A program made the position numbers and the translations under genes. DNA of 64,000 bases from Planctomycetota bacterium (GTDB lineage: Bacteria; Planctomycetota; Phycisphaerae; Phycisphaerales; UBA1924). Under the pieces are notes generated by a model. That model made no database searches, was not told the DNA's origin, and worked only from the letters and a program-made list of their open reading frames with translations. Below are positions 1 to 64,000 of the stretch, piece after piece. The DNA is taken from NCBI GenBank assembly GCA_039819165.1, contig JBCBSM010000001.1, positions 186,001 through 250,000 of the forward strand, read 5' to 3'. Each line of letters opens with the position of its first letter. Within the stretch, counting starts at the first letter, position 1.

Positions 1-2
1 TG

Positions 3-1013
3 CCCAACATCCAGCGCTGCGGCGGGGTTTGCGCCGACCAGGCGTACTACGCGGCAACCGTCGGCAAGGCGATCGGCGTGCCCACCGCCTACGTCACGGG
101 CCGCGGCGGCGAGGAGGGGCATGCCTGGGTCGGCTACCTCGAAGCCCGCGGCCGCAGCGCCGCGTGGAACTTCGACGTCGGCCGCTACCGCGAGTACCAG
201 GGCGTGCAGGGCACGCTGCTCGATCCGCAGTCGGGGCGTCGCATCGGCGACGACGAGCTCGCGCTGCTCGGCCGGCTCGCGCAGATCCGCGCCCCGCACC
301 GGCATGAGGCGGCCGCCTGGCTCGACGCCGCCGCGGCGCTGGAGCGATCATCGACGCCTTCGGAGCGCTCGTGGCCCGAGCGCGGCCGCCAGCGGGAGCC
401 ACGCGCCGGCCGGGCCGGCCTGCTCGAGCTCGCCGAGCTCGGCCTGCGGCGCAACCCCGGGGACCGCCGCGGCTGGGCGCTGGTCCGCCGCGCCGTCGCC
501 GACGCCGACATGCCCATGCGGGACCGCGTCGCGTGGTCCCAGACCATCATGCGGCTGTGCGAGCAGGCCGGGGCGGAGCACTTCATGGTCTCGCTGCTGC
601 AGCCCATGATCACCAGCATGCCCGGCGGCCGCGAGCGCAGCGGGGTGTGGGAGCGGGTGCTGGATTCGGTCAAGACCAAGAAGGACCTGCGGGCCCGCAT
701 CCGCATGATCCAGGCGCGGGACGCCCTGGGCCGCGGCGACAGGCACGCCGCCTTCTTGGCCTACCAGGACGTGTACCGCAGCTATCTCAACGACACCCGC
801 GAGAGCCAGAACGCCGTCTTCGCCGCCGTCTCCATGCTCGAGAAGGCGGGCAAGCACCAGGACGCCGCGCAGCTGCTCGAGGACGTCCTGGCCCGCGTCG
901 AGCGGCCGATCTCCGCCAGCACCTTCTCCAGCCACAGCAACTACGCCCGCATCCGGGCGTTCGCGGCCGAGTACGCCCAGCGGCACCGCGTCCCCATCGC
1001 CGGCGCGGGCTAG
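3..1013 (+). CDS. Transglutaminase-like protein, 5' end cut off
   Basis: The frame is open from the left edge of the window, so the true start lies upstream. The beginning has the layout of the transglutaminase/cysteine protease-like fold: a Cys in GGVCADQA (codon at 30-32), a His in GHAW (120-122) and an Asp in WNFDVG (174-176), in the spacing expected for a Cys-His-Asp triad. The remaining 270 residues are Arg- and Ala-rich and helical, and may be TPR-like repeats, though I see no clear consensus. The substrate is unknown. It could be a peptidase or an amidase rather than a cross-linking enzyme. It reads toward kbl, 61 bases downstream. Confidence 0.6.
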   Translation, partial: PNIQRCGGVCADQAYYAATVGKAIGVPTAYVTGRGGEEGHAWVGYLEARGRSAAWNFDVGRYREYQGVQGTLLDPQSGRRIGDDELALLGRLAQIRAPHRHEAAAWLDAAAALERSSTPSERSWPERGRQREPRAGRAGLLELAELGLRRNPGDRRGWALVRRAVADADMPMRDRVAWSQTIMRLCEQAGAEHFMVSLLQPMITSMPGGRERSGVWERVLDSVKTKKDLRARIRMIQARDALGRGDRHAAFLAYQDVYRSYLNDTRESQNAVFAAVSMLEKAGKHQDAAQLLEDVLARVERPISASTFSSHSNYARIRAFAAEYAQRHRVPIAGAG

Positions 1014-1074
1014 CCGGCGCGGCCGCATATGCTCGATCGGCGGCCGTCAGCCAAGGGCCGCCGGGAGCACGCCC

Positions 1075-2325
1075 ATGACCGCCACGACCGCCGCCCGCCC
1101 CTTCGATGCCCGCACCGACGACGTCCTCCGCGCACTCGAGGCCGGTGGCCAGTACAAGCACCTGCAGATGCTCGATTCGCCCATGGGCCCGACGGTCCGC
1201 CTCCGTGATGGCGACGGCGGCACCCGCGAGGTCATCTGCATGTGCTCCAACAACTACCTCGGGCTTGCCAACCACCCCGAGGTCGTCGAGGCCGGCATCC
1301 GGGGCCTGCGGGAGTTCGGCGCGGGCACCGCCTCGGTCCGCTTCATCTGCGGCACCTTCACGCCGCACGAGACGCTCGAGGCCACCATCGCCCGCTACAT
1401 GGGCACCGAGAGCAGCTACACCTTCGTCAGCTGCTGGACCGCCAACGAGGCGCTCTACCCGACCTTCGCCGAGCCGGGCGACGCGCTCATCTCCGACGAA
1501 CTCAACCACGCGTGCATCATCGACGGCATCCGCCTGGCCACCGTCATCAAGAAGGGCGTCAAGAAGGGCGTCTACAGGCACAACGACCTGGATGATCTCC
1601 GCGCCAAGCTCGAGAAGCTCAAGGCCGACCCGGAGGTCACCGGCCAGCTCTGGGTCATCACCGACGGCGTGTTCAGCATGGAGGGCGATATCGCCGACCT
1701 GCCCGGGCTGCGGACGCTCTGCGACGAGTTCGAGGCGATGCTCGTGGTCGACGATTCGCACGGCCACGGCGTGATGGGACCCACCGGCCGCGGCACGCAC
1801 GAGCACTACGGCATGTGCCCCGGTGCGGCCAACCACGATCCCGGCCTGGGCGAGGTCGACTTCTTTACGGGCACGCTGGGCAAGGCCCTCGGCGGCGGCG
1901 CGGGCGGCTTCATCGCCGGCAGCCGCCGCGGCACCGAACTCATGATCCAGCGCGGCCGGCCGACGCTGTTCAGCAACGCCCTGCCCTGCACCATCGCCTG
2001 CAGCGCCAACAAGGCCATCGAGATCCTGCTGAACGAGCCCGAGCGTGTGCAGACGCTGCGGGACATCGCGGCCTACGCCCGCGACAAGATCACCGCCGCC
2101 GGCTTCGAGGTCATCGAGTCGCCCACCGCCATCTGCCCCATCATCGTGGGCGAGACCGCCAAGGCCATCGCCATGAGCAAACGCCTGCTCGAGCTGGGCA
2201 TCTTCGTCATCGGCTTCGGCTACCCCGTCGTGCCCGAGGGCGCTGCTCGGCTGCGGTTGCAGATGTCCGCCGCTCACACGGAGGAGCACGTGGATGCGGT
2301 GGTCGAGGCGCTGAAGAAGCTATGA
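1075..2325 (+). CDS. kbl: Glycine C-acetyltransferase (2-amino-3-ketobutyrate CoA ligase)
   Basis: A 416-residue PLP enzyme of the alpha-oxoamine synthase family. It converts 2-amino-3-oxobutyrate and CoA to glycine and acetyl-CoA, the second step of threonine breakdown, in the cytoplasm. The N-terminal SNNYLGLANHPEV, the Asp-Ser-His patch DDSHGHGVMG and the PLP-lysine motif TGTLGKALGG (Lys about 270) fit Kbl better than BioF or HemA. The length is slightly above the usual 398. No threonine dehydrogenase gene is visible nearby. The stop overlaps the ridA start as ATGA, which implies translational coupling. Confidence 0.9.
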   Translation: MTATTAARPFDARTDDVLRALEAGGQYKHLQMLDSPMGPTVRLRDGDGGTREVICMCSNNYLGLANHPEVVEAGIRGLREFGAGTASVRFICGTFTPHETLEATIARYMGTESSYTFVSCWTANEALYPTFAEPGDALISDELNHACIIDGIRLATVIKKGVKKGVYRHNDLDDLRAKLEKLKADPEVTGQLWVITDGVFSMEGDIADLPGLRTLCDEFEAMLVVDDSHGHGVMGPTGRGTHEHYGMCPGAANHDPGLGEVDFFTGTLGKALGGGAGGFIAGSRRGTELMIQRGRPTLFSNALPCTIACSANKAIEILLNEPERVQTLRDIAAYARDKITAAGFEVIESPTAICPIIVGETAKAIAMSKRLLELGIFVIGFGYPVVPEGAARLRLQMSAAHTEEHVDAVVEALKKL

Positions 2326-2722
2326 CCCGCACCAACATCTCCACCGGCGGCCCCTGGGAAGCAGCCAACGGCTACAGCCGCGCGGTGAAGCTCGAGCACG
2401 CCGACCACACGCGGTTCGTGTTCGCCGGCACGACGGCCGCCAATCCCGATGGCTCGATCGAGGCCGAGGGCGACGCCGGTGGACAGGCCCGGACGATCCT
2501 GGATCGCATCGGCTCGGTGCTGCGGGAGCACGGCGCTGGCCTGGAGCATGTGGTCGCTACGCGGATGTTCGTCACGAAGGCCGAGCATGCCCAAGCGGTT
2601 GGCCGCGCGCATGGCGAGATCTTCGCTGGAATTCGCCCCGCCGCCACGCTGGTTGTCGTGGCCGCTCTCGTCGATGCGCGGATGCTCGTGGAGATCGAGG
2701 CGGAGGCGGTGGTACGGAAGGC

Positions 2723-2726
<4 letters not shown>
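2322..2726 (+). CDS. ridA: RidA family enamine/imine deaminase
   Basis: A 134-residue YjgF/YER057c/UK114-type protein. The family hydrolyses reactive enamine and imine intermediates such as 2-aminoacrylate released by PLP enzymes. Visible family features are the FVFAGTTA strand near the N-terminus, the central helix with GLEHVV, and a C-terminal RPAATLV segment carrying the conserved substrate-binding Arg, followed by a [10 protein letters not shown] strand. The ATG overlaps the kbl stop, so it probably protects or accompanies Kbl chemistry. Its stop codon shares the four bases CTAG with the opposing icd stop. Confidence 0.85.
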
Positions 2727-4066
<1,340 letters not shown>

Positions 4067-4145
4067 CGGCGGGTTCCTCCGTGGCTGGCACGCACGATAG
4101 GCGTTCGGCCCCGCGCGCTTGCCGGAAGATGCCGAAGTCCGCGGG

Positions 4146-5588
4146 TCATGACACGTAGAGCCGCGCGAGATCCGCCCAGAATCCCGCGTAGGTCTTGGCA
4201 ACGCAGCCCGGATCGCGGATCGAGACGTTGGGCCGATGCAGGCCGACGAGCGCGAGCGACATCGCCATGCGATGGTCGTTGTAGGTGTCGAACTCGATCG
4301 CATCGGCCGGCGTGCGTGCCAGCAGCCCGCCCGGCGGGGGATCGATGGTGATGGCGCCGGCTTCTCCCAGCACGTCGAGCTCGACGGCGACGCCCACCTT
4401 GGCCAGCTCGGTCTGCAGCGCGTGCAGGCGGTCGGTCTCCTTGACCCGCAGCGTGTGCAGCCCGCGGATGACCGAGCGGCCGTCGGCCATGCCCGCCAGC
4501 ACGGCCAGCGCGAGCGCGGCGTCTGGCATCTCCCGCATGTCGGCCATCACCGGGCCCAGCCGCTCGCCGCCCGCGACGCGGATGCTGGGCCCCTCGCTCG
4601 CGTCGCCCCGGCGGATGATCCGCACGCCCGCGCCCATCCGGGCGAGCACGCCGGGGAAGGCAAGGTCGCCCTGCAGCCCCTCGTCGTCGACGCCCGCGAT
4701 CGCGACACGTCCATTCGGCTTGCTCGCGGCGGCCGCCCAGAACACCGAGGCGCCGCTCGCGTCCGGCTCGATGTCCAGCTCGAATCCCGTCTCGAGCGGC
4801 CCGCCCGGCGGTCCGGGTGCGACCCTGAGCACGCGGAGGTCGGCCGAGGACCGCAGCCGCGCGCCCAGCACGTCGAGCAGCCCCAGCGTCATGCGGACAT
4901 AGGAGGCGCTGGTGACCTCTCCCTCGATCTCGATGGAGATGCCGCCTTCAAGAAACGGCCCGAGCATCAGCATCGCCGAGATGAACTGGCTCGACGGCGG
5001 CGATTCGAAGTACACCTCGGTGCACGCAGGCGGGCTGCTCGGCGGGACGATGCGGATCGGTGGGCAGCCCGGCTCGCCGAGCGCCTCGATCCGCGCGCCC
5101 ATCTCGACCAGCGCGCCCGCAAGATCGCCGATCGGCCGCTGCCGCATCCGCTCGTCGCCGGTGATCGACACGGGCGAGGGGCACAGGCAGCTGCTCGCCG
5201 CCAGGAACCGAACGGCCGTGCCGGCGTTGCCCAGGTCGAGCTCGACATCTTCGCTCTGCGGCTTCCAGCAACCGCCCACGCCGCGGATGACGACCTGGTC
5301 GTCGCTCGTCGTGATGGTTGCGCCGAGCTTCCGCAGGCCGTCCATCATGACCCGCGCGTCGTCGGCGTCGAGCAGCGCGCCCCGGAGCCGCGATTCGCCG
5401 CCCGCGAGCGCCCCCAGCAGCAGCGCCCGGTTGGTCAGGCTCTTGCTGCCCGGCGGCCGGAGGAGCACGTCCATGCGTCGACCCGCACCGACCGACGCCA
5501 GTGTCGGGATCGGCAGCGGGTCCGGCAGGGTCCCGAGCGGCCCGAGCAGGTGGTCGACCGATGCTGGAGCCGTCGGCGGGGTGGGCAT
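4146..5588 (-). CDS. aroA: 3-phosphoshikimate 1-carboxyvinyltransferase (EPSP synthase)
   Basis: A 480-residue enzyme joining shikimate-3-phosphate and PEP in the sixth step of the shikimate pathway. Diagnostic motifs are [18 protein letters not shown] (PGSKS at about 46-50), the [13 protein letters not shown] loop, LRVKETDRL and [10 protein letters not shown] (about 437). It is some 50 residues longer than the E. coli enzyme, mostly in a Pro-rich N-terminal lead. A later in-frame Met (about 39) sits too close to the PGSKS motif to be the likely start. It lies between the groES-like gene and icd on the same strand. Confidence 0.93.
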
Positions 5589-5643
5589 GGGGAGTCTGTA
5601 CCTCGGCGGCGTGCGCCCACGCGGCGCACCCGCGGGCGGCCGA

Positions 5644-5976
5644 TCAGGCCGACGATTCGTCCTCGGGCATCCGGAACACGGCGACCACGTCGTCGATGGG
5701 CACCACGAAGAGCCGGTTGTCGCCCTCGAAGTCCACCGGGATGGCCTTGGCGGGGTGGAACAGCACCCGCTGGTAGTTGCGGACCGGATAGTCGTCGTCG
5801 TGCTCCACCTGCGCGGAGATCGCGACGATGCGGCCCGTGAGCGTGGGGATCTCGAGCTTGTCGGGCAGATGCAGGCCAGCCTTGGTCTGCTTCTTGTCCT
5901 CGTCCTTGCGGATCAGGACCCGTGCGCCGATGGGCTCCACCGTCTCGATGCGACTGACCGATCCGGCCCGATCCAT
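5644..5976 (-). CDS. Stand-alone GroES-like co-chaperonin
   Basis: A 110-residue Cpn10-fold protein. The pattern IGARVLIRKDE, followed by a Lys-rich mobile-loop region (KKQTKAGLHLPDK), a GRIVAIS strand and a C-terminal DDVVAVF strand, follows GroES order (first strand, mobile loop, beta barrel). The second of two nearby ATGs is chosen because GGAGG lies 5 bases before it. There is no groEL gene adjacent, which is unusual. The hydrophobic IVL tripeptide that GroES uses to touch GroEL is not obvious in the loop, so this may be a specialised paralogue rather than the main co-chaperonin. Confidence 0.75.
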   Translation of the reverse strand: MDRAGSVSRIETVEPIGARVLIRKDEDKKQTKAGLHLPDKLEIPTLTGRIVAISAQVEHDDDYPVRNYQRVLFHPAKAIPVDFEGDNRLFVVPIDDVVAVFRMPEDESSA

Positions 5977-6080
5977 CCACGCCTCCATCGCGCCCGCGGG
6001 TGGCCCTCGCGTCGTGCGTGGCCCGCCTTGCTTGACGGCTATGCTAGGTCCGCCCCGGCCCGCCGCCCCCCGAACGACGC

Positions 6081-6602
6081 ATGCACGACCATCTCCGCAG
6101 CTTCATCCGCGATGTCCCCGACTTTCCCAAGCCGGGAATCATCTTCCGCGACTTCACGCCGCTGCTGGCCGACCCCGGCGCCCTCGCGCTCGCGGTCGAG
6201 TTGATGGTCAACCCGTTCCGTGGCAAGGGGATCGACCTGGTGCTCGGGGCCGAGTCGCGGGGCTTCATCTTCGGAACCGCCATTGCCCAGGCCCTGTCCG
6301 CGGGCTTCGTGCCGATCCGCAAGCCCGGCAAGCTGCCGCGGCAGGTCCACGGCGTCGACTACGACCTGGAGTACGGCTCGGATCGCCTCGAGATGCACGC
6401 CGACGACGTGCTCAACGGAAGCCGGACGCTCATCGTCGATGACCTGCTGGCCACCGGCGGCACCATGGGCGCCTCCTACCAGCTGGCCGCGATGTCCGGG
6501 GCGCACATCGCCGGGGCGAGCGTGCTGATCGAACTCGAATCGCTCGGCGGCCGGGGACGGCTCGCCGAGATCGATCCGCTGCACTCGGTGCTCAGCCTGT
6601 AG
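6081..6602 (+). CDS. apt: Adenine phosphoribosyltransferase
   Basis: A 173-residue purine-salvage enzyme converting adenine and PRPP to AMP and pyrophosphate. It opens with the family's PDFPKPGIIFRDFTPLL segment, has the GAESRGFIFG adenine-site stretch (about 57-65) and the PRPP-binding loop VDDLLATGGT (about 119-128). Length and motif order match the family exactly. It is transcribed divergently from the groES-like gene. A possible -10 (TATGCT) lies near 6040. Confidence 0.95.
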   Translation: MHDHLRSFIRDVPDFPKPGIIFRDFTPLLADPGALALAVELMVNPFRGKGIDLVLGAESRGFIFGTAIAQALSAGFVPIRKPGKLPRQVHGVDYDLEYGSDRLEMHADDVLNGSRTLIVDDLLATGGTMGASYQLAAMSGAHIAGASVLIELESLGGRGRLAEIDPLHSVLSL

Positions 6603-6655
6603 AGAGACGAGGCGACCGAACGCCCGTCCGCGAAACGCTGGTCTTCCGGTCCGCC

Positions 6656-7228
6656 TTAGCGCCGCCGGCGCATTGCGGCCACGCCACCGAATGCCAGCAG
6701 GGCAAGGCTGCCCGGGGCCGGTATCCCGATGGTGGCCGAGCCCTCTACCAGGTCGTCCAGCCGGGACTCGCTGACGGAACTGCCCATGCCAACGTACACG
6801 TCGAAGCGGCTGGTCCGGGTCGAGATATCGACGACCCCGGGGCCGGGCAAGACGTCCGGCATGGTGTAGGTGGCCTGCCAGAAGACGATGGGGTTGCTCG
6901 GGTCGGCGTAGATGCCCGCCGGCGGGAAGTTCAGCTGGCCGGCGACGATGCCGTCCACGCCGGTGGCCGAGGGCGTGCCAAACGAGGTGCCGGGGCCGTC
7001 CATGGGGGCCACGAGGGCCAGATCGCTCCAGCCGGTCGAGCCGACCGAACTCACGAAGTCGGTGGCGATCCCGGCGATCGCGAAATCGCCGTCGGGGTAG
7101 CTGGCCGAGAGGGTGACGATGGTGCTCTCGCCCGGGCCCAGCGTCGGGTTGGCGACGTCGATGTTGATGCTCTGACCCGCGGCGGCGGCGGCCATGCCGG
7201 CGATGGCAATCAGTGCGCACGTCTTCAT
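6656..7228 (-). CDS. Secreted PEP-CTERM-like protein, tandem copy A
   Basis: A 190-residue exported protein of unknown function. It has a signal peptide (MKTCALIAIAGMAAAAAG), a beta-rich body and a C-terminal sorting signal: PAPGSLAL, a short hydrophobic helix, then RRRR. Such tails are processed by exosortase or rhombosortase-type systems. The start is placed at the Met preceded by GAGGAGA; a longer frame upstream is ignored. The body is closely related to copies B and C (shared GWSDLAL.APMDGPGTS, FPPAGIYAD and FWQATYT). This copy is the most divergent (PGPGVV insertion, AMRRRR tail) and lacks the clear terminator of the others. Confidence 0.8.
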   Translation of the reverse strand: MKTCALIAIAGMAAAAAGQSINIDVANPTLGPGESTIVTLSASYPDGDFAIAGIATDFVSSVGSTGWSDLALVAPMDGPGTSFGTPSATGVDGIVAGQLNFPPAGIYADPSNPIVFWQATYTMPDVLPGPGVVDISTRTSRFDVYVGMGSSVSESRLDDLVEGSATIGIPAPGSLALLAFGGVAAMRRRR

Positions 7229-7331
7229 CTCGATCTCTCCTCTCAATCTCGGCAAGCCGAATACGGATGTGGACATGGGTGTCCGCTCGCACGGCTAGCC
7301 CCGCTCGCAGCGGGGCGTGCAGAGTGTAATC

Positions 7332-7361
7332 GATATACGCTTCGAAAGAAACACTTCTTAA
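7332..7361 (-). promoter_or_regulatory. Possible promoter of PEP-CTERM copy A
   Basis: On the minus strand TTAAGA (7361-7356) and TATATC (7337-7332) are separated by 18 bases, in the one AT-rich patch of the region. A transcript from here would have a leader of about 95 bases before the ATG at 7228. This rests on hexamer resemblance only. Confidence 0.3.
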
Positions 7362-7514
7362 GTTCCCGCTGCGGGCGTCGCTGCTGGTGCTGGATCGGCG
7401 TCCGCACAGACGACCGAGAATGGCCGGAAGCGTCTGCTACGCAGAGCCGAGCCCATGGACGGAGGGGCCTTCATCGGTGCCTCGCCGCGCCACGCGCCGA
7501 GAGTACCTGCTGCA

Positions 7515-7555
7515 CCAAACAAAAAACACGACCCCGGCGTACGCCGGAGTCGTGT
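7515..7555 (-). terminator. Intrinsic terminator after PEP-CTERM copy B
   Basis: Read on the minus strand, two nearly perfect complementary arms of 15 bases (7555-7541 and 7540-7526, one G-T wobble) fold into a GC-rich hairpin. TTTTTTGTTT follows directly. This is a textbook rho-independent terminator about 50 bases past the stop of the gene at 7602. Confidence 0.85.
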
Positions 7556-7601
7556 CGATTTCGGAGTATCGGCCTGAGGCCGATCGCGTGCAGCTGCCGG
7601 A

Positions 7602-8177
7602 TTAGCGGCGGCGGCGGGCGGCGGCCAGGCCGCCGAGGCCCAGCAGCGCGAGGCTGGCCGGAGCGGGAACGACGCGGATGACGCCCGAGCCCTCGGTCAG
7701 GTCGCCGAGGCGGGACTCGCTCAGCGAGCTCATCATGTCGAGGTAGACATCGAAGCGGCTGGTGCGGGTCGACAGGTCGACGTCGAAGGGGGTGTCAACC
7801 ATGTCCGGCGCGGTGTAGGTGGCCTGCCAGAAGGCGATGGGGTTGCTGGAGTCGGCGTAGATGCCGGCCGGGGGGAAGTTCAGCTGGCCGGCAACGATGC
7901 CGTCCACGCCGGTGCCCGAGGGGGCGCCGGCCGAGGTGCCGGGGCCGTCCATCGGGGCGATGAGGGCCAGGTCGCTCCAGCCGGTCGAGCCGACCGAGCT
8001 GATGAAATCGGTGGCGACGCCGGCGACGGCGAAGTCGTCAGGACCGAAGCCAGCGCTCAGCGTAACGACCACGCTCTCGCCCGGACCGATGGTCGACGAA
8101 GCGGGATCGATGCTGATCGACTGGGCGCTGGCGGCGGCAGCCATACCAGCAACGGCAACAAGGGCAACAGTCTTCAT
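7602..8177 (-). CDS. Secreted PEP-CTERM-like protein, tandem copy B
   Basis: A 191-residue exported protein of unknown function and a close paralogue of copies A and C. The signal peptide MKTVALVAVAGMAAAASAQ is followed by a roughly 145-residue beta-rich domain, then VPAPASLALLGLGGLAAA and RRRR. The PAP plus helix plus basic tail is a PEP-CTERM-type sorting signal. The start follows AGAGGAGAG at good spacing. The body is acidic (many Asp and Glu) with no Cys, typical of surface or matrix proteins. The gene has its own terminator, so each copy seems to be a separate transcription unit. Confidence 0.82.
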   Translation of the reverse strand: MKTVALVAVAGMAAAASAQSISIDPASSTIGPGESVVVTLSAGFGPDDFAVAGVATDFISSVGSTGWSDLALIAPMDGPGTSAGAPSGTGVDGIVAGQLNFPPAGIYADSSNPIAFWQATYTAPDMVDTPFDVDLSTRTSRFDVYLDMMSSLSESRLGDLTEGSGVIRVVPAPASLALLGLGGLAAARRRR

Positions 8178-8573
8178 CTTGGTCTCTCCTCTTGAGCTCA
8201 AGAAACCGGGTTTCGAAAGGCACAGTTCAACAGAAATTCCGATTCGTTTGCTTGCTGACCCGCGAATCGGTGGTTCGAGTCTAACCGACCTCTCAGACCT
8301 CGGCAACACCTTTCCACGCGAATCCGCGATATTTGCCCCCTGTCGAGCGGGATCTGCGTCCGGGTAACCAGCATCGTCCGCCGCCGTTCGGGCATCGTGT
8401 TCGGTACTCGAGAGGATCCGTGTGGCCCCCACCGCGCGTGTTGCCGCAAGCACTTACGCCATCAGGGGGGCGATTGGCGATCCGAACAAATAGAAAACAC
8501 GACCCCGACGTGAACCGGGATCGTGTCGATTTCGCTAAAACCGGCTCGGGGCCGGCTGAGTGCAGCTGCCGGA
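8178..8573. other. Intergenic region between PEP-CTERM copies B and C
   Basis: No gene is seen in these 396 bases. The left two thirds should contain the promoter of copy B on the minus strand, but I cannot pick convincing hexamers. The right end holds the terminator of copy C and a small hairpin (8541-8555) directly after its stop codon, mirroring the layout after copy B. The parallel layout supports duplication of the whole unit, including the 3' region. Confidence 0.5.
8490..8526 (-). terminator. Intrinsic terminator after PEP-CTERM copy C
   Basis: On the minus strand a 12-base arm (8526-8515) pairs with 8508-8497 with one or two mismatches, then TTTTCTA follows. The arm sequence is nearly the same as in the terminator of copy B, so it was probably duplicated with the gene. 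It has a shorter T-run than the copy B terminator. Confidence 0.7.
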
Positions 8574-9152
8574 TTAGCGGCGGCGGCGGGCGGCGGCCAG
8601 GCCGCCGAGGCCCAGCAGCGCGAGGCTGGCCGGAGCCGGGACGACGCTGATGGCGCCCGAACCCTCGACGAGGTCGCCGAGGCGGGACTCGCTGGTCGCG
8701 GCGCCCATGTCGATGTAGACATCAAAGCGGTCGGTCGCCGTCGACAGGTCGACGGTGAAGGCGTCATCGACGACGGCCGGCGCGGTGTAGGTGGCCTGCC
8801 AGAAGGCGATGGGGTTGGTGGGGTCGGCGTAGATGCCGGCCGGGGGGAAGTTCAGCTGGCCGGCGATGATGCCGTCCACGCCGGTGGCCGAGGGAGCGCC
8901 GGCCGAGGTGCCGGGGCCGTCCATCGGGGCGATGAGAGCCAGGTCGCTCCAGCCGGTCGAGCCGACCGAGCTCACGAAATCGGTGCCGATTCCGGCGATG
9001 GCGAAGTCGGTGCCGCCGAAGCCGGCGCTCAGCGTGACAACGGTGCTCTCGCCCGGGCCGAGGGTCGGGTTGGCAACGTCAATGACAACGCTCTGGGCCG
9101 AGGCGGCGGCGGCGATACCGGAAACGGCAACAAGGGCAACAGCCTTCTTCAT
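8574..9152 (-). CDS. Secreted PEP-CTERM-like protein, tandem copy C
   Basis: A 192-residue exported protein of unknown function, promoter-proximal in a three-gene tandem array. It has the signal peptide MKKAVALVAVSGIAAAASAQ, then the shared body (ANPTLGPGESTVVTLSAGF, STGWSDLALIAPMDGPGTS, FPPAGIYADPTNP), and a C-terminal VPAPASLALLGLGGLAAARR sorting tail ending RRRR. The tail is identical to that of copy B. The start follows GAGGAGATGAAG. Differences from copy B cluster in the last third of the body (TATDRFDVYIDMGAAT), as expected for diverging duplicates. Confidence 0.82.
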   Translation of the reverse strand: MKKAVALVAVSGIAAAASAQSVVIDVANPTLGPGESTVVTLSAGFGGTDFAIAGIGTDFVSSVGSTGWSDLALIAPMDGPGTSAGAPSATGVDGIIAGQLNFPPAGIYADPTNPIAFWQATYTAPAVVDDAFTVDLSTATDRFDVYIDMGAATSESRLGDLVEGSGAISVVPAPASLALLGLGGLAAARRRR

Positions 9153-9383
9153 ATCTTCATCTCCTCACGCGACCGGGGCCCTGTTGCCCCGAGGCCTGAT
9201 CTATCCGGTCGTCCGAGTACGACCTCTACGCAAACAAGCTACAGCCATTCCCAGGGGCCGCCAGCCACGCCTCCTCTTTTTTTCCTCGCCATCGCGAACT
9301 CGATTCGCCGGCCGCACGATGCAATGCCACGAGCCGCCGCCACGGCCCAGGGGGCCGCGGATTATCGGCGTCCGGGAATCTGG

Positions 9384-12300
9384 CTAAACCGGGACCGCGA
9401 CCGGCCGCCGCTCGATCGCGTCCAGCGGCAGTCCAAGGCGTACGGATAATGCTCGGGCGTATAGATCGAGCTGGCCATCGCTGCGCGGATTCCGTCCGGT
9501 CTTGAAGTCCGCCACCAGGCAGCGCTCGGCCCGCCCATCCCGGCGGCCGACGACCACGCGATCGATCCGGCCGCGGACAAGCGTCGCACCGACGCCCTCG
9601 CCCAGCAGGTTCGCGATCGGCAGCTCTCGCTGCACCTCCAGGTCGAGGTCGGGGCCCCAGCGTCGCACGAAATCGGCCCGCCCAAGAACCGCCGCCAGTT
9701 CCCCCCGAGCAAGCGCACGCCGGACCGCTTCGATCGCCCGGGAGTCGCGGGACTCGGCGTCGGGCCACTCGGCCGGATCCTCGCCGGCGTTCTCCAGCCA
9801 GTCGACGCCCTCGAGCAGCGCGTGGACCTCGATGCCGAGCACCGCGGCGTCGTCGGCAAGCCCGAGGGCCCCGCGGACGGTGTCGACTCCGGCCGACGGC
9901 CGAACGACACCCGCTCGCCACGACGCCCGCTCGGGTGGGCGAGCGAGGTCCACGGCCTTCGCCCATCGCGGAACGGGCCTCGTCCCCGCTGGCTCCGCGG
10001 GCGGCTCGGCCAGCCAGGCCGCATCGCCCGCCACGATGCCGCCGGCGCCGCTCGCCTCGAGCCCATGCCAGGCCACCGCCGACAGCGTGGCGCGATCGCA
10101 CGCGTCCCGCTCCACCACGATGTCGAGGTGTCGCTTCGCCCGGGTCATCGCCACGTACAAGAGGCAGAGCTCGTCGAGTATGCGGCCCGCCTTCCAGTCC
10201 TCGTGCATCGCACGCAGCGTCGGCGACAACGCTCGCGTCTTCTCATTGCATCCCAGGCTGATCGCACGGGCCGGCCGGGTGGGGTCCGCCGGATCGCGGT
10301 CGATGAGCACGCCCGGCGGCCGACCCGGAAGCCGGCCATCGAGGTCGGCCAGCACCACGGCGTCGAACTCCAGGCCCTTCGCCCCATGCACCGTGAGCAC
10401 GCGTATGGGCTCATCGCCGGGCGTCCGCACGCGGGCGGCGCGCACCTCGGCGATGAGATCATCGATCGAGGTCCGCTCGCCCGGGGTGGCCTCGTAGGCG
10501 TCGGCGATCTGCACCAGGGCGTTGAGGGCCGCGCCGCCACGGGCGTTGGTTTCGGCCGCGGCGGCCGCCGCGAGCGCCTCGACGGCCCGGGCCGGCCCCG
10601 CCTCGAACCACGATCGCCGCACGCGGGCCGAGAACCGGGCGGCTCCGGCGACGTCCCGGCGGTGCGCTACGCCGGCGGCGCGGGCCAGTGGACCGGTCGC
10701 CACCGAGAACAACGCCGCGGCATCTCCCGGATGGGCCGCCAGCCGCAGCGCCGCGAGCACGGCCTCCCCGGCCGGATGCGCCGCCGGCGAGACCGCGGCA
10801 TCGGTCACCACGGGGATGCCGGCGTCGGCCACGCACCGAGCGATGGCGGCGGCCCGGGCGTTGGTCCGCACCAGCACCGCGATGGTCGCGTCGCTCCGCC
10901 GCCGCCGGATCTCGGCGACCCGTGCCGCGGCGGCCTCGACGACCGCCTGGGCCTCCTCCGACGCATCGACGGCCGAGATGCGGACCAAGCCGGACTCGGA
11001 CCGCGCCGCCTCGTGCGGCTCGAATACCGAGCCGAACGCGTGCGCGGCGTCGGCTGCATCGGCGAGCCCCGGATTGGCGGGCAGCCCGCCGAACACGCGG
11101 TTGACCGCCTCGACGATGGACGGCGCACAGCGGTAGGTCGTGCGGAGCGTGGTTGCTTCAACCTGCGGCCAGCGACCCGCGACGTGGCTCAGCAGGCCGG
11201 CGGCCGCGTTCCGCCACGAGTACAGCGATTGCTTCTCGTCGCCGACGACGAACACCGAGCGGTCCCGCTCGCCGCCGGCGACGGCCTCCTCCAGCAGCGG
11301 CTCGAGCACCCGCCACTGGTCCAGCGAGGTGTCCTGGAACTCGTCGATCAGGATGTGGTCGAGCCGCGCATCCAGCCTGTAGGCGACGTGCAGCCCGTCC
11401 AGGTCGGCCTCCGCGAGCAGCCGCCACAGGTCGGCCAGCGCGAACTCGCCGGCCTCCCGCCGCAGCGCCGCGTCCGCCGCGGGCAGCTGCGCCAGGGTGT
11501 CGGCCGCGGCTCGGTTGCGTCCGTGCATGCCGGCGATCACGCGGCACCGCGCGGCTTCGATCGCCACGCCGATGGCGTCCCGCAGCGGATCGGGTATGTC
11601 GACCCTCGAAAAGGTGGCCTCGCCCGCGAGCACCTTCTTGGCAAGACCGGCCTCGAGGAACGCGTCCCAGTCCGACCCGCGGACCGTCTCCCCGAGCTGC
11701 GCGATCGCCTGCGCCCACCTCTTGTTTGGCGTGCCGGCCTGCGTCGTGGGCGGGGGCCACGCCTCGATGGTGGTGGCCGCCTCCGCGAGCGCCGCGTCGC
11801 CGGGCCCGCCGCCGACCTCGCTCGCCAGGCAGTTCCATGCATCCGCGTGCCACGCGCCCGCCCCCGAGGCGAGCAATTCGCCGAGGGTTCGATCCAGGGC
11901 CGCGGCGGCCGGCACGCCCGCGATTCGCTGGGCGATGGCGGCCGCGTTGCTCGCGCCGATCGCGTCCATCCACCGCTCGATGGCGCGGATCCGCAGCTCG
12001 CCCTCGCGGTGCTCGCTCGCCAGCGTCCAGCCGCCGGCCAGCCCGATGCCCGGGCCGATCGCCTGCGCCAGCCCGACGGCGACCGCATCGAGCGTCAGGA
12101 TCCGCAGGCGGTGGGCCGATCGCGCGGCGCCGGCCAGCACCGCAGCCCAGCCCGCGCGGCCGAGGCTGCACCCGGTGTGCTCGCCGAGCGATCGAGCGGC
12201 GTCGTCATCAGCCGCCGCGTCCGCCAGGCGGGCGAGCAGCCGGTCTCCGATCTCGCCGGCGGCCTTGCGGGTGAAGGTCACCGCCAGGATGCGGTCTGGC

Positions 12301-12392
12301 GCGACACCGCGGGCCAGCAGTGCGATAAGCCGGTTCGTGAGCCGGAACGTCTTGCCGCTGCCCGCCGAGGCCAGCACGACCTCGTGGTTCAT
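9384..12392 (-). CDS. addA: AddA-type UvrD-like helicase-nuclease
   Basis: A 1002-residue double-strand-break repair protein and partner of AddB in the AddAB (RecBCD-like) resection complex. It begins with the helicase Walker A ASAGSGKT (Lys about 14), then VTFTRKAAGEIGDRL (motif Ia), ILIDEFQDTSLDQW (Walker B/motif II), VVGDEKQSLYSWRNA (motif III), VLTVHGAKGLEFDAVVLADL (motif V) and LLYVAMTRAKRHL (motif VI). The C-terminus has a PD-(D/E)XK nuclease core: GRIDRVV, VADFKTG and GQLDLYARAL. The start at 12392 overlaps the addB stop as ATGA. The frame is open upstream, but that part lies inside addB. Confidence 0.9.
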   Translation of the reverse strand: MNHEVVLASAGSGKTFRLTNRLIALLARGVAPDRILAVTFTRKAAGEIGDRLLARLADAAADDDAARSLGEHTGCSLGRAGWAAVLAGAARSAHRLRILTLDAVAVGLAQAIGPGIGLAGGWTLASEHREGELRIRAIERWMDAIGASNAAAIAQRIAGVPAAAALDRTLGELLASGAGAWHADAWNCLASEVGGGPGDAALAEAATTIEAWPPPTTQAGTPNKRWAQAIAQLGETVRGSDWDAFLEAGLAKKVLAGEATFSRVDIPDPLRDAIGVAIEAARCRVIAGMHGRNRAAADTLAQLPAADAALRREAGEFALADLWRLLAEADLDGLHVAYRLDARLDHILIDEFQDTSLDQWRVLEPLLEEAVAGGERDRSVFVVGDEKQSLYSWRNAAAGLLSHVAGRWPQVEATTLRTTYRCAPSIVEAVNRVFGGLPANPGLADAADAAHAFGSVFEPHEAARSESGLVRISAVDASEEAQAVVEAAAARVAEIRRRRSDATIAVLVRTNARAAAIARCVADAGIPVVTDAAVSPAAHPAGEAVLAALRLAAHPGDAAALFSVATGPLARAAGVAHRRDVAGAARFSARVRRSWFEAGPARAVEALAAAAAAETNARGGAALNALVQIADAYEATPGERTSIDDLIAEVRAARVRTPGDEPIRVLTVHGAKGLEFDAVVLADLDGRLPGRPPGVLIDRDPADPTRPARAISLGCNEKTRALSPTLRAMHEDWKAGRILDELCLLYVAMTRAKRHLDIVVERDACDRATLSAVAWHGLEASGAGGIVAGDAAWLAEPPAEPAGTRPVPRWAKAVDLARPPERASWRAGVVRPSAGVDTVRGALGLADDAAVLGIEVHALLEGVDWLENAGEDPAEWPDAESRDSRAIEAVRRALARGELAAVLGRADFVRRWGPDLDLEVQRELPIANLLGEGVGATLVRGRIDRVVVGRRDGRAERCLVADFKTGRNPRSDGQLDLYARALSVRLGLPLDAIERRPVAVPV

Positions 12393-15172
12393 GCCGGCCC
12401 CTCGGCCGTCGCCAGCTCGTCGTGCTCGGCGTCGAGCAGCAGGCCAACGCCCGCCAGCGGCGCCAGCGGATCGTCCTTGAAGGGCCATCGGCCGCGCTCG
12501 GCGAACACGCCGTCGCGCACCCGCGCTGCGATCTCCGCCGCCAGCGCCTGCGCACCGGCAAGGTCGTCGGCGTCCCAGTCCGCGATGTGGACACCGGAAC
12601 GCTCGGACGACAACGCCACGAATCCCAGAGCCGCCGCGGACGGCACGCCGTGCTCGTCGGCCAGCTGCTGCGCGAGCAGGGCGTAGAGCGGTAGCTGCAG
12701 GTCCACCCAGGCACCGCGCGTCCGGTGCACCCGCTCGGGCGTCTTCTCCTTGGCGGCGGTCTTGTAGTCGAGCAGCGCCAGACCCTCGCGCTCGTGCAGG
12801 TCGATGCGGTCGATCGTGCCATGCACCAGCATGCCGGTCGATGCCAGCGGCACGGGCCGCGGCGGCGACCACTCCGCGGCGATCGTCCGCCAGCCAGCCG
12901 TCCGCCGAGCGGCCTCGATCGACGCAAACTCCGAGAGCCGCTTCTCGGCCGCGTCGATCTGGGCCAGCACCAGCGGAGGGGGGTGCCGCCCGAACTGGGC
13001 CTCGGCCGCCTCCCACAAGTGCGCGTAAAGCACTCGCCGGATCCGCCCGGCGTCGGCGTCCTCCCGCGTCTCTGCATCCGCGGAAAATCGACGCAGCGCC
13101 TCGTGCACCAAGCTGCCGAAGCGGGCCCCGTCCATCCGGATGGCGGCCGCCAGCGGCTCGACGGCCCGCAGCCGCGCGACGTATTTCAGGTAGAAGAGGT
13201 ACGGGCTCTGGATGTAGGTCCGGAAGCTGGTGACCGCCAGCGAGCGGGGCGGCGCTGCGTCTTCCAGCCGGCCGACGCGGAAGCGGCAGGCACCCGGCGG
13301 CCGGGTGACCGGGGGCGGCTCGATGGCCGCGCGTGCGGCGGCGAGCACGTCCATCGGCGATGAGTCCGGGCCTCGGAGCAGCAGCGGGCTGGGCAGCACC
13401 GGCTCGCCCCGCGCGTCCCGCGAGCCCAGGACCACCCGCAGCCGCCCGGCGGCAGATAGCGCCGCCATGGCCGCCGCGTCGCGCGCAAGCCGGCGGCCCT
13501 CGCCGGGCAGGCCAAGCGCCCGGCGCAGCCCCTCGCCCAGGAACGCGCCAGGGGTTGCGCGGGCGGGCAGCACCCGGGCGTGAGCGCCCGCCAGCACCAC
13601 CTTGTCAGACGGATCCAGGGGCAGCTCGAGCCAACCCAGCAGGTCCAGGTCCTCCCCGCCCGGCTCGATGGCCGCCCGCTCGCCCGCGAGCGCGTGAAGC
13701 ACGAGATCGACCGCCTCGGCCGCACGCACCGGCTCGCCGTCCAGCGACGACAGCTCTCGAAGCGCACGGCCGGCGGCCTCGGCGCACGCCCGCGAGAGCG
13801 GACCCAATTCGCCCTCCGACGGCTCGAGCAAATCCGCCAGCACGGCGGACACCGGCTCGGCCCAGTCGGCGAGCCGCCGCCGGCCGAAGAGCGGCGCGAG
13901 CATCCGCCACAGCCGCCGCCGCGCGATGCGGACCGTCCGCCGCGCCCCGCGCACGCGGGGGTGCTCCGGGCCGGCCGGCAGCGGGCCGTGCGCGTGCGTG
14001 GGCAGCGCCGCGGCGGCGTATACATCGAGGGACCGCGCCAGCATCGCATCGCCCGCATCGATGCCGACGGCACGCTCGACGGCGGGCATCCGCAGCAGCG
14101 CATCGAGGTCGGCGTACCGCCGATCGACCATCAGCCGCCGGATCGCCGCCAGCAGCCGCGCCGGCCCGGCCTGAGCCAGCGACGAGCCGGCCGCCTCGTG
14201 CACCGTGAGTCCATGCTCCGCTGCGGCGCGGCGTACCGCGCCGGCCAGCGCCTCGTCGGCAAGGCCGATGGTCGACGTGCCCGCGTCCATGGCCGCCCGC
14301 ACCGCGAGCCGCGCCTGGGCGAGTGCGGCACCACCGGCTACGCAGGCGTCCGCATCGACGGCGATGTCGGCCTCCGCCCAGTACGCCTCTCGAACGCATC
14401 CGTCGTCGTCGAGGCCTTCGACGTGCATCGCGGGCACCGTCGCGAGCACGCGTACCCGTGCAGGGGATGACTCGAGCAGCGTGCGCGCCACCGGGGAGAG
14501 ATCGGTGCACGCGAGCAGCACGATGTCGCGTGGCGTGTCGGAGGATTGCGACGGATCTGCGCCGCGGCGCGCCACGTCGAGCGCCGCGAGCGCCGGGTCT
14601 TCGAGCCCCGCCTGGCCGAGCAGATCCTCATACCTGCGCTGCACGCCAGCGAGCGCACGCCACAGCTCGGGCTCCTCCTGCGGGGGCAGGTCGCCGTCCG
14701 CCGCGTCCGCGAATCGCAGCCCGCCCGAGGCCAGCTCGTCGGCAGCGCGGGCGACCTCATCGGCCCACGCGGTCGGGCGATCCGCCGCCGGAGCGATCCG
14801 CTGGATGGCCTCTGGGGGCGCGGCCTCCATCGCCCGCTGCCAGGCCCGCCGCCGTGCGATGCCACCCGCGGGCCGCGCCGCCGGGGCGAGGGCTTCTGCC
14901 AGCCGGCCCGCCGTCGTCGTGGCCGGGGGCCACAGCGCCAGGCCCGCCCGCTGGGCGGCCTCGGCGAGCAGGGCGACCATCACCCGCGACGCCCGCGCAC
15001 CCGGCGTGACCAGCAGCACGCCCGACAGGTCCAGATCGGTGTCGGTCGCGAAGGTACAGACCAGCCAGTCCCGCGCGGCCAGCGGTGGCGGCAGCGATGG
15101 ATCCAGGAGGTGGGGGCGGCGCGGCGCGTCGGCGTGCTGCGGCCCGGGCTTTCCCGCCGGTGGCGCGTCCAT
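12389..15172 (-). CDS. addB: AddB-type nuclease/inactivated helicase
   Basis: A 927-residue partner of AddA. The N-terminal half resembles a helicase without a Walker A loop (VLLVTPGARASRV sits where it would be), as in AddB subunits that scan for Chi-like sites. The C-terminal 230 residues form a RecB-type nuclease: FGSLVHEALRRF, GTIDRIDL, ALLDYKTAAKEK and DLQLPLYALLAQQ. The four cysteines that hold an iron-sulfur cluster in many AddB proteins are absent; the first is SP instead of CP in YIQSPYLFYLKY. I chose the ATG at 15172 because a -10-like box lies 10 bases upstream; an in-frame ATG at 15190 overlaps that box. Confidence 0.85.
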   Translation of the reverse strand: MDAPPAGKPGPQHADAPRRPHLLDPSLPPPLAARDWLVCTFATDTDLDLSGVLLVTPGARASRVMVALLAEAAQRAGLALWPPATTTAGRLAEALAPAARPAGGIARRRAWQRAMEAAPPEAIQRIAPAADRPTAWADEVARAADELASGGLRFADAADGDLPPQEEPELWRALAGVQRRYEDLLGQAGLEDPALAALDVARRGADPSQSSDTPRDIVLLACTDLSPVARTLLESSPARVRVLATVPAMHVEGLDDDGCVREAYWAEADIAVDADACVAGGAALAQARLAVRAAMDAGTSTIGLADEALAGAVRRAAAEHGLTVHEAAGSSLAQAGPARLLAAIRRLMVDRRYADLDALLRMPAVERAVGIDAGDAMLARSLDVYAAAALPTHAHGPLPAGPEHPRVRGARRTVRIARRRLWRMLAPLFGRRRLADWAEPVSAVLADLLEPSEGELGPLSRACAEAAGRALRELSSLDGEPVRAAEAVDLVLHALAGERAAIEPGGEDLDLLGWLELPLDPSDKVVLAGAHARVLPARATPGAFLGEGLRRALGLPGEGRRLARDAAAMAALSAAGRLRVVLGSRDARGEPVLPSPLLLRGPDSSPMDVLAAARAAIEPPPVTRPPGACRFRVGRLEDAAPPRSLAVTSFRTYIQSPYLFYLKYVARLRAVEPLAAAIRMDGARFGSLVHEALRRFSADAETREDADAGRIRRVLYAHLWEAAEAQFGRHPPPLVLAQIDAAEKRLSEFASIEAARRTAGWRTIAAEWSPPRPVPLASTGMLVHGTIDRIDLHEREGLALLDYKTAAKEKTPERVHRTRGAWVDLQLPLYALLAQQLADEHGVPSAAALGFVALSSERSGVHIADWDADDLAGAQALAAEIAARVRDGVFAERGRWPFKDDPLAPLAGVGLLLDAEHDELATAEGPA

Positions 15173-15181
15173 GCGGGGCAG

Positions 15182-15209
15182 CGTATACATTGGTAGAACG
15201 CATGTCCAA
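15182..15209. promoter_or_regulatory. Shared divergent promoter of addBA and the Lhr-like helicase gene
   Basis: Only 29 bases separate the two start codons, and the palindrome GTATAC (15183-15188) sits between them. On the minus strand TTGGAC (15209-15204), 16 bases, then TATACG (15187-15182) would start RNA a few bases before the addB ATG. On the plus strand TATACA (15184-15189) would start RNA a few bases before the ATG at 15202, but its -35 is poor. Both mRNAs would be nearly leaderless, and one overlapping core may serve both directions. Confidence 0.5.
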
Positions 15210-17709
15210 AACCCAAACAACGAGCAGCCGATCGGCAAAGGCCGGCGACCAGCGGCCCGGGCTCGATCGGCTGCGAGCCTGGTTCGGCGATCGCGGCTGG
15301 GAGCCGCACGCCTTCCAGGAGGAGGTCTGGGCGGAACACGAGCGCGGCCGCGGCGGGCTCATCCAGGTGCCCACCGGGTCCGGCAAGACCTACGCGGCCT
15401 ACCTGGGTGCCCTGGCCGACCTGATCGACGAGCCCTCGCCGCCGCGCGGGCTGCGCATCCTCTATATCAGCCCGCTGCGGGCGCTCTCCCGAGACATCGA
15501 GGCCGCCCTCCGAGCGCCCGTCGAAGACCTGGGGCTGGGCCTCCGCGTCGAGAGCCGCACGGGCGACACGTCGTCGTCGGTCCGCAGCCGCCAGCGGTCG
15601 AGCCTGCCGCAGGTGCTGGTGACCACGCCCGAGTCGCTGACGCTGCTGCTCACGCAAGAGACAGCCGCGTCGAAGTTCGCGCACCTGCGCACGGTCATCG
15701 TGGACGAGTGGCACGAGCTGCTCAGCAGCAAGCGGGGCAGCCAGGTCGAACTCGCGCTGGCGCGGCTCCGCCGCTTCGCGCCGGGCGTGCAGACCTGGGC
15801 GCTGAGCGCGACCGTGGCCAACACCGACGACGCGGCCCGCGCGGCGGTGGGCGTGGATCGCGAGTTCGCCGTCGTCCGGGCCCCGATCGATCGACCAGTG
15901 GCGGTCGATGCGCTGCTGCCCGCGAGCATGGCCCGCTTCCCGTGGGCGGGGCACATGGGCCTAAGCATGCTCGATGCGGTGCTGGCCGACCTCGATCCCG
16001 GCGTGCCCACGCTGGTGTTCGTCAACACCAGGTCGCAGGCCGAGCGATGGTTCAACGCCATCAGCCTGTCGCGGCCCGAGTGGGAGGGCCGCATCGCGCT
16101 GCACCACGGCTCGATCGACAAGGCCGCCCGCGAGCGGGTCGAGGCGGGCATCCAGGACGGCCGCATCGGCATCGTGGTATGCACCAGCTCGCTCGACCTG
16201 GGCGTCGACTTCGCGCCCGTGGAACGGGTGATGCAGATCGGCTCACCCAAGGGCGTGGCACGGCTGATGCAGCGGGCCGGCCGCGCCAAGCACCGCCCCG
16301 GCGCGCCCTGTGGCGTGACCTGCGTCCCCGCGCACGCGCTGGAGCTCATCGAGATCGCCGCCGCCCGCGATGCCATCGATGCCGGCCGGGTCGAGCCGCG
16401 GGATCCGGTGTCCAGGCCGCTGGACGTCCTCGCCCAGCACATGGTCACGATCGCGCTGGGCGGGGGGTTCACGCCCGACGACCTCTTCGACGAGATCCGC
16501 GCGGCGTGGTCCTTCCGCGAGCTGACCCGGGAGGAGTTCGATTGGACGCTGCTGCTCGTCAAGGAAGGCGGCGGCACCCTGAGCGCCTATGACCGCTTCC
16601 GCAAGATCGAGGAGGTCGACGGGCTGCATCGAGTACCCAGCAAGCGCATCGCCCAGCTGCACCGCTTCAACGTCGGCACCATCACCGGGCCCACGACCAT
16701 CGAGCTGAAGTACATCGGCGGGGCGTCCATCGGCCACATCGAGGACGGCTTCGTCGGCCGTCTCCGCGAGGGCGAGCACTTCTACTTCGCCGGCAAGACG
16801 CTCCGCTTCGTGCGCATGAAGGAGGACGTCGCGCTCGTCCGCAGCGGCACCAAGAAGACCAACCTCACGCCGGTCTGGGGCGGCATCCGGTTGCCGATCA
16901 GCGAGAGCCTGTCGGCCGCCGTCCGCGGCTCGCTCGACCGCCTCGCGGACGTGCTGGAGACCGGCGACGCGAGCGATCTCGCGCCCGAGCTCGAGGCGGT
17001 GCTGCCCGTGGTGCGCGCGCAGGCGAAGCTGTCGGCCGTTCCGCGGGAGGGCGAGCTGCTCGTCGAGGTCTTCAGCAGCCGCGAGGGCCACCGCGTATTC
17101 GTGTACCCCTTCGAGGGCCGGCTGGTGCACGCTGGCCTGAGCGCGCTGATGGCGCTGCGGCTGGGACGCATCCGGCCCGCGACGTTCACCGCGACGTACA
17201 ACGACTACGGCTTCGAGCTGCTCTGCCCCGAGGCGTTCCCGTTTGGGGACCTCGTCACGTCCGAGCTCTTCAGCCGCGAGAACCTCGTCGAGGACGCGCT
17301 CGAGAGCGTGAACACCGCCGAGCTCGCCAAGCTGCAATTCCGCGAGATCGCGCGCGTGGCCGGCCTCGTGTTCCAGAACTACCCGGGCTCGCCCAAGGTC
17401 GGCCGGCAGCTCCAGGCGTCCAGCTCGCTGATCTTCGATGTGCTGGCCGAGTTCGACCCCGACAACCTGCTGCTGGCCCAGGCGAGGCGCGAGGTGCTCG
17501 AGAACCAGTTCGAGCAGGGGCGGCTCGCGGCGGCGCTCGATCGGCTGGGTGGGTCGGCCTTCCGGGTGGTCGAGCTCGAGCGGCCCAGCCCGCTCGCGCT
17601 GCCGCTGGTGATCGAGCGGATCGGCGCACAGACGATGTCCAGCGAGAGCCTGGAGGAGCGGGTGGCGCGGATGCAGGCCCAGCTCATCGAGGCCAGCGGC
17701 ATAGGTTGA
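15202..17709 (+). CDS. Ligase-associated DNA damage response DEXH helicase (Lhr-like)
   Basis: An 835-residue superfamily 2 helicase. Motifs in order are VPTGSGKT (Walker A, Lys about 62), ISPLRALSRDIE (Ia), VTTPESLTLLL (Ib), VDEWHELL (DEXH, about 168-171), LSAT (about 202), VFVNTRSQAERW (IV), CTSSLDLGVDF (V) and GSPKGVARLMQRAGRAKHR (VI). The length and long C-terminal extension match the bacterial Lhr-like subfamily usually encoded with an ATP-dependent DNA ligase, an MBL-fold exonuclease and PdeM. Here PdeM follows, 41 bases after the stop. The ATG has no clear Shine-Dalgarno and may be read leaderless. Confidence 0.85.
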   Translation: MSKTQTTSSRSAKAGDQRPGLDRLRAWFGDRGWEPHAFQEEVWAEHERGRGGLIQVPTGSGKTYAAYLGALADLIDEPSPPRGLRILYISPLRALSRDIEAALRAPVEDLGLGLRVESRTGDTSSSVRSRQRSSLPQVLVTTPESLTLLLTQETAASKFAHLRTVIVDEWHELLSSKRGSQVELALARLRRFAPGVQTWALSATVANTDDAARAAVGVDREFAVVRAPIDRPVAVDALLPASMARFPWAGHMGLSMLDAVLADLDPGVPTLVFVNTRSQAERWFNAISLSRPEWEGRIALHHGSIDKAARERVEAGIQDGRIGIVVCTSSLDLGVDFAPVERVMQIGSPKGVARLMQRAGRAKHRPGAPCGVTCVPAHALELIEIAAARDAIDAGRVEPRDPVSRPLDVLAQHMVTIALGGGFTPDDLFDEIRAAWSFRELTREEFDWTLLLVKEGGGTLSAYDRFRKIEEVDGLHRVPSKRIAQLHRFNVGTITGPTTIELKYIGGASIGHIEDGFVGRLREGEHFYFAGKTLRFVRMKEDVALVRSGTKKTNLTPVWGGIRLPISESLSAAVRGSLDRLADVLETGDASDLAPELEAVLPVVRAQAKLSAVPREGELLVEVFSSREGHRVFVYPFEGRLVHAGLSALMALRLGRIRPATFTATYNDYGFELLCPEAFPFGDLVTSELFSRENLVEDALESVNTAELAKLQFREIARVAGLVFQNYPGSPKVGRQLQASSSLIFDVLAEFDPDNLLLAQARREVLENQFEQGRLAAALDRLGGSAFRVVELERPSPLALPLVIERIGAQTMSSESLEERVARMQAQLIEASGIG

Positions 17710-17750
17710 CGGTCCCCGTGACGAGCACCCACGAGCCATGGAGGTCATGG

Positions 17751-18530
17751 ATGACCCAGGCGCTGAGCGCACCCCAGGCCGCCCCGCCGGAGGACTGCGC
17801 CATCGAGTTCGGCGGGCAGCGGCTCGTGCTGATGCCCGAGCGGTGCGTGCACTGGCCCGAGCACAATTGGCTGCTGGCCGCAGATCTGCACTGGGGCAAG
17901 TGCCAGGCCTTCCGCGACGCCGGCGCGCCCCTGCCGCGGGGCGTGCTCGACGCCGATCTCGCGCAATTGACCGCCGCCCTGGCGCGCACCGGCGCGGCAA
18001 GGCTCGTCGTGCTGGGCGACCTGATCCACGCACGTGCTGCGCTGAGCGAGGCCATCGTCGACGACGTTCGGCGGTGGCGGGCCGAGACGACCGTCGAGAT
18101 CGCGCTCGTGCCGGGGAACCACGATCGGGGGCTCGCGCGGACAACGGGCGCTAAGCACTGGGCAATAGGCGAGCGGCGATTGCTGGACGCGTGGGACATC
18201 GAACTGCTGCCCCCCTACGTCGAGGTGGGGTCGATCTCGCTCGTCCACGAGCCGCCGCGTGATCCGGCAGCCGGCCCCAGTGCGCAGTGCCCGGTGCCGA
18301 GTGCCCACACCATCGCCGGCCATCTCCACCCCATGCTCCGCCTCGGGGGGCGGCAGGAGCGGCTCCGTCTGCCGGCCTTCTGGGAGCAATCCCGCGGCGA
18401 CGCGGCCGGATCCACGCTGGTGCTGCCGGCCTTCAGCCGCTTCGCGGATGGTGCGTCGATCGCGCCGGGCGAGGGCGATCGGCTGTGGGTCGTGGCCGGC
18501 CGGAGCGTCCGGGGCCTCGGCGAGGTCTGA
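17751..18530 (+). CDS. pdeM: Ligase-associated DNA damage response endonuclease PdeM
   Basis: A 259-residue calcineurin-like metallophosphoesterase. Metal-binding motifs are ADLHWGK (Asp about 45, His about 47), VVLGDLIHAR (about 87-95), VPGNHDRG (about 121-127), LVHEPP and IAGHLHPML. The spacing and the LPAFWEQ and LVLPAFSRF segments near the end are those of PdeM. The ATG at 17751 is preferred over upstream TTG or GTG codons because GGAGG lies 6 bases before it. With the upstream helicase it makes half of the usual four-gene repair cassette; the ligase and exonuclease are not in this window. Confidence 0.85.
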   Translation: MTQALSAPQAAPPEDCAIEFGGQRLVLMPERCVHWPEHNWLLAADLHWGKCQAFRDAGAPLPRGVLDADLAQLTAALARTGAARLVVLGDLIHARAALSEAIVDDVRRWRAETTVEIALVPGNHDRGLARTTGAKHWAIGERRLLDAWDIELLPPYVEVGSISLVHEPPRDPAAGPSAQCPVPSAHTIAGHLHPMLRLGGRQERLRLPAFWEQSRGDAAGSTLVLPAFSRFADGASIAPGEGDRLWVVAGRSVRGLGEV

Positions 18531-18599
18531 TCGGACTGGTCGGCACGGGCCGGCCCGGCTTGACTGGGTTCGGCCCGGTTCGGCCCGCGCTGGCGTGGC
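18531..18599. repeat. GC-rich short imperfect repeats
   Basis: Right after pdeM there is a 12-base perfect palindrome (18546-18557) and several near-copies of TTCGGCCCG and TTGGCCCGG within 60 bases. There is no T-run, so it is not a standard intrinsic terminator. It could be slippage-derived sequence or a structured 3' end. I see no gene. Confidence 0.45.
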
Positions 18600-18628
18600 T
18601 TGGCCCGGCCGGCATCGGCGTGCATATT
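18600..18628 (+). promoter_or_regulatory. Possible promoter of the RRM protein gene
   Basis: TTGGCC (18600-18605) and CATATT (18623-18628) are 17 bases apart, upstream of the RNA-binding protein gene. The transcript would have a leader of about 110 bases. Long leaders are common on genes for cold-induced RNA-binding proteins. Hexamer evidence only. Confidence 0.35.
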
Positions 18629-18746
18629 CTTGGGGGCATTACCTGATACGCCGGTCGACGGGCGCCTCCGCCCGGGCCGGCGAGCCCGACCCAGATCGCC
18701 CCCGAGGATCTCCGTTGGCTAGCACTCGGGCCCGGAGTTTTCCGCG

Positions 18747-19088
18747 ATGAAGATCTATGTTGGCAACCTGTCGTACGACACCACCGAGGCCGGCCTTGCC
18801 GAGGCGTTCGCCGAGCACGGCGAGGTCAAGAGCGCCAACCTCGTCATGGACCGCGAGACCGGCCGCCCCCGCGGCTTCGGCTTCGTGGAGATGGACGACG
18901 AGGGTGCCAAGCGGGCCATGGAGGCCCTCAACGGCAAGGAGCTCGACGGCCGCTCGCTGACCGTCAACGAGGCCCGCCCCCGCGAGGGCGGCGGCGGTGG
19001 TCGCGGCGGCTTCGGCGGCGGCCGTGGCGGTGGCGGCGGCCGTGGCGGCTACGGCGGCGGCGGCGGTGGTGGTCGCGGCGGCTGGTAG
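18747..19088 (+). CDS. RRM-type RNA-binding protein with glycine-rich tail
   Basis: A 113-residue protein with one RNA recognition motif: RNP2 IYVGNLS (about 3-9), RNP1 RGFGFVEM (about 42-49). It ends in an Arg-Gly-Gly-rich tail (about 78-113), as in the Rbp proteins of cyanobacteria and planctomycetes. It should bind single-stranded RNA, perhaps as an RNA chaperone in the cold; the tail may drive self-association. No Shine-Dalgarno is visible before the ATG. The Gly-rich codons create a GGC/GGT tandem look at the DNA level. A strong terminator follows. Confidence 0.92.
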
Positions 19089-19116
19089 TTCGCACGCAGT
19101 CGAGTGGAAGACCTAG

Positions 19117-19158
19117 ACGCCGGCCCGCGTGAGAGCGTGGGCCGGCGTTGTTGTTTTT
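19117..19158 (+). terminator. Intrinsic terminator after the RRM protein gene
   Basis: A 13-base GC-rich arm (19117-19129) pairs with 19136-19148 around a short loop and is followed by TTGTTGTTTTT. It lies 29 bases past the stop, so the RRM gene is probably a single transcription unit. Confidence 0.88.
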
Positions 19159-19444
19159 GGCAATGGGCAACGGGCTAGAGCACATTGAGCCAGTGGGTTC
19201 GCAACGCCGCTGAGAGCAATCGAATTGCAGGCAACGATCGAGATGCTCGAGTGTCCGTGGCCACCAACCGAACTTGACGATGCCGCCGGGGCTGAACCTC
19301 TCTCTTGACACACCATCGAAGCCAGTCCGCGACCCCAGCGCACGAGTTAGCGCGTTGTCTCCGCGACGTGCGTTGCCCGCTGCCATCCCTTGCGTACGCT
19401 CCCCAAACACACCGGCTCCACGCCCGGCCCGCACGGAGGCTCCC
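19159..19444. other. Intergenic region upstream of sucC
   Basis: These 286 bases have no gene that I can support. The composition is AT-richer than the flanking genes. TTGACG (near 19274) and TTGACA (19305-19310) are possible -35 boxes, but neither has a good -10 partner at 16-18 bases. Confidence 0.4.
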
Positions 19445-20647
19445 ATGAAGATCCACGAGTACCAGGCCCGCGATCTCCTTGCCCAGTACGGCGTGCCCGT
19501 GCCGGCGGCGACGGTCATCGAGCGGTTCGAGGACGCCGCGGGGGCGTTCAAGGAGGTGACCGCGGAGTCGGCGGGCGATCCGCTGGCGGTGGTCAAGGCC
19601 CAGGTGCACGCCGGCGGGCGGGGCAAGGCGGGCTTCGTCAAGCTCGTGAAGTCGGCCGACGAGGCGACCGAGGCCGCCCGCTTCATGCTGAGCAACAAGA
19701 TGGTCAGCGTGCAGACCGGGCCCGAGGGGCTGGAGGTCACCAAGCTGCTGGTGGCCAGCGGCGTGGACATTGCCCACGAGTACTACCTGGCGATCACGAC
19801 CGACCGCAAGACGCGGCGGCACGTGCTGATCGCCAGCGCCGAGGGCGGCGTCGAGATCGAGACGGTCGCCAAGGAGAATCCGGACGCGATCGCCCGCGAG
19901 CCGCTGCACCCGCTGCTGGGGCTGCAGGCCTTCCAGGCGAGGCGAGTGGCCTTCAAGCTGGGCTTCAAGGGCAAGCAGGTGGGGCAGGCCGTCAGGATCA
20001 TGATGGCCCTTGCGAAGGTGTTCCTCGACAAGGACTGCACGATCGCGGAGATCAATCCATTGATCGCCACGCCGGCGACCGACGAGCATCCCGACGGCCA
20101 GGTGATGGCCATCGACGCGAAGTTCAACTTCGACGACAACGCCACCTTCCGCCACAAGGACGTGCAGGCCATGTTCGACCCGGCCGAGGAGAACGCCGCC
20201 GAGCTGCGGGCGCACCGCATGGGGCTGAGCTACATCGCGCTGGACGGCAACATCGGCTGCCTCGTCAACGGCGCGGGCCTGGCGATGGCCACGATGGACA
20301 CCACCAAGCTGCACGGCGGGGAGCCGGCCAACTTCCTGGACGTCGGCGGCAGCGCCAGCGAGGAGGCCGTCACCGAGGCCTTCCGCATCATCCTGGAGGA
20401 CAACGCCGTCAAGGGCGTGCTGGTGAACATCTTCGGCGGCATCATGGACTGCGCGGTCATCGCCCAGGGCATCGTGAATGCGGCCAAGGAGATCGGCTTC
20501 GAGGTGCCCCTGGTGGTCCGGCTCGAGGGCACCAACGTCGAGGCGGGACGAAAGATCCTCGAGGACGCCAGCAGCGACCTCGGCACGCTGCAGGCCGCCA
20601 GCGACCTGGGCGACGCGGCCAAGAAGGTCGTGGCGGCGGTGGCCTAG
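19445..20647 (+). CDS. sucC: Succinate-CoA ligase (ADP-forming) beta subunit
   Basis: A 400-residue ATP-grasp subunit of succinyl-CoA synthetase, which makes ATP or GTP from succinyl-CoA in the TCA cycle. It starts [20 protein letters not shown], and has [20 protein letters not shown] (ATP-grasp), AEINPLI with metal-binding residues, [20 protein letters not shown] and [10 protein letters not shown], all in family order. GGAGG precedes the ATG. The alpha subunit gene sucD, normally next, is absent; hisN follows after 23 bases. Confidence 0.95.
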
Positions 20648-20670
20648 CTCAAGTTCGGAGGGCCGCGGCG

Positions 20671-21504
20671 ATGGCGACGCTCATCGAGATGCCCATCAGC
20701 GAGGGCGTCGATCGCGAGATCGCGCGGAGGCTGGAGCTGGCGATCGCCGCCGCCCAGGCCGCCGGCGGCGTCACGCTGCAGTTCTTCCAGACCGATCGGC
20801 TCGGCACGCAGACCAAGGGCGACGGCAGCCCCGTGACCGAGGCCGACCGCGGCGCCGAGCAGACGCTGCGGGCCGCGATCGAGGAGAGCTTCCCGGATGA
20901 TGCGATCCTGGGCGAGGAGTTCGGCGACAAGGCCGGCTCGTCGGGCTACCGCTGGATCCTGGACCCCATCGACGGCACGATCAGCTTCGTGCACGGCGTG
21001 CCCCTGTACGGCACGCTGGTCGGCGTGCTGCGGGGCGACGAGCCGATTGCCGGCGTGGTGCACATGCCGGCGCTGGGCGAGACGGTCTACGCCGCCCGGG
21101 GCGGCGGCGCGTGGTGGGTGCCCAGGCCGGGGCAGGACGCCCGGCCCGCGGCCGTGACCGCGACGTCGACGCTGGCCGAGGCGACGCTCGTGACCACCGC
21201 GCTGGAGTACTTCACCCAGATGGACGCCGACGGCGCATTCCTGGACATCACGCGGGCGTGCGCCCGCACGCGGGGCTGGAGCGATTGCTACGCCCACGTG
21301 CTGCTGGCGACCGGCCGGTGCGACGCGGTGGTCGAGCCGACCATCAAGCCGTGGGACGTGGCTCCGCTGCCGGTGATCCTGGTGGAACTAGGCGGCGGAT
21401 TCTCGGACTGGACCGGCGAGCCGCGGATCGACGGGGGGCACGCCATCGCCACCAACGGCCGCCTGCACGCCGAACTGCTCGATCTGGTTCGCCCGCACGC
21501 GTGA
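20671..21504 (+). CDS. hisN: Inositol monophosphatase family; probable histidinol-phosphatase
   Basis: A 277-residue metal-dependent phosphatase. It has TKGDGSPVTEADR (about 49-60), the metal-binding GEEFG (about 81-85), WILDPIDGT (about 95-103) and KPWDVAPL near the C-terminus. The GWSDCYAHVLLATGRCD segment resembles the HisN group (histidinol phosphate to histidinol) rather than plain inositol monophosphatase. GGAGGG lies 10 bases before the ATG. Substrate assignment is by subfamily resemblance; related phosphatases act on inositol phosphates or 3',5'-bisphosphonucleotides. Confidence 0.75.
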   Translation: MATLIEMPISEGVDREIARRLELAIAAAQAAGGVTLQFFQTDRLGTQTKGDGSPVTEADRGAEQTLRAAIEESFPDDAILGEEFGDKAGSSGYRWILDPIDGTISFVHGVPLYGTLVGVLRGDEPIAGVVHMPALGETVYAARGGGAWWVPRPGQDARPAAVTATSTLAEATLVTTALEYFTQMDADGAFLDITRACARTRGWSDCYAHVLLATGRCDAVVEPTIKPWDVAPLPVILVELGGGFSDWTGEPRIDGGHAIATNGRLHAELLDLVRPHA

Positions 21505-21567
21505 GGCCCGCGGTCGAAACGCGACTTACACTTGCTCCAAGAGCTAGTGGGCCAACGGAGGCGATCG

Positions 21568-22059
21568 ATGGGCACGCAATTCGCGACCTTTGCAGCCGGG
21601 TGCTTCTGGGGCGTGGAGCACCAGTTCCGCCAGATCGAGGGCGTCGTGGATACCGCCGTGGGCTACGCCGGCGGCGGCGTCGACGACCCGACCTACGAGC
21701 AGGTGTGCCGCGAGGACACGGGCCACGCCGAGGTCGTCCGCGTCGAGTACGACCCCGAAATAGTCGAGTACGACACGCTGCTGCACCACTTCTGGCGGCT
21801 GCACGATCCCACCCAGCGGAACCGCCAGGGGCCCGACGTCGGCACCCAGTATCGCTCGGCCATCTTCTATGAGACGCCCGAGCAGCAGGCCGCGGCGCAA
21901 GACTCCAAGCGGGCCGAGGACGAGTCGGGCCGGCACGGCAGGCCGATCGCGACCGAGATCAGCCCGGCCGCGACCTTCTACCGGGCCGAGGAGTACCACC
22001 AGCGGTACCTCGAGAAGCGGGGCATGGCGACCTGCGCGATGCCCACCGGCGGGCATTAG
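21568..22059 (+). CDS. msrA: Peptide methionine (S)-S-oxide reductase
   Basis: A 163-residue repair enzyme reducing methionine-S-sulfoxide in oxidised proteins. It has the catalytic motif [10 protein letters not shown] (Cys 12), [16 protein letters not shown], the [12 protein letters not shown] stretch and [12 protein letters not shown], all diagnostic. The second Cys in the C-terminal [11 protein letters not shown] may resolve the sulfenic acid. ACGGAGG precedes the ATG; an upstream TTG in frame has no support. FUN14-like and LytTR genes follow closely. Confidence 0.94.
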
Positions 22060-22088
22060 CCGCTCGGCCGGACCAGCCGGGAGAGGCA

Positions 22089-22760
22089 ATGAGCGACGAG
22101 GCGGCATCGGCGGCGGGTGAGGTAGCGCAGGGCGCGGCCGGCGTCATCGGCCAGATGAGCCTGGTGCAGCGGGCGCTCGTGGCGCTGTCGGGCGTGGTGA
22201 TGGCCGCGGGCGTGGGCCTTGGCATCGCCGGACCGCTGGCGAGCGAGACCCCGGCGCCGCGGGCCGAGGTCGCCGCGGAGGGCCCGGGAGCGTCCGATGC
22301 GGGCGATGCGGCAGACGCGGCGAGCGGCTTCGTGGGCGATGGCGGCGGCATCGAATGGCCCGATGGTCTGCCGCGGCCGGGCCCGTCCGAGCCCGAGGCC
22401 GGCGAGGTGCCGGCGGACGCCGACGAGTTCGAGGACGGCGAGGCATCGACGGCCGATCCGTGGTCTCCGGCGATCTTCCGCATGGGCTTTAGCTTCTTCG
22501 TGGGCTTCGCGGTGGCCTACGCGGTGCGGGCCTTCGTCAAGGTCAGCCTGATCGGGCTGGGCATGGTGTTCTTGCTGCTGTTCGGCCTGCAGTACGCCGG
22601 CTTCGTCGAGGTGAAGTGGGACGTCATCGGCGACCGCTACGACTCGACGCAGGCGTGGCTGGGCGGCCAGATCAGCGGCTTTACGGCCTTCGCGACGGGC
22701 TACCTGCCCTCGGCGGGCGCCGCGGTGGGCGGCCTGGCGTTCGGCTTCAAGCGGAAGTAG
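22089..22760 (+). CDS. FUN14-like membrane protein
   Basis: A 223-residue protein. The N-terminal part has one hydrophobic segment (about 25-48), then a long acidic, Pro- and Gly-rich linker (about 50-125). The C-terminal 80 residues, with two membrane segments (GFSFFVGFAVAYAVRAFVKV and IGLGMVFLLLFGLQYAGFV) and a final GFKRK, resemble the FUN14 family. The bacterial role of that family is unknown; eukaryotic FUNDC1 is a mitochondrial outer-membrane mitophagy receptor. It lies 29 bases after msrA and 9 before the LytTR gene, so the three are likely co-transcribed. Confidence 0.55.
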   Translation: MSDEAASAAGEVAQGAAGVIGQMSLVQRALVALSGVVMAAGVGLGIAGPLASETPAPRAEVAAEGPGASDAGDAADAASGFVGDGGGIEWPDGLPRPGPSEPEAGEVPADADEFEDGEASTADPWSPAIFRMGFSFFVGFAVAYAVRAFVKVSLIGLGMVFLLLFGLQYAGFVEVKWDVIGDRYDSTQAWLGGQISGFTAFATGYLPSAGAAVGGLAFGFKRK

Positions 22761-22769
22761 GGTGCCGCA

Positions 22770-23609
22770 GTGGCGCACCGGCGGATCTGGCTGGCCTCGA
22801 TCGTGGTGTGGTCGGTCGTCGCCGTGCTGGCCGCGACCGACCAGTGGGCCGCCTGGCGCGACACGCCCAAGGAACTGAGCTGGCTGCGGGCGCTGGGCTG
22901 GCAGGGGTCGAGCTGGCTCGTGCTGGTGCCGGTCACGCCGCTGCTGTTCGAGGTGGTGCGGCGGTGGCCGCTGGAGCGTGGGCGGCCGCGACGCCTCCTC
23001 GCGCACGTCCTGGGCGGGCTGGTGACGGGCTGCCTGTTCCTGCTGGCCTCGGTGCCGTTGCGGCTTGCGTTCCATCCCAGCCCGATGCGATGGTCGTTCT
23101 TCGGCGAGGCCTACCACAAGTCGCTGCCGCAGGCCGTGGCGATCGGCGTGGGCGTGTACTGGCTGGTGGTTGTCGTGGCGTCGCTAACGGAGACCCGGCG
23201 GCGCCTCCGCGAAGCGGACCGGCCACCAGCTGAGGTCGACCAGCCCGCACCGGCGACGGAGCACGTGCTACTCCAGACGCCGGGCGGGGTGGCGCGGCTC
23301 GCGATCGGGTCCATCTCGTGGGCCGAGCCGCACGAGCCGGGGTCGCGCGTGCACGCGGCGGGGGAGGCGCTGCTGGTCCGCCACACGCTGGCGGAGCTGG
23401 AGTCGATGCTCTCGGGCTTCGTGCGCACGCATCGCGCGTGCCTCGTCAATCCGTCGCACGTCCGGGAGGTGCTCGGGGCGTCCAGCCGCGATGGCAGCGT
23501 GCGGCTCGCGAGTGGCGAAGTGCTGCCGCTCAGCCGCCGGCGTCGTGCGGAGGTCGACGAGGCCATCGGGGCGGCACCGGCCCATTTGTCCAGACCGGCG
23601 ACCGCCTGA
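22770..23609 (+). CDS. Membrane-bound LytTR-domain transcription regulator
   Basis: A 279-residue protein with a GTG start. It has about four N-terminal membrane helices (roughly 8-24, 46-65, 80-103, 122-140) and a C-terminal LytTR DNA-binding domain (about 165-268) with RTHRACLVNPSHVREV and GEVLPLSRRRRAEVDEAI. LytTR proteins bind DNA through beta-strands and control surface or secreted factors. There is no receiver domain and no histidine kinase gene nearby, so it looks like a one-component sensor anchored in the membrane. The ligand is unknown. Confidence 0.8.
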   Translation: MAHRRIWLASIVVWSVVAVLAATDQWAAWRDTPKELSWLRALGWQGSSWLVLVPVTPLLFEVVRRWPLERGRPRRLLAHVLGGLVTGCLFLLASVPLRLAFHPSPMRWSFFGEAYHKSLPQAVAIGVGVYWLVVVVASLTETRRRLREADRPPAEVDQPAPATEHVLLQTPGGVARLAIGSISWAEPHEPGSRVHAAGEALLVRHTLAELESMLSGFVRTHRACLVNPSHVREVLGASSRDGSVRLASGEVLPLSRRRRAEVDEAIGAAPAHLSRPATA

Positions 23610-23723
23610 GCCGCGCCGCTCGCCCCCGGATGTGCGCCGCTCGCCGATCGGGCGGACCGCGGCGGCCTTGGGCGTGGTATCCGATGCGGCACGCGGGCCC
23701 CGCGTGCGCAAAAGGAGACCGCC

Positions 23724-24956
23724 ATGCCCCGAGTTCTGACGTCCGTTCCTGTCCGCCGCTCGCTCGCCCTCGCCGGGGCGCTCGCCGCCGGCATTCCGTC
23801 GTTCGCCGCGTGCGTCGGCGCGCCCCGGCCGCCGACGCACTTCGAGCTGCACGGCCAGCCCGTGCCCGTGGGCCCGATGCCGGGCGGGCTGGTGCTCGCC
23901 GACATGGACGCCGATGGCGACCTCGACGCCGTGGTGGTCTGCGGGCCGTGCTGCGGGCGGGATCCGGTGCCCGAGTCGGGCCATCTCCGGGTGCTGCTCA
24001 ACGACGGCGGGGGCACGCTCCGCCCGCTCGGCGGCCGCATCCGTCTCGGAGAGACGGCCACCGGAGGCGACGTGGGCGACGTCAACGGCGACGGCATCCT
24101 CGACGTCGTGGCGCACCACCACCTGAGCTACCGCATCGCCGTGCTCCTGGGGGTGGGCGATGGTCGGCTCGCCGAACCCCGCTACGTCGAGATGCACCGG
24201 GGCGGCTCGCCGCACGTGCACGCGCTGCGGCTGGCCGACGTCGACAACGACGGCGACCTCGACGTGCTGGCCACGCTGGTCGATGACCACGCCATGGCCG
24301 TGCTGCTGGGGGACGGCGCGGGTGGATTTGCGCCCGCGCTGGGCCAGCCGTACTTCGCCCATCGGCACCCGTACGCCGGCCTCCGCGTGGCCGACCTCAA
24401 CGCCGACGGCAACCTCGATGCCGTCATGACCGACGTCCGCGGCAACGGCATGACCGTGCTGCTGGGCTCGGGCACCGGCATGTTCAGCCCCCGCAACGGC
24501 TTTGACCTGAACACCACGATGCCCATCGCTTCGGCCGAGCGGCCGATGTCCTGCGACCTGGGCGACCTGGATGGCGATGGCGATCTCGATGCGCTGGCGT
24601 TCATCGACGAGAGCCCCATGGTCATCCGGCTGGAAAACACCGGCGGCGGCATGTTCGTCGAGGCCGGGGATCCCATCATCGACCTGCGGACGCCCAGCGT
24701 CGGCGGCCGGCTCGTCGACGTCTCGGGCGACGGCCTGCTTGACGTCGTCGCGTCGGGCACGGCCTCGAGGCGGGTTGCGGTGTGCTTCGGAGAGCCCGGC
24801 GGCGGCTTCTCGCCCGCGATGCACGTCGACGCCGGCGGCCGCAGCCCGGGCGTGGCGGTGGGGGACATGGACGGCGACGGCCGTCCCGACATCGTGACCG
24901 CCAACTTCGACAGCGGGACGGTCAGCGTGCTGCGAAACGTGGGGCCCAGGGGCTAG
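23724..24956 (+). CDS. FG-GAP/VCBS repeat lipoprotein
   Basis: A 410-residue exported protein. The N-terminus has a signal peptide with a near-lipobox FAAC (Cys about 31), suggesting lipid anchoring. The rest is seven Asp-rich repeats of the FG-GAP type, such as ADMDADGDLDA, GDVNGDGILDV, ADVDNDGDLDV, GDLDGDGDLDA and GDMDGDGRPDI. These are calcium-binding blades of a seven-bladed beta-propeller. It probably acts on the cell surface in adhesion or binding. AAAGGAGA lies 6 bases before the ATG. Function cannot be specified further. Confidence 0.82.
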   Translation: MPRVLTSVPVRRSLALAGALAAGIPSFAACVGAPRPPTHFELHGQPVPVGPMPGGLVLADMDADGDLDAVVVCGPCCGRDPVPESGHLRVLLNDGGGTLRPLGGRIRLGETATGGDVGDVNGDGILDVVAHHHLSYRIAVLLGVGDGRLAEPRYVEMHRGGSPHVHALRLADVDNDGDLDVLATLVDDHAMAVLLGDGAGGFAPALGQPYFAHRHPYAGLRVADLNADGNLDAVMTDVRGNGMTVLLGSGTGMFSPRNGFDLNTTMPIASAERPMSCDLGDLDGDGDLDALAFIDESPMVIRLENTGGGMFVEAGDPIIDLRTPSVGGRLVDVSGDGLLDVVASGTASRRVAVCFGEPGGGFSPAMHVDAGGRSPGVAVGDMDGDGRPDIVTANFDSGTVSVLRNVGPRG

Positions 24957-24972
24957 CCGGTGCGTCCGGCGC

Positions 24973-26679
24973 TTACCCGGTGTCGCCCGCCACCTGGTTG
25001 ACCTCGTCCAGGCTCGTCACGCCCTGCGCCGCGAGCCGCAGGCCGAAGGTCCGCAGCGTCGTGAACAGGTCCTGCTCGATGATCTTCTTCATCGATTGGA
25101 TCGATGGCTCGCGGAGCACGATGTCTCGCAGCTCGTCGTTGAACTCGAGCAGCTCGAAGATGGCGCGGCGGCCGATGAACCCGGTCCTGAGGCAGCTCTT
25201 GCATCCCACGGGCACGTGCACCTTGTTGCTGCGTCCCATGTGCTTGGCTAGCTCGGGGCCGAGCTTGGCGGCCTCGCCGGGCGACAGCGGCACCTCGCGG
25301 CGGCACGTCGGGCACAGCACGCGGACGAGCCGCTGGGCGAGGATGACGTTGAGCGCGTTGGCGACCAGCGAGCCCTCGAGCCCGAGGTCGAGCACCCGGA
25401 AGACGGCCGACACGGTGTCCTTGGCGTGCACCGTCGAGAAGACGAGGTGGCCGGTCATCGCCGCCTGCATCGCGGTGCGGGCGGTCTCCTCATCGCGGAT
25501 TTCGCCGACGAGGATGACGTCGGGATCCTGGCGGAGCACGCTGCGGAGCAGGCCGCTGAAGCCCAGGCCCTGGCGGTCGTCGACGGGGATCTGGGTCACC
25601 CCGTCGAGCTTGTACTCGACGGGGTCCTCGATGGTGACGACGTTCTTGGCCTCGCGGTTGATCTCGCGGACGCAGTTGTGCAGCGTGGTGGTCTTGCCCG
25701 AGCCGGTGGGCCCGCAGACCAGCAGCATGCCCTGGTCCTTGAGCAGCAGCTTCTTGACGCGGGGCAGCATGTAGGGCGCCAGGCCCAGGTCGTCGACGGA
25801 CTGGGGCACGCCCCGCCCGTCGAGCACCCGCATGACGAGCTTCTGGCCGCCGACGGCGGGGGTGAAGCTGACGCGGTACTCGACGCGGCGCTCGCCGCCC
25901 GCACGCTCGTTCTTGGCCGGGAAGATGGCCGATAGCGTGCCGTCGTGGATCGCCTGGCGACCGGCGACCTCCATCTCGCAGGCGGTCTTGATGAGGTTGC
26001 ACGCCAGCGTGCCCGCGGCGCTGGGCAGCTCGGCCAGCGGCACCATCTGGCCGTCGACGCGGAGCCGCGCGTTGTAGGTCTCGCCGCGGGGCTCGAGGTG
26101 GATGTCGGTAGCGCGGCTTCGGTCGGCGCTGGCGAGCATCAGCCGGATGGCGACCGGGCCCGGCGACTCGCCCCTGAGCGCCTCGGTCCGCTCGCCCGAC
26201 GCGTTGAGGATCGTGATCCGCTCCTCGAGCGGGCCCGCGGGCGGGATCGCCTCGACCACCCGGCGGATCTCGCGGGCCCAGGACGACCCGGCCGCTGACG
26301 ACTCGGCCGCCTTCCTGCCCTTCTTGCGGCCCTTGTCTCCGATGTCGGCGGCGTCCTCGTCGGTGGCGTCCTCGGCTGGCCGCAGCTCGATGGTGAACTC
26401 GTGGTCGCCCACGCGGAGGACGTCGCCGGCGTCGAGGTAGGTCTGGTCGACCTTGACCTCGTTGACGCGGGTGCCGTTGCGGGATTGCAGGTCCTGTACC
26501 ACGTAGCGACCGCTGTCGTCGGGCTTGAGCAGGCAGTGGTGGCGGCTGGTGCGATCGTCGACCAGCCGGATGGCGTTGGTGGGGTGGCGGCCGATGGTGA
26601 TCTCGCGGCCGTCGAGCGGATGGGCGCGGCCCCTCCAGCCCTTGGGCCGCAGCACGAGTTGGTCGGTCGCGGTGGTCAT
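24973..26679 (-). CDS. FHA-domain fusion to a GspE/PilB-type secretion ATPase
   Basis: A 568-residue protein. An N-terminal FHA domain (about 8-98; GRHPTNAIRL, TSRHH and RNGTRVN, the usual phosphothreonine-binding loops) is joined by an acidic/basic linker to a hexameric type II secretion/type IV pilus ATPase. The ATPase has GPTGSGKT (about 323-330), an Asp box (ED at 351), VGEIRD Walker B (about 391-396), the His box TGHLVFSTVHA (about 409-419) and a four-Cys zinc site (about 456, 459, 493, 496). The normal GspE N-terminal domain is replaced by FHA, so assembly may answer to a Ser/Thr kinase. No other pilus or secretion genes are adjacent. Confidence 0.88.
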   Translation of the reverse strand: MTTATDQLVLRPKGWRGRAHPLDGREITIGRHPTNAIRLVDDRTSRHHCLLKPDDSGRYVVQDLQSRNGTRVNEVKVDQTYLDAGDVLRVGDHEFTIELRPAEDATDEDAADIGDKGRKKGRKAAESSAAGSSWAREIRRVVEAIPPAGPLEERITILNASGERTEALRGESPGPVAIRLMLASADRSRATDIHLEPRGETYNARLRVDGQMVPLAELPSAAGTLACNLIKTACEMEVAGRQAIHDGTLSAIFPAKNERAGGERRVEYRVSFTPAVGGQKLVMRVLDGRGVPQSVDDLGLAPYMLPRVKKLLLKDQGMLLVCGPTGSGKTTTLHNCVREINREAKNVVTIEDPVEYKLDGVTQIPVDDRQGLGFSGLLRSVLRQDPDVILVGEIRDEETARTAMQAAMTGHLVFSTVHAKDTVSAVFRVLDLGLEGSLVANALNVILAQRLVRVLCPTCRREVPLSPGEAAKLGPELAKHMGRSNKVHVPVGCKSCLRTGFIGRRAIFELLEFNDELRDIVLREPSIQSMKKIIEQDLFTTLRTFGLRLAAQGVTSLDEVNQVAGDTG

Positions 26680-26842
26680 GGTCGGTGCGTCTCGTCGGGC
26701 TGGGGTCCCGGGTCGGCGCGGGCGGGCCGCAGCAGGCAGTGTACTACCGAGAGGGGCTTCTCGTGGCGATCAGCGGCCGATGGACCCCGCCGAAGTGCCG
26801 CGGGGCGGTGGCCTTGCGGCATCAACGCCGCCACAATGCTGC

Positions 26843-27583
26843 GTGGCGCTGCCCCCCATCGAGCTGGAACGCGAACCCCAAGCCCCGCAGCTGCGGGACA
26901 CCGTCGCGGTTCGCCCCGCGCTCGAGGAAGTCCTGGGCGTAGTCGCGTCGGACGTGGCGATGCAGGCGGCCGCCTGCGTCCGCGAGTTCGGGGCCTTCCA
27001 CCTCGCGTTATCGGGTGGGCCGATGATCGAGCGGGTCTGCCGCGAGCTGATGGTCGATCCGGCCTACCGCTCACTGCCCTGGCGCGACACCCACGTGTGG
27101 ACGCTCGACGACGCGGCGGTGGAGCACAACGACCCGGCCAGCACCTACGGCATGCTCCGCGACCTGCTCGTGGGGCACGCCGGCATCCCCCGGGAGCACG
27201 TCCACGAGATCGCGGCCTTCCGGCCCGCCGCCGACGCCGAGTACGAGCGGGCCCTACGCCGCGGGCTCGGCGGCCGCACGCGGGGGCACGACCGGCTCGA
27301 CATGGCGCTGCTCGCGCTGGATCCGTCGGGCATCGCGGGCCGTCTCCAGCCGCCGCACGCCGACGCCGACGACCACCTCGTGGTGCGGCTCCCCGACGCC
27401 GCGGTCACGATGACGCCGCGGATGCTGTCGGGCAGCCGCTTCCTGGGGGTGCTGGCGATCGGTTCCGGCGTGCGGGGCGCGCTGGGCGTAGCCGAGCGGG
27501 GGGAGGCCACGCCCGTCCCCGAGTTGCTCGGCGGGCACACCCGCTGGTACGTCGACCACGACGCCTGCGCGGATGGGGCGTAG
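26843..27583 (+). CDS. 6-phosphogluconolactonase-like protein with degenerate active site
   Basis: A 246-residue protein of the glucosamine-6-phosphate isomerase/6-phosphogluconolactonase family. FHLALSGGPMIERV corresponds to the family's phosphate loop, HVWTLDDAAVEHNDPASTYG to the second motif, and VTMTPRMLSGSRF to the C-terminal helix. The catalytic stretch usually written GxGxDGHTAS reads ALDPSGIAGR, so both the Asp and the His are missing. It may be inactive or altered. The GTG start is where family similarity begins; an ATG at 26780 is an alternative. It overlaps the next gene by 11 bases. Confidence 0.65.
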   Translation: MALPPIELEREPQAPQLRDTVAVRPALEEVLGVVASDVAMQAAACVREFGAFHLALSGGPMIERVCRELMVDPAYRSLPWRDTHVWTLDDAAVEHNDPASTYGMLRDLLVGHAGIPREHVHEIAAFRPAADAEYERALRRGLGGRTRGHDRLDMALLALDPSGIAGRLQPPHADADDHLVVRLPDAAVTMTPRMLSGSRFLGVLAIGSGVRGALGVAERGEATPVPELLGGHTRWYVDHDACADGA

Positions 27584-28367
27584 CGGCGTGGCCACCCTGT
27601 CCATCGAGGCCAACCCCCGCATCCGCTACCGCGTGGCGCATCGCGACGAGCACCTGCTCGTGGTCGAGAAGCCCGCGCGGCTCGCGACGACCCCGGGGAA
27701 GGGGCACGACGCCGACACGCTGCTCAACGGCCTGTTCCACGAGTTCGGGCCGCAGCTGCAGAACGTGGGCCGCTCGCGGGACTTCGGGCTCATGCACCGC
27801 CTGGACCGCATGACCAGCGGGCTGCTGATCGTCGCGCTCTCGCCCCGCGTGTACGACGCGATGGCCGACCAGTTCCGCGAGCGGCGGATCGCCAAGTTCT
27901 ACTGGGCGATCACCAAGCGCGCCCCGGCCAAGGTGCCCACGGGCGCTATCAGCAAGCCCATACTCGAGGAGCAGAAGGCCAAGAAGCTCGCCCGCATCGG
28001 CTCGGGTGGCAAGCCGGCGTTCACCGCCTACCGGCTGCTGGAGGCCAACCACCTGGCCGCGTTGCTCGAGTGCCGGGCGCTCACCGGCCGGCTGCACCAG
28101 GTCCGCGTGCACCTGGCGTCCATCGGCTGCCCGATCCTGGGCGACGACCTGTACGCCAACCCCGCGGTCGCCTCGGCGGCGTCGCGGCTGATGCTCCACG
28201 CTCACCGGCTGGTGCTCGAGCACCCCGAGACGGGCGCGCAGCTCGACGTGCGGGCGCCGCTGCCCAAGGACATCGCCGCGACGCTCAAGCGGGTGGGGCT
28301 GGCCAAGCCGGGTGAGCCGGGCTCACAGCAGGGCCATCAGGTCGGCGGCGATGCCGTCGGCCCGTAG
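27573..28367 (+). CDS. RluA-family pseudouridine synthase
   Basis: A 264-residue enzyme that isomerises uridine to pseudouridine in RNA, probably 23S rRNA or tRNA. The catalytic motif is HRLDRMTSGLLIVAL (Asp in HRLD). VVEKPARLATTPG near the N-terminus, ALTGRLHQVRVHLASIGCPI and GDDLYANP complete the family pattern. There is no S4 domain. The first ATG overlaps the phosphogluconolactonase-like gene; a GTG at 27588 is possible. The 3' end overlaps the opposing hemW-like gene by 45 bases. The target nucleotide cannot be told from sequence. Confidence 0.88.
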   Translation: MGRSGVATLSIEANPRIRYRVAHRDEHLLVVEKPARLATTPGKGHDADTLLNGLFHEFGPQLQNVGRSRDFGLMHRLDRMTSGLLIVALSPRVYDAMADQFRERRIAKFYWAITKRAPAKVPTGAISKPILEEQKAKKLARIGSGGKPAFTAYRLLEANHLAALLECRALTGRLHQVRVHLASIGCPILGDDLYANPAVASAASRLMLHAHRLVLEHPETGAQLDVRAPLPKDIAATLKRVGLAKPGEPGSQQGHQVGGDAVGP

Positions 28368-29576
28368 CAGGCCCGCATCTTTGAGCATCACGCGGCCGCC
28401 GGCCCGTTGCGCGAGGTCGTCGCGGACGAGCGCGTCGTAGGCCGCGTCGAGCCGCTCCCGTGCTGGCTGGTCCAGGTCCGTGGCGATCCACGCAGGGTCG
28501 ATGCCCTCGCGTAGCCGCAGCCCGGTCATGAGCCGCTCGGCCGCGGCGCGATTGGCATCGGGCGGCTCGACGTCGACGGCGGGCGGCGTGCCGTGCGGAC
28601 CGCGGCGGGCCAGGTAGGTGTCCAGCCGCGGCGCGTTCTTCCATCGCCATCCCCGCAGGTGGCCCGACGCGGACGGGCCGGCGGCCAGCCAGTCGTCCTG
28701 CCGCCAGTACGCCAGGTTGTGCCTGCACTCGTGGCCCGGGGCGGCGAAGTTGCTGACCTCGTACCGCTGCAGGCCGGCGGCGCCGAGCCGGTCGATGGCG
28801 GCCTGCAGCATGTCGGCCTCGAGGTCGTCGTCGGCGGACTCGAATTCGCCCCGGCCGAGCCGCGCGGTCATCGCGGTGTTGGGCTCGTACGTCAGCGCAT
28901 AGCACGACGCATGCGTCACGCCCAGGTCGAGGAGGCGGCCGAGATCCCGCCGCCAGTCGTCCATGGTCTGGCCCGGGATCGCGAAGATGAGGTCCACCGA
29001 CTGGCGCGCGATGCCGGCGTCGCGGGCGAGCCGGATCGATCGCTCGACGTTGGCGGGATCGTGCCGCCGCTCGAGGGTCCGCAGGTGCCGCTCGTCGAAG
29101 GATTGGGCGCCGATGCTGATGCGGTTAACGCCGCCCGCGGCGAGCACGGCGAAGAGGTCGGGGCTGGCCGTCTCGGGATTGCACTCGACCGTGAATTCGG
29201 CGCTGGCCAGATCGAAGCGGTCGTGCATCGCCGCCAGCAGCCGTCGCCAGAGGTCGGGCCGCAGCAGCGTGGGCGTGCCGCCGCCCACGAACACCGTGGC
29301 CAGCGGGCCGGCGAGGGGCGGCAGACCCCCCAACTCCTCGATGAGTCGGTCGATGAAGGCGTCCTGGCGGTCGCGGGTGTCCACGAGGCTGTAGAAGTCG
29401 CAGTAGTGGCACTTGTGCGCGCAGAAGGGCACGTGGACGTAGAGCGACGCCGCGCCGGCCGCTCCCCGCTGGGCCCGCAATCGGTCGATAGGATGCTCGT
29501 CGGGCCGGCATTGCCCCGCCACGGTGATCGGAGTACGGTCGAGTCGCGGAGGCTGGTCCAGGAGCCGGGAACGCAC
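28323..29576 (-). CDS. hemW: HemW-like radical SAM protein (coproporphyrinogen III oxidase family)
   Basis: A protein of up to 417 residues with the radical SAM cluster motif CAHKCHYCDF (Cys about 52, 56, 59) preceded by LYVHVPF, then FVGGGTPTLL, TVECNPETAS, RISIGAQSFDERHL and HNLAYWRQDDWLAAGPSASG. This set, and the absence of the extra cysteine found in HemN, points to HemW, a heme chaperone, rather than the oxygen-independent oxidase. The start is uncertain: GTG at 29576 gives an unusual 44-residue lead, and GTG at 29522 would be nearer the family norm. Neither has a Shine-Dalgarno. Confidence 0.82.
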   Translation of the reverse strand: MRSRLLDQPPRLDRTPITVAGQCRPDEHPIDRLRAQRGAAGAASLYVHVPFCAHKCHYCDFYSLVDTRDRQDAFIDRLIEELGGLPPLAGPLATVFVGGGTPTLLRPDLWRRLLAAMHDRFDLASAEFTVECNPETASPDLFAVLAAGGVNRISIGAQSFDERHLRTLERRHDPANVERSIRLARDAGIARQSVDLIFAIPGQTMDDWRRDLGRLLDLGVTHASCYALTYEPNTAMTARLGRGEFESADDDLEADMLQAAIDRLGAAGLQRYEVSNFAAPGHECRHNLAYWRQDDWLAAGPSASGHLRGWRWKNAPRLDTYLARRGPHGTPPAVDVEPPDANRAAAERLMTGLRLREGIDPAWIATDLDQPARERLDAAYDALVRDDLAQRAGGRVMLKDAGLLRADGIAADLMALL

Positions 29577-29593
29577 GCACAGGAGGCTACGCC

Positions 29594-30031
29594 GTGGCCG
29601 TCGAGTTGGTTTTGGTGCCCAGGTCGGGCGAGCAACGCCCCTTCAAGGTGTCCCGCCCCCGGATCATCGGCCGAGAAGAGGACTGCGACTTCCGCATCCC
29701 CGTGGCCGAGGTCTCCCGCGAGCACTGCCGGGTGGAGCCCAGCGGCGGCGGTCTGGCGATCATGGATCTGGGCTCGAGCAACGGCACCTTCGTCAACGGC
29801 CAGCAGGTCGAGGAGTCCGAACTCGGGGCGGGCGACGTCGTGAAGATCGGGCCGGCGGTGTTCGTGGTGCGGGTGGACGGCAATCCGGCGTCGATCGATG
29901 CCCAGGACGCGTGGGAGCGGGCGGGGACGGCCGTCGCCGCGGGCCAGTCGCCCCAGCAGATCGGCGGCGGCTCCCAGGCGGCCGACGACGATGACCTCTT
30001 CTCAGACTTCGACTTTGACGACGACGATTGA
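29594..30031 (+). CDS. FHA-domain protein with acidic tail
   Basis: A 145-residue cytoplasmic protein. The FHA domain spans about 5-98 with GREEDCDF, SREHCRV (41-47) and SSNGTFVNG (61-69), the residues that bind phosphothreonine peptides. The last 16 residues are almost all Asp and Phe, a disordered acidic tail. The GTG start has a strong AGGAGG 6 bases upstream. It stands alone and diverges from hemW. A partner Ser/Thr kinase is expected but not in the window. A second FHA domain is fused to the ATPase 3 kb away. Confidence 0.88.
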   Translation: MAVELVLVPRSGEQRPFKVSRPRIIGREEDCDFRIPVAEVSREHCRVEPSGGGLAIMDLGSSNGTFVNGQQVEESELGAGDVVKIGPAVFVVRVDGNPASIDAQDAWERAGTAVAAGQSPQQIGGGSQAADDDDLFSDFDFDDDD

Positions 30032-30056
30032 GCCCGCCGGGCCGCGGGAGTCTGGG

Positions 30057-31654
<1,598 letters not shown>

Positions 31655-31714
31655 GTGCGCGAGAGACGAGCGATGCGCGGTCGCGTCGACCGAGCACGAC
31701 CTGGCGGGGGATGC

Positions 31715-32536
31715 ATGGGCGATCGAGCGGCACCACACGATGCGGGAGCGGGCGGCGGCGCGGATCCCGCGGTGCTGAGCACCCTCGGGCTCGATGCCGA
31801 TCGCGTCCCCCGGCACGTCGCGATCATCATGGACGGCAACGGCCGCTGGGCCCAGGCGCGGGGCCTGCCCCGCATCTGGGGCCACCGTGAGGGGGCCGTC
31901 CGCGTCCGTGAGATCGTGACCCGGGCCGGCGACCTGGGCATCGAGCACCTGACCCTGTTCTCGTTCTCGAGCGAGAACTGGAAGCGGCCGAGCGAAGAGA
32001 TCCGCCAGCTGATGCTGCTGTGCGTGGCCTACCTCGACGGCGAGGAGCGGCGGCTGGCCGACGAGGGCGTGCGGCTGCGGGTCATCGGCCGCCGCGCGGG
32101 CCTGCCCACCGACGTCGTCGAGGCCATCGAGCGCGTCGAGCGGACGACCGCCGGCGGCACACGGGGGCAGCTCAACCTGGCGATCAACTACGGCGGCCGC
32201 GCCGAGATCGCCGACGCCGCCCGGGCGATCGCGGCCCGGGTTGCGTCTGGCCAGCTCGATCCCGACGCCATCGACGAAGCGACGGTCGCGGACAACCTGT
32301 ACACCGCGGGCATGCCCGACCCGGATTTGCTCATCCGTACCGCCGGCGAGATGCGGGTGAGCAACTACCTGCTGTGGCAGATCAGCTACGCCGAGATCCA
32401 CGTCTGCGAGGCCCCCTGGCCCGAATTCGACGCCGACCGTTTCGATGCCGCCATCCGCGACTACGCCGGCCGAACACGCCGGTACGGGCTTACCGACGCG
32501 CAGCTCTCGGCCGCCGACGGCGACGCGGGTCGGTAG
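31715..32536 (+). CDS. uppS: Isoprenyl transferase (undecaprenyl diphosphate synthase)
   Basis: A 273-residue cis-prenyltransferase making the C55 lipid carrier for cell envelope sugars. It has VAIIMDGNGRWAQARGLPR (catalytic Asp about 40), GHREGAVRVREIV, LFSFSSENWKRP, LNLAINYGGRAEI and the C-terminal DLLIRTAGEMRVSNYLLWQ. The ATG at 31715 is chosen for GGGGG five bases upstream; in-frame GTG/ATG at 31655 and 31673 give a poorly conserved lead. It is followed by cdsA, the usual partner. Confidence 0.94.
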   Translation: MGDRAAPHDAGAGGGADPAVLSTLGLDADRVPRHVAIIMDGNGRWAQARGLPRIWGHREGAVRVREIVTRAGDLGIEHLTLFSFSSENWKRPSEEIRQLMLLCVAYLDGEERRLADEGVRLRVIGRRAGLPTDVVEAIERVERTTAGGTRGQLNLAINYGGRAEIADAARAIAARVASGQLDPDAIDEATVADNLYTAGMPDPDLLIRTAGEMRVSNYLLWQISYAEIHVCEAPWPEFDADRFDAAIRDYAGRTRRYGLTDAQLSAADGDAGR

Positions 32537-32555
32537 CCACGTCCATCCGGCTCTC

Positions 32556-32561
32556 TACACT
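32556..32561 (+). promoter_or_regulatory. -10-like box for leaderless cdsA
   Basis: TACACT lies exactly 7 bases before the cdsA ATG, so RNA would begin at or next to the start codon. No Shine-Dalgarno is present before this ATG. The same arrangement occurs before smpB and, with 5 bases, before pheS and the FAH-family gene. Confidence 0.4.
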
Positions 32562-32568
32562 CGCCGCT

Positions 32569-33432
32569 ATGCAGAAGCGTCTTCTGTTCGGGTTTGTGCT
32601 CGTGCTCCTCGTCGCGGCGGTGGTGCTGGCCGAGGAGGGGCTCGAGGGCGAGCGCGTCGCGGGGGTCACGCTGCCCGCGGGCGTGTTCGTGCTACCCGTG
32701 ATGGTGGCGCTGGCGGCGCTCGCGGCCCGGGAGCTGGCGCTGCTCTTCCGGGCCAAGGGTGCGGACATCTCGAGCGGCCTGCTGAGCGTGTCCGCCGCCG
32801 CCGGCGTGATGGCGTCGACCCCCGTGGCGACCGACCCAGTCGTCTCGACGCTCGCGGGCGTGATGGCCGTCGGTCCCGTGGTTCTGCACGGGCTGCGGCG
32901 TCGCAGCTCGGGCGTGCTCGTGGCGGTCGGCGCCTCGCTGTTCGCATTCGCATACGCCGGGCTGCTGTTCGGCTTCCTGCTCCGCATCCGCCTGGAGCAC
33001 TCGATATGGGTGCTGGTGCTCGTGCTGGCGGTGGTCAAGTCGTGCGACATCTTCGCCTATTTCACGGGCCGGTTGGTGGGCCGCACGCCCTTGATCGGCT
33101 GGCTGAGCCCCGGCAAGACGCGGGAGGGCCTCGCGGGCGGGCTGGTCGGGTCGGCCGTCGTCGGGGGCGTTGGGGCGGTGCTCGTGCTGGGCGATCGCAG
33201 TGCGGGCGTCGTGGATGGGCCGGCCGCCTGGGCCATCGCGGGGGCGGCGGTGGGGGCGATGCTCGGCGGCCTGGGCCAGCTGGGCGACCTCGCCGCCAGC
33301 ATGCTCAAGAGGGACGCGGGCGTGAAGGACGCCGGCCGCGCGCTGCCGGGCTTCGGCGGCGTGCTGGACATGCTGGACTCGCCCATCTTCGTCGCGCCGG
33401 TGGCCTATTGGTTGTTATCGCTGCCGGGATAG
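32569..33432 (+). CDS. cdsA: Phosphatidate cytidylyltransferase
   Basis: A 287-residue membrane enzyme making CDP-diacylglycerol, the precursor of phospholipids. It has about seven hydrophobic helices. The core SCDIFAYFTGRLVGRTPLIG is followed by SPGKTREGLAGG. The signature near the C-terminus reads SMLKRDAGVKDAGRALPGFG followed by GVLDMLDS; the family usually has His where Phe is and Arg where Met is, so two signature residues are changed. It lies 32 bases after uppS, the classic neighbour. Confidence 0.88.
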   Translation: MQKRLLFGFVLVLLVAAVVLAEEGLEGERVAGVTLPAGVFVLPVMVALAALAARELALLFRAKGADISSGLLSVSAAAGVMASTPVATDPVVSTLAGVMAVGPVVLHGLRRRSSGVLVAVGASLFAFAYAGLLFGFLLRIRLEHSIWVLVLVLAVVKSCDIFAYFTGRLVGRTPLIGWLSPGKTREGLAGGLVGSAVVGGVGAVLVLGDRSAGVVDGPAAWAIAGAAVGAMLGGLGQLGDLAASMLKRDAGVKDAGRALPGFGGVLDMLDSPIFVAPVAYWLLSLPG

Positions 33433-33504
33433 CGAACTCGCGGAGCGTTCGGGGATGTCCACGCGCCCGAGACCCGCTACACTCTCTGCGGGAGTGCGGC
33501 GTCC

Positions 33505-34269
33505 ATGACGATGAGCGAAACCGAACGGCTACTTCGCGTCTTCCGAGTTGACAACAGCATCGAGGGCTTGCAGAGCAGGCTCAGGGCCGCAGAAAGATTC
33601 CTCGCAGAACAGGAACGCCAGCTCGGTGAGCTGGCCGATCGCCACTCCACGCTCGATGCCGAGCTGCGCAAGGCCAAGGCCAGCGCTGCCAATGCCGAGG
33701 GCGAGGCCAAGGCTCTCGACGAGAAGATCACCGACCTCCGCGAGAAGATGAACACGGCCAACTCCAACAAGGAGTACCAGGCCTACCTCGCCGAGATCTC
33801 GACCTTCAAGACCCAGAAGGACGAGCACGAGTCGGTCGCCATCGAACTGATCGCCCGGGTCGAGTCGCTGACCGCCGAGGTCGACGAGATCGACAAGGCC
33901 AAGGCCGAGCGGCAGGGCGTCCGCGGCGTCGCGACCACGCAGCGCGACGAGCGGGCCGCCGAGATCAAGGATCGCCTGGACGAGCTCAAGAAGGAGCGCG
34001 ACGAGCTGATCGCCGAGGTGCCCGAGCACACGCTGAGCCACTACGTCCGCATCCGCTCGCAGCTGGGCGACGAGGCGATGGCGCCCGTCGAGGTCGTCGA
34101 CGTCAAGCGGCACGAGTTCGTCTGCGGCACCAGCATGCTGGCCGTGCCCGTTGAGACGGTGGCCGCGCTGCTGAGCCACGGCCGCGTGACCACCGACCCC
34201 CAGAGCGGCGCCATCCTCTACCTCAGCGACGAGGCGAAGAAGGCGATGGAGCCGGCGGGCAAGCGGTAG
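33505..34269 (+). CDS. Coiled-coil protein with decayed C4 zinc ribbon (CT398-like)
   Basis: A 254-residue protein. Residues about 15-180 are nearly continuous heptads rich in Glu, Lys and Ala, with a helical hairpin break at NTANSNKEYQAYLAEI, a segment typical of the CT398/zf-RING_7 family. The C-terminal 60 residues align with the family's zinc ribbon, but only one Cys (VCGTSML) of four remains; the later CxxC reads as TDPQSG. It therefore cannot bind zinc in the usual way. Family members are linked to flagellar, secretion or nucleic-acid functions without a fixed role. Confidence 0.7.
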   Translation: MTMSETERLLRVFRVDNSIEGLQSRLRAAERFLAEQERQLGELADRHSTLDAELRKAKASAANAEGEAKALDEKITDLREKMNTANSNKEYQAYLAEISTFKTQKDEHESVAIELIARVESLTAEVDEIDKAKAERQGVRGVATTQRDERAAEIKDRLDELKKERDELIAEVPEHTLSHYVRIRSQLGDEAMAPVEVVDVKRHEFVCGTSMLAVPVETVAALLSHGRVTTDPQSGAILYLSDEAKKAMEPAGKR

Positions 34270-34411
34270 GCGAGACGCCGCTCGGTGGCCGCCGCATTCC
34301 GCGGCAGCGTTTCTGCAGATAATGCAACTTCCCAGATTTCGCGCGGCACTTGCCGACGAATCTGATATGTTATTTCTCAACCAGATCGCGTGCGTTCAGC
34401 GGGAGGGATCG

Positions 34412-34851
34412 ATGCCCAGATGCATCGCCGGTATCGTCGTGCTCCTCTTCGGGATGGCCGCCAGCGGACAGACGCTGCCGACCTACGGACACGACTTCGT
34501 GGTCATTGGGGCTCCCGGCAACCGTGCGGCGACGCCCGCGGAGGCGCCCGACTGGTCCGGGGCACCGCTCGGTGCCGTGGACTACGAGTTCCGCATCACG
34601 CGGACGGAGGTCACCAAGATCCAGTTCGCCGAGTTCGTGAACGCGTACATCCGCACGCCCGGGGCGGCGACGGCGGGCGGCTGGATCGGCCCGGGCCTCA
34701 CGGTGACTCGGTTCGATCCTGAGGGCTTCCCGATCTGGGAGCCGTGGATGGGTTTCGAGTTGCATCGGTGGTCCCGGCACCCGGAGCCGGCATCATCATT
34801 GGAGTCGGCATGCTTGGATTAAGTCAAAGAAGGCGAAGGAGGTCATCATGA
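34412..34851 (+). pseudogene. Internally deleted SUMF1-like PEP-CTERM gene
   Basis: The start (GGGAGGG then ATG) encodes a signal peptide (MPRCIAGIVVLLFGMAASGQ), then the opening of a secreted formylglycine-generating-enzyme-like domain (HDFVVIGAPGN, AVDYEFRITRTEVTKIQFAE, FVNAY). This frame then stops at 34822. From about 34750 a different frame reads GFRVASVVPAPGAGIIIGVG and goes on to LGLSQRRRRR. That is the normal end of such proteins: the GFRVAS end of the SUMF1 domain, a PAP motif, a helix and a basic tail. The middle, some 150-200 residues, is missing, so an out-of-frame internal deletion occurred near 34735-34750. The tail frame stops at 34851, overlapping the next ATG. Confidence 0.72.
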
Positions 34852-36375
34852 TTCGCATTGCCATCTGCATCTTGTGCGTGCTCGTGGTACCGGTCCTCGG
34901 GGAGCCGCAGGTCGTGCGGACGCAGGGCGCGGGCACGCTCATCGAGGTCGTCACTCCCGTCCCGGGTGGCAAGTGGGACATCGACATCGACTTTGAAGCG
35001 ACCAGCACGTCGTTCGTCGTGACCGTGACCGCCGATGATGATGATGACATCCGGAACGTCCAGATTACTGCCCGCGGCCCTGCGGCGGGGGCGACGACCG
35101 GGACGATCGTGTTTGACGGAGACGGTGGCACCGGCTTCATTCAGAGCATCGAGGAGATCGAGTTTCTTGGCGCTGGAACCATGGGCGCTGATCCTGCCAG
35201 GATCGTAGTCAATATTAACATTGCTTCGGAGACTGACACCGGTCGAGTGGGCGTGGCCGGCGGGGGTGGCCGACTCGAGGCTCATCGGTTTAGCCAGATT
35301 ATCTGCAACGAAATCACCGCAGACATAGAGGTCATCGAAGACAACATCACTTCGAGCGGAACGATCAACTCCATCGAGATCCGGAATGGTGGCAGTCTGA
35401 CCGGAAATGTCTCTGCTCGCAGCATCGGCATTCTCAACGTAGTGGACGGCGATATCGGCGCATCGGGTGCCTTGGTTGATATTGATGTCACTGCTGGCGA
35501 TGCTGCGATTCAGGCAGAAAGCATCTACGCCAACATCGATGTCGCCGGCGACATCACGGTCTTCAACGTTCGAGGGACTAATCCATCGGCAAACGTGCCC
35601 GACGGCGTCTTCGACGGCACGCTGGTCTGCGACCGCTTCGACCAGCCGAGCGGATCACCCTTTGGCCTCGCCATGGCGATCTGGGGCGATCTGCTGGGCG
35701 ACATCACGATCCGCGACGAAGTCAACGGCGATACGAGCCTCGCCATCGGCCGCACGATGGATGGCGATATCACCCTCGACGAGGCCGATGGCCTCGAGGG
35801 ACAGGTGATCATCGGGTGGCTGTCCGCCCAGACGCCGGCGTGGAACGGCGGCGTCACCGTCGACTCGGTCGCGCTCTCGCCGAAGGGGGCGTACACGCAG
35901 ACGGGTCTCGGTGGTGGAGCCGTGACCCTCGCGCCGCACGGGCTGCACTTCCAGGACTGCGATCCCGCGTACACGGCGGGCGGCGGCTACCCGGTCATCA
36001 CGGCGACCACTGACCGCGAGATCGACCTCGTCCACTACGGCCAGGTCCAACTCGTCGGGGGAACGGGCATTCCATATCGCGTCGATGAGCTCCCCGGCGC
36101 GCACAACTGCAGCGGTTCCCCCTGCTTCGAAGAGGGCGGCCACCGACGTGACTTCGAGCTGGACGTTGGTGTCCGTGTCCGGCCGCATCGCGATCATCCG
36201 AGGCGATGTTGACTCCGACAAGCACTACCACATCTCGCTCAACCCGGGATCGTCGGGCTCGGAACACCCCGAAACCACGGAGCTGAGAGGCAGCCAGGTG
36301 GACCTGCCGCAATACACCTCGTCATTGGTGGGGCGCCGTAACCTGATGCTCTCGTACCGACCGCCGATGGACTAG
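34848..36375 (+). pseudogene. Secreted repeat protein, frameshifted near its 3' end
   Basis: The first frame (34848-36212, 454 residues) has a signal peptide (MIRIAICILCVLVVPVLG) and a long beta-rich body with Asn/Asp/Gly/Ile ladders (NITSSGTINSIEIRNGGSLT, VDIDVTAGDAAIQ), suggesting a parallel beta-helix. After CFEEGG it turns into Arg/His-rich junk and stops. A second frame, offset by +1, continues sensibly from about 36130 (SSWTLVSVSGRIAIIRGDVD) to a stop at 36375 that exactly meets the ruvB stop. One extra base (or two lost) between 36115 and 36140 explains this. Lower GC and codon use unlike its neighbours suggest foreign or decaying sequence. Confidence 0.6.
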
Positions 36376-37406
36376 GGCGAGAAGAGCACGTCGCTTTCTC
36401 CCTCGGACCGCACCTCCACCCCCACGTGCCGCGCCCCGGCCTCGGTCAACTCCCGTCCGCGGCGGTGCCGTGCGACGAAGCCGAGCTTGAGCAGGAAGGG
36501 CTCGATCATGTCCTCGAGGGTGCCGGGGTCCTCGTTCATGGTGGCGGCCAGGGCGTCGAGGCCGACGGGGCCGCCCTTGTAGGTCGTGCCGATGGTGGTG
36601 AGGTAGGCACGGTCGAGGTCGTCGAGGCCGAGGTCGTCCACGCTCTCCAGGGCGAGCGCCTCGTCGACGATGGTGGCCGTGGCCGCGCCGTCGCCGCGGA
36701 CGGCCGCGAAGTCCCGCACGCGGCGGAGCAGCCGGTTGGCGATGCGGGGCGTGCCCCGGCTCCGGCGCGCAATGGCGGCGATGGCGGCGGCGTCGATCGC
36801 CAGGTCGAGCAGCCCCGCCGACCGCTCGACGATGGCGGCGAGCTCGGCCTCCTCGTAGAAGCGCAGGTGGTGCACCAGGCCGAATCGGGACCGCAGCGGT
36901 GCGCTCAGCAGGCCGGCCCGGGTGGTCGCGCCGATGAGCGTGAAGGGCTTGCAGCGGATCTGCACGGTGCGGGCGTTGAGGCCGGCGTCGAGCGTGACGT
37001 CGACGCGGAAGTCTTCCATGGCTGGATACACGAATTCCTCGACGGCCGCCGGCATGCGATGGACCTCGTCGATGAACAGGATGTCGCCGGCCTCCAGCTT
37101 GGTAAGGGCACCGACGAGGTCGGTGCCGCGGCTGAGCGCCGGCCCGCTGGTGACGTGCACGCGGGTGCCCATCTCGGCGGCGATGACGTGCGCGAGCGTG
37201 GTCTTGCCCAGCCCGGGCGGGCCGTGCAGCAGCACGTGGTCGAGCGATTCGCCGCGGCTGCGGGCGGCCTCGATGGCGATCGCCAGGCGTTCGAGCGTCT
37301 CGCGCTGGCCGACGTACTCGCCGATGCGCGTCGGGCGGAGCGCCCAGCCGGCGTGCTCCTCGGTGGCGCCGGCGGAGGCCGGATCGACCAGCCGCTGCAC
37401 GGTCAC
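36372..37406 (-). CDS. ruvB: Holliday junction branch migration ATPase
   Basis: A 344-residue AAA+ motor that with RuvA drives branch migration in recombination repair. It has LRPTRIGEYVGQ near the start, Walker A HGPPGLGKTTLAHVIAAEMG, Walker B ILFIDEVHRM, sensor TLIGATTRAGLLSAPLRSRF, GTPRIANRLLRRVRDFA and the C-terminal winged helix with TYKGGPVGLDALAA. The GTG start has GAGGAGG upstream and overlaps the stop of the preceding gene (GTGA). ruvA and ruvC are not adjacent. Confidence 0.95.
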   Translation of the reverse strand: MTVQRLVDPASAGATEEHAGWALRPTRIGEYVGQRETLERLAIAIEAARSRGESLDHVLLHGPPGLGKTTLAHVIAAEMGTRVHVTSGPALSRGTDLVGALTKLEAGDILFIDEVHRMPAAVEEFVYPAMEDFRVDVTLDAGLNARTVQIRCKPFTLIGATTRAGLLSAPLRSRFGLVHHLRFYEEAELAAIVERSAGLLDLAIDAAAIAAIARRSRGTPRIANRLLRRVRDFAAVRGDGAATATIVDEALALESVDDLGLDDLDRAYLTTIGTTYKGGPVGLDALAATMNEDPGTLEDMIEPFLLKLGFVARHRRGRELTEAGARHVGVEVRSEGESDVLFSP

Positions 37407-38923
37407 GGGCCGCCTCCTCGACCGGTCTGGGCCGAGCCCGTGGGCAGGCCCTTGCGCCGCCAGAGGTCGAGCAGCTTGTCGCGGGTGGTCGCCTGCCAGC
37501 GGGTGCCGTCGGGTCGGTCGGTGCCGAGGGGCGTGCCGTCGCGCTCGAAGAGCGTGATGGAGGCGGCCGCGTCCTCGCCGGCCGAGCCGAAGTCGGCGAC
37601 GAGCTGCCAGGCGGCGGCGCCATCGGCGGCGTCGAGCGCAAACCGCCGGAAGCGGATGCCGTCGTCACCTCCCGCGTAGGCGTAGAAGCCGTACTCCGCG
37701 GGCGCGCCCACGCCGACCAGCAGCTGGGGCAGCAGGTACAGCTCGACCTGCGACAGGTAGCCGCGGGGTGGCACCGCGGGCTTGAGCGTGTTGGAGATCG
37801 CGCCGCGGCGGGCGATGTTCATGTCGTCGCCCTGCCGCGACCCGTACTCGGTGGTCACCACGCGGCGCTCGCCGGCGGTGATGGCCGTCGAGGTGATCCA
37901 CGCCTCCTCGGTGCGGTCGTACGACAGGAAGCAGGTAGACCGCGTGTCGACGATGGTCCGCACGCCGCCGGCGCCGGGCGGATCGATCAGCCGGCCGTCG
38001 AGCTGCACCAGGAACCCGGGCCGCTGCTCGTCGGCGTTCCAGCTCTCGCGGTCGGTTTCTGGGTTGATCTCGCCGCGGAAGCCCTCCCAGGCACGGATGC
38101 GGCGGTAGCCCCGCTCCGTGGCGTCTGTGTCCAGGCCCGTGGACGCCGGGGTGTACAGCCGATCCCAGCGGCCATTGACGGCCTCGAGCGCCCGGGCGTA
38201 GTCGACCTGCCCGAGGTTGCCCAGCAGCGTCATGCCCGCCTCGATGGCCAGGGCGCGCTCGGCGGCGACGGTCGCGTTCGCAGTGAACCGCGCGGTGCCC
38301 AGCGAGGCGAGGTAGGCCAGCCGCGCCTCCCGCTGGTCCTCGGGTTCGCAGGTCAGGTCGAAGCTGACCATCTGGCCCGCGCCGGCGTCGATGAGGGTGT
38401 ACATGCGGATGCGCTCGCGGGCGTCGGCCCCCTCGGGGAAGGACACGTAGAACCGCGACGCCGGCCGCCCGCCGACGAGCAGCCCCGTCTCGCGGAGCAG
38501 CACGCGGGCGGCGTTGGTTTCGCGGCCGTCGTCGCCGTCCACTCGGTAGCCGGCCAGCAGCGTCTCGAGGATGCTCTCGGTCAGGTCGTCCACGAAGGTG
38601 CGACCGTCGGGCGACGGGCCCGCTCGCGCGGGCATGTCCACCCGCCGGGGCGGCGCCTGCACGATCAGGATCCAGCGGCCGTCGAAGGGCGAGACCTCGA
38701 TGGTGGGGATGTTGCCTCGGTCGGCCCGGAAGGAGGTGGCGTCGGCGGGGATGTCGGCCTGGAGGCCCACCTCTGGAAGCACCAGCGGCGTGTTGCCCAT
38801 GACGACGCTGCTGGGGCCGTCGGCCGCGTCCTGGGCGGCCGCCCCCGCATCCGTCGCGGCGCTGAGGACGGCCAGCGGCAGCCAGGCGATCAGCGGGCTC
38901 CATCGCGGGATCCGTGCGCGCAT
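37403..38923 (-). CDS. Secreted protein of unknown function
   Basis: A 506-residue exported protein. It has a signal peptide of about 30 residues (MRARIPRWSPLIAWLPLAVL...AQ), then a large mixed alpha/beta body without Cys pairs or recognisable motifs. Features that stand out are WILIVQAPPRR near residue 80, a fatty-acid-like amphipathic middle, and YLSQVELYLLPQLLVG late in the protein. AAAGGACG precedes the ATG. It overlaps ruvB by 4 bases and is probably co-transcribed with it, but I see no functional link. I do not recognise a family. Confidence 0.65.
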   Translation of the reverse strand: MRARIPRWSPLIAWLPLAVLSAATDAGAAAQDAADGPSSVVMGNTPLVLPEVGLQADIPADATSFRADRGNIPTIEVSPFDGRWILIVQAPPRRVDMPARAGPSPDGRTFVDDLTESILETLLAGYRVDGDDGRETNAARVLLRETGLLVGGRPASRFYVSFPEGADARERIRMYTLIDAGAGQMVSFDLTCEPEDQREARLAYLASLGTARFTANATVAAERALAIEAGMTLLGNLGQVDYARALEAVNGRWDRLYTPASTGLDTDATERGYRRIRAWEGFRGEINPETDRESWNADEQRPGFLVQLDGRLIDPPGAGGVRTIVDTRSTCFLSYDRTEEAWITSTAITAGERRVVTTEYGSRQGDDMNIARRGAISNTLKPAVPPRGYLSQVELYLLPQLLVGVGAPAEYGFYAYAGGDDGIRFRRFALDAADGAAAWQLVADFGSAGEDAAASITLFERDGTPLGTDRPDGTRWQATTRDKLLDLWRRKGLPTGSAQTGRGGGP

Positions 38924-39170
38924 CGTCGAGCGTCCTTTCTGCGGCGGCGGGCGTGCGGGCGGCTGCGGACCGTAGCGCGACGGACCGGCTGCCCGCCCGA
39001 TTGCGATATTCTGGAGTTGTACGCGGTTGACCGGGGGAGGTTGGCAACTATCCTTCCCTCCGCGCCGGTGGCGGGGCTTCGGCCCCTGGCGTGATGGGCA
39101 GCGTGATGGACGCCCCGGGGTCGTATCCCCCGGGTCTCCGGCACAGGTCTGGCAGGAGGTTGGCCGGCTC
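38924..39170. other. Divergent leader between a secreted protein gene and rpsJ
   Basis: These 247 bases must hold the S10 operon promoter and leader. A TATATT-like patch (GATATTCT near 39003) is the best -10 candidate. The downstream part is very GC-rich with several self-complementary stretches around GGGGCTTCGGCCCC (39074-39087, a perfect stem with TTCG-type loop) and CCCCGGGG. A structured leader for autoregulation is possible. I see no small gene. Confidence 0.45.
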
Positions 39171-39479
39171 ATGCAAGGCGGTCGCATTCGTATTCGGATG
39201 GAGGCGTACGACCACATCGCGCTCGACGCGTCGGCGCGCGAGATCGTGGATCACGCCAAGCGGACCAACGCTCGTGTCGCGGGCCCGGTGCCGCTGCCGA
39301 CCCGCATCGAGCGGTACACGGTGCTCCGCGGCCCGTTCATCGACAAGAAGAGCCGCGAGCAGTTCGAGATCCGCACGCACAAGCGGATCATCGACATCCA
39401 CGAGCCCAACGCCCGCACGGTCGAGGCGCTCAACCGGCTCGTCGTGCCCGCCGGCGTGTTCGTGAAGATCAAGGCCTAG
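39171..39479 (+). CDS. rpsJ: 30S ribosomal protein S10
   Basis: A 102-residue head protein of the small subunit and also NusE in antitermination. It has [55 protein letters not shown] and [16 protein letters not shown]. It is the first gene of the long ribosomal protein locus. AGGAGG is 13 bases upstream, rather far. A second-codon Gln-Gly-Gly lead replaces the usual short N-terminus. Confidence 0.97.
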
Positions 39480-39516
39480 GGCGCCGCAAGGGCCAAGCGT
39501 AAGGAAGTCGCGGATC

Positions 39517-40230
39517 ATGCCACTCCCCGGTAAAGCCAGCAGCGACGTCGGCCTGATGGGCACCAAGGTCGGCATGACCCGCGTCTACACCGAGGCGGGC
39601 GTCTCGATCCCGGTGACGGCCATCGAGGTCGGGCCCTGCGTGGTCACCCAGATCCGCACGCCCGAGACCGACGGCTACTCGGCGGTGCAGATCGCCTTCG
39701 GCGACGCCAAGCCCCGTCGCGCCACCTTCCAGATGATGGGTCACGACGCCAAGGCCGGCACCGGACCCAAGCGCTTCCACGCCGAGCATCGCGTGGCCGA
39801 GGACGCCGCCGGCGAGTTCGAGCTGGGCCAGGAGCTCGGCGTCGACCGGATGCAGTCGGTCAAGTACATCGACGTGACCGCCACGAGCAAGGGCAAGGGC
39901 TTCGCCGGCACGATGAAGCGGCACAACTTCAAGGGCCTGCGGGCGAGCCACGGCGTCGAGCGGAAGCACCGCGCCCCGGGCTCCATCGGCGGCCACGCGA
40001 ACAACGCGGGCAAGAGCGGCCGCATCAAGAAGGGCAAGAAGATGAACGGCCAGATGGGCAGCGAACGGGTGACCGTGCGCAACCTGGAGGTCGTGCGGGC
40101 CGAGCCCGAGCGGAACCTGCTGCTGGTCAAGGGCGCGGTGCCCGGGGCCAACGGCTCGCTGGTGCACATCCGGCCATCGGTGCGGCTGCGGCCGACGCTG
40201 GCCAAGGCCCAGGCCGAGGCGGCCGGATGA
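39517..40230 (+). CDS. rplC: 50S ribosomal protein L3
   Basis: A 237-residue protein contacting the peptidyl transferase region. It has LMGTKVGMTRVYTEAGVSIP, a loop ending GSIGGHANNAG and KKGKKMNGQMGSERVTVRNL. At the site of E. coli Gln150, which PrmB methylates, this protein has Gly-His (GSIGGH instead of GSIGQN). AAGGAAG precedes the ATG. The next gene, rplD, is 291 bases away, a large gap for this operon. Confidence 0.97.
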   Translation: MPLPGKASSDVGLMGTKVGMTRVYTEAGVSIPVTAIEVGPCVVTQIRTPETDGYSAVQIAFGDAKPRRATFQMMGHDAKAGTGPKRFHAEHRVAEDAAGEFELGQELGVDRMQSVKYIDVTATSKGKGFAGTMKRHNFKGLRASHGVERKHRAPGSIGGHANNAGKSGRIKKGKKMNGQMGSERVTVRNLEVVRAEPERNLLLVKGAVPGANGSLVHIRPSVRLRPTLAKAQAEAAG

Positions 40231-40521
40231 GCGTGATTCGAGGATTCGTCGGACCGTCGGCGGCGTAAGCCGGCGGCCCGGCCCGGTCGGTCGCACGAGC
40301 GATACCGCCGGGCGAGGACAAGCAACGCGGGGCTCGCGGTCGCAACCGCGGGCCCCGAGGACGGACGGCCGAGTCTGATCCGAGTTCACCCCCGCCGGCC
40401 TCTTCGAGGTGTCGGCGGGGCCGACCCCCGGGCAACCGAGGGGCGGCCCGACAGGGGCGGACCGGTGCGGCGAGGATGGTCACCACGACGGTGGCCTCGA
40501 GAGGCGTCGGGAGCGAGCACG
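40231..40521 (+). promoter_or_regulatory. Structured gap between rplC and rplD
   Basis: The 291 bases encode no plausible protein. They can form at least two strong hairpins: 40328-40340 with 40345-40357 (13-base arms, one mismatch, loop CGCA), and 40390-40397 with 40413-40420, enclosing an inner CCTC/GAGG stem with a TTC loop. Neither has a T-run, so they are not terminators. In other bacteria L4 binds the S10 leader RNA to repress the operon. A similar role here is inference from position only. Confidence 0.45.
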
Positions 40522-41244
40522 ATGGATGTGCCGGTCTACAACATGCAGGGCGACGAGGTCGGCTCCATGCCGATCGATGAGGCCGTGCTGGGCGGGAAGG
40601 TCAACCCGCAGCTCATCAAGCAGGCGTACGTGCTCTACCACGCCAACCTCCGCCAGGGTTCGGCCCGGACGCGGGGCCGCGGCGAGATCAAGGGCTCGAC
40701 CCGCAAGATCTACAAGCAGAAGGGCACGGGCCGGGCCCGCCACGGCAACCGCAAGGCGCCGCAGTTCCGCAGCGGCGGCCACGCCCACGAGAAGAGCCGC
40801 GGCCGCGAGGGCTTCCGCCAGGCGATGCCCAAGAAGATGCGCCGCAAGGCCAACCTCAACGCGTTGCTGGCCAAGCTGGTCGACGGCGAGCTGAAGATCA
40901 TCGACAAGATCCAGCAGGACGCCCCGTCCACCAAGGGCATGGTCGCGATGCTCCAGGCTCTCGGCATCGATCGCACGGTGCTGCTGGCGCTGCCCGAGGG
41001 CTCGATCGACTGCAGGCTCAGCGCCCGCAACATCGACGACGTCACGCTGTGCCGCAGCGACCAGCTGACGGCGTGGAACCTGCTCAACCACCGCTACGTG
41101 ATCGTCGAGCGTGCCGAGCTCGAGGCCTACCTCGCCGGCCCGCACACCCAGACCGGAAAAGATGCCAAGATCGAGCCCCGCGGCCGCCAGCAGGATGGCG
41201 ACGCGGGGTCTTCGGTTGATGGACGCGATGGGGGGGCCGCCTGA
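40522..41244 (+). CDS. rplD: 50S ribosomal protein L4
   Basis: A 240-residue tunnel protein. It has the loop region RQGSARTRGRGEIKGSTRKI and QKGTGRARHGNRKAPQFRSG, then MPKKMRRKANLNALLAKL and the C-terminal NLLNHRYVIVERAELEAYL. A disordered C-terminal tail of about 25 residues (Gly, Asp, Gln-rich) is extra. The ATG at 40522 begins the conserved part; the frame is open upstream without sense. The stop overlaps the rplW start (TGATG). Confidence 0.96.
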   Translation: MDVPVYNMQGDEVGSMPIDEAVLGGKVNPQLIKQAYVLYHANLRQGSARTRGRGEIKGSTRKIYKQKGTGRARHGNRKAPQFRSGGHAHEKSRGREGFRQAMPKKMRRKANLNALLAKLVDGELKIIDKIQQDAPSTKGMVAMLQALGIDRTVLLALPEGSIDCRLSARNIDDVTLCRSDQLTAWNLLNHRYVIVERAELEAYLAGPHTQTGKDAKIEPRGRQQDGDAGSSVDGRDGGAA

Positions 41245-41522
41245 TGCATCCCAGCCAGGTCATCAAGAAGCCCATCATCACCGAGGCCAGCACCCAGACG
41301 ATGGCCGACGACAATCGCTATACGTTCCTCGTCGATCGGCGGGCCACCAAGACCGACGTCAAGCACGCCGTCGAGTCACTCTACGGCGTGAAGGTCACCG
41401 GCATCAACACCCAGGTCCGCAAGGGCAAGGTGCGTCGCCTGCGGTACGGCTACGTGCAGGAAGCGGCGACCAAGAAGGCCATCGTTCGGCTGAACGAGGG
41501 CCAGACCATCGACCTGTTCTAG
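41244..41522 (+). CDS. rplW: 50S ribosomal protein L23
   Basis: A 92-residue protein at the tunnel exit, docking site for trigger factor and SRP. It has VIKKPIITEASTQTMADDNR, YTFLVDRRATKTDVKHAVE and VRRLRYGYVQEAATKKAIV. The ATG overlaps the rplD stop by one base, which implies coupled translation. Confidence 0.95.
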   Translation: MHPSQVIKKPIITEASTQTMADDNRYTFLVDRRATKTDVKHAVESLYGVKVTGINTQVRKGKVRRLRYGYVQEAATKKAIVRLNEGQTIDLF

Positions 41523-41543
41523 GGCCCAGGGGAGAGCGCGCAC

Positions 41544-42404
41544 ATGGCCATCCGAGTCTACAAGCCGACCACGCCCGGGCGCCGCAACGCGTCGGTGAAC
41601 CTGCACGTCGAGGTCGACAAGAAGAAGCCCGAGAAGTCGCTGCTGGCCCCGCTGACCAAGACCGGCGGCCGCAACCACTCGGGCAAGATCACCGTCCGCG
41701 GCCGCGGTGGTGGCGCCAAGCGGATGTATCGCAAGATCGATTTCCGCCGCGGCGATCGCGACGGCATCGCGGGCACGGTCATCGGCATCGAGTACGACCC
41801 CAACCGCTCGAGCCACATCGCCCTGGTGGAGTACACCGACGGCGTGCGGCGCTACGTCATCGCACCCAAGGGGCTCAAGACGGGCATGCCGGTGCTCTCG
41901 TCGAGCGACGAGGCAATCGAGCCCAACGTCGGCAACTGCATGCCGCTGAAGTTCATCCCCACGGGCCTCGAGGTCCACTGCGTCGAGCTGCGGCCCGGCA
42001 AGGGCGGCCAGATGTGCCGCTCGGCGGGTTCGTCGGCGCGGCTGACCAACCGTGAGGGCCGCTACGCCACGCTGGTGCTGCCCTCGGGCGAGATCCGCCG
42101 CGTGCCCATCGAGTGCCGCGCCGTGATCGGCGTGGTGGGCAATTCGGACCACCAGCAGCGGCGGCTGGGCAAGGCCGGCCTGACGCGGCACCTGGGCCGC
42201 CGGCCCATCACCCGCGGCGTCGCCAAGAGCCACCACGCCCACCCGCTGGGCGGCGGCGAGGGCCGCAGCAAGGGCAACCGCACGCCGGTGAGCCCGACGG
42301 GCGTGGACGCCAAGGGCGGCGGCACCCGCAACAAGAAGCAGCACAGCACGCAGCTGATCATCCGCCGCCGCAAGAGCAAGCGGTACGGGCAGCTGTCGAA
42401 GTAG
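41544..42404 (+). CDS. rplB: 50S ribosomal protein L2
   Basis: A 286-residue protein near the peptidyl transferase centre. It has NHSGKITVRGRGGGAKRMYR, IEYDPNRSSHIALVEYTDG and the C-terminal GGTRNKKQHSTQLIIRRRKS. The nearly universal loop usually read as VDHPHGGGEGR is HAHPLGGGEGR here: the central His-Pro is kept, but the preceding Asp is Ala and the following His is Leu. GGGGAGA precedes the ATG. Confidence 0.96.
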   Translation: MAIRVYKPTTPGRRNASVNLHVEVDKKKPEKSLLAPLTKTGGRNHSGKITVRGRGGGAKRMYRKIDFRRGDRDGIAGTVIGIEYDPNRSSHIALVEYTDGVRRYVIAPKGLKTGMPVLSSSDEAIEPNVGNCMPLKFIPTGLEVHCVELRPGKGGQMCRSAGSSARLTNREGRYATLVLPSGEIRRVPIECRAVIGVVGNSDHQQRRLGKAGLTRHLGRRPITRGVAKSHHAHPLGGGEGRSKGNRTPVSPTGVDAKGGGTRNKKQHSTQLIIRRRKSKRYGQLSK

Positions 42405-42446
42405 GCCGTCGATGGGAACGCAGATGCACGCCAGGGAGCGCACGTC

Positions 42447-42734
42447 ATGAGTCGCAGCAGCTGGAAGGGCCCGTACGTCGACGAGAAGCTCTTCAAGAAG
42501 ATCATGAAGCAGGAAGAGGCGGGCGAGCGCGAGCCCATCAAGACCTGGGCCCGTCGCTGCACCATCGTTCCCGAGTTCGTGGGCCACACCTTCCAGGTGC
42601 ACAACGGCCGCGTCTTCAACGAGGTGTTCGTCACCGAGGACATGGTGGGCCACAAGCTCGGCGAGTTCTCGATCACCCGCACCTTCCGCGGGCACACGAA
42701 CAAGAAGGAAGGCATCAAGTCGGGCAAGAGGTAG
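42447..42734 (+). CDS. rpsS: 30S ribosomal protein S19
   Basis: A 95-residue protein of the 30S head that contacts S13 and the A-site tRNA region. It has [58 protein letters not shown] and [16 protein letters not shown]. Length and order match the family. Confidence 0.96.
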
Positions 42735-42791
42735 CCCGCGGCGACGCAGCACACCGTGCGACGAGCCCCGATCCGCGATCAGGAGTGACCC

Positions 42792-43337
42792 GTGAGACTT
42801 CGGCACGACAGACTGAAAGCCCTGGCCGATGAGGCCGGCGCGACCGTCGAGACCCTCGCCGAGGCCGTCCGTCCGCTCGGACTGGCGGGCGACAAGGCCG
42901 ACTCGGCCGTCCGCAACTGGCTGGCGGGCCGGCCCAAGCCCACGTGCAAGGCCGCCCACATCCGGGCGCTGGCTCGCGCGGTCAACGCCGAGCCCCGCGA
43001 CATCGCCCGCTTCGTCAGCAAGGTCCGCGGGCACCGCGGCAGCACCCAGAAGGCGCGGCTCGTGGCCGACCTGATCCGCGGCAAGACCGTGGACGAGGCG
43101 CTCAACCTGCTGCACTTCAGCCAGAAGCGGGCGTCGGAGAATCTGTCCAAGGCGCTCAACGCCGCCATCGCCGACGCCGAGCAGGCCGACGCCGACGTGA
43201 CCGAGCTGTTCGTCTCCGAGAGCCGGGTCGACGAGGGCGCCCAGATCAAGCGGTTCCGTCCGAAGGACCGCGGCCGGGCGCACCCCATCATCAAGCAGAC
43301 CAGCCACATCACCGTGGGCGTCGAGGAGCGTGCCTAA
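42792..43337 (+). CDS. rplV: 50S ribosomal protein L22 with N-terminal XRE-like helix-turn-helix domain
   Basis: A 181-residue protein, about 70 longer than normal. From about residue 70 it is ordinary L22 (TQKARLVADLIRGKTVDEAL, QIKRFRPKDRGRAHPIIKQT, SHITVGVEERA), which lines the exit tunnel. Residues 1-70 (LKALADEAGATVETLAEAVR, then SAVRNWLAGRPKPTCKAAHI and RALARAVNAEPRDIARF) resemble the small DNA-binding XRE/lambda-repressor fold. The extension is built in: GTG at 42792 has AGGAG 7 bases upstream, and no ATG, GTG or TTG codon lies in frame before the L22 core. Its role is unknown. Confidence 0.92.
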   Translation: MRLRHDRLKALADEAGATVETLAEAVRPLGLAGDKADSAVRNWLAGRPKPTCKAAHIRALARAVNAEPRDIARFVSKVRGHRGSTQKARLVADLIRGKTVDEALNLLHFSQKRASENLSKALNAAIADAEQADADVTELFVSESRVDEGAQIKRFRPKDRGRAHPIIKQTSHITVGVEERA

Positions 43338-44044
43338 TGGGCCAGAAGATCCACCCATTCGGATTCCGCCTGGGCGTGACCGAGGCCCACCGCAGCCGCT
43401 GGTACGCCCCCAAGGCGATCTACGGCGAGCTTCTGGTCGAGGACCAGAAGATCCGTGAGTACCTCGACAAGCGGCTGAACCGCAACCCGGGCCGGCCGCA
43501 CGCCGCGGTGGCCGCCGTGGAGATCGAGCGGACCCGCGAGGAGCTGGTCGTGCTGGTGCGCACGGCCCGTCCGGGCGTGGTGATCGGGCCGAAGGGCGCC
43601 GAGGTCGAGCGGATGACCGAGGAGCTCCAGCTGATGACGGGCCGCAAGGTCCAGATCAAGATCCTGGAGATCAAGAACCCCGACCTGAGCGCCCAGCTGG
43701 TGGCGGCCAACATCGCCGAGCAGCTCAGCCGCCGCTCCAGCTTCCGCCGCGTCGTGAAGATGCGGGCCGAGGGCGTGATGCAGAACGGCGCCAAGGGCGT
43801 GAAGATCCAGATCTCGGGACGCCTGGGCGGGGCCGAGATGAGCCGCCGCCTCGACGTGCGTCTGGGCTCGCTGCCGCTGTCGACGCTGCAGGCCAACGTG
43901 GACTACGGCTTCGAGGAGGCCCGCACCGCCGCGGGCCGCATCGGCGTCAAGGTGTGGATCTACAAGGGCGAGTACCAGCAGCAGAACGAAGAAGAGACCT
44001 CGCGTGCCGCGGGCGCCCGCGTCCGCAGCCGGGGCCGCAGGTAG
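43337..44044 (+). CDS. rpsC: 30S ribosomal protein S3
   Basis: A 235-residue protein at the mRNA entry site with helicase-like action. It has MGQKIHPFGFRLGVTEAHRS, the KH domain TARPGVVIGPKGAEVERM, GVKIQISGRLGGAEMSR and ADYGFEEARTAAGRIGVK-type C-terminal region (here VDYGFEEARTAAGRIGVKVW). An Arg/Gln-rich tail ends it. The ATG overlaps the rplV stop (TAATG). Confidence 0.96.
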   Translation: MGQKIHPFGFRLGVTEAHRSRWYAPKAIYGELLVEDQKIREYLDKRLNRNPGRPHAAVAAVEIERTREELVVLVRTARPGVVIGPKGAEVERMTEELQLMTGRKVQIKILEIKNPDLSAQLVAANIAEQLSRRSSFRRVVKMRAEGVMQNGAKGVKIQISGRLGGAEMSRRLDVRLGSLPLSTLQANVDYGFEEARTAAGRIGVKVWIYKGEYQQQNEEETSRAAGARVRSRGRR

Positions 44045-44062
44045 GAAGGGCACGGGACCGCT

Positions 44063-44491
44063 ATGCCGCCATACAAGATCCCAAAGCGCGTCAAGTTCCG
44101 CAAGGAGTTCCGCCGCGTCCGCGACCGCAAGGCGACGCGGGGCAACTACGTGGCCTTCGGCGACTTCGGCCTGCAGGCGATGGAGGGCTGCTGGCTGAAG
44201 AGCAACGTGATCGAGGCCGGCCGCATCGCCGCCCAGCGGGTGCTCAAGCGCGAGGGCAAGCTGTACATCCGCGTGTTCCCCGACAAGCCGGTGAGCAAGA
44301 AGCCCCTCGAGCAGCGGATGGGCAAGGGCAAGGCCGACGTGGACTACTGGGCCGCGCGGGTCCGCCCCGGCACCATGCTCTACGAGCTGGCCGGCGTGCC
44401 CGAGGAGCAGGCACGCGAGGCCATGCGCCGCATGGCCATGAAGATGCCGGTCAAGTGCCGCTTCGTGAAGCGGCGGACGACGGTGGGTTGA
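44063..44491 (+). CDS. rplP: 50S ribosomal protein L16
   Basis: A 142-residue protein near the A-site tRNA elbow. It has PKRVKFRKEFRRVRDRKATR, FGDFGLQAMEGCWLKSNVIE, AGRIAAQRVLKREGKLYIRV and MGKGKADVDYWAARVRPGT. GGAAGG precedes the ATG. Confidence 0.96.
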   Translation: MPPYKIPKRVKFRKEFRRVRDRKATRGNYVAFGDFGLQAMEGCWLKSNVIEAGRIAAQRVLKREGKLYIRVFPDKPVSKKPLEQRMGKGKADVDYWAARVRPGTMLYELAGVPEEQAREAMRRMAMKMPVKCRFVKRRTTVG

Positions 44492-44552
44492 ACGGGTGGA
44501 CCGGTGGCGGGGGCGCCCCGATGCGGGTGGCCCAGGATTCGGAGATTGTGCG

Positions 44553-44756
44553 ATGACCGGCGAAGACGTCCGCAAGCTGGAGAACAGCGAGATCCAGGCC
44601 GAATTGGTCCGCCTGCGCAAGCGGCTGTTCACCCTCCGCGTCCAGGCGACCACCGAGAAGGTGGAGGACAACAGCGAGTTCGGCAAGGTCCGCAAGGACA
44701 TCGCCCGCCTGCTGACCGAGCGCAGCTCGAGGCTGCAGGCGGCCAATGCCGGCTAG
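44553..44756 (+). CDS. rpmC: 50S ribosomal protein L29
   Basis: A 67-residue helical hairpin at the tunnel exit. It has KLENSEIQAELVRLRKRLFT and EFGKVRKDIARLLTERSSR. The ATG at 44553 is chosen because family similarity starts there; the upstream in-frame stretch is not conserved. No good Shine-Dalgarno is visible. Confidence 0.93.
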   Translation: MTGEDVRKLENSEIQAELVRLRKRLFTLRVQATTEKVEDNSEFGKVRKDIARLLTERSSRLQAANAG

Positions 44757-44841
44757 CGGAATTCGGGACGGTTCTGGAGCGAGCACGCAACCGGGTACGG
44801 GACGCATCGGAGCACACCGTGGCACACGAGAACATCCACGC

Positions 44842-45132
44842 ATGAGCGAGCACACCACCAACACCGCGACGGCCGGGGACAAGGCCAAGGGCGCCCGCGT
44901 CGGGGAGGTCACCTCGGCCGCCCGCGACAAGACCATCAAGGTCGTCGTCAGCTACGTGGCGAGGCACCCCAAGTACGGCAAGTACGTCCGCCGCCGCACG
45001 GTGCTGCACGCCCACGACGAGGACAACGCCGCCCGCGTGGGCGACCGCGTGGAGGTCGTGCCGTGCCGGCCCATGAGCAAGACCAAGTCGTGGCGCCTGT
45101 CCCGCGTCGTGCGGCAGCAGCCGGCGGACTGA
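44842..45132 (+). CDS. rpsQ: 30S ribosomal protein S17
   Basis: A 96-residue 16S-binding protein. It has [40 protein letters not shown] and [21 protein letters not shown] Thr/Ala-rich lead of about 17 residues precedes the first strand. The preceding 85 bases after rpmC are non-coding. Confidence 0.95.
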
Positions 45133-45190
45133 CCGCCCCGCGGATCCGGGGCACCACCCCGGGCCGCACGAAAGGATCCGGAGCGCAGCA

Positions 45191-45577
45191 ATGCTTCAGC
45201 AGGAATCACGATGCGAGGTGGCGGATAACTCGGGCGCGAAGATCGCCTACGTCATCCGCGTCTACGGCCGGACGAGCGCCAGCGGCCACAACACCCGCCC
45301 CGCGGCGGGCGTGGGCGATCGCGTGCTGGTGTCGGTCAAGAAGGCGCTGCCGGGCGCGGACGTCAAGCCGGGCGACATGTCCAAGGCCGTCGTCGTCCGC
45401 ACGAAGAAGAACACCCGCCGGGCCGACGGCTCGTACGTCAAGTTCGACAGCAACGCGGTGGTGCTGATCAACCCCGAGGGCAACCCGCGGGGCACCCGCA
45501 TCTTCGGGCCCGTCGCCCGCGAGCTGCGCGAGAAGAACTACATGAAGATCGTTTCGCTCGCTCCGGAGGTGGTGTGA
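45191..45577 (+). CDS. rplN: 50S ribosomal protein L14
   Basis: A 128-residue protein at the subunit interface. It starts [17 protein letters not shown] (family [14 protein letters not shown]), then [35 protein letters not shown] and [20 protein letters not shown]. An insert of a few residues follows the second strand. The stop overlaps the rplX ATG (TGATG). Confidence 0.96.
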
Positions 45578-45936
45578 TGCCTAGGCACGTCCGCAAGGGG
45601 GACCAGGTCGTGGTCACCGCCGGCGACCACAAGGGCAAGACCGGCGAGGTCATGCGGGTCGATGTCGCCCGCGACCGCGTCTACGTCAAGGGCCTGAACC
45701 TCCGCACCCGCAACGTCAAGCCCACGCGGCTCAATCCGCAGGGCGGGCAGGTGACCAAGGAGGCCCCGTTCCACTTGTCCAACGTCAGCCCCATGGCGGG
45801 CGGCAAGCCGACGCGGGTCCGCTTCGAGACCGACGGCGAGGGCCGCAAGAAGCGGGTCGCGGTCCGCACGGGCGAGACGCTCGCGGTGGTCGCCCGCCGC
45901 AAGGACGGCGAGACCGCCACGAAGGACACGCTGTAG
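45577..45936 (+). CDS. rplX: 50S ribosomal protein L24
   Basis: A 119-residue assembly initiator protein. It has the KOW motif KGDQVVVTAGDHKGKTGEV, then VYVKGLNLRTRNVKP and PFHLSNVSPM. The ATG at 45577 overlaps the rplN stop and has GGAGGTGG upstream; nearby GTG codons are less likely starts. Confidence 0.95.
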   Translation: MPRHVRKGDQVVVTAGDHKGKTGEVMRVDVARDRVYVKGLNLRTRNVKPTRLNPQGGQVTKEAPFHLSNVSPMAGGKPTRVRFETDGEGRKKRVAVRTGETLAVVARRKDGETATKDTL

Positions 45937-46009
45937 GCACCGGGAACCAACCGGGAACCAGAGGAATCGGGACCACCTCCGAAGTCCAGCACGACGCACG
46001 AGAGCAGCC

Positions 46010-46654
46010 ATGGCCAAGAAGAAAGACAAGCAGGACGATCCCGCGGTGCAGGAGGCCGCCTCCCCCCGGAAGGAGCCGCCGCGTCTGCGGCAGCGCTACC
46101 TGACCGAGGCCCGTGCGGCGGTCACCAAGGAGTGCGGCGTCACCAACCCGATGGCGATGCCGGTGCTCGACCGCATCGTCATCAACGTCAACATGGGCCG
46201 CTTCCTCGATGGCGCCAAGCTGCCCCCCAACGTGCGGCAGACGGTGGTCGACACGCTGACGCAGATCACCGGTCAGAAGCCCGTGGTCGTCAAGGCCAAG
46301 AAGAGCGTGTCGAACTTCAAGGTCCGCGAGGGCATGGAGACGTCGGCCATGGTCACGCTCCGCCGCGAGCGGATGTGGGACTTCCTGGACCGCTTCGTCA
46401 ACCTGGCCACGCCCCGCATCAAGGACTTCCGGGGGCTCAACGAGAAGGCCTTCGACCGCGCGGGCAACTACTCGGTGGGCCTCAACGAGCAGGGCGTGTT
46501 CCCCGAGATCAACATGGCCGAGGTGAACTTCACCCACGGCATGAACATCAACTTCGTGTTCCGCAACTCGGACCGCGAGAAGAGCAGGGTGGTGCTCGAA
46601 TCGCTCGGCATGCCCTTCCGCAAGCCGGTGCAACCCAAGAAGAAGGCGGGCTGA
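46010..46654 (+). CDS. rplE: 50S ribosomal protein L5
   Basis: A 214-residue 5S rRNA-binding protein. The core has [60 protein letters not shown] and [20 protein letters not shown]. Compared with the usual 180 residues there is a Lys/Asp/Pro-rich N-terminal lead of about 25 residues ([17 protein letters not shown]). Confidence 0.95.
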
Positions 46655-46659
46655 TCGAG

Positions 46660-46845
46660 ATGGCGACCAAGGCGCAGATCGCAAAGAGCAGGCGCGAGCC
46701 GAAGTTCTCGACGCGAAAGGTGAGGCGGTGCGAGCTGACCGGCCGCCCCCGCGGCGTGTACCGCAAGTTCCGCATCAGCCGCATCATGCTGCGGAAGCTC
46801 GCCCACGAGGGCAAGATCCCGGGCATGCGGAAGTCCAGCTGGTAG
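46660..46845 (+). CDS. rpsN: 30S ribosomal protein S14, short zinc-free form
   Basis: A 61-residue S14 of the short (type Z) length, ending [11 protein letters not shown] as the zinc form does. The four zinc cysteines of that form are not kept: Cys 24 remains, but the other positions read Thr 27, Ser 40 and Met 43 (RRCELTGRP and [11 protein letters not shown]). It should assemble without zinc. It sits in the normal spc position between L5 and S8, so it is the main S14 gene here rather than a zinc-starvation spare. Confidence 0.93.
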
Positions 46846-46886
46846 TGCGAGCGGTTTCGGTTCGAGCGGTTAGGTAAGGAGCCACG

Positions 46887-47285
46887 ATGTCGGTCAACGA
46901 CCCCATCTCGGACATGCTCACGCGGGTGCGCAACGCCCTGCGGAACCGCGCCAAGCGGGTGGACTGCCTCAACAGCAAGGTCTGCCGCGGCGTGGCCCAG
47001 GTGCTGCAGGACGAGGGCTACGTGGAGGGCTACGAGGTCGTCGAGGACGGCCGACAGGGCCTCATCCGCGTCAAGCTGCGGTACGGGTCCGCGGGCGAGC
47101 CCATGATCGCCTCGCTCGAGCGAGTCAGCAAGCCCGGCCGCCGGGTGTACAGCGGCGTCGACGAGTTGCCTCGCCCGCTGCAGGGCATGGGCATCGCCGT
47201 CGTCTCCACTAGCCACGGCGTGATGAGCGACCGCAAGTGCCGCGAGCGGCGCGTCGGCGGCGAGCTCCTCGCGGTCATCCAATAA
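46887..47285 (+). CDS. rpsH: 30S ribosomal protein S8
   Basis: A 132-residue 16S central-domain binder that in E. coli represses the spc operon. It has DPISDMLTRVRNALRNRAKR, VEGYEVVEDGRQGLIRVKLR, RVSKPGRRVYSGVDELPR and the C-terminal VVSTSHGVMSDRKCRERRVG with the rRNA-binding Ser/Thr. AGGAG precedes the ATG by 6 bases. Confidence 0.96.
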   Translation: MSVNDPISDMLTRVRNALRNRAKRVDCLNSKVCRGVAQVLQDEGYVEGYEVVEDGRQGLIRVKLRYGSAGEPMIASLERVSKPGRRVYSGVDELPRPLQGMGIAVVSTSHGVMSDRKCRERRVGGELLAVIQ

Positions 47286-47311
47286 GGGCAGGCAAGGGAA
47301 GGACCAGAGCC

Positions 47312-47863
47312 ATGTCTCGCATCGGCAAGCAACCAGTCGCGGTGCCCGGCGGCGTCAAGGTCGCGGTGAGCGGCCAGACCATCACCCTCGAGGGGGCCAA
47401 GGGCACCCTTACGCACGAGGCCCACCCGCTGGTGAGCGTCGCGTGGGACGAGGGCGCCAAGACGCTCAGCTTCTCGGTGCCCGAGGGCATGGAGGGCCAG
47501 CGCGAGGCCAAGAGCCTCTGGGGCACCACGCGGTCGATCGTGAGCAACCACATCGTCGGCGTCACCAAGGGCTACCAGAAGATCCTCGACGTCCAGGGCG
47601 TGGGCTACACCGCCGCGGTGGAGGGCAACCGCCTGAAGCTCGTCGTCGGCTTCGCCAACCCGGTCTTCAAGACGATCCCCCAGGGCGTCGAGGTCAACGT
47701 CGAGAAGCAGGCGATCACGGTCACGGGCTACGACAAGCAGGCCGTCGGCCAGTTCGCCGCCGAGGTCCGCGCGGTCCGCAAGCCCGAGCCGTACAACGGC
47801 AAGGGCATCAAGTACCGCGACGAGCAGATCATCCGCAAGGAGGGCAAGACCGCCGCCGGCTGA
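47312..47863 (+). CDS. rplF: 50S ribosomal protein L6
   Basis: A 183-residue two-domain protein by the factor-binding site. It has [59 protein letters not shown] and [20 protein letters not shown]. Length and motif order match the family. AAGGGAAGG lies upstream. Confidence 0.96.
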
Positions 47864-47921
47864 TCGCCGGCTCCGGTCGGCCCGGGCGTTGCTCCGGGAC
47901 CGCAGCATCGAGGGACACCCG

Positions 47922-48284
47922 ATGGACAGGCAGAAGGCCAAGCAAACCAGGCGGACCCGCCGACGCATCGGCATCCGCAAGCGCGTCGCCGGCACGGCGG
48001 ACATCCCCCGGCTGTGCGTGTACCGCTCGCTGCGGCACACCTACGCCCAGGTCGTCGACGATCTGCAGGGCGTTACGCTCGCGTCCGCCTCGACGATGGA
48101 CAAGGGCTTCTCGGCCGAGGCCACCGGCAACGTCGACGCCGCCAAGGCCGTGGGCTCGCTCATCGCCGAGCGGGCCAAGGCCAAGGGCGTCGAGAAGGTG
48201 GTCTTCGATCGTGGGGGCTTCCGCTACCACGGCCGCGTGCAGGCGCTGGCCGACGCCGCACGAGAGGGCGGCCTGAAGTTCTGA
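47922..48284 (+). CDS. rplR: 50S ribosomal protein L18
   Basis: A 120-residue 5S rRNA-binding protein. It has [60 protein letters not shown] and [20 protein letters not shown] with the typical LKF end. Standard length. Confidence 0.96.
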
Positions 48285-48342
48285 TGCCCCCCGCACCCGG
48301 CCCCGCACCGCGACGCCGCACGATTCGCACGAAGGACGCACC

Positions 48343-48960
48343 ATGCCCGAGATGATCGACGAAGCCGGACAGATCGAGTCCACGACGGTCAACATCTACC
48401 GCACCGCCGCCACCGTGAAGGGCGGCCGCCGATTCAGCTTCGGCGCGCTGGTGGTGGTGGGAGATCGCCGAGGCAAGGTCGGCTACGGCTATGCCAAGAG
48501 CAAGGAAGTGCCCCAGGCCATCGAGAAGGCCCAGCGGCAGGCCCGCCGCCAGATGGTCAGCGTGAAGCGTCTGGGCACCACCGTGCCCCACGAGATCGAG
48601 GCGACCTACTCGGCCTCCAAGATCCGGCTGATGCCCGCCACGCCCGGCACCGGCATCGTCGCGGGCGCCACCGTCCGCGCCGTGCTCGAGATGGCCGGCT
48701 TTGCCGACTGCATCACCAAGAGCCTGGGCTCGGGCAACAAGCTCAACGTCGTCAAGGCGACCATCGACGGGCTCGCCAAGATGCGCACCATCGAAGAGGT
48801 CGCCGAGCGGCGGGGCGTCGACCTGGGCCAGTCGACCATCGCCCAGCGGATCGAGCGGGCCCGCGCCCTGACCGGTGCCGGCATCGCCACGCCCGACGCG
48901 GCACCCAAGGCGACCGGCGACGGCGAAGAGGGCGGCGACGCCTCGCCGACGGACAATTAG
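48343..48960 (+). CDS. rpsE: 30S ribosomal protein S5
   Basis: A 205-residue fidelity protein at the mRNA entry side. It has RTAATVKGGRRFSFGALVVV, GDRRGKVGYGYAKSKEVPQA, the ATPGTGIVAGATVRAVLEMA helix region and SLGSGNKLNVVKATIDGLAK. The C-terminal tail of about 30 residues is acidic and Gly-rich. The next gene is L15 directly: L30 (rpmD), usually between them, is absent. Confidence 0.96.
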   Translation: MPEMIDEAGQIESTTVNIYRTAATVKGGRRFSFGALVVVGDRRGKVGYGYAKSKEVPQAIEKAQRQARRQMVSVKRLGTTVPHEIEATYSASKIRLMPATPGTGIVAGATVRAVLEMAGFADCITKSLGSGNKLNVVKATIDGLAKMRTIEEVAERRGVDLGQSTIAQRIERARALTGAGIATPDAAPKATGDGEEGGDASPTDN

Positions 48961-49029
48961 CCAGGACACCCGCACGCCGCAGATTCGATTCCCGGAAGCC
49001 CGACTCGGAAGCCCCAGAGGATTGACGCC

Positions 49030-49611
49030 ATGATGATCCACGAGATCACCGCACAGGCCGGCCGCTACAAGAAGCGCAAGCGCATCGGCCGCGGACCTGG
49101 CAGCGGTGGCAAGCGTGCCGGCCGCGGCCAGAAGGGCGCCGGCAGCCGCCGTGGCTATTCCAAGCGGCACCAGGACGAGGGCGGCCAGATGCCCCTGTTC
49201 CGCACGATGCCCAAGTTCGGCTTCACGAACGCCAAGTTCAAGACGCTGTTCTGGATCGTGAACATCAAGGACATCGTCGAGCACGAATCCTTCGCCAAGG
49301 GCGGCGTGGTTTCCCCCGACACGCTCATCGAGGCCGGCCTGATCCGCGACACCAGCCGCGACGTCAAGATCCTGGGCAACCCCCCGGAGGGTGGACTGTC
49401 GGTCAAGCTCGAAGTCACCGTCAGCCGCGTCAGTGGGCCGGCCCGTGCGATGATCACCGACGCGGGCGGCTCTGTGACCGAGACCGGCACCCGCCGCGAT
49501 CGCGTCCGCGGCATCGACCGCAACAGCGACGACAAGACCCCGAAGAACCTGACCAAGAAGCTCCGCCGGCCTAATCTCGAGAGGCGGCAGGCGGCCAAGG
49601 CCAAGAAGTAA
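49030..49611 (+). CDS. rplO: 50S ribosomal protein L15
   Basis: A 193-residue late-assembly protein. It has the Arg/Gly-rich start RIGRGPGSGGKRAGRGQKGA, MPLFRTMPKFGFTN and the C-terminal SVKLEVTVSRVSGPARAMIT. It is about 45 residues longer than usual through a basic C-terminal extension (TKKLRRPNLERRQAAKAKK). GAGGA precedes two adjacent ATGs; the first is annotated. Confidence 0.95.
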   Translation: MMIHEITAQAGRYKKRKRIGRGPGSGGKRAGRGQKGAGSRRGYSKRHQDEGGQMPLFRTMPKFGFTNAKFKTLFWIVNIKDIVEHESFAKGGVVSPDTLIEAGLIRDTSRDVKILGNPPEGGLSVKLEVTVSRVSGPARAMITDAGGSVTETGTRRDRVRGIDRNSDDKTPKNLTKKLRRPNLERRQAAKAKK

Positions 49612-49680
49612 CCGAGCGGGCCGCCGAGCCCGCCGGCCCCGCGGCGGCACGCGGGCGGCCCCGCCGGCGACGGAGCGTCG

Positions 49681-51075
49681 ATGATCCAGGCCCTGTTCAA
49701 CGTCTTCCGCATCCCCGAGCTGCGCAACAAGGTGCTCTTCACCCTGGGCATGCTCGCGGTCTATCGCATCGGCTTCTGGATCCCGCTGCCCGGCGTCGAC
49801 CAGCAGCAGCTGGTCACCTACTTCGAGACCCAGCAGGAGTCCGGGGGCGCCCTCAGCCGCCTGACCGACTACATGTCGGTCTTCAGCGGCGGATCGCTCT
49901 CGCAGTCGACCATCTTCGGACTGGGCATCATGCCCTACATCTCGGCGGCCATCATCTTCCAGCTGCTGGGGTCGGTCATCCCCCGCCTCAAGGCCCTCCG
50001 CGACGAGGGGCCCACGGGCTTCCAGAAGATCCAGGAGTGGACGCGGTACACCACCGTCGGGCTGTGCATCGTGCAGGCCATCGGCTGGCTGTACTTCATC
50101 ACCAGTCCGGGCAACAACCTGGTCTACGCCGAGTGGCGCTCCAACCCGCTGTGGTGGACGATGGCCGTCACGGCCCTGACCGCCGGCACCGTCTTCCTGA
50201 TGTGGCTGGGCGAGCAGATCGATCGCTTCGGCATCGGCAACGGCATGTCCATGATCATCATGGCCGGCATCCTCGCGGGCATGCCCAACGCCGTGGTCTG
50301 GGTGTACGACAACTTCGATCCCACGCAGCCCGACAAGCTCAACTGGCTGAGCATCATCCTGCTGCTGGGCGGGTTCGTCGTCGTCGTGGCGGGCTCGGTG
50401 CTCATGACCGTGGCCCAGCGGCGGATCCCCATCCAGCAGGCCAAGCACACCCGCGGCCGACGCACCTTCGGCGGCCAGCGGAGCTACCTCCCGCTCAGGG
50501 TCAACCATGGCGGCGTGATGCCCATCATCTTCGCCAGCTCGCTGATGATCTTCCCGTCGGTCATCTTCCAGGGCTTCAGCGACGCCACCCGCGAGACGGG
50601 CGGCATCTTCCACGGCATCGCCAACTGGTTCAGCTCGGCCTTCCAGTACGGCCAGTTCCCCTACGTCATGGTCTTCGTGGTCATGACCTACTTCTTCAGC
50701 TACTTCTGGATCACCGTGCAGTTCAATCCAGAGGAAATCAGCAAGCAGATGCGCGACAACGGCTCGTTCATCCCGGGCCTGCGTCCCGGTCCGCGAACGG
50801 CCGAATACCTCGAGACCGTGATGGAGCGGCTGACCTACGTCGGCGGCGCGTTCCTGGCGGTCATCGCCGTGCTGCCGATGCTGGTCAGCAACGCCATGGG
50901 CATCCCCTTCTTCGTGACGCAGTTCCTGGGCGGCACCGGCCTGCTGATCGTGGTCGCCGTCATCCTGGATTTCGTCCAGCGGATCGAGGCCAACCTGCTC
51001 ATGCGCAACTACGCGGGGTTCCTGGGCGGCGAGGACGGCGCCGGCAAGGGCCCGAGGCTCCGCGGACCGAGGTGA
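49681..51075 (+). CDS. secY: Protein translocase channel subunit SecY
   Basis: A 464-residue inner-membrane channel with ten predicted helices. It has YRIGFWIPLPGVDQQQL, the plug-region SVFSGGSLSQSTIFGLGIMP, YISAAIIFQLLGSVIPRLKA, the cytoplasmic loop TRGRRTFGGQRSYLPLRVNH and RPGPRTAEYLETVMERLTYV. A Gln- and Glu-rich stretch follows the first helix. adk, the usual next gene, is missing; the stop overlaps the map start (GTGA). Confidence 0.96.
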   Translation: MIQALFNVFRIPELRNKVLFTLGMLAVYRIGFWIPLPGVDQQQLVTYFETQQESGGALSRLTDYMSVFSGGSLSQSTIFGLGIMPYISAAIIFQLLGSVIPRLKALRDEGPTGFQKIQEWTRYTTVGLCIVQAIGWLYFITSPGNNLVYAEWRSNPLWWTMAVTALTAGTVFLMWLGEQIDRFGIGNGMSMIIMAGILAGMPNAVVWVYDNFDPTQPDKLNWLSIILLLGGFVVVVAGSVLMTVAQRRIPIQQAKHTRGRRTFGGQRSYLPLRVNHGGVMPIIFASSLMIFPSVIFQGFSDATRETGGIFHGIANWFSSAFQYGQFPYVMVFVVMTYFFSYFWITVQFNPEEISKQMRDNGSFIPGLRPGPRTAEYLETVMERLTYVGGAFLAVIAVLPMLVSNAMGIPFFVTQFLGGTGLLIVVAVILDFVQRIEANLLMRNYAGFLGGEDGAGKGPRLRGPR

Positions 51076-51884
51076 GCCCGGCCCGGGGATCCCGGCTGCG
51101 CGGCCCGCAGCTCTATTCGCCGGAGGACATCGAGTGCCTCGATCGCGTCGCCCGCCGCGCACGATCGGGGCTGTCGGCATTGCTCGAGCTGTGCAGGCCC
51201 GGAACGACGCCCGCATCCATCGCGGAGGCCTGCGCCAAGAACACGCGTCTCGCCCACGAGCGGACCCCGATGATGGGCATATCCAATCGCAAGGGCGAGG
51301 TCTTCGGCGAGCCCTGCGCGATCAGCGTCGATGACGCAGTCGCCCACGCCCGGTCCCATCGACGAAGCCTCCGACGCGGCCAGCTCGTGTCGGTCGACCT
51401 CATGCTCTCCGTCGGGGGCTGGTGCGCGGACGTGGCCGACACCGTCGTCGTTGGTGGTGTCGGACATCCGCTGCTCGAGGCCCTGGATGGCGTGTGGGAG
51501 GCCGGCCTCGCAGCGATGGCGCCGGGCCGGGACTGGGCCGAGGTGGCCCGGGCGATGGCGGACGCCGCGGAGTCCTCGGGCGTCCGGCTGGTGCGGGGGC
51601 TGGCGGGCCACGGCATCGGCCGGGCCTGCCACGAACTGCCCGTGCTGCCGCTGACGCCCGGGGACGCCGATCCGCCGATTGCGCTGCGGCCCGGGATGGT
51701 CCTGACGCTGGAGCCGGCCGTCACCACCGGCTCGGGGGAGATCGTGGAGGCCGGTGATGGGTGGGCGCTCCGGACGGCCGACGGGCATCCGGCCGCCGTC
51801 CGCGAGCGGATGGTGGCCGTCGGGGTGGGCCGCGTGCGGGTTCTGGGGGGCTCTGATGGTGACTCGGCGTCGGGTCTGGGGTAG
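51072..51884 (+). CDS. map: Methionine aminopeptidase, type I
   Basis: A 270-residue enzyme removing the initiator Met from new proteins. Metal and catalytic residues expected in the M24 family are visible: His in DDAVAHA, Asp in LVSVDLML, Asp in WCADVADTV, His in [14 protein letters not shown] and Glu in LTLEPAVT and RERMVAV. The His of the usual YEHT near the end is Arg here. The GTG start overlaps the secY stop. It runs into the promoter of the next unit. Confidence 0.9.
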
Positions 51885-51887
51885 AAT
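51859..51887 (+). promoter_or_regulatory. Promoter of the L36-S13-S11 unit
   Basis: GTGACT (51859-51864) and TAGAAT (51882-51887) are separated by exactly 17 bases, at the end of map. A transcript would have a leader of about 65 bases before rpmJ. This would let the alpha-type genes be expressed apart from the S10-spc transcript. Confidence 0.55.
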
Positions 51888-51958
51888 CTCTTTCGCAGCC
51901 GACGGGTCGTCGTCTGCGGCAGGTATGTCGGAGCGCTCGGTTCCAGGGGTGGTGTGCG

Positions 51959-52075
51959 ATGAAGGTCAAGGCGAGCGTCAAGCGGCGATCGAAGGACTGC
52001 CAGGTCGTTCGTCGGCGTGGCCGGGTGTACATCATCAACAAGAAGAACCCCCGCTTCAAGCAGCGCCAGGGCTGA
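51959..52075 (+). CDS. rpmJ: 50S ribosomal protein L36, zinc-free form
   Basis: A 38-residue protein, easily missed for its size. It reads [20 protein letters not shown] and ends [12 protein letters not shown], full-length L36. Of the four zinc ligands (three Cys, one His) only Cys 14 is kept, so this is the C-minus form. No infA lies before it. It sits in its normal place ahead of rpsM, with rpsM 54 bases downstream. Confidence 0.94.
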
Positions 52076-52129
52076 GGGCCCGGCCCGAGGGCCGATCGGT
52101 CTGAACTCGGTCTGAACGAGGAGCATCGC

Positions 52130-52507
52130 GTGCCGCGTATCGCAGGTGTCGACATCCCGGATCGCAAGAAGATCTACTACGCGTTGCAGTACGTGCACGG
52201 TATTGGCCCGAAGTTCGCGGCCGACATCCTGGCCGAGGCCCAGATCGAGCCGAGCCGCAAGGCCAACGACCTGACCGAGCAGGAGGTCGCCCAGATCGGC
52301 GCGATCATCGACAACGGCTACCGCGTCGAGGGTGCGCTGCGTCGCCAGGTCGGCGAGAACATCCAGCGGATGAAGGACATCCGCTGCTACCGCGGCGAGC
52401 GGCACCGCCGGGGCCTGCCCGCCCACGGCCAGCGCACCCGCTGCAACGCCCGCACGCGGAAGGGCCGCAAGAAGACCGTGGCCGGCAAGAAGGGCGTCAA
52501 GGGCTGA
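52130..52507 (+). CDS. rpsM: 30S ribosomal protein S13
   Basis: A 125-residue head protein touching the P-site tRNA and L5. It has PRIAGVDIPDRKKIYYALQY, VHGIGPKFAADIL, the RQVGENIQRMKDIRCYRGER helix region and RGLPAHGQRTRCNARTRKG. The GTG start has GAGGAG 7 bases upstream. Confidence 0.96.
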   Translation: MPRIAGVDIPDRKKIYYALQYVHGIGPKFAADILAEAQIEPSRKANDLTEQEVAQIGAIIDNGYRVEGALRRQVGENIQRMKDIRCYRGERHRRGLPAHGQRTRCNARTRKGRKKTVAGKKGVKG

Positions 52508-52560
52508 TCGAGTTCGTGCCGCCGCGGTGATCGCGTCGGCGTGTGCCTTGGAGGGCATCC

Positions 52561-52938
52561 GTGGCGAAGAAGACCAAGAAGGTCCGCAGGAACGTCGTGC
52601 GTGGCATCATCCACGTCAAGGCGACCAGCAACAACACGATGATCACCATCACCGACGCCAACGGCGAGACGCTGGCGTGGGATAGCGCGGGCACCATCGG
52701 CTTCAAGGGCGCCCGCAAGGCCACGCCCTTCGCCGCCACCCGCGCCGGCGAGAGCGTGGGCCACAAGGTCCGCAAGATGGGCATGAGCGAGGCCGAGGTC
52801 CGCATCCGCGGCACCGGCGGCGGCCGCGAGGCCGCGGTCAACGGCGTCGTCTCCACCGGCATCCGCGTGACGGCCGTCGAGGACCACACGCCCGTGCCCC
52901 ACAACGGCTGCCGACCCCGCAAGAAGCGGCGCGTCTAG
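52561..52938 (+). CDS. rpsK: 30S ribosomal protein S11
   Basis: A 125-residue platform protein near the mRNA exit. It has GIIHVKATSNNTMITITDAN, GFKGARKATPFAATRA, the GTGGGREAAVNGVVSTGIRV segment and the end HNGCRPRKKRRV. The GTG start follows GGAGG. S4 (rpsD), which usually follows, is not in this locus. Confidence 0.96.
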   Translation: MAKKTKKVRRNVVRGIIHVKATSNNTMITITDANGETLAWDSAGTIGFKGARKATPFAATRAGESVGHKVRKMGMSEAEVRIRGTGGGREAAVNGVVSTGIRVTAVEDHTPVPHNGCRPRKKRRV

Positions 52939-52957
52939 CTACCGATTCGGTCACTCG

Positions 52958-52987
52958 CCGCGGCCGATCCCGAGGATCCAGCCGCGG
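52958..52987 (+). promoter_or_regulatory. Stable hairpin in the rpsK-rpoA gap
   Basis: Seven-base arms CCGCGGC (52958-52964) and GCCGCGG (52981-52987) enclose a second stem GATCC/GGATC with a CGA loop. It has no T-run. It lies in a 172-base non-coding gap directly before rpoA and may tune rpoA expression or protect an mRNA end. Confidence 0.4.
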
Positions 52988-53110
52988 CCGGTTCGTGCAT
53001 CGTCGCCCGGAAAGAAGAAGCATCCGGCCATTCGCCAGCGGCGCCGGGTGGATTCGTGAGCCGGGCGATCGCTCATCCAAGGGCCTCCGCTGGCGATCGA
53101 GGTAAACACC

Positions 53111-54121
53111 ATGCGCGTTCGCTGGCGTGGCCTGGAACTCCCCACTCGTGTTGTCGCCGATGCCAAGACCAAGGCGCCCGACTTCGGCCGCTTCACGGTC
53201 GAGCCCTTCGAGCGTGGCTTCGGCACCACCATCGGCAACAGCCTCCGCCGCATCCTGCTGGGCTCCATCGAGGGCGCCGCGGTGACGGCCGTCAAGATCA
53301 AGGGTGCCGAGCACGAGTTCACGACGCTGTCGGGGGTGCTCGAGGACGTCACCGACATCGTGCTGAACGTCAAGAACCTCGTGCTGCGGCTCGAGGGCGA
53401 CGAGCCCCGCGTCATGCACCTGGCGGCGCAGGGCCCCGGCGAGGTGACGGCCGACCTGATCGAGGCTGACACCAACATCACCATCGTCAACAAGGACCTG
53501 GTGCTCGCGACGCTGACCAGCGAGATCGACTTCGAGATGGAACTGCACGTCGCCAAGGGCCGCGGCTACGTGCCGGCGACCGAGCACCTGTCCCGCCGCG
53601 ACGAGCAGGAGATCGGGCTGATCCCCGTCGACTCGATCTTCAGCCCCGTGCACCGCGTCCGGTACCACGTCGAGGACACCCGCGTGGGCCAGTTGACCAA
53701 CTACGACAAGCTGGGCATGGACATCTGGACCGACGGCACGGTGACGCCCGAGATGGCGCTCGTCGAGGCCGCCAAGATCCTCCGCAAGCACCTCAATCCC
53801 TTCGTGCAGTACTTCGAGCTGGGCGAGCAGCGCGTCAGCGAGGAGGCCGCGGCCGCCGCGGGCGTCGACGAGGAACTCATCCGCAAGCTCAACATGCCCC
53901 TCAGCGAGCTGGAGCTGTCCGTCCGGGCCAGCAACTGCCTGGAGACCGCCCGCATCGACACCGTCGGCCAGCTGGTGCTCCAGACCGAGCAGGACCTGCT
54001 CAAGCTCCGCTCCTTCGGCCGCACCAGCCTCCGCGAGGTCAAGAAGAAGCTCACCGATCTGGGCCTCGAGCTGGGCATGGAGCTGCCCGACGGCTACACC
54101 GCCGAGGTCGCGGCCACCTGA
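53111..54121 (+). CDS. rpoA: DNA-directed RNA polymerase alpha subunit
   Basis: A 336-residue subunit that dimerises to nucleate RNA polymerase. The N-terminal domain has GRFTVEPFERGFGTTIGNSL, RRILLGSIEGAAVTAVKIKG and VHRVRYHVEDTRVGQLTNYD. After a linker rich in Ala and Glu, the C-terminal domain has LSELELSVRASNCLETARID and LLKLRSFGRTSLREVKKKL, which bind UP elements and activators. GAGG is 10 bases before the ATG. Confidence 0.97.
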   Translation: MRVRWRGLELPTRVVADAKTKAPDFGRFTVEPFERGFGTTIGNSLRRILLGSIEGAAVTAVKIKGAEHEFTTLSGVLEDVTDIVLNVKNLVLRLEGDEPRVMHLAAQGPGEVTADLIEADTNITIVNKDLVLATLTSEIDFEMELHVAKGRGYVPATEHLSRRDEQEIGLIPVDSIFSPVHRVRYHVEDTRVGQLTNYDKLGMDIWTDGTVTPEMALVEAAKILRKHLNPFVQYFELGEQRVSEEAAAAAGVDEELIRKLNMPLSELELSVRASNCLETARIDTVGQLVLQTEQDLLKLRSFGRTSLREVKKKLTDLGLELGMELPDGYTAEVAAT

Positions 54122-54220
54122 CACGGCGGGCCCCGGGGTTCGCACGGGGCCTATCATCTCGGCCCGTCGCGTGGAGGCACGCCGCGGGCCCTAAACCACA
54201 CTCCGGAAGGGGTTTTGGCG

Positions 54221-54928
54221 ATGAGACACCGCAAGGCGGGCTTCAAGCTTGGTCGCACCCGCACGCACCGCACGGCGATGCTGCGGAACATGGCCGCCTC
54301 GCTCTTCGAGCACGGCCAGATCGTGACTAGCGTGCCCAAGGCCAAGGCGCTCCAGCCCTTCGTCGAAAAGATCATCACCAAGGCCAAGAAGGGCGACCTG
54401 CACAGCCGCCGCCAGGTCGTCGCCATGCTCGGTCGCGACCGCCGCGCCTTCGACTGGCTCTACGTCTCCAAGAACGCCGAGGAGGACGAGCGCAACCGCG
54501 TGCAGGATCTGCGGGAGCGGGCCGAGAAGTTCTTCGACGTGCCCGAGAGCGACCAGGTCGAGCGCAACCGCTACGGCGAGATCCGCAAGGCGCCGCGGCT
54601 CGTCCGCCACATCTTCGAGAACGTGGCGCCGCGCTTCGAGGATCGCCCGGGCGGCTACACCCGCATCATCCGCATCGGCTACCACCGGCTGGGCGACGCG
54701 ACCGAGATGTGCGTGATCCAGTTCGTCGGGGCCGAGGAGGGCCCGGAGATCGGCGGCAACCCCAGCCGCCGCCGCCGCCAGGCCGACAAGCGGGCCGCCT
54801 ACAACGCCCAGCTTCGCAAGGCCCGCGGCGGGGATGAGAGGGCCGCGGCCACCGTCGCCGAGGACGCTCCGGAGCCCACCGAGCCGGCGTCCGACGAGTC
54901 GAATTCGTCGGAAGAGAAGAGCGAGTAA
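54221..54928 (+). CDS. rplQ: 50S ribosomal protein L17, enlarged
   Basis: A 235-residue protein, about twice the E. coli length. It begins MRHRKAGFKLGRTRTHRTAM and LRNMAASLFEHGQIVTSVPK, then a charged helical insert of about 35-40 residues (roughly 85-122), then RPGGYTRIIRIGYHRLGDAT and a C-terminal Arg/Ala then Glu/Ser-rich tail of about 60 residues. GGAAGGGG precedes the ATG. It is the last gene of the ribosomal locus. Confidence 0.95.
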   Translation: MRHRKAGFKLGRTRTHRTAMLRNMAASLFEHGQIVTSVPKAKALQPFVEKIITKAKKGDLHSRRQVVAMLGRDRRAFDWLYVSKNAEEDERNRVQDLRERAEKFFDVPESDQVERNRYGEIRKAPRLVRHIFENVAPRFEDRPGGYTRIIRIGYHRLGDATEMCVIQFVGAEEGPEIGGNPSRRRRQADKRAAYNAQLRKARGGDERAAATVAEDAPEPTEPASDESNSSEEKSE

Positions 54929-54952
54929 GGCCAATCGCGATCGTGCAGACGT

Positions 54953-54976
54953 AGCCGCGGGTGACCGCGGCTTTTT
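54953..54976 (+). terminator. Intrinsic terminator ending the ribosomal protein locus
   Basis: Perfect 8-base arms AGCCGCGG (54953-54960) and CCGCGGCT (54965-54972) with loop GTGA are followed by a run of five T. It lies 25 bases after rplQ. Confidence 0.9.
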
Positions 54977-55022
54977 CATGCGCCGCGGAACCGCGTGGCC
55001 CGGAAGCACCGAGGATTGCCCC

Positions 55023-55028
55023 TACCCT
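55023..55028 (+). promoter_or_regulatory. -10-like box for leaderless pheS
   Basis: TACCCT ends 5 bases before the pheS ATG, and no Shine-Dalgarno is present. Transcription would begin at or next to the start codon. It directly follows the rplQ terminator, so pheS needs its own promoter here. Confidence 0.35.
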
Positions 55029-55033
55029 CGCCC

Positions 55034-56068
55034 ATGCTCGACCAACTCGACACCCTCGAACGCGATGCGCTCGCCGAGATCGGTTCGGTGGCCGACGCCG
55101 ACGCGCTGGAGCGGTGGCGCATCGGCTACCTCGGGACCAAGGGCCGGCTCAAGGCCGCGATGGGCCTGATGAAGGACGTGGCCAAGGCCGACAAGCCCCG
55201 CGCCGGGCAGCGGGCCAACGAGGTCAAGACCGCCCTCGAATCCGCCTTCGAGGCGAAGAAGGGCGAACTTGCCGGGGGCGGCGGCGGGGGTGCCAGGCCG
55301 ATCGTGGACCTCACCGAGCCCGGGCTGGTGCGTTCCTACGCCGTCGGCCGCCAGCACATCCTCAGCAAGGTGCGCGCGGAGCTGGTCGAGGTGTGCGCGC
55401 GGCTGGGCTTCGCGGTCGCCGACGGCCCGGAACTCGAGGACGACGAGCACAACTTCGTCAAGCTCAACATCCCCCCGGACCACCCCGCCCGCGACCCGAT
55501 CGACAACTTCTACGTCGACGACCCGGCGACGACGCAGACGCCGCGGATGCTCCGCAGCCAGACGTCCACGGTGCAGATCCGCACCATGGAGCGGGCCGTC
55601 AAGGAGGGCTGGGGCCCGCCGCTGAAGGTCATCTCGCCCGGCCGCGTGTACCGGCCCGACACGGTGGACGCGACGCACAGCTTCATGTTCCACCAGCTGG
55701 AGGGCCTGTACGTCGACGAGGGCGTGTCGATGGTGGACCTCAAGACCACGCTGCTGCAGTTCGCCGAGGCCTACTTCGGCCCCGGCGCCCAGATCCGGCT
55801 TCGGCCCAGCTTCTTCCCCTTCACCGAGCCCAGCGCCGAGTTCGACATGATGATCGCGCTCCGCCCGGGCGACGAGCCCCAATGGATCGAGCTCGGCGGG
55901 TGCGGCATGGTCGACCCCAACGTGCTGGAGGCCTGCGGCATCGACCCCGAACGCTGGACGGGCTTCGCCTGGGGCTTCGGCATCGAACGCCTCGCCATGG
56001 GCAAGTACGGCATCCCGGACATCCGCATGCTGTTCGAGAACGATCTGAGGTTCCTGCGGCAGTTCTAG
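55034..56068 (+). CDS. pheS: Phenylalanine-tRNA ligase alpha subunit
   Basis: A 344-residue class II synthetase subunit. The N-terminal coiled coil (YLGTKGRLKAAMGLMKDV) binds tRNA. Motif 2 (FHQLEGLYVDEGVSM) and motif 3 (GFAWGFGIERLAMGKYGI) with FTEPSAEFDMM form the Phe/ATP site. Length matches the family. pheT, the usual next gene, is not present. Confidence 0.95.
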   Translation: MLDQLDTLERDALAEIGSVADADALERWRIGYLGTKGRLKAAMGLMKDVAKADKPRAGQRANEVKTALESAFEAKKGELAGGGGGGARPIVDLTEPGLVRSYAVGRQHILSKVRAELVEVCARLGFAVADGPELEDDEHNFVKLNIPPDHPARDPIDNFYVDDPATTQTPRMLRSQTSTVQIRTMERAVKEGWGPPLKVISPGRVYRPDTVDATHSFMFHQLEGLYVDEGVSMVDLKTTLLQFAEAYFGPGAQIRLRPSFFPFTEPSAEFDMMIALRPGDEPQWIELGGCGMVDPNVLEACGIDPERWTGFAWGFGIERLAMGKYGIPDIRMLFENDLRFLRQF

Positions 56069-56284
56069 ATGATGTTCCGGACTGCCTGGGACTACACGCT
56101 GTTCTTCCGGCAGCTTGTCGAGTCCGAGGAGTGGAAAGAAATCGCCGTGACAGGGACGACCGAATACACGCGGCATGGACTCCGCGAGCGGTGGTTCAGG
56201 CACGCGGATTCTGGAGAGATCTGGCGGTTAGTCGAACCAGATGGTCCGTTTCGTGGCGACTGGACACGGTGCCATCTGCCGTAG
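56069..56284 (+). CDS. Hypothetical small protein
   Basis: A 71-residue basic/aromatic protein, starting at the base after the pheS stop. It is rich in Trp, Arg and Phe (TAWDYTLFFRQLV, LRERWFRHADSGEIWRLVEP). Codon use is less GC-biased than in neighbours, yet the sequence reads like a folded alpha/beta protein. I do not recognise a family, and it may be recently acquired. Transcription with pheS is likely from the spacing. Confidence 0.5.
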   Translation: MMFRTAWDYTLFFRQLVESEEWKEIAVTGTTEYTRHGLRERWFRHADSGEIWRLVEPDGPFRGDWTRCHLP

Positions 56285-56435
56285 CCGATCGCAAGCACCG
56301 CGGCAATGCCGAAGACCGTCGGAGGCCGATAGCTCAAGCAAACGACCCCTCGGGAATCCCAATACCCGGACGGGCGATCCGCGTAGACTGCGCATCGGCG
56401 GCGGGGCGTCGTCGGGCTTTGGCAGCGAGGTGAGG

Positions 56436-57020
56436 ATGGACGAGCGATCCAGCAACGAGCCGGTGAAGAACGAGCCGGCGGGGCGCGTGAGCGATCCGCC
56501 GCCGGACGCGCCGGTCGATCGCGCCGCCGCCGCGGGCCTGCCGCCCGATTTCGGGCCCGAGCAGCGTGTGCTCTGGCTGCGGCCGGCGATGTTCCGGGCC
56601 AAGCCCTTCTCCTTCATGGGCCTGTCGCTGGTCCTGCTGGCATCGGTGGTGGGGGCGGTGGTCCTGGCGTTCGAGACCCGGACCTTCTGGCTCAATGCGC
56701 TGCTCGTTGTCTGCGGCCTGGCCTTCCTGGCCGCCGGCATCACGCTGCTGGTGTGGTGGATCCACACGATGGGCGCGTCCCTGGAGGTCACCACCAAGCG
56801 GACCACCGAGCGGCGGGGCCTGTTCAGCCGCGCCACCAGCGAGGTGCTGCACGACAACATCCGCAACATTCAGGTCGACCAGAGCTTCATCCAGCGGATC
56901 TTCGACGTCGGGGCCATCGGCATCTCGAGTTCGGGCCAGGACGGCATCGAGGTGTCGATGAAGCACATCCGCGACCCGCACGGCGTCCGCGGGACCATCG
57001 ACAAGTACCGCCCGCTCTAG
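56436..57020 (+). CDS. PH-domain membrane protein (YdbS/bPH2-like)
   Basis: A 194-residue protein. A disordered Pro/Asp-rich lead (1-45) is followed by two membrane helices (about 60-80 and 86-108) and a C-terminal bacterial PH-like domain with LEVTTKRTTERRGLFSRATS, EVLHDNIRNIQVDQSFIQR and IFDVGAIGISSSGQDGIEV. This layout and the VLHDNIRNIQVDQS-type motif are typical of the bPH2 (DUF304) family. Function unknown; the family is membrane associated. A TAGACT box (near 56384) may be its -10. Confidence 0.8.
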   Translation: MDERSSNEPVKNEPAGRVSDPPPDAPVDRAAAAGLPPDFGPEQRVLWLRPAMFRAKPFSFMGLSLVLLASVVGAVVLAFETRTFWLNALLVVCGLAFLAAGITLLVWWIHTMGASLEVTTKRTTERRGLFSRATSEVLHDNIRNIQVDQSFIQRIFDVGAIGISSSGQDGIEVSMKHIRDPHGVRGTIDKYRPL

Positions 57021-57121
57021 GCCCCCCTTCGCCCGCGAACTCGTTGGCCCTGGCCGCCGGGCCGTCCCGGTTCGGGATACGATCCGCCGCTGGCCGATAG
57101 ACACTCCATTGGAGGGTCGCC

Positions 57122-57454
57122 ATGAGCGAACGGCGTGCCTGGCTCTCGAGATTGCGGCTCCGCGTGGCGGGCGTCACGCTGGCGATCGTGGTGACGGCCA
57201 TTGCCGTCGCTTCGCTGCTCAACTTCGCGGTGGCGCCGGCCATCGGCGTGGCGGCGATCGCGGTCGCCTGGGTGGTCAACACCATGACCACCCGGCTCAG
57301 CCAGCCCGTGTGCTACCACTGCGGCGCCGACGTCGGCGCCCAGCCCAGCGGCGATCACGGCGTCATCTGCCCGGAGTGCGGCGGCCTCAGCACGCCCATC
57401 ATGCTGGCGCGGGCCGAGCACCCCGCCGAAGACGCCGACCGCCGGGACGCCTGA
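57122..57454 (+). CDS. Small membrane protein with C-terminal zinc ribbon
   Basis: A 110-residue protein with two hydrophobic helices (about 15-35 and 37-53) followed by a zinc ribbon: CYHC (64, 67) and CPEC (83, 86), then an acidic tail. The ribbon should face the cytoplasm. GGAGGG precedes the ATG by 5 bases. I do not know the family. Confidence 0.65.
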   Translation: MSERRAWLSRLRLRVAGVTLAIVVTAIAVASLLNFAVAPAIGVAAIAVAWVVNTMTTRLSQPVCYHCGADVGAQPSGDHGVICPECGGLSTPIMLARAEHPAEDADRRDA

Positions 57455-57503
57455 GCGCGACCGCGTCTAATGCTGGCCCGGGAGCGCCCGGACGCGAACG
57501 GGG

Positions 57504-58904
57504 CTAGGCCGTCTCGGTGGCGGCCGCCTGGGCGTTGAATTCGTCGAGCGGCACGTCCTTGACGTTGGCCTTCTCGATGATCGAGTCGAGCGTCTTGTGC
57601 TCGCGGACCTGCTGGGCCACGCTCTGGATCTGGCCCGACTTGGCCAGCTCCTGCTCGAACTGCTCGGGACGCGAGCCACGCTCGAAGGCCATCTGCGCGA
57701 TCCGGCCGCGGACCTCCTGCTCGGACACCACCACGCCGTGCTCCTCGGCCACGCGGCTGAGCACGAAGAAGAGCTTGAGGTTCTGCTGGGCGTCCTGGGC
57801 CGAGGCGGCCCGCAGCTCGGCCACGTGCTTCTCGATCTCGGCCTGGTCCATGCCGCGGTAGAGCAGTTCCATGCGGCGGCGCTCCATGGCGCGGGCGGCC
57901 TGCTGCGCCGTCATCCGCTCGGGCAGCGGGAAGTCCACGCTCTCGAGCAGGTGCTTGGCGACCTGCTGGCGGAGAGCGGTCCGCTGCTGCACCTCCGCAC
58001 GCTGCTCCAGGCGGCTGCGGAGCTGCTGCTTGAGCTCGTCCTCGCCCGACATGCCGAAGCGGGCCACCAGCTCATCGACGGCCAGCGGGATGATCTTGTC
58101 GATGCTCGAGACCTCGAAGGTGACCGTCAGGTCCTTGCCCCGCAGCGCCTCGACCTCGTGGGTCTCGGGGCCCTTGGTAGTCACGGTCTTGGTGTCGCCG
58201 ACCTTGGGCGTGCCGATCTGCGTGGCGAAGTCGTCGACGAGCACGCCGAGGATCATGCCCTTCTGGCCGTCATCGCCCTTGCCCGTGGGCACCTGCACCA
58301 CGGCTCCCTCGATGTTGTAGTGCTCGGTGCCCTCGCCATCGATCATGCGTGCGTTGCCGGTCAGGTAGTCGCCCGCCTCGGACGACTCGTGGCTCTCGAG
58401 GCTGCCCTCGTTGAGGCAGATCTTCTCGACCTCCTCGTCCACGCGGGCATCGTCGATCTCGATGATGGGCTTCTTGAGGTCCAGCCCGTCCACCTTGGGC
58501 AGCTCGAACTCGGGCAGCACCTCGACGTCGAGGCCGAAGCTCAGCGGCTCGCCCGCCCGGACCTCGATCTCCTGGAGGTTGGCGCCGAAGGGATCACCCA
58601 CGACCTTGAGCCCGGTCTCCTCGATGGCCTGCTGGTAGGCCTGCGTCACCAGCTGGTCGCGGGCCTCGTTGCGCAGCTCGGTGCCGAAACGCTTCTGGAT
58701 GAGCTGCCGCGGCACGTGCCCGCGGCGGAAGCCGGGCAGTTCGGCCTGCTCGGCCAGCGTGTCGACCGACTCGTGCAGCCGGCGATCCACCGTCTCGGCG
58801 GCGATCTCGATGCTCAGCCGCTTGCGGCTGGGGCCGCTGTCGGCCACGTCGACCTTGTGAAGGACCCGCTGCTCAGCGGTCGCGGTTGCCGTGCTGTCGG
58901 CCAT
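57504..58904 (-). CDS. tig: Trigger factor
   Basis: A 466-residue ribosome-bound chaperone with peptidyl-prolyl isomerase activity. The N-terminal domain carries the L23-docking loop [17 protein letters not shown]; the middle FKBP-like part (about 170-260) is weakly conserved and the helical C-terminal arms include [19 protein letters not shown] and [13 protein letters not shown]. The Met at 58904 has GGAGG upstream; an in-frame start further upstream is less supported. Confidence 0.92.
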
Positions 58905-59314
58905 CGTGCAGCCTCCGGATGGTGCAGGACGCGCCGTCACCGCGGCGCGAAAGAGATGCTAGGGCGACCCGTGCCCCCCCGCGGCCGGCGGGCGAGATCG
59001 CGCATCGGCGCGACCATCGGGCGTCCATCCCGTCCGCGCCACGGCACTTTTTCGATGTCGACTTGCCCGCTCGACCGGGGAGGATGCCGCAGGGTGGATG
59101 CGTGGGAGCACTTACGAACGGAATCATAAAAACTGGTCTGGCGTGGCCTGAGGGCGGTCGGTGCGTGATCGAGGCTCGGATCGACGCGATTCGCACGCCG
59201 ACGGGACGCGTGCTTCCATCCGTCTCCCCATGCAGAGATGCAGCCCAGTGGGGGCGCCTCACCAGCGGCGGAAGACCGCCGCCAAGGCCGAAACATCGAA
59301 TGGAGATTGCACGC
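58905..59314. other. Divergent intergenic region between tig and the fasciclin gene
   Basis: These 410 bases contain no gene I can support. The minus side is the tig promoter region. On the plus side an AT-rich patch (59111-59135) contains the possible ECF-type promoter described separately. The rest, up to 59300, is GC-rich and probably a long leader. Confidence 0.45.
59116..59139 (+). promoter_or_regulatory. Possible ECF sigma promoter of the fasciclin gene
   Basis: GAAC (59116-59119), 16 bases, then GTCT (59136-59139) matches the general ECF pattern GAAC-N16/17-GTC. An ECF sigma gene lies just downstream of the fasciclin gene. The leader would be about 170 bases, which is long. Short motifs of this kind can occur by chance. 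Confidence 0.25.
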
Positions 59315-60328
59315 ATGTTCCTCAGCACCCTCAGCAGCAAGACCGCCGCCCTCGGCATCGCCGCCGGCCTGGCCCTCGGCACCACCGCCATGGCCCAGTG
59401 CGGCTACTCGACGGCGAGCGCCAAGGACTCGTGCGAGAGCTACGCCTCGGACTGCTCGGGCGAGACCACCGCGACCATCACCCTGGCCTCGACCACCGCC
59501 GACCACCACAAGCAGGACATCGTCGCGACGGCGAAGGCCGCCGGCAGCTTCGGCACGCTGCTCGCCGCCGCCGAGGCCGCCGGCCTGGTCGACGCCCTCA
59601 AGGCCAAGGGCCCGCTGACCGTCTTTGCCCCGACGGATGAGGCCTTCGCCAAGCTGGGCAACAGCACCATCCAGTCGCTGCTGAAGCCCGAGAACCGCGA
59701 CACGCTCACCGCCATCCTGACCTACCACGTCGTTTCGGGCCGCTTCGACGCCGAGCGGGTCATCGCGTCCAACGACGCCACCACGCTCAACGGCCAGCAG
59801 ATCGACTTCCAGGTCCGCGATGGCAAGGTCATGGTCGACAACGCCACCGTCGTGAGCGCCAACGTCGAGGCCAGCAACGGCGTCATCCACGTCATCGACT
59901 CGGTCATCCTGCCCGAGAGCAAGAACCTCGTCGAGGTTGCGCAGAGCGCCGGCAGCTTCACCATCCTCGCCCAGGCCGTGCAGGCCGCCGGCCTCGCCGG
60001 CGTGCTCACCGGCGACGACGCCTACACCGTCTTCGCGCCCACCGACGAGGCGTTCCGCAAGCTGCCCGCCGGCACGCTCGAGACGCTGCTCAAGCCCGAG
60101 AATCGCGACCAGCTCGTCGCGATCCTGACCTACCACGTCGTGCCGGGCCGCGTGTACGCCCGCGATGCCGTCAACGCCCAGCGGGCCGAAACCGCCCAGG
60201 GCGGGACGGTCCGCATCGACATCGCCGACGGCCGTCTCCAGGTCAACGACGCGGGCATCGTGGCGACCGATATCGAGGCCAGCAACGGCGTGATCCATGT
60301 CATCGACTCGGTCATCCTCCCGCAGTAG
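59315..60328 (+). CDS. Secreted protein with two fasciclin (FAS1) domains
   Basis: A 337-residue exported protein. A signal peptide ([20 protein letters not shown], cut near AMAQ) precedes two FAS1 domains (about 66-197 and 204-336). Each has the [22 protein letters not shown] box, a LLKPENRD helix, ILTYHVV and the closing [17 protein letters not shown]1 proteins mediate adhesion. The two domains are very similar, so they arose by internal duplication. Gene position suggests control by the following sigma factor. Confidence 0.92.
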
Positions 60329-60349
60329 CTCGGATCCACGTTCATCTCG

Positions 60350-60389
60350 GCCCGCCGGCGTCCAACGGCGTCGGCGGGCTTGTTCTGTT
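60350..60389 (+). terminator. Intrinsic terminator after the fasciclin gene
   Basis: GCCCGCCG (60350-60357) pairs with CGGCGGGC (60372-60379), enclosing a further GCG/CGC stem, and TTGTTCTGTT follows. It lies 21 bases past the stop and separates the fasciclin gene from the sigma factor gene. Confidence 0.75.
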
Positions 60390-60449
60390 GCGCCCTGCGG
60401 GCGGGTGCATCCGGATGAGGCTCCCGGCCGAAACCGCTCAAGGGCACGC

Positions 60450-61043
60450 ATGACCGCTCCAGCCCCCCAGCCGGATCCCGTTCTCCCCCTGGTCGCACGA
60501 GGCGAAGCCGGGGCGGCCGATGCGTTGCTGGAACGGTACGGGGGGCTGGTCTGGTCGCTGGCGTGCAGGATGACCGCCACCCGAGAAGAGGCCGAGGACG
60601 CCGTGCAGGAGATCTTCGTCGAGGTCGTTCGCAGCAGCCGCCGGTTCGATCCGGCGGTCGCCGGCGAGGCGACCTTCGTCGCGATGATCGCCCGCCGCCG
60701 GCTGGTCGATCACCTGCGTCGCCGCTCGCGGCGCATCGACGCCGAACCCCTGGCCGAGCTCCACGAATCCGACGGTTCGATCGCCGGCGGCGTCGCGCTG
60801 CCGGACGAGGATCACCGGCAGCACCTCTCGGAAGAGGCCCGCCGAGCGCTGGCCGCGATGGATCGGCTCTCGGATGCGCAGCGGCACGTGATCCTGCTGT
60901 CGGCCTACCGCGGCCTGAGCCACGAGCGGATTGCGGCGGCCACCGGAATGCCGCTGGGCACCGTCAAGGCCCACATCCGCCGCGGCATGCTCCGCCTCCG
61001 AGAGCTGCTCGGGGCCGAATCGGCCGGGAGGTCGGCACCATGA
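60450..61043 (+). CDS. ECF-type RNA polymerase sigma factor
   Basis: A 197-residue sigma-70 family protein of the extracytoplasmic function group. Region 2 (about 15-90) includes LVWSLACRMTATREEAEDAV, QEIFVEVVR and MIARRRLVDHLRRRSRR. Region 4 (about 130-190) has LSDAQRHVILLSAYRGLSHE, RIAAATGMPLGTVKAHIRRG and MLRLRELLG, the -35 binding helix-turn-helix. It resembles the SigK/RpoE group. Its stop overlaps the start of the anti-sigma-like gene (ATGA). Confidence 0.92.
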   Translation: MTAPAPQPDPVLPLVARGEAGAADALLERYGGLVWSLACRMTATREEAEDAVQEIFVEVVRSSRRFDPAVAGEATFVAMIARRRLVDHLRRRSRRIDAEPLAELHESDGSIAGGVALPDEDHRQHLSEEARRALAAMDRLSDAQRHVILLSAYRGLSHERIAAATGMPLGTVKAHIRRGMLRLRELLGAESAGRSAP

Positions 61044-61729
61044 CCGCGTCCGGCCGCGAGCCCGACCCGGCGCGCGACGACGCGCTGCCCCATGACGCCA
61101 GCCCCACCGCGGAGACTACCGCCGCCCTCGACGCACTCTTCGCCGAGGTGGAGGGCGCGCGGATGCCCGCCGAGGTCGCCGATCGCGTCGGTCGCGCGAT
61201 GCAGCTCGAACTCGCCGGCGCTGCGCCCCGCGGCAACAGCGGTGGCTGGCCCGGCCGCAAGGCCGTCGTCGCGTTCATCGCCGGCGGCGTACTCCTGGCA
61301 GCGGCCGCCGCGGCCTTCTTCGCGATCTCGGCCGCGCTCGACAACACGACCGACCAGGACCGGTTCGTGCGGCGGCACGCCGACGCCACCGAGTTCACGC
61401 TCCGGCAGCCCGGCGGGCCCAATGGCGGCTTTACGTGCGGCTCGGTCATCTGGTCGACAGAGGCCGGCCAGGGCGTGGTGTTCTTGCCCACGCTGCCCGT
61501 CAACGCCCGCAAGTCGGGCCGCTACACGCTGTGGGCCCGTGCCCCCGATGGCGTGCACCGCCTGCACACCTTCGATCTGCGCGAGCCCGAGACCGAGATG
61601 ATCGCCGTCCCGCCGCGCCCGGACGATCCGGCTGCGCTCGATGGCGTCGACGCGTTCTTCGTGACCCTGGCGCCACAGTTCTCGCCATTCCGCGAGGCGG
61701 ACGTCGTCGCGCAGTCCGTCGATCCATAA
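61040..61729 (+). CDS. Anti-sigma factor, RskA-like
   Basis: A 229-residue membrane protein. A short cytoplasmic N-terminus (about 1-75, Ala/Glu-rich, no zinc-binding His-Cys motif), one membrane helix (about 78-100) and an outer domain in which VIWSTEAGQGVVFLPTLPVN, SGRYTLWARAPDGVH and DAFFVTLAP resemble the C-terminal RskA fold. It should hold the preceding sigma factor until a signal. ATGA overlap and a GGGAGG before the ATG fit tight coupling. Confidence 0.8.
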   Translation: MTASGREPDPARDDALPHDASPTAETTAALDALFAEVEGARMPAEVADRVGRAMQLELAGAAPRGNSGGWPGRKAVVAFIAGGVLLAAAAAAFFAISAALDNTTDQDRFVRRHADATEFTLRQPGGPNGGFTCGSVIWSTEAGQGVVFLPTLPVNARKSGRYTLWARAPDGVHRLHTFDLREPETEMIAVPPRPDDPAALDGVDAFFVTLAPQFSPFREADVVAQSVDP

Positions 61730-61736
61730 CGCGGCC

Positions 61737-61742
61737 TACGTT
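61737..61742 (+). promoter_or_regulatory. -10-like box for leaderless FAH-family gene
   Basis: TACGTT ends 5 bases before the ATG at 61748. The start has no Shine-Dalgarno, and only 18 bases separate it from the previous stop. Weak alone; it fits the pattern at cdsA and smpB. Confidence 0.3.
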
Positions 61743-61747
61743 GGCCC

Positions 61748-62482
61748 ATGCAGTTCATTCGACATCGCGGCATGGTCGCGGTCGAGGCGGCGGCCGGCCC
61801 GCTGCCCATCCGCTGGATCGTCGCCGTTGGCCGCAACTACGCGGACCACGCGAAGGAGATGTCGAGCGGTGCACCGGTCGAACCGCCCGCGCACCCGACG
61901 GTGTTCGCCAAGAGCCCGGCGTCGGCCATCCTCCACGGCGAGGACATCGTCATCCCCTACGCCTGCCTCGATGAGGCCACGGGCGGCGAGCAGGTCGACT
62001 ACGAGGCCGAACTTGCCGTGGTGGTCGGCCGCGACGCGAAGGACGTGGCCGCCGGCGACGCGCTCGACCACGTCCTGGGCTACTGCTGCGCCAACGACGT
62101 CTCCGCCCGCTGGTGGCAGAAGCACGGCGCGGGCGGCCAGTTCGTCCGCGGCAAGAGCTTCGACACGTTCTGCCCGCTCGGCCCGCGGCTTACGCCCACG
62201 GGCGACGCGCCCGATCCGCAGTCGCTTGCGATTACCTGCCGCCTCAACGGCGAGGTCATGCAGCACGCGCACACCTCGGACATGATCTTCCCGGTCGCCG
62301 AGGTGATCGCGCGGCTCAGCCAGGGCGCCACGCTGCCAGCGGGCACCGTGATCCTGACCGGCACGCCCTCGGGTGTCGGCGCCGCCCGCACGCCGCCGCG
62401 CTTCCTGCGGGACGGCGACGTGGTCGAAGTCGAGATCGAGGGGCTGGGCACGCTGCGAAACGGCGTGCGCGTCGAATCGTGA
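61748..62482 (+). CDS. Fumarylacetoacetate hydrolase family protein
   Basis: A 244-residue enzyme of the FAH superfamily, which cleaves or decarboxylates beta-diketo or enol acids. It has IVAVGRNYADHAKEM, PTVFAKSPAS, metal-binding VDYEAELAVVVGRDAKDV, YCCANDVSARWWQ, GKSFDTFCPLGPRL and ILTGTPSGVG. The substrate is not evident; related enzymes act on acylpyruvates, oxaloacetate or 2-hydroxyhepta-dienedioate. It sits between the anti-sigma gene and smpB with no clear link to either. Confidence 0.9.
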   Translation: MQFIRHRGMVAVEAAAGPLPIRWIVAVGRNYADHAKEMSSGAPVEPPAHPTVFAKSPASAILHGEDIVIPYACLDEATGGEQVDYEAELAVVVGRDAKDVAAGDALDHVLGYCCANDVSARWWQKHGAGGQFVRGKSFDTFCPLGPRLTPTGDAPDPQSLAITCRLNGEVMQHAHTSDMIFPVAEVIARLSQGATLPAGTVILTGTPSGVGAARTPPRFLRDGDVVEVEIEGLGTLRNGVRVES

Positions 62483-62487
62483 CCCTC

Positions 62488-62493
62488 TAGAAT
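62488..62493 (+). promoter_or_regulatory. -10-like box for leaderless smpB
   Basis: TAGAAT, close to the ideal TATAAT, ends exactly 7 bases before the smpB ATG, so RNA would start at or next to the start codon. No Shine-Dalgarno is present. A clear -35 is not seen. Confidence 0.5.
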
Positions 62494-62500
62494 CCCCGCT

Positions 62501-62995
62501 ATGGCCCGCAAGAAGGGCAGCCGGCCGGTCACCATCGAGAACCGCCGCGCCCGCCACGAGTACGAGATCCTCGAGACGCTCGAGGTCGGCATCGCGCTGC
62601 ACGGCAGCGAGGTCAAGAGCGTCCGCGACGGCCGGGTCAGCCTGGGCGAGGGCTTCGTGCGGGCCGAGGAGTACCCGCTGCGGCTCGAACTCTGGCAGGT
62701 CAACATCGCCGAGTACCCGCCCGCCGCGGGCCGCCAGCACATCCCCACCCGCATCCGCCCGCTTCTGGCGCACAAGCGGGAGATCCGCCGGCTGCTCCGC
62801 GCAACCCAGGAGAAGGGCGTGACCCTAGTGCCGCTCAAGATGTACTTCGCGGGGCCTTGGGCCAAGCTGGAGATCGGGCTCGCCAAGGGCCGCGGCCGCG
62901 TCGACAAGCGGCACGCCATCGCCGAACGCGAGATGAAGCGGGACATGGACCGCGCGATGAAGAGCCGTCTGAAGGGCGGCAAGGGTGCCGTGTGA
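62501..62995 (+). CDS. smpB: SsrA-binding protein SmpB
   Basis: A 164-residue tmRNA partner for rescuing stalled ribosomes. It has IENRRARHEYEILETLEVGI, ALHGSEVKSVRDGRVSLGEG, KREIRRLLRATQEKGVTLVP and the C-terminal KGRGRVDKRHAIAEREMKRD tail that enters the mRNA channel. Length is normal. It converges with atpC, with 15 bases between stops. The tmRNA gene ssrA is not seen in the window. Confidence 0.95.
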   Translation: MARKKGSRPVTIENRRARHEYEILETLEVGIALHGSEVKSVRDGRVSLGEGFVRAEEYPLRLELWQVNIAEYPPAAGRQHIPTRIRPLLAHKREIRRLLRATQEKGVTLVPLKMYFAGPWAKLEIGLAKGRGRVDKRHAIAEREMKRDMDRAMKSRLKGGKGAV

Positions 62996-63010
62996 CCAAG
63001 CTGCGGGCGG

Positions 63011-63427
63011 CTACTTCTCCCGCTCGCGAATCAGCTTCAGCTGCAGCTTTGCCCGCTCCATCTGCCGCGTGATCCGCTCCTGCTCGGCGACCGGATCGGG
63101 ATGGTCGGCGGGCACGCGGCGGGCCTCGGCCTCGGCCAGCTCGGCCTTGGCGTCCTGCTCGCTCAGCTCGGCCGGCGTCTTGGCGCTGCTGGCCAGCACG
63201 CGGATGGTGCCGCCCGAGACCTGCACGAAGCCGTCCTCCACCAGGTAGACCGCCCTGGACTTGTTGGGCATCTGCAGCGCCAGCAGCCCGAGCCCCAGCT
63301 TGGCGACGATCGGCGCCCGCCCCGGCAGCACGCCGAACTGGCCGTCGAAGGCCGGGATCGACGCGTAGCTCACCTCGCCGTCGGACAGCACGCCATCGGG
63401 GGTGATCAGCTTGCAGGTCAGGGTCAT
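63011..63427 (-). CDS. atpC: F1 ATP synthase epsilon subunit
   Basis: A 138-residue regulatory subunit of ATP synthase. It has MTLTCKLITPDGVLSDGEVS, FDGQFGVLPGRAPIVAKLG and VEDGFVQVSGGTIRVLASSA, then a helical tail with AELAEAEARR and RAKLQLKLIRE. GGAGG precedes the ATG. Upstream genes such as atpD would lie to the right on the minus strand but are not there; a permease gene runs the other way, so atpC is separated from the rest of the operon. Confidence 0.9.
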   Translation of the reverse strand: MTLTCKLITPDGVLSDGEVSYASIPAFDGQFGVLPGRAPIVAKLGLGLLALQMPNKSRAVYLVEDGFVQVSGGTIRVLASSAKTPAELSEQDAKAELAEAEARRVPADHPDPVAEQERITRQMERAKLQLKLIREREK

Positions 63428-63509
63428 GGGGCCTCCGGTGGGGGACGCATCATCGAGGGGGAGCGATGGTAGGGGCCCTGGCTGGCGGCGGCCGGTCATA
63501 CGCTGCCCG

Positions 63510-64000
63510 ATGCGGGTTCGCGTGGCCTTGCCCATGCTGCTGGCGGTGCTGGTCGCGGCCCTCGGCCTGCGGCTGGTGGTTGCGCCGGGGGGGCTGGGGC
63601 TGCCCACATCGGGCGACGTGCTGCAGCTCCGCGTCGATCGCGCCCTGGCGGCGGTCGTCGTCGGCGCGGCGCTGGCGGGCGCGGGCGTGGCGCTGCAGGC
63701 GATGCTCCGCAACCCGCTGGCTTCGCCCGACCTGCTGGGCATGTCCGCCGGTGCGGTCCTGGCGGTCACGGTCGTGCAGGCCGTCGCGCCGGGCCAGGGC
63801 CGGGAGGCTCCCGCGGCTCTCGCCGGTGCGGTGGGGGCGCTCGGCCTCGTGCTGCTGCTCGGCCGCCGCCGCGGGGCCATCGAGCCCATCACGCTGATCC
63901 TGGTCGGCGTGGCGCTGGCCATCGGGCTGGCGTCGCTGGCCGCTGCCGTCCAGGCCATGCTGCCACCCGACGCCCGGCCCGAGGGCGCGTGGCTGTTCGG
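63510..64000 (+). CDS. FecCD/BtuC-type iron or cobalamin ABC permease, 3' end cut off
   Basis: The frame starts at ATG 63510 (MRVRVALPMLLAVLVAAL) and stays open to the window end. Features of the FecCD family are the first membrane helix, the RVDRALAAVVVGAALAGAGV segment and ALQAMLRNPLASPDLLGMSA, the classical pattern for siderophore, heme or vitamin B12 importers. Later LILVGVALAIGLASLAAA fits the fourth or fifth helix. It diverges from atpC with 82 bases between starts. The substrate cannot be read from this part. Confidence 0.85.
   Translation, partial: MRVRVALPMLLAVLVAALGLRLVVAPGGLGLPTSGDVLQLRVDRALAAVVVGAALAGAGVALQAMLRNPLASPDLLGMSAGAVLAVTVVQAVAPGQGREAPAALAGAVGALGLVLLLGRRRGAIEPITLILVGVALAIGLASLAAAVQAMLPPDARPEGAWLF

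Follow-up and report, generated by a model that had tools for sequence, protein, structure and literature searches.

A predicted Cro/C1 helix-turn-helix domain fused to the N-terminus of ribosomal protein uL22 in eight families of Phycisphaerae

Results

The L22 gene encodes a complete uL22 preceded by 71 residues

The + strand of the window, the whole stretch of 64,000 nucleotides analysed here, carries a ribosomal protein operon of the S10 type, in which the L22 open reading frame sits between the genes for S19 and S3. The features of this part of the operon are as follows.

42447–42734, + strand: S19 gene, the upstream neighbour of L22 in the S10 operon (open reading frame and sequence)
42781–42785, + strand: AGGAG, probable ribosome-binding site of L22 (read from the sequence)
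42792–43004, + strand: predicted N-terminal XRE (Cro/C1)-fold domain of L22, residues 1–71, with a GTG start (models, PDB matches, conservation and dN/dS)
42888–42923, + strand: helix 3, residues 33–44, the putative XRE recognition helix, with invariant N42-W43 (predicted secondary structure and conservation)
42930–42950, + strand: loop after helix 3, residues 47–53, basic in most members of the family (frequencies of K and R, invariant P50)
43005–43337, + strand: uL22 core, residues 72–181, plus the stop codon (PF00237, TIGR01044 and Foldseek)
43337–44044, + strand: S3 gene, the downstream neighbour, sharing one base of its start with the L22 stop (sequence and translation)

The L22 frame runs from the GTG at 42792 to a TAA at 43335–43337 and encodes 181 amino acids. 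An in-frame TGA lies at 42786–42788, so that 42792 is the first possible start. When the frame was scanned for ATG, GTG and TTG codons, the next candidates were residues 91 and 100, both within the L22 core. The first-pass annotation had stated that there is no in-frame start for a normal L22, and we agree: on the reading frame, production of a normal-length protein from any common start codon is ruled out.

The identity of the core was clear from the Pfam Ribosomal_L22 model (PF00237), which matched residues 79–177 with 113.1 bits against a cut-off of 28, and from TIGR01044 (105.8 bits, cut-off 73.65). Foldseek placed the core with L22 from 50S structures. Several bacterial L22 chains pair their residue 4 with residue 75 here, and thus residue 1 with residue 72, so that 71 residues precede a complete L22; the L22 starts of relatives lacking the extension agree with a junction at residue 72. 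Of the 60 solved chains listed, 59 have a match to the window protein that starts no earlier than residue 66, the exception being a chloroplast uL22 (28jw_S) aligned from residue 50. The window protein shares with ordinary bacterial uL22 its core sequence, its single copy and its place between S19 and S3, but ordinary uL22 has only about 110 residues.

The sole L22 match in the source genome, a draft of 35 contigs rated 100% complete and 1.23% contaminated, is the copy in the window. Because the gene is single, ribosomes must use the fused protein (hereafter HTH-L22) unless it is cleaved. With that proviso, the earlier suggestion that every ribosome bears the extra domain holds for this organism.

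The N-terminal domain is predicted to have a Cro/C1 fold

AlphaFold2 modelling of the whole protein from a 51-sequence alignment gave a pLDDT of 93.8 and a pTM of 0.84, and the domain modelled alone gave a pLDDT of 94.7. The modelled helices span residues 5–15, 19–29, 33–44, 54–63 and 68–71, and a strand at residues 72–81 continues from the domain into L22 without a linker. The domain is predicted to adopt a five-helix Cro/C1 (XRE) fold, with the same helix order as SinR, P22 c2, C.AhdI and 434 Cro; the segment between helices 2 and 3 is longer than in classic XRE members. Unlike XRE repressors, the modelled domain is fused to L22, which comes directly after helix 5, and a separate dimerisation part was not seen.

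Foldseek matched the domain to DdrO, C.AhdI, P22 c2, 434 Cro, lambda repressor and SinR. The enzymes PhpD and MPnS were matched as well. E-values began at 0.011, so that none was below 0.001. VIA-align gave Z scores of 9.9 for C.Csp231I, 9.0 for SinR, 8.7 for P22 c2, 8.6 for C.AhdI and 8.0 for 434 Cro, where values near 8 may reflect a common arrangement. Regulators or DNA-binding proteins, some of them operator-bound, made up 35 of the 50 VIA-align rows, and phosphonate enzymes such as HEPD and HppE made up 15. Pfam HTH_31 matched residues 7–73 of the window protein weakly (18.2 bits, cut-off 27), and reached E ≤0.01 in 28 of 52 aligned members, with a best value of 2.8e-8. The repressor-type helix-turn-helix proposed in the first-pass annotation is thus upheld as a prediction, since the models are confident and most of the nearest solved structures are Cro/C1 (XRE) regulators.

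PDB sequences were also searched with a profile of the domain. The best match, 1knz_A ('Nonstructural RNA-binding Protein 34', E 0.0017), was taken as chance; the remaining matches were TniQ and CapH, with E-values of 0.22 and above. MBF1 was not among the matches at E up to 1, which is weak as an absence.

The domain is present throughout eight families

To describe the distribution we use f1 for the family of the window, f4 for a second carrier family of the same order, and f13, f18, f20, f23, f24 and f26 for a second carrier group elsewhere in the class, which we guess to be Sedimentisphaerales. L22 was found in 149 of 151 genomes of the order, and loci were examined from all 46 f1 genomes, all six f4 genomes and 39 of 97 others. 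The distance from the start codon to the K-A-R motif was 86 codons in 42 of 46 f1 members (88 or 89 in the other four), 83 codons in five of six f4 members and 85 in 24 of 27 members of the second group. In four other families of the order it was 15 codons in 36 of 39 loci, and 20, 21 and 32 in the rest. One f4 locus (L080, genome G019) contains the domain with a frameshift inside it, perhaps an assembly error, so that no more than 65 codons separate the opening of its long frame from the motif.

The class was searched with a domain profile (alignment A2), and 43 of 198 genomes gave matches at E ≤0.001. One of these, in genome G016, scored 21 bits and lay outside L22. The other 42 were every L22-bearing genome of the eight families in a draw with 187 L22-bearing genomes in all (f1, 11; f4, 2; f13, 1; f18, 3; f20, 10; f23, 8; f24, 6; f26, 1). 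Over the phylum, 14 of 246 genomes matched; ten of the matches were L22 of members of the class, and the remaining four were weak (21–28 bits), in other proteins at loci without L22.

We then considered 166 loci containing S19, L22 and S3, which were fetched rather than drawn at random. The domain was present in 77 of 77 loci from the eight families (f1, 45/45; f4, 6/6; f13, 1/1; f18, 3/3; f20, 7/7; f23, 8/8; f24, 6/6; f26, 1/1) and absent from all 89 loci of other families, 39 of them from the order, 25 from the class and 25 from the phylum. The comparison across Phycisphaerae proposed in the first-pass annotation gives a domain conserved within these eight families, at a near-constant distance from the core. 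The best 80 of 511 public matches, a list picked by similarity and not a survey, bore titles that chiefly named Phycisphaerales, Phycisphaeraceae, Phycisphaerae or Planctomycetota, with alignment from residue 1 in 79 of the 80. A sequence titled Leptolyngbya sp. PLA1 (L153, QWIH01000025.1) encodes an HTH-L22 that is 55% identical to that of the window; the title is probably wrong.

The domain is constrained and carries a mostly basic loop

Across 24 pairs of sequences (15 within the genus of the window and nine others), dN/dS of the domain was 0.06–0.33. The core gave 0–0.18 in 23 of the pairs, and an outlying value of 0.82 (L072 with L076) was put down to an unaligned one-residue insertion. 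By these ratios the domain is a translated part of the protein under constraint, looser than that on the core.

Net charge of the domain in f1 had a median of +4 and a range of 1 to 10. Helix 3 was on average the most conserved helix in this family (1.59 bits of variability, compared with 1.66–2.25 for the others), and its residues N42 and W43 were invariant. Within the helix, position 37 was among the most variable in the family (3.2 bits), positions 34 and 35 gave 2.8 bits each, and position 38 was intermediate (1.8 bits). Aligned with 434 repressor, whose base-contacting residues are known, the domain would have the corresponding residues at positions 37, 38 and 42. In the loop 47–53, K or R occupied position 47 in 76%, position 51 in 83% and position 53 in 83% of the 46 f1 members, and P50 was invariant. 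The window protein has R-P-K-P-T-C-K here where the family majority has R-D-H-P-R-C-K, that is, T at 51 and P-K in place of D-H at 48–49. The invariant N-W and P are also common in XRE domains generally.

History of the fusion

On a tree of S3, S19 and the L22 core the trait needs three changes. S3 and S19 together rejected a single clade of all carriers (p 6e-7), and the L22 core did not reject it (p 0.18); whole-gene transfer of HTH-L22 and its loss may thus both have occurred. A clade of f1 and f4 was not rejected (p 0.64 and 0.57). In an alignment of 57 rows and few columns, the domain sequences themselves fall into three sets: f1, f4 and all others. When a profile built from f1 and f4 was searched in the second group, with at most 29 candidates scored per genome, it gave one match per genome at E ≤0.001, namely the L22 domain. 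These sequence data would be best fitted by a single origin followed by losses, or by recombination that spread the fusion. Two unrelated fusions are disfavoured, because the junction is near-equal in the two groups and because the f1 and f4 profile finds the domain of the second group.

Sequences upstream of S10 and L22

Two features lie ahead of S10.

39027–39054: TTGAC...TATCCT, putative promoter of S10, ahead of the leader hairpin
39073–39086: GGGGC-UUCG-GCCCC hairpin in the S10 leader, exact in four of six members of the genus

Exact dyads 5 or 6 bases long were sought as operators in six sequences from the genus and in 16 from 13 genera. The GGGGC-4-GCCCC dyad of the leader occurred in four of six sequences of the genus, with at most two in shuffles. 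Across the 13 genera no family-wide exact dyad was found at the S10 promoter: the commonest one, where the S10 frame begins, was present in three of the 16 sequences, with at most two in shuffles. The spacer between S19 and L22 varied from 14 to 122 in length in 45 f1 loci, and no evident common element was seen among the 14 spacers compared.

The start codon of L22 itself was GTG in 41 of 46 f1 loci (L001, L032–L076). The neighbouring genes in f1 start with ATG wherever the start was found (S3 in 41 of 46 loci, S19 in 38 of 46), and elsewhere in the order all 45 L22 genes compared begin with ATG. The conserved weak start may keep L22 output down.

Comparison of 23S rRNA in carriers and non-carriers

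We compared 40 sequences of 23S rRNA, some of them partial, after leaving out L295 (without a 23S match), L291 (not 23S by eye) and L334 (cut short). None of the variable-region lengths separated the carriers of the order (14 f1 and three f4) from its 12 non-carriers, whereas two regions separated four carriers from seven non-carriers of the wider class. Eleven base differences were shared by carriers, no more than other pairings of clades give (1 to 31), and we take the comparison as a null result for 23S rRNA as the binding partner.

Two features of the rRNA were seen in passing. The segment equivalent to E. coli 1396–1568 (172 nt) is 89–124 nt long in the Phycisphaerales compared (loci L293, L294, L301–L320 and L328–L335), with or without the L22 domain. 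The exact sarcin-ricin strings AGTACGAGAGGACC and AGTACGAGAGGAAC were present in only 10 of 196 and one of 49 genomes, and some of these occurrences lie outside 23S, despite a 23S probe matching 41 of 43 genomes; the sequence of the sarcin-ricin loop may differ in these bacteria.

Discussion

The existence of a domain ahead of L22, and its predicted fold, are firm. Lineage-specific extensions of ribosomal proteins are known. A fusion of a Cro/C1 domain to L22 was not described in the titles and abstracts among the matches listed from the open-access literature, and the main text of a genomic study of the class does not mention 'ribosomal protein' (PMC11266412).

Two known architectures invite comparison. 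The NF008917 (PRK12279) family, an 'L22/unknown domain fusion', resembles HTH-L22 by name in joining L22 to an extra domain. As a member of that family the window protein was rejected: it scores 52.5 bits against a cut-off of 526, over residues 84–175, which are L22 only, and its extra domain is N-terminal and XRE-like. EDF1/Mbf1 and archaeal MBF1 are alike in bringing a Cro/C1 domain to ribosomes (PMC7486125); the EDF1/Mbf1 domain sits between h16 and h33 of 18S rRNA on the 40S subunit. The same paper describes an MBF1 or zinc-ribbon part followed by a Cro/C1 domain at the C-terminus and states that MBF1 is not found in bacteria. HTH-L22 has a different order, with the Cro/C1 domain N-terminal and L22 following. 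EDF1/Mbf1 is moreover a separate factor of the small subunit, whereas in HTH-L22 the domain is fused to a protein of the large subunit.

uL22 is a universal ribosomal protein that lines the exit tunnel. PMC13338714 lists it as a protein of the tunnel and vestibule. The domain is a lineage-specific extension of some 71 residues, fused without a linker ahead of this protein. If not cleaved, it would ride on the large subunit and, from the topology of L22, face the solvent close to the rim of the exit tunnel. The basic loop between helices 3 and 4 would grip a nucleic-acid backbone, most simply that of 23S rRNA, and this grip would either fix L22 or make a platform beside the tunnel exit, comparable to the way the EDF1/Mbf1 domain is lodged between two helices of 18S rRNA. 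We regard such a docking module near the tunnel exit as the most likely role of the domain, tentatively and at somewhat less than even confidence, and we rate it above a role in gene regulation. The predicted fold, fixed architecture, purifying selection, positive charge, mostly basic loop, location of uL22 and precedent of EDF1/Mbf1 were counted in its favour. That the loop is basic while positions 34, 35 and 37 vary was read as gripping of a backbone, a pattern also compatible with reading of DNA. Besides the 23S comparison, the following count against docking: the conservation of helix 3 with invariant N42, which would fit DNA reading too; the loop of the window protein, without R51 and with P-K at 48–49; and the commonness of N-W and P in XRE domains. 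As no matching signal was found in 23S rRNA, the mechanism of docking is one that we infer.

The other explanations differ in what the domain would bind and when. It could mainly dock a protein found just in these bacteria, one that acts in targeting, folding or modification, rather than nucleic acid. The position near the tunnel rim expected from topology would suit this role, the fold is shared with HEPD and HppE, so that nucleic-acid binding is not obligatory, and a 23S signature was not found in the 40 sequences. The conserved loop of f1 is basic, however, and we consider docking of a protein factor rather unlikely. Alternatively the domain, on assembled ribosomes, could bind DNA loosely and keep ribosomes near transcription, at the nucleoid or RNA polymerase. 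A repressor fold, variable positions in helix 3 and a mostly basic loop fit weak non-specific binding of this kind, but they fit rRNA equally, and we would give loose tethering to DNA only a small chance. Finally, the domain might be removed after synthesis, leaving normal L22 in mature ribosomes. The coincidence of the junction with the normal L22 start favours removal. Against it, the single strand of residues 72–81 joins both parts in the model, and conserving a folded domain would need another reason; cleavage seems very improbable.

The first-pass annotation had named autoregulation of the S10 locus as an example of a link between ribosome assembly and transcription; in this reading, free L22 would bind DNA or the S10 leader RNA through the domain and lower its synthesis. 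Ribosomal proteins often control their own operons, the fold is that of repressors with operator-bound relatives in the PDB, the most conserved helix is helix 3 with its invariant N42, the f1 L22 gene mostly keeps a GTG start beside ATG-starting neighbours, and the leader hairpin is kept in the genus above the level of shuffles. The upstream sequences did not bear the proposal out, as no exact dyad was widely shared across f1 genera and the S19–L22 spacers had neither a constant length nor an evident common element. Positions 34, 35 and 37 of helix 3 vary, and classical XRE operators need dimers, for which the model offers no dimerisation part. We therefore judge autoregulation distinctly unlikely. 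In the fuller form of the idea, HTH-L22 outside the ribosome would bind DNA or leader RNA and link ribosome assembly to gene expression, with the domain hidden or redirected once the protein is assembled; we give this a slim chance. If a working repressor were involved, the mostly kept GTG start of f1 would be part of the same control.

Judging from the genes, every ribosome of the carrier bacteria probably displays the domain. A folded regulator-type domain on uL22 in whole bacterial families alters the ribosome surface there. Where EDF1/Mbf1 brings a Cro/C1 domain to the ribosome, HTH-L22 would be the bacterial equivalent, with the domain attached covalently and to the opposite subunit. As the domain is present and absent within one class, matched carriers and non-carriers are available, and its role is directly testable.
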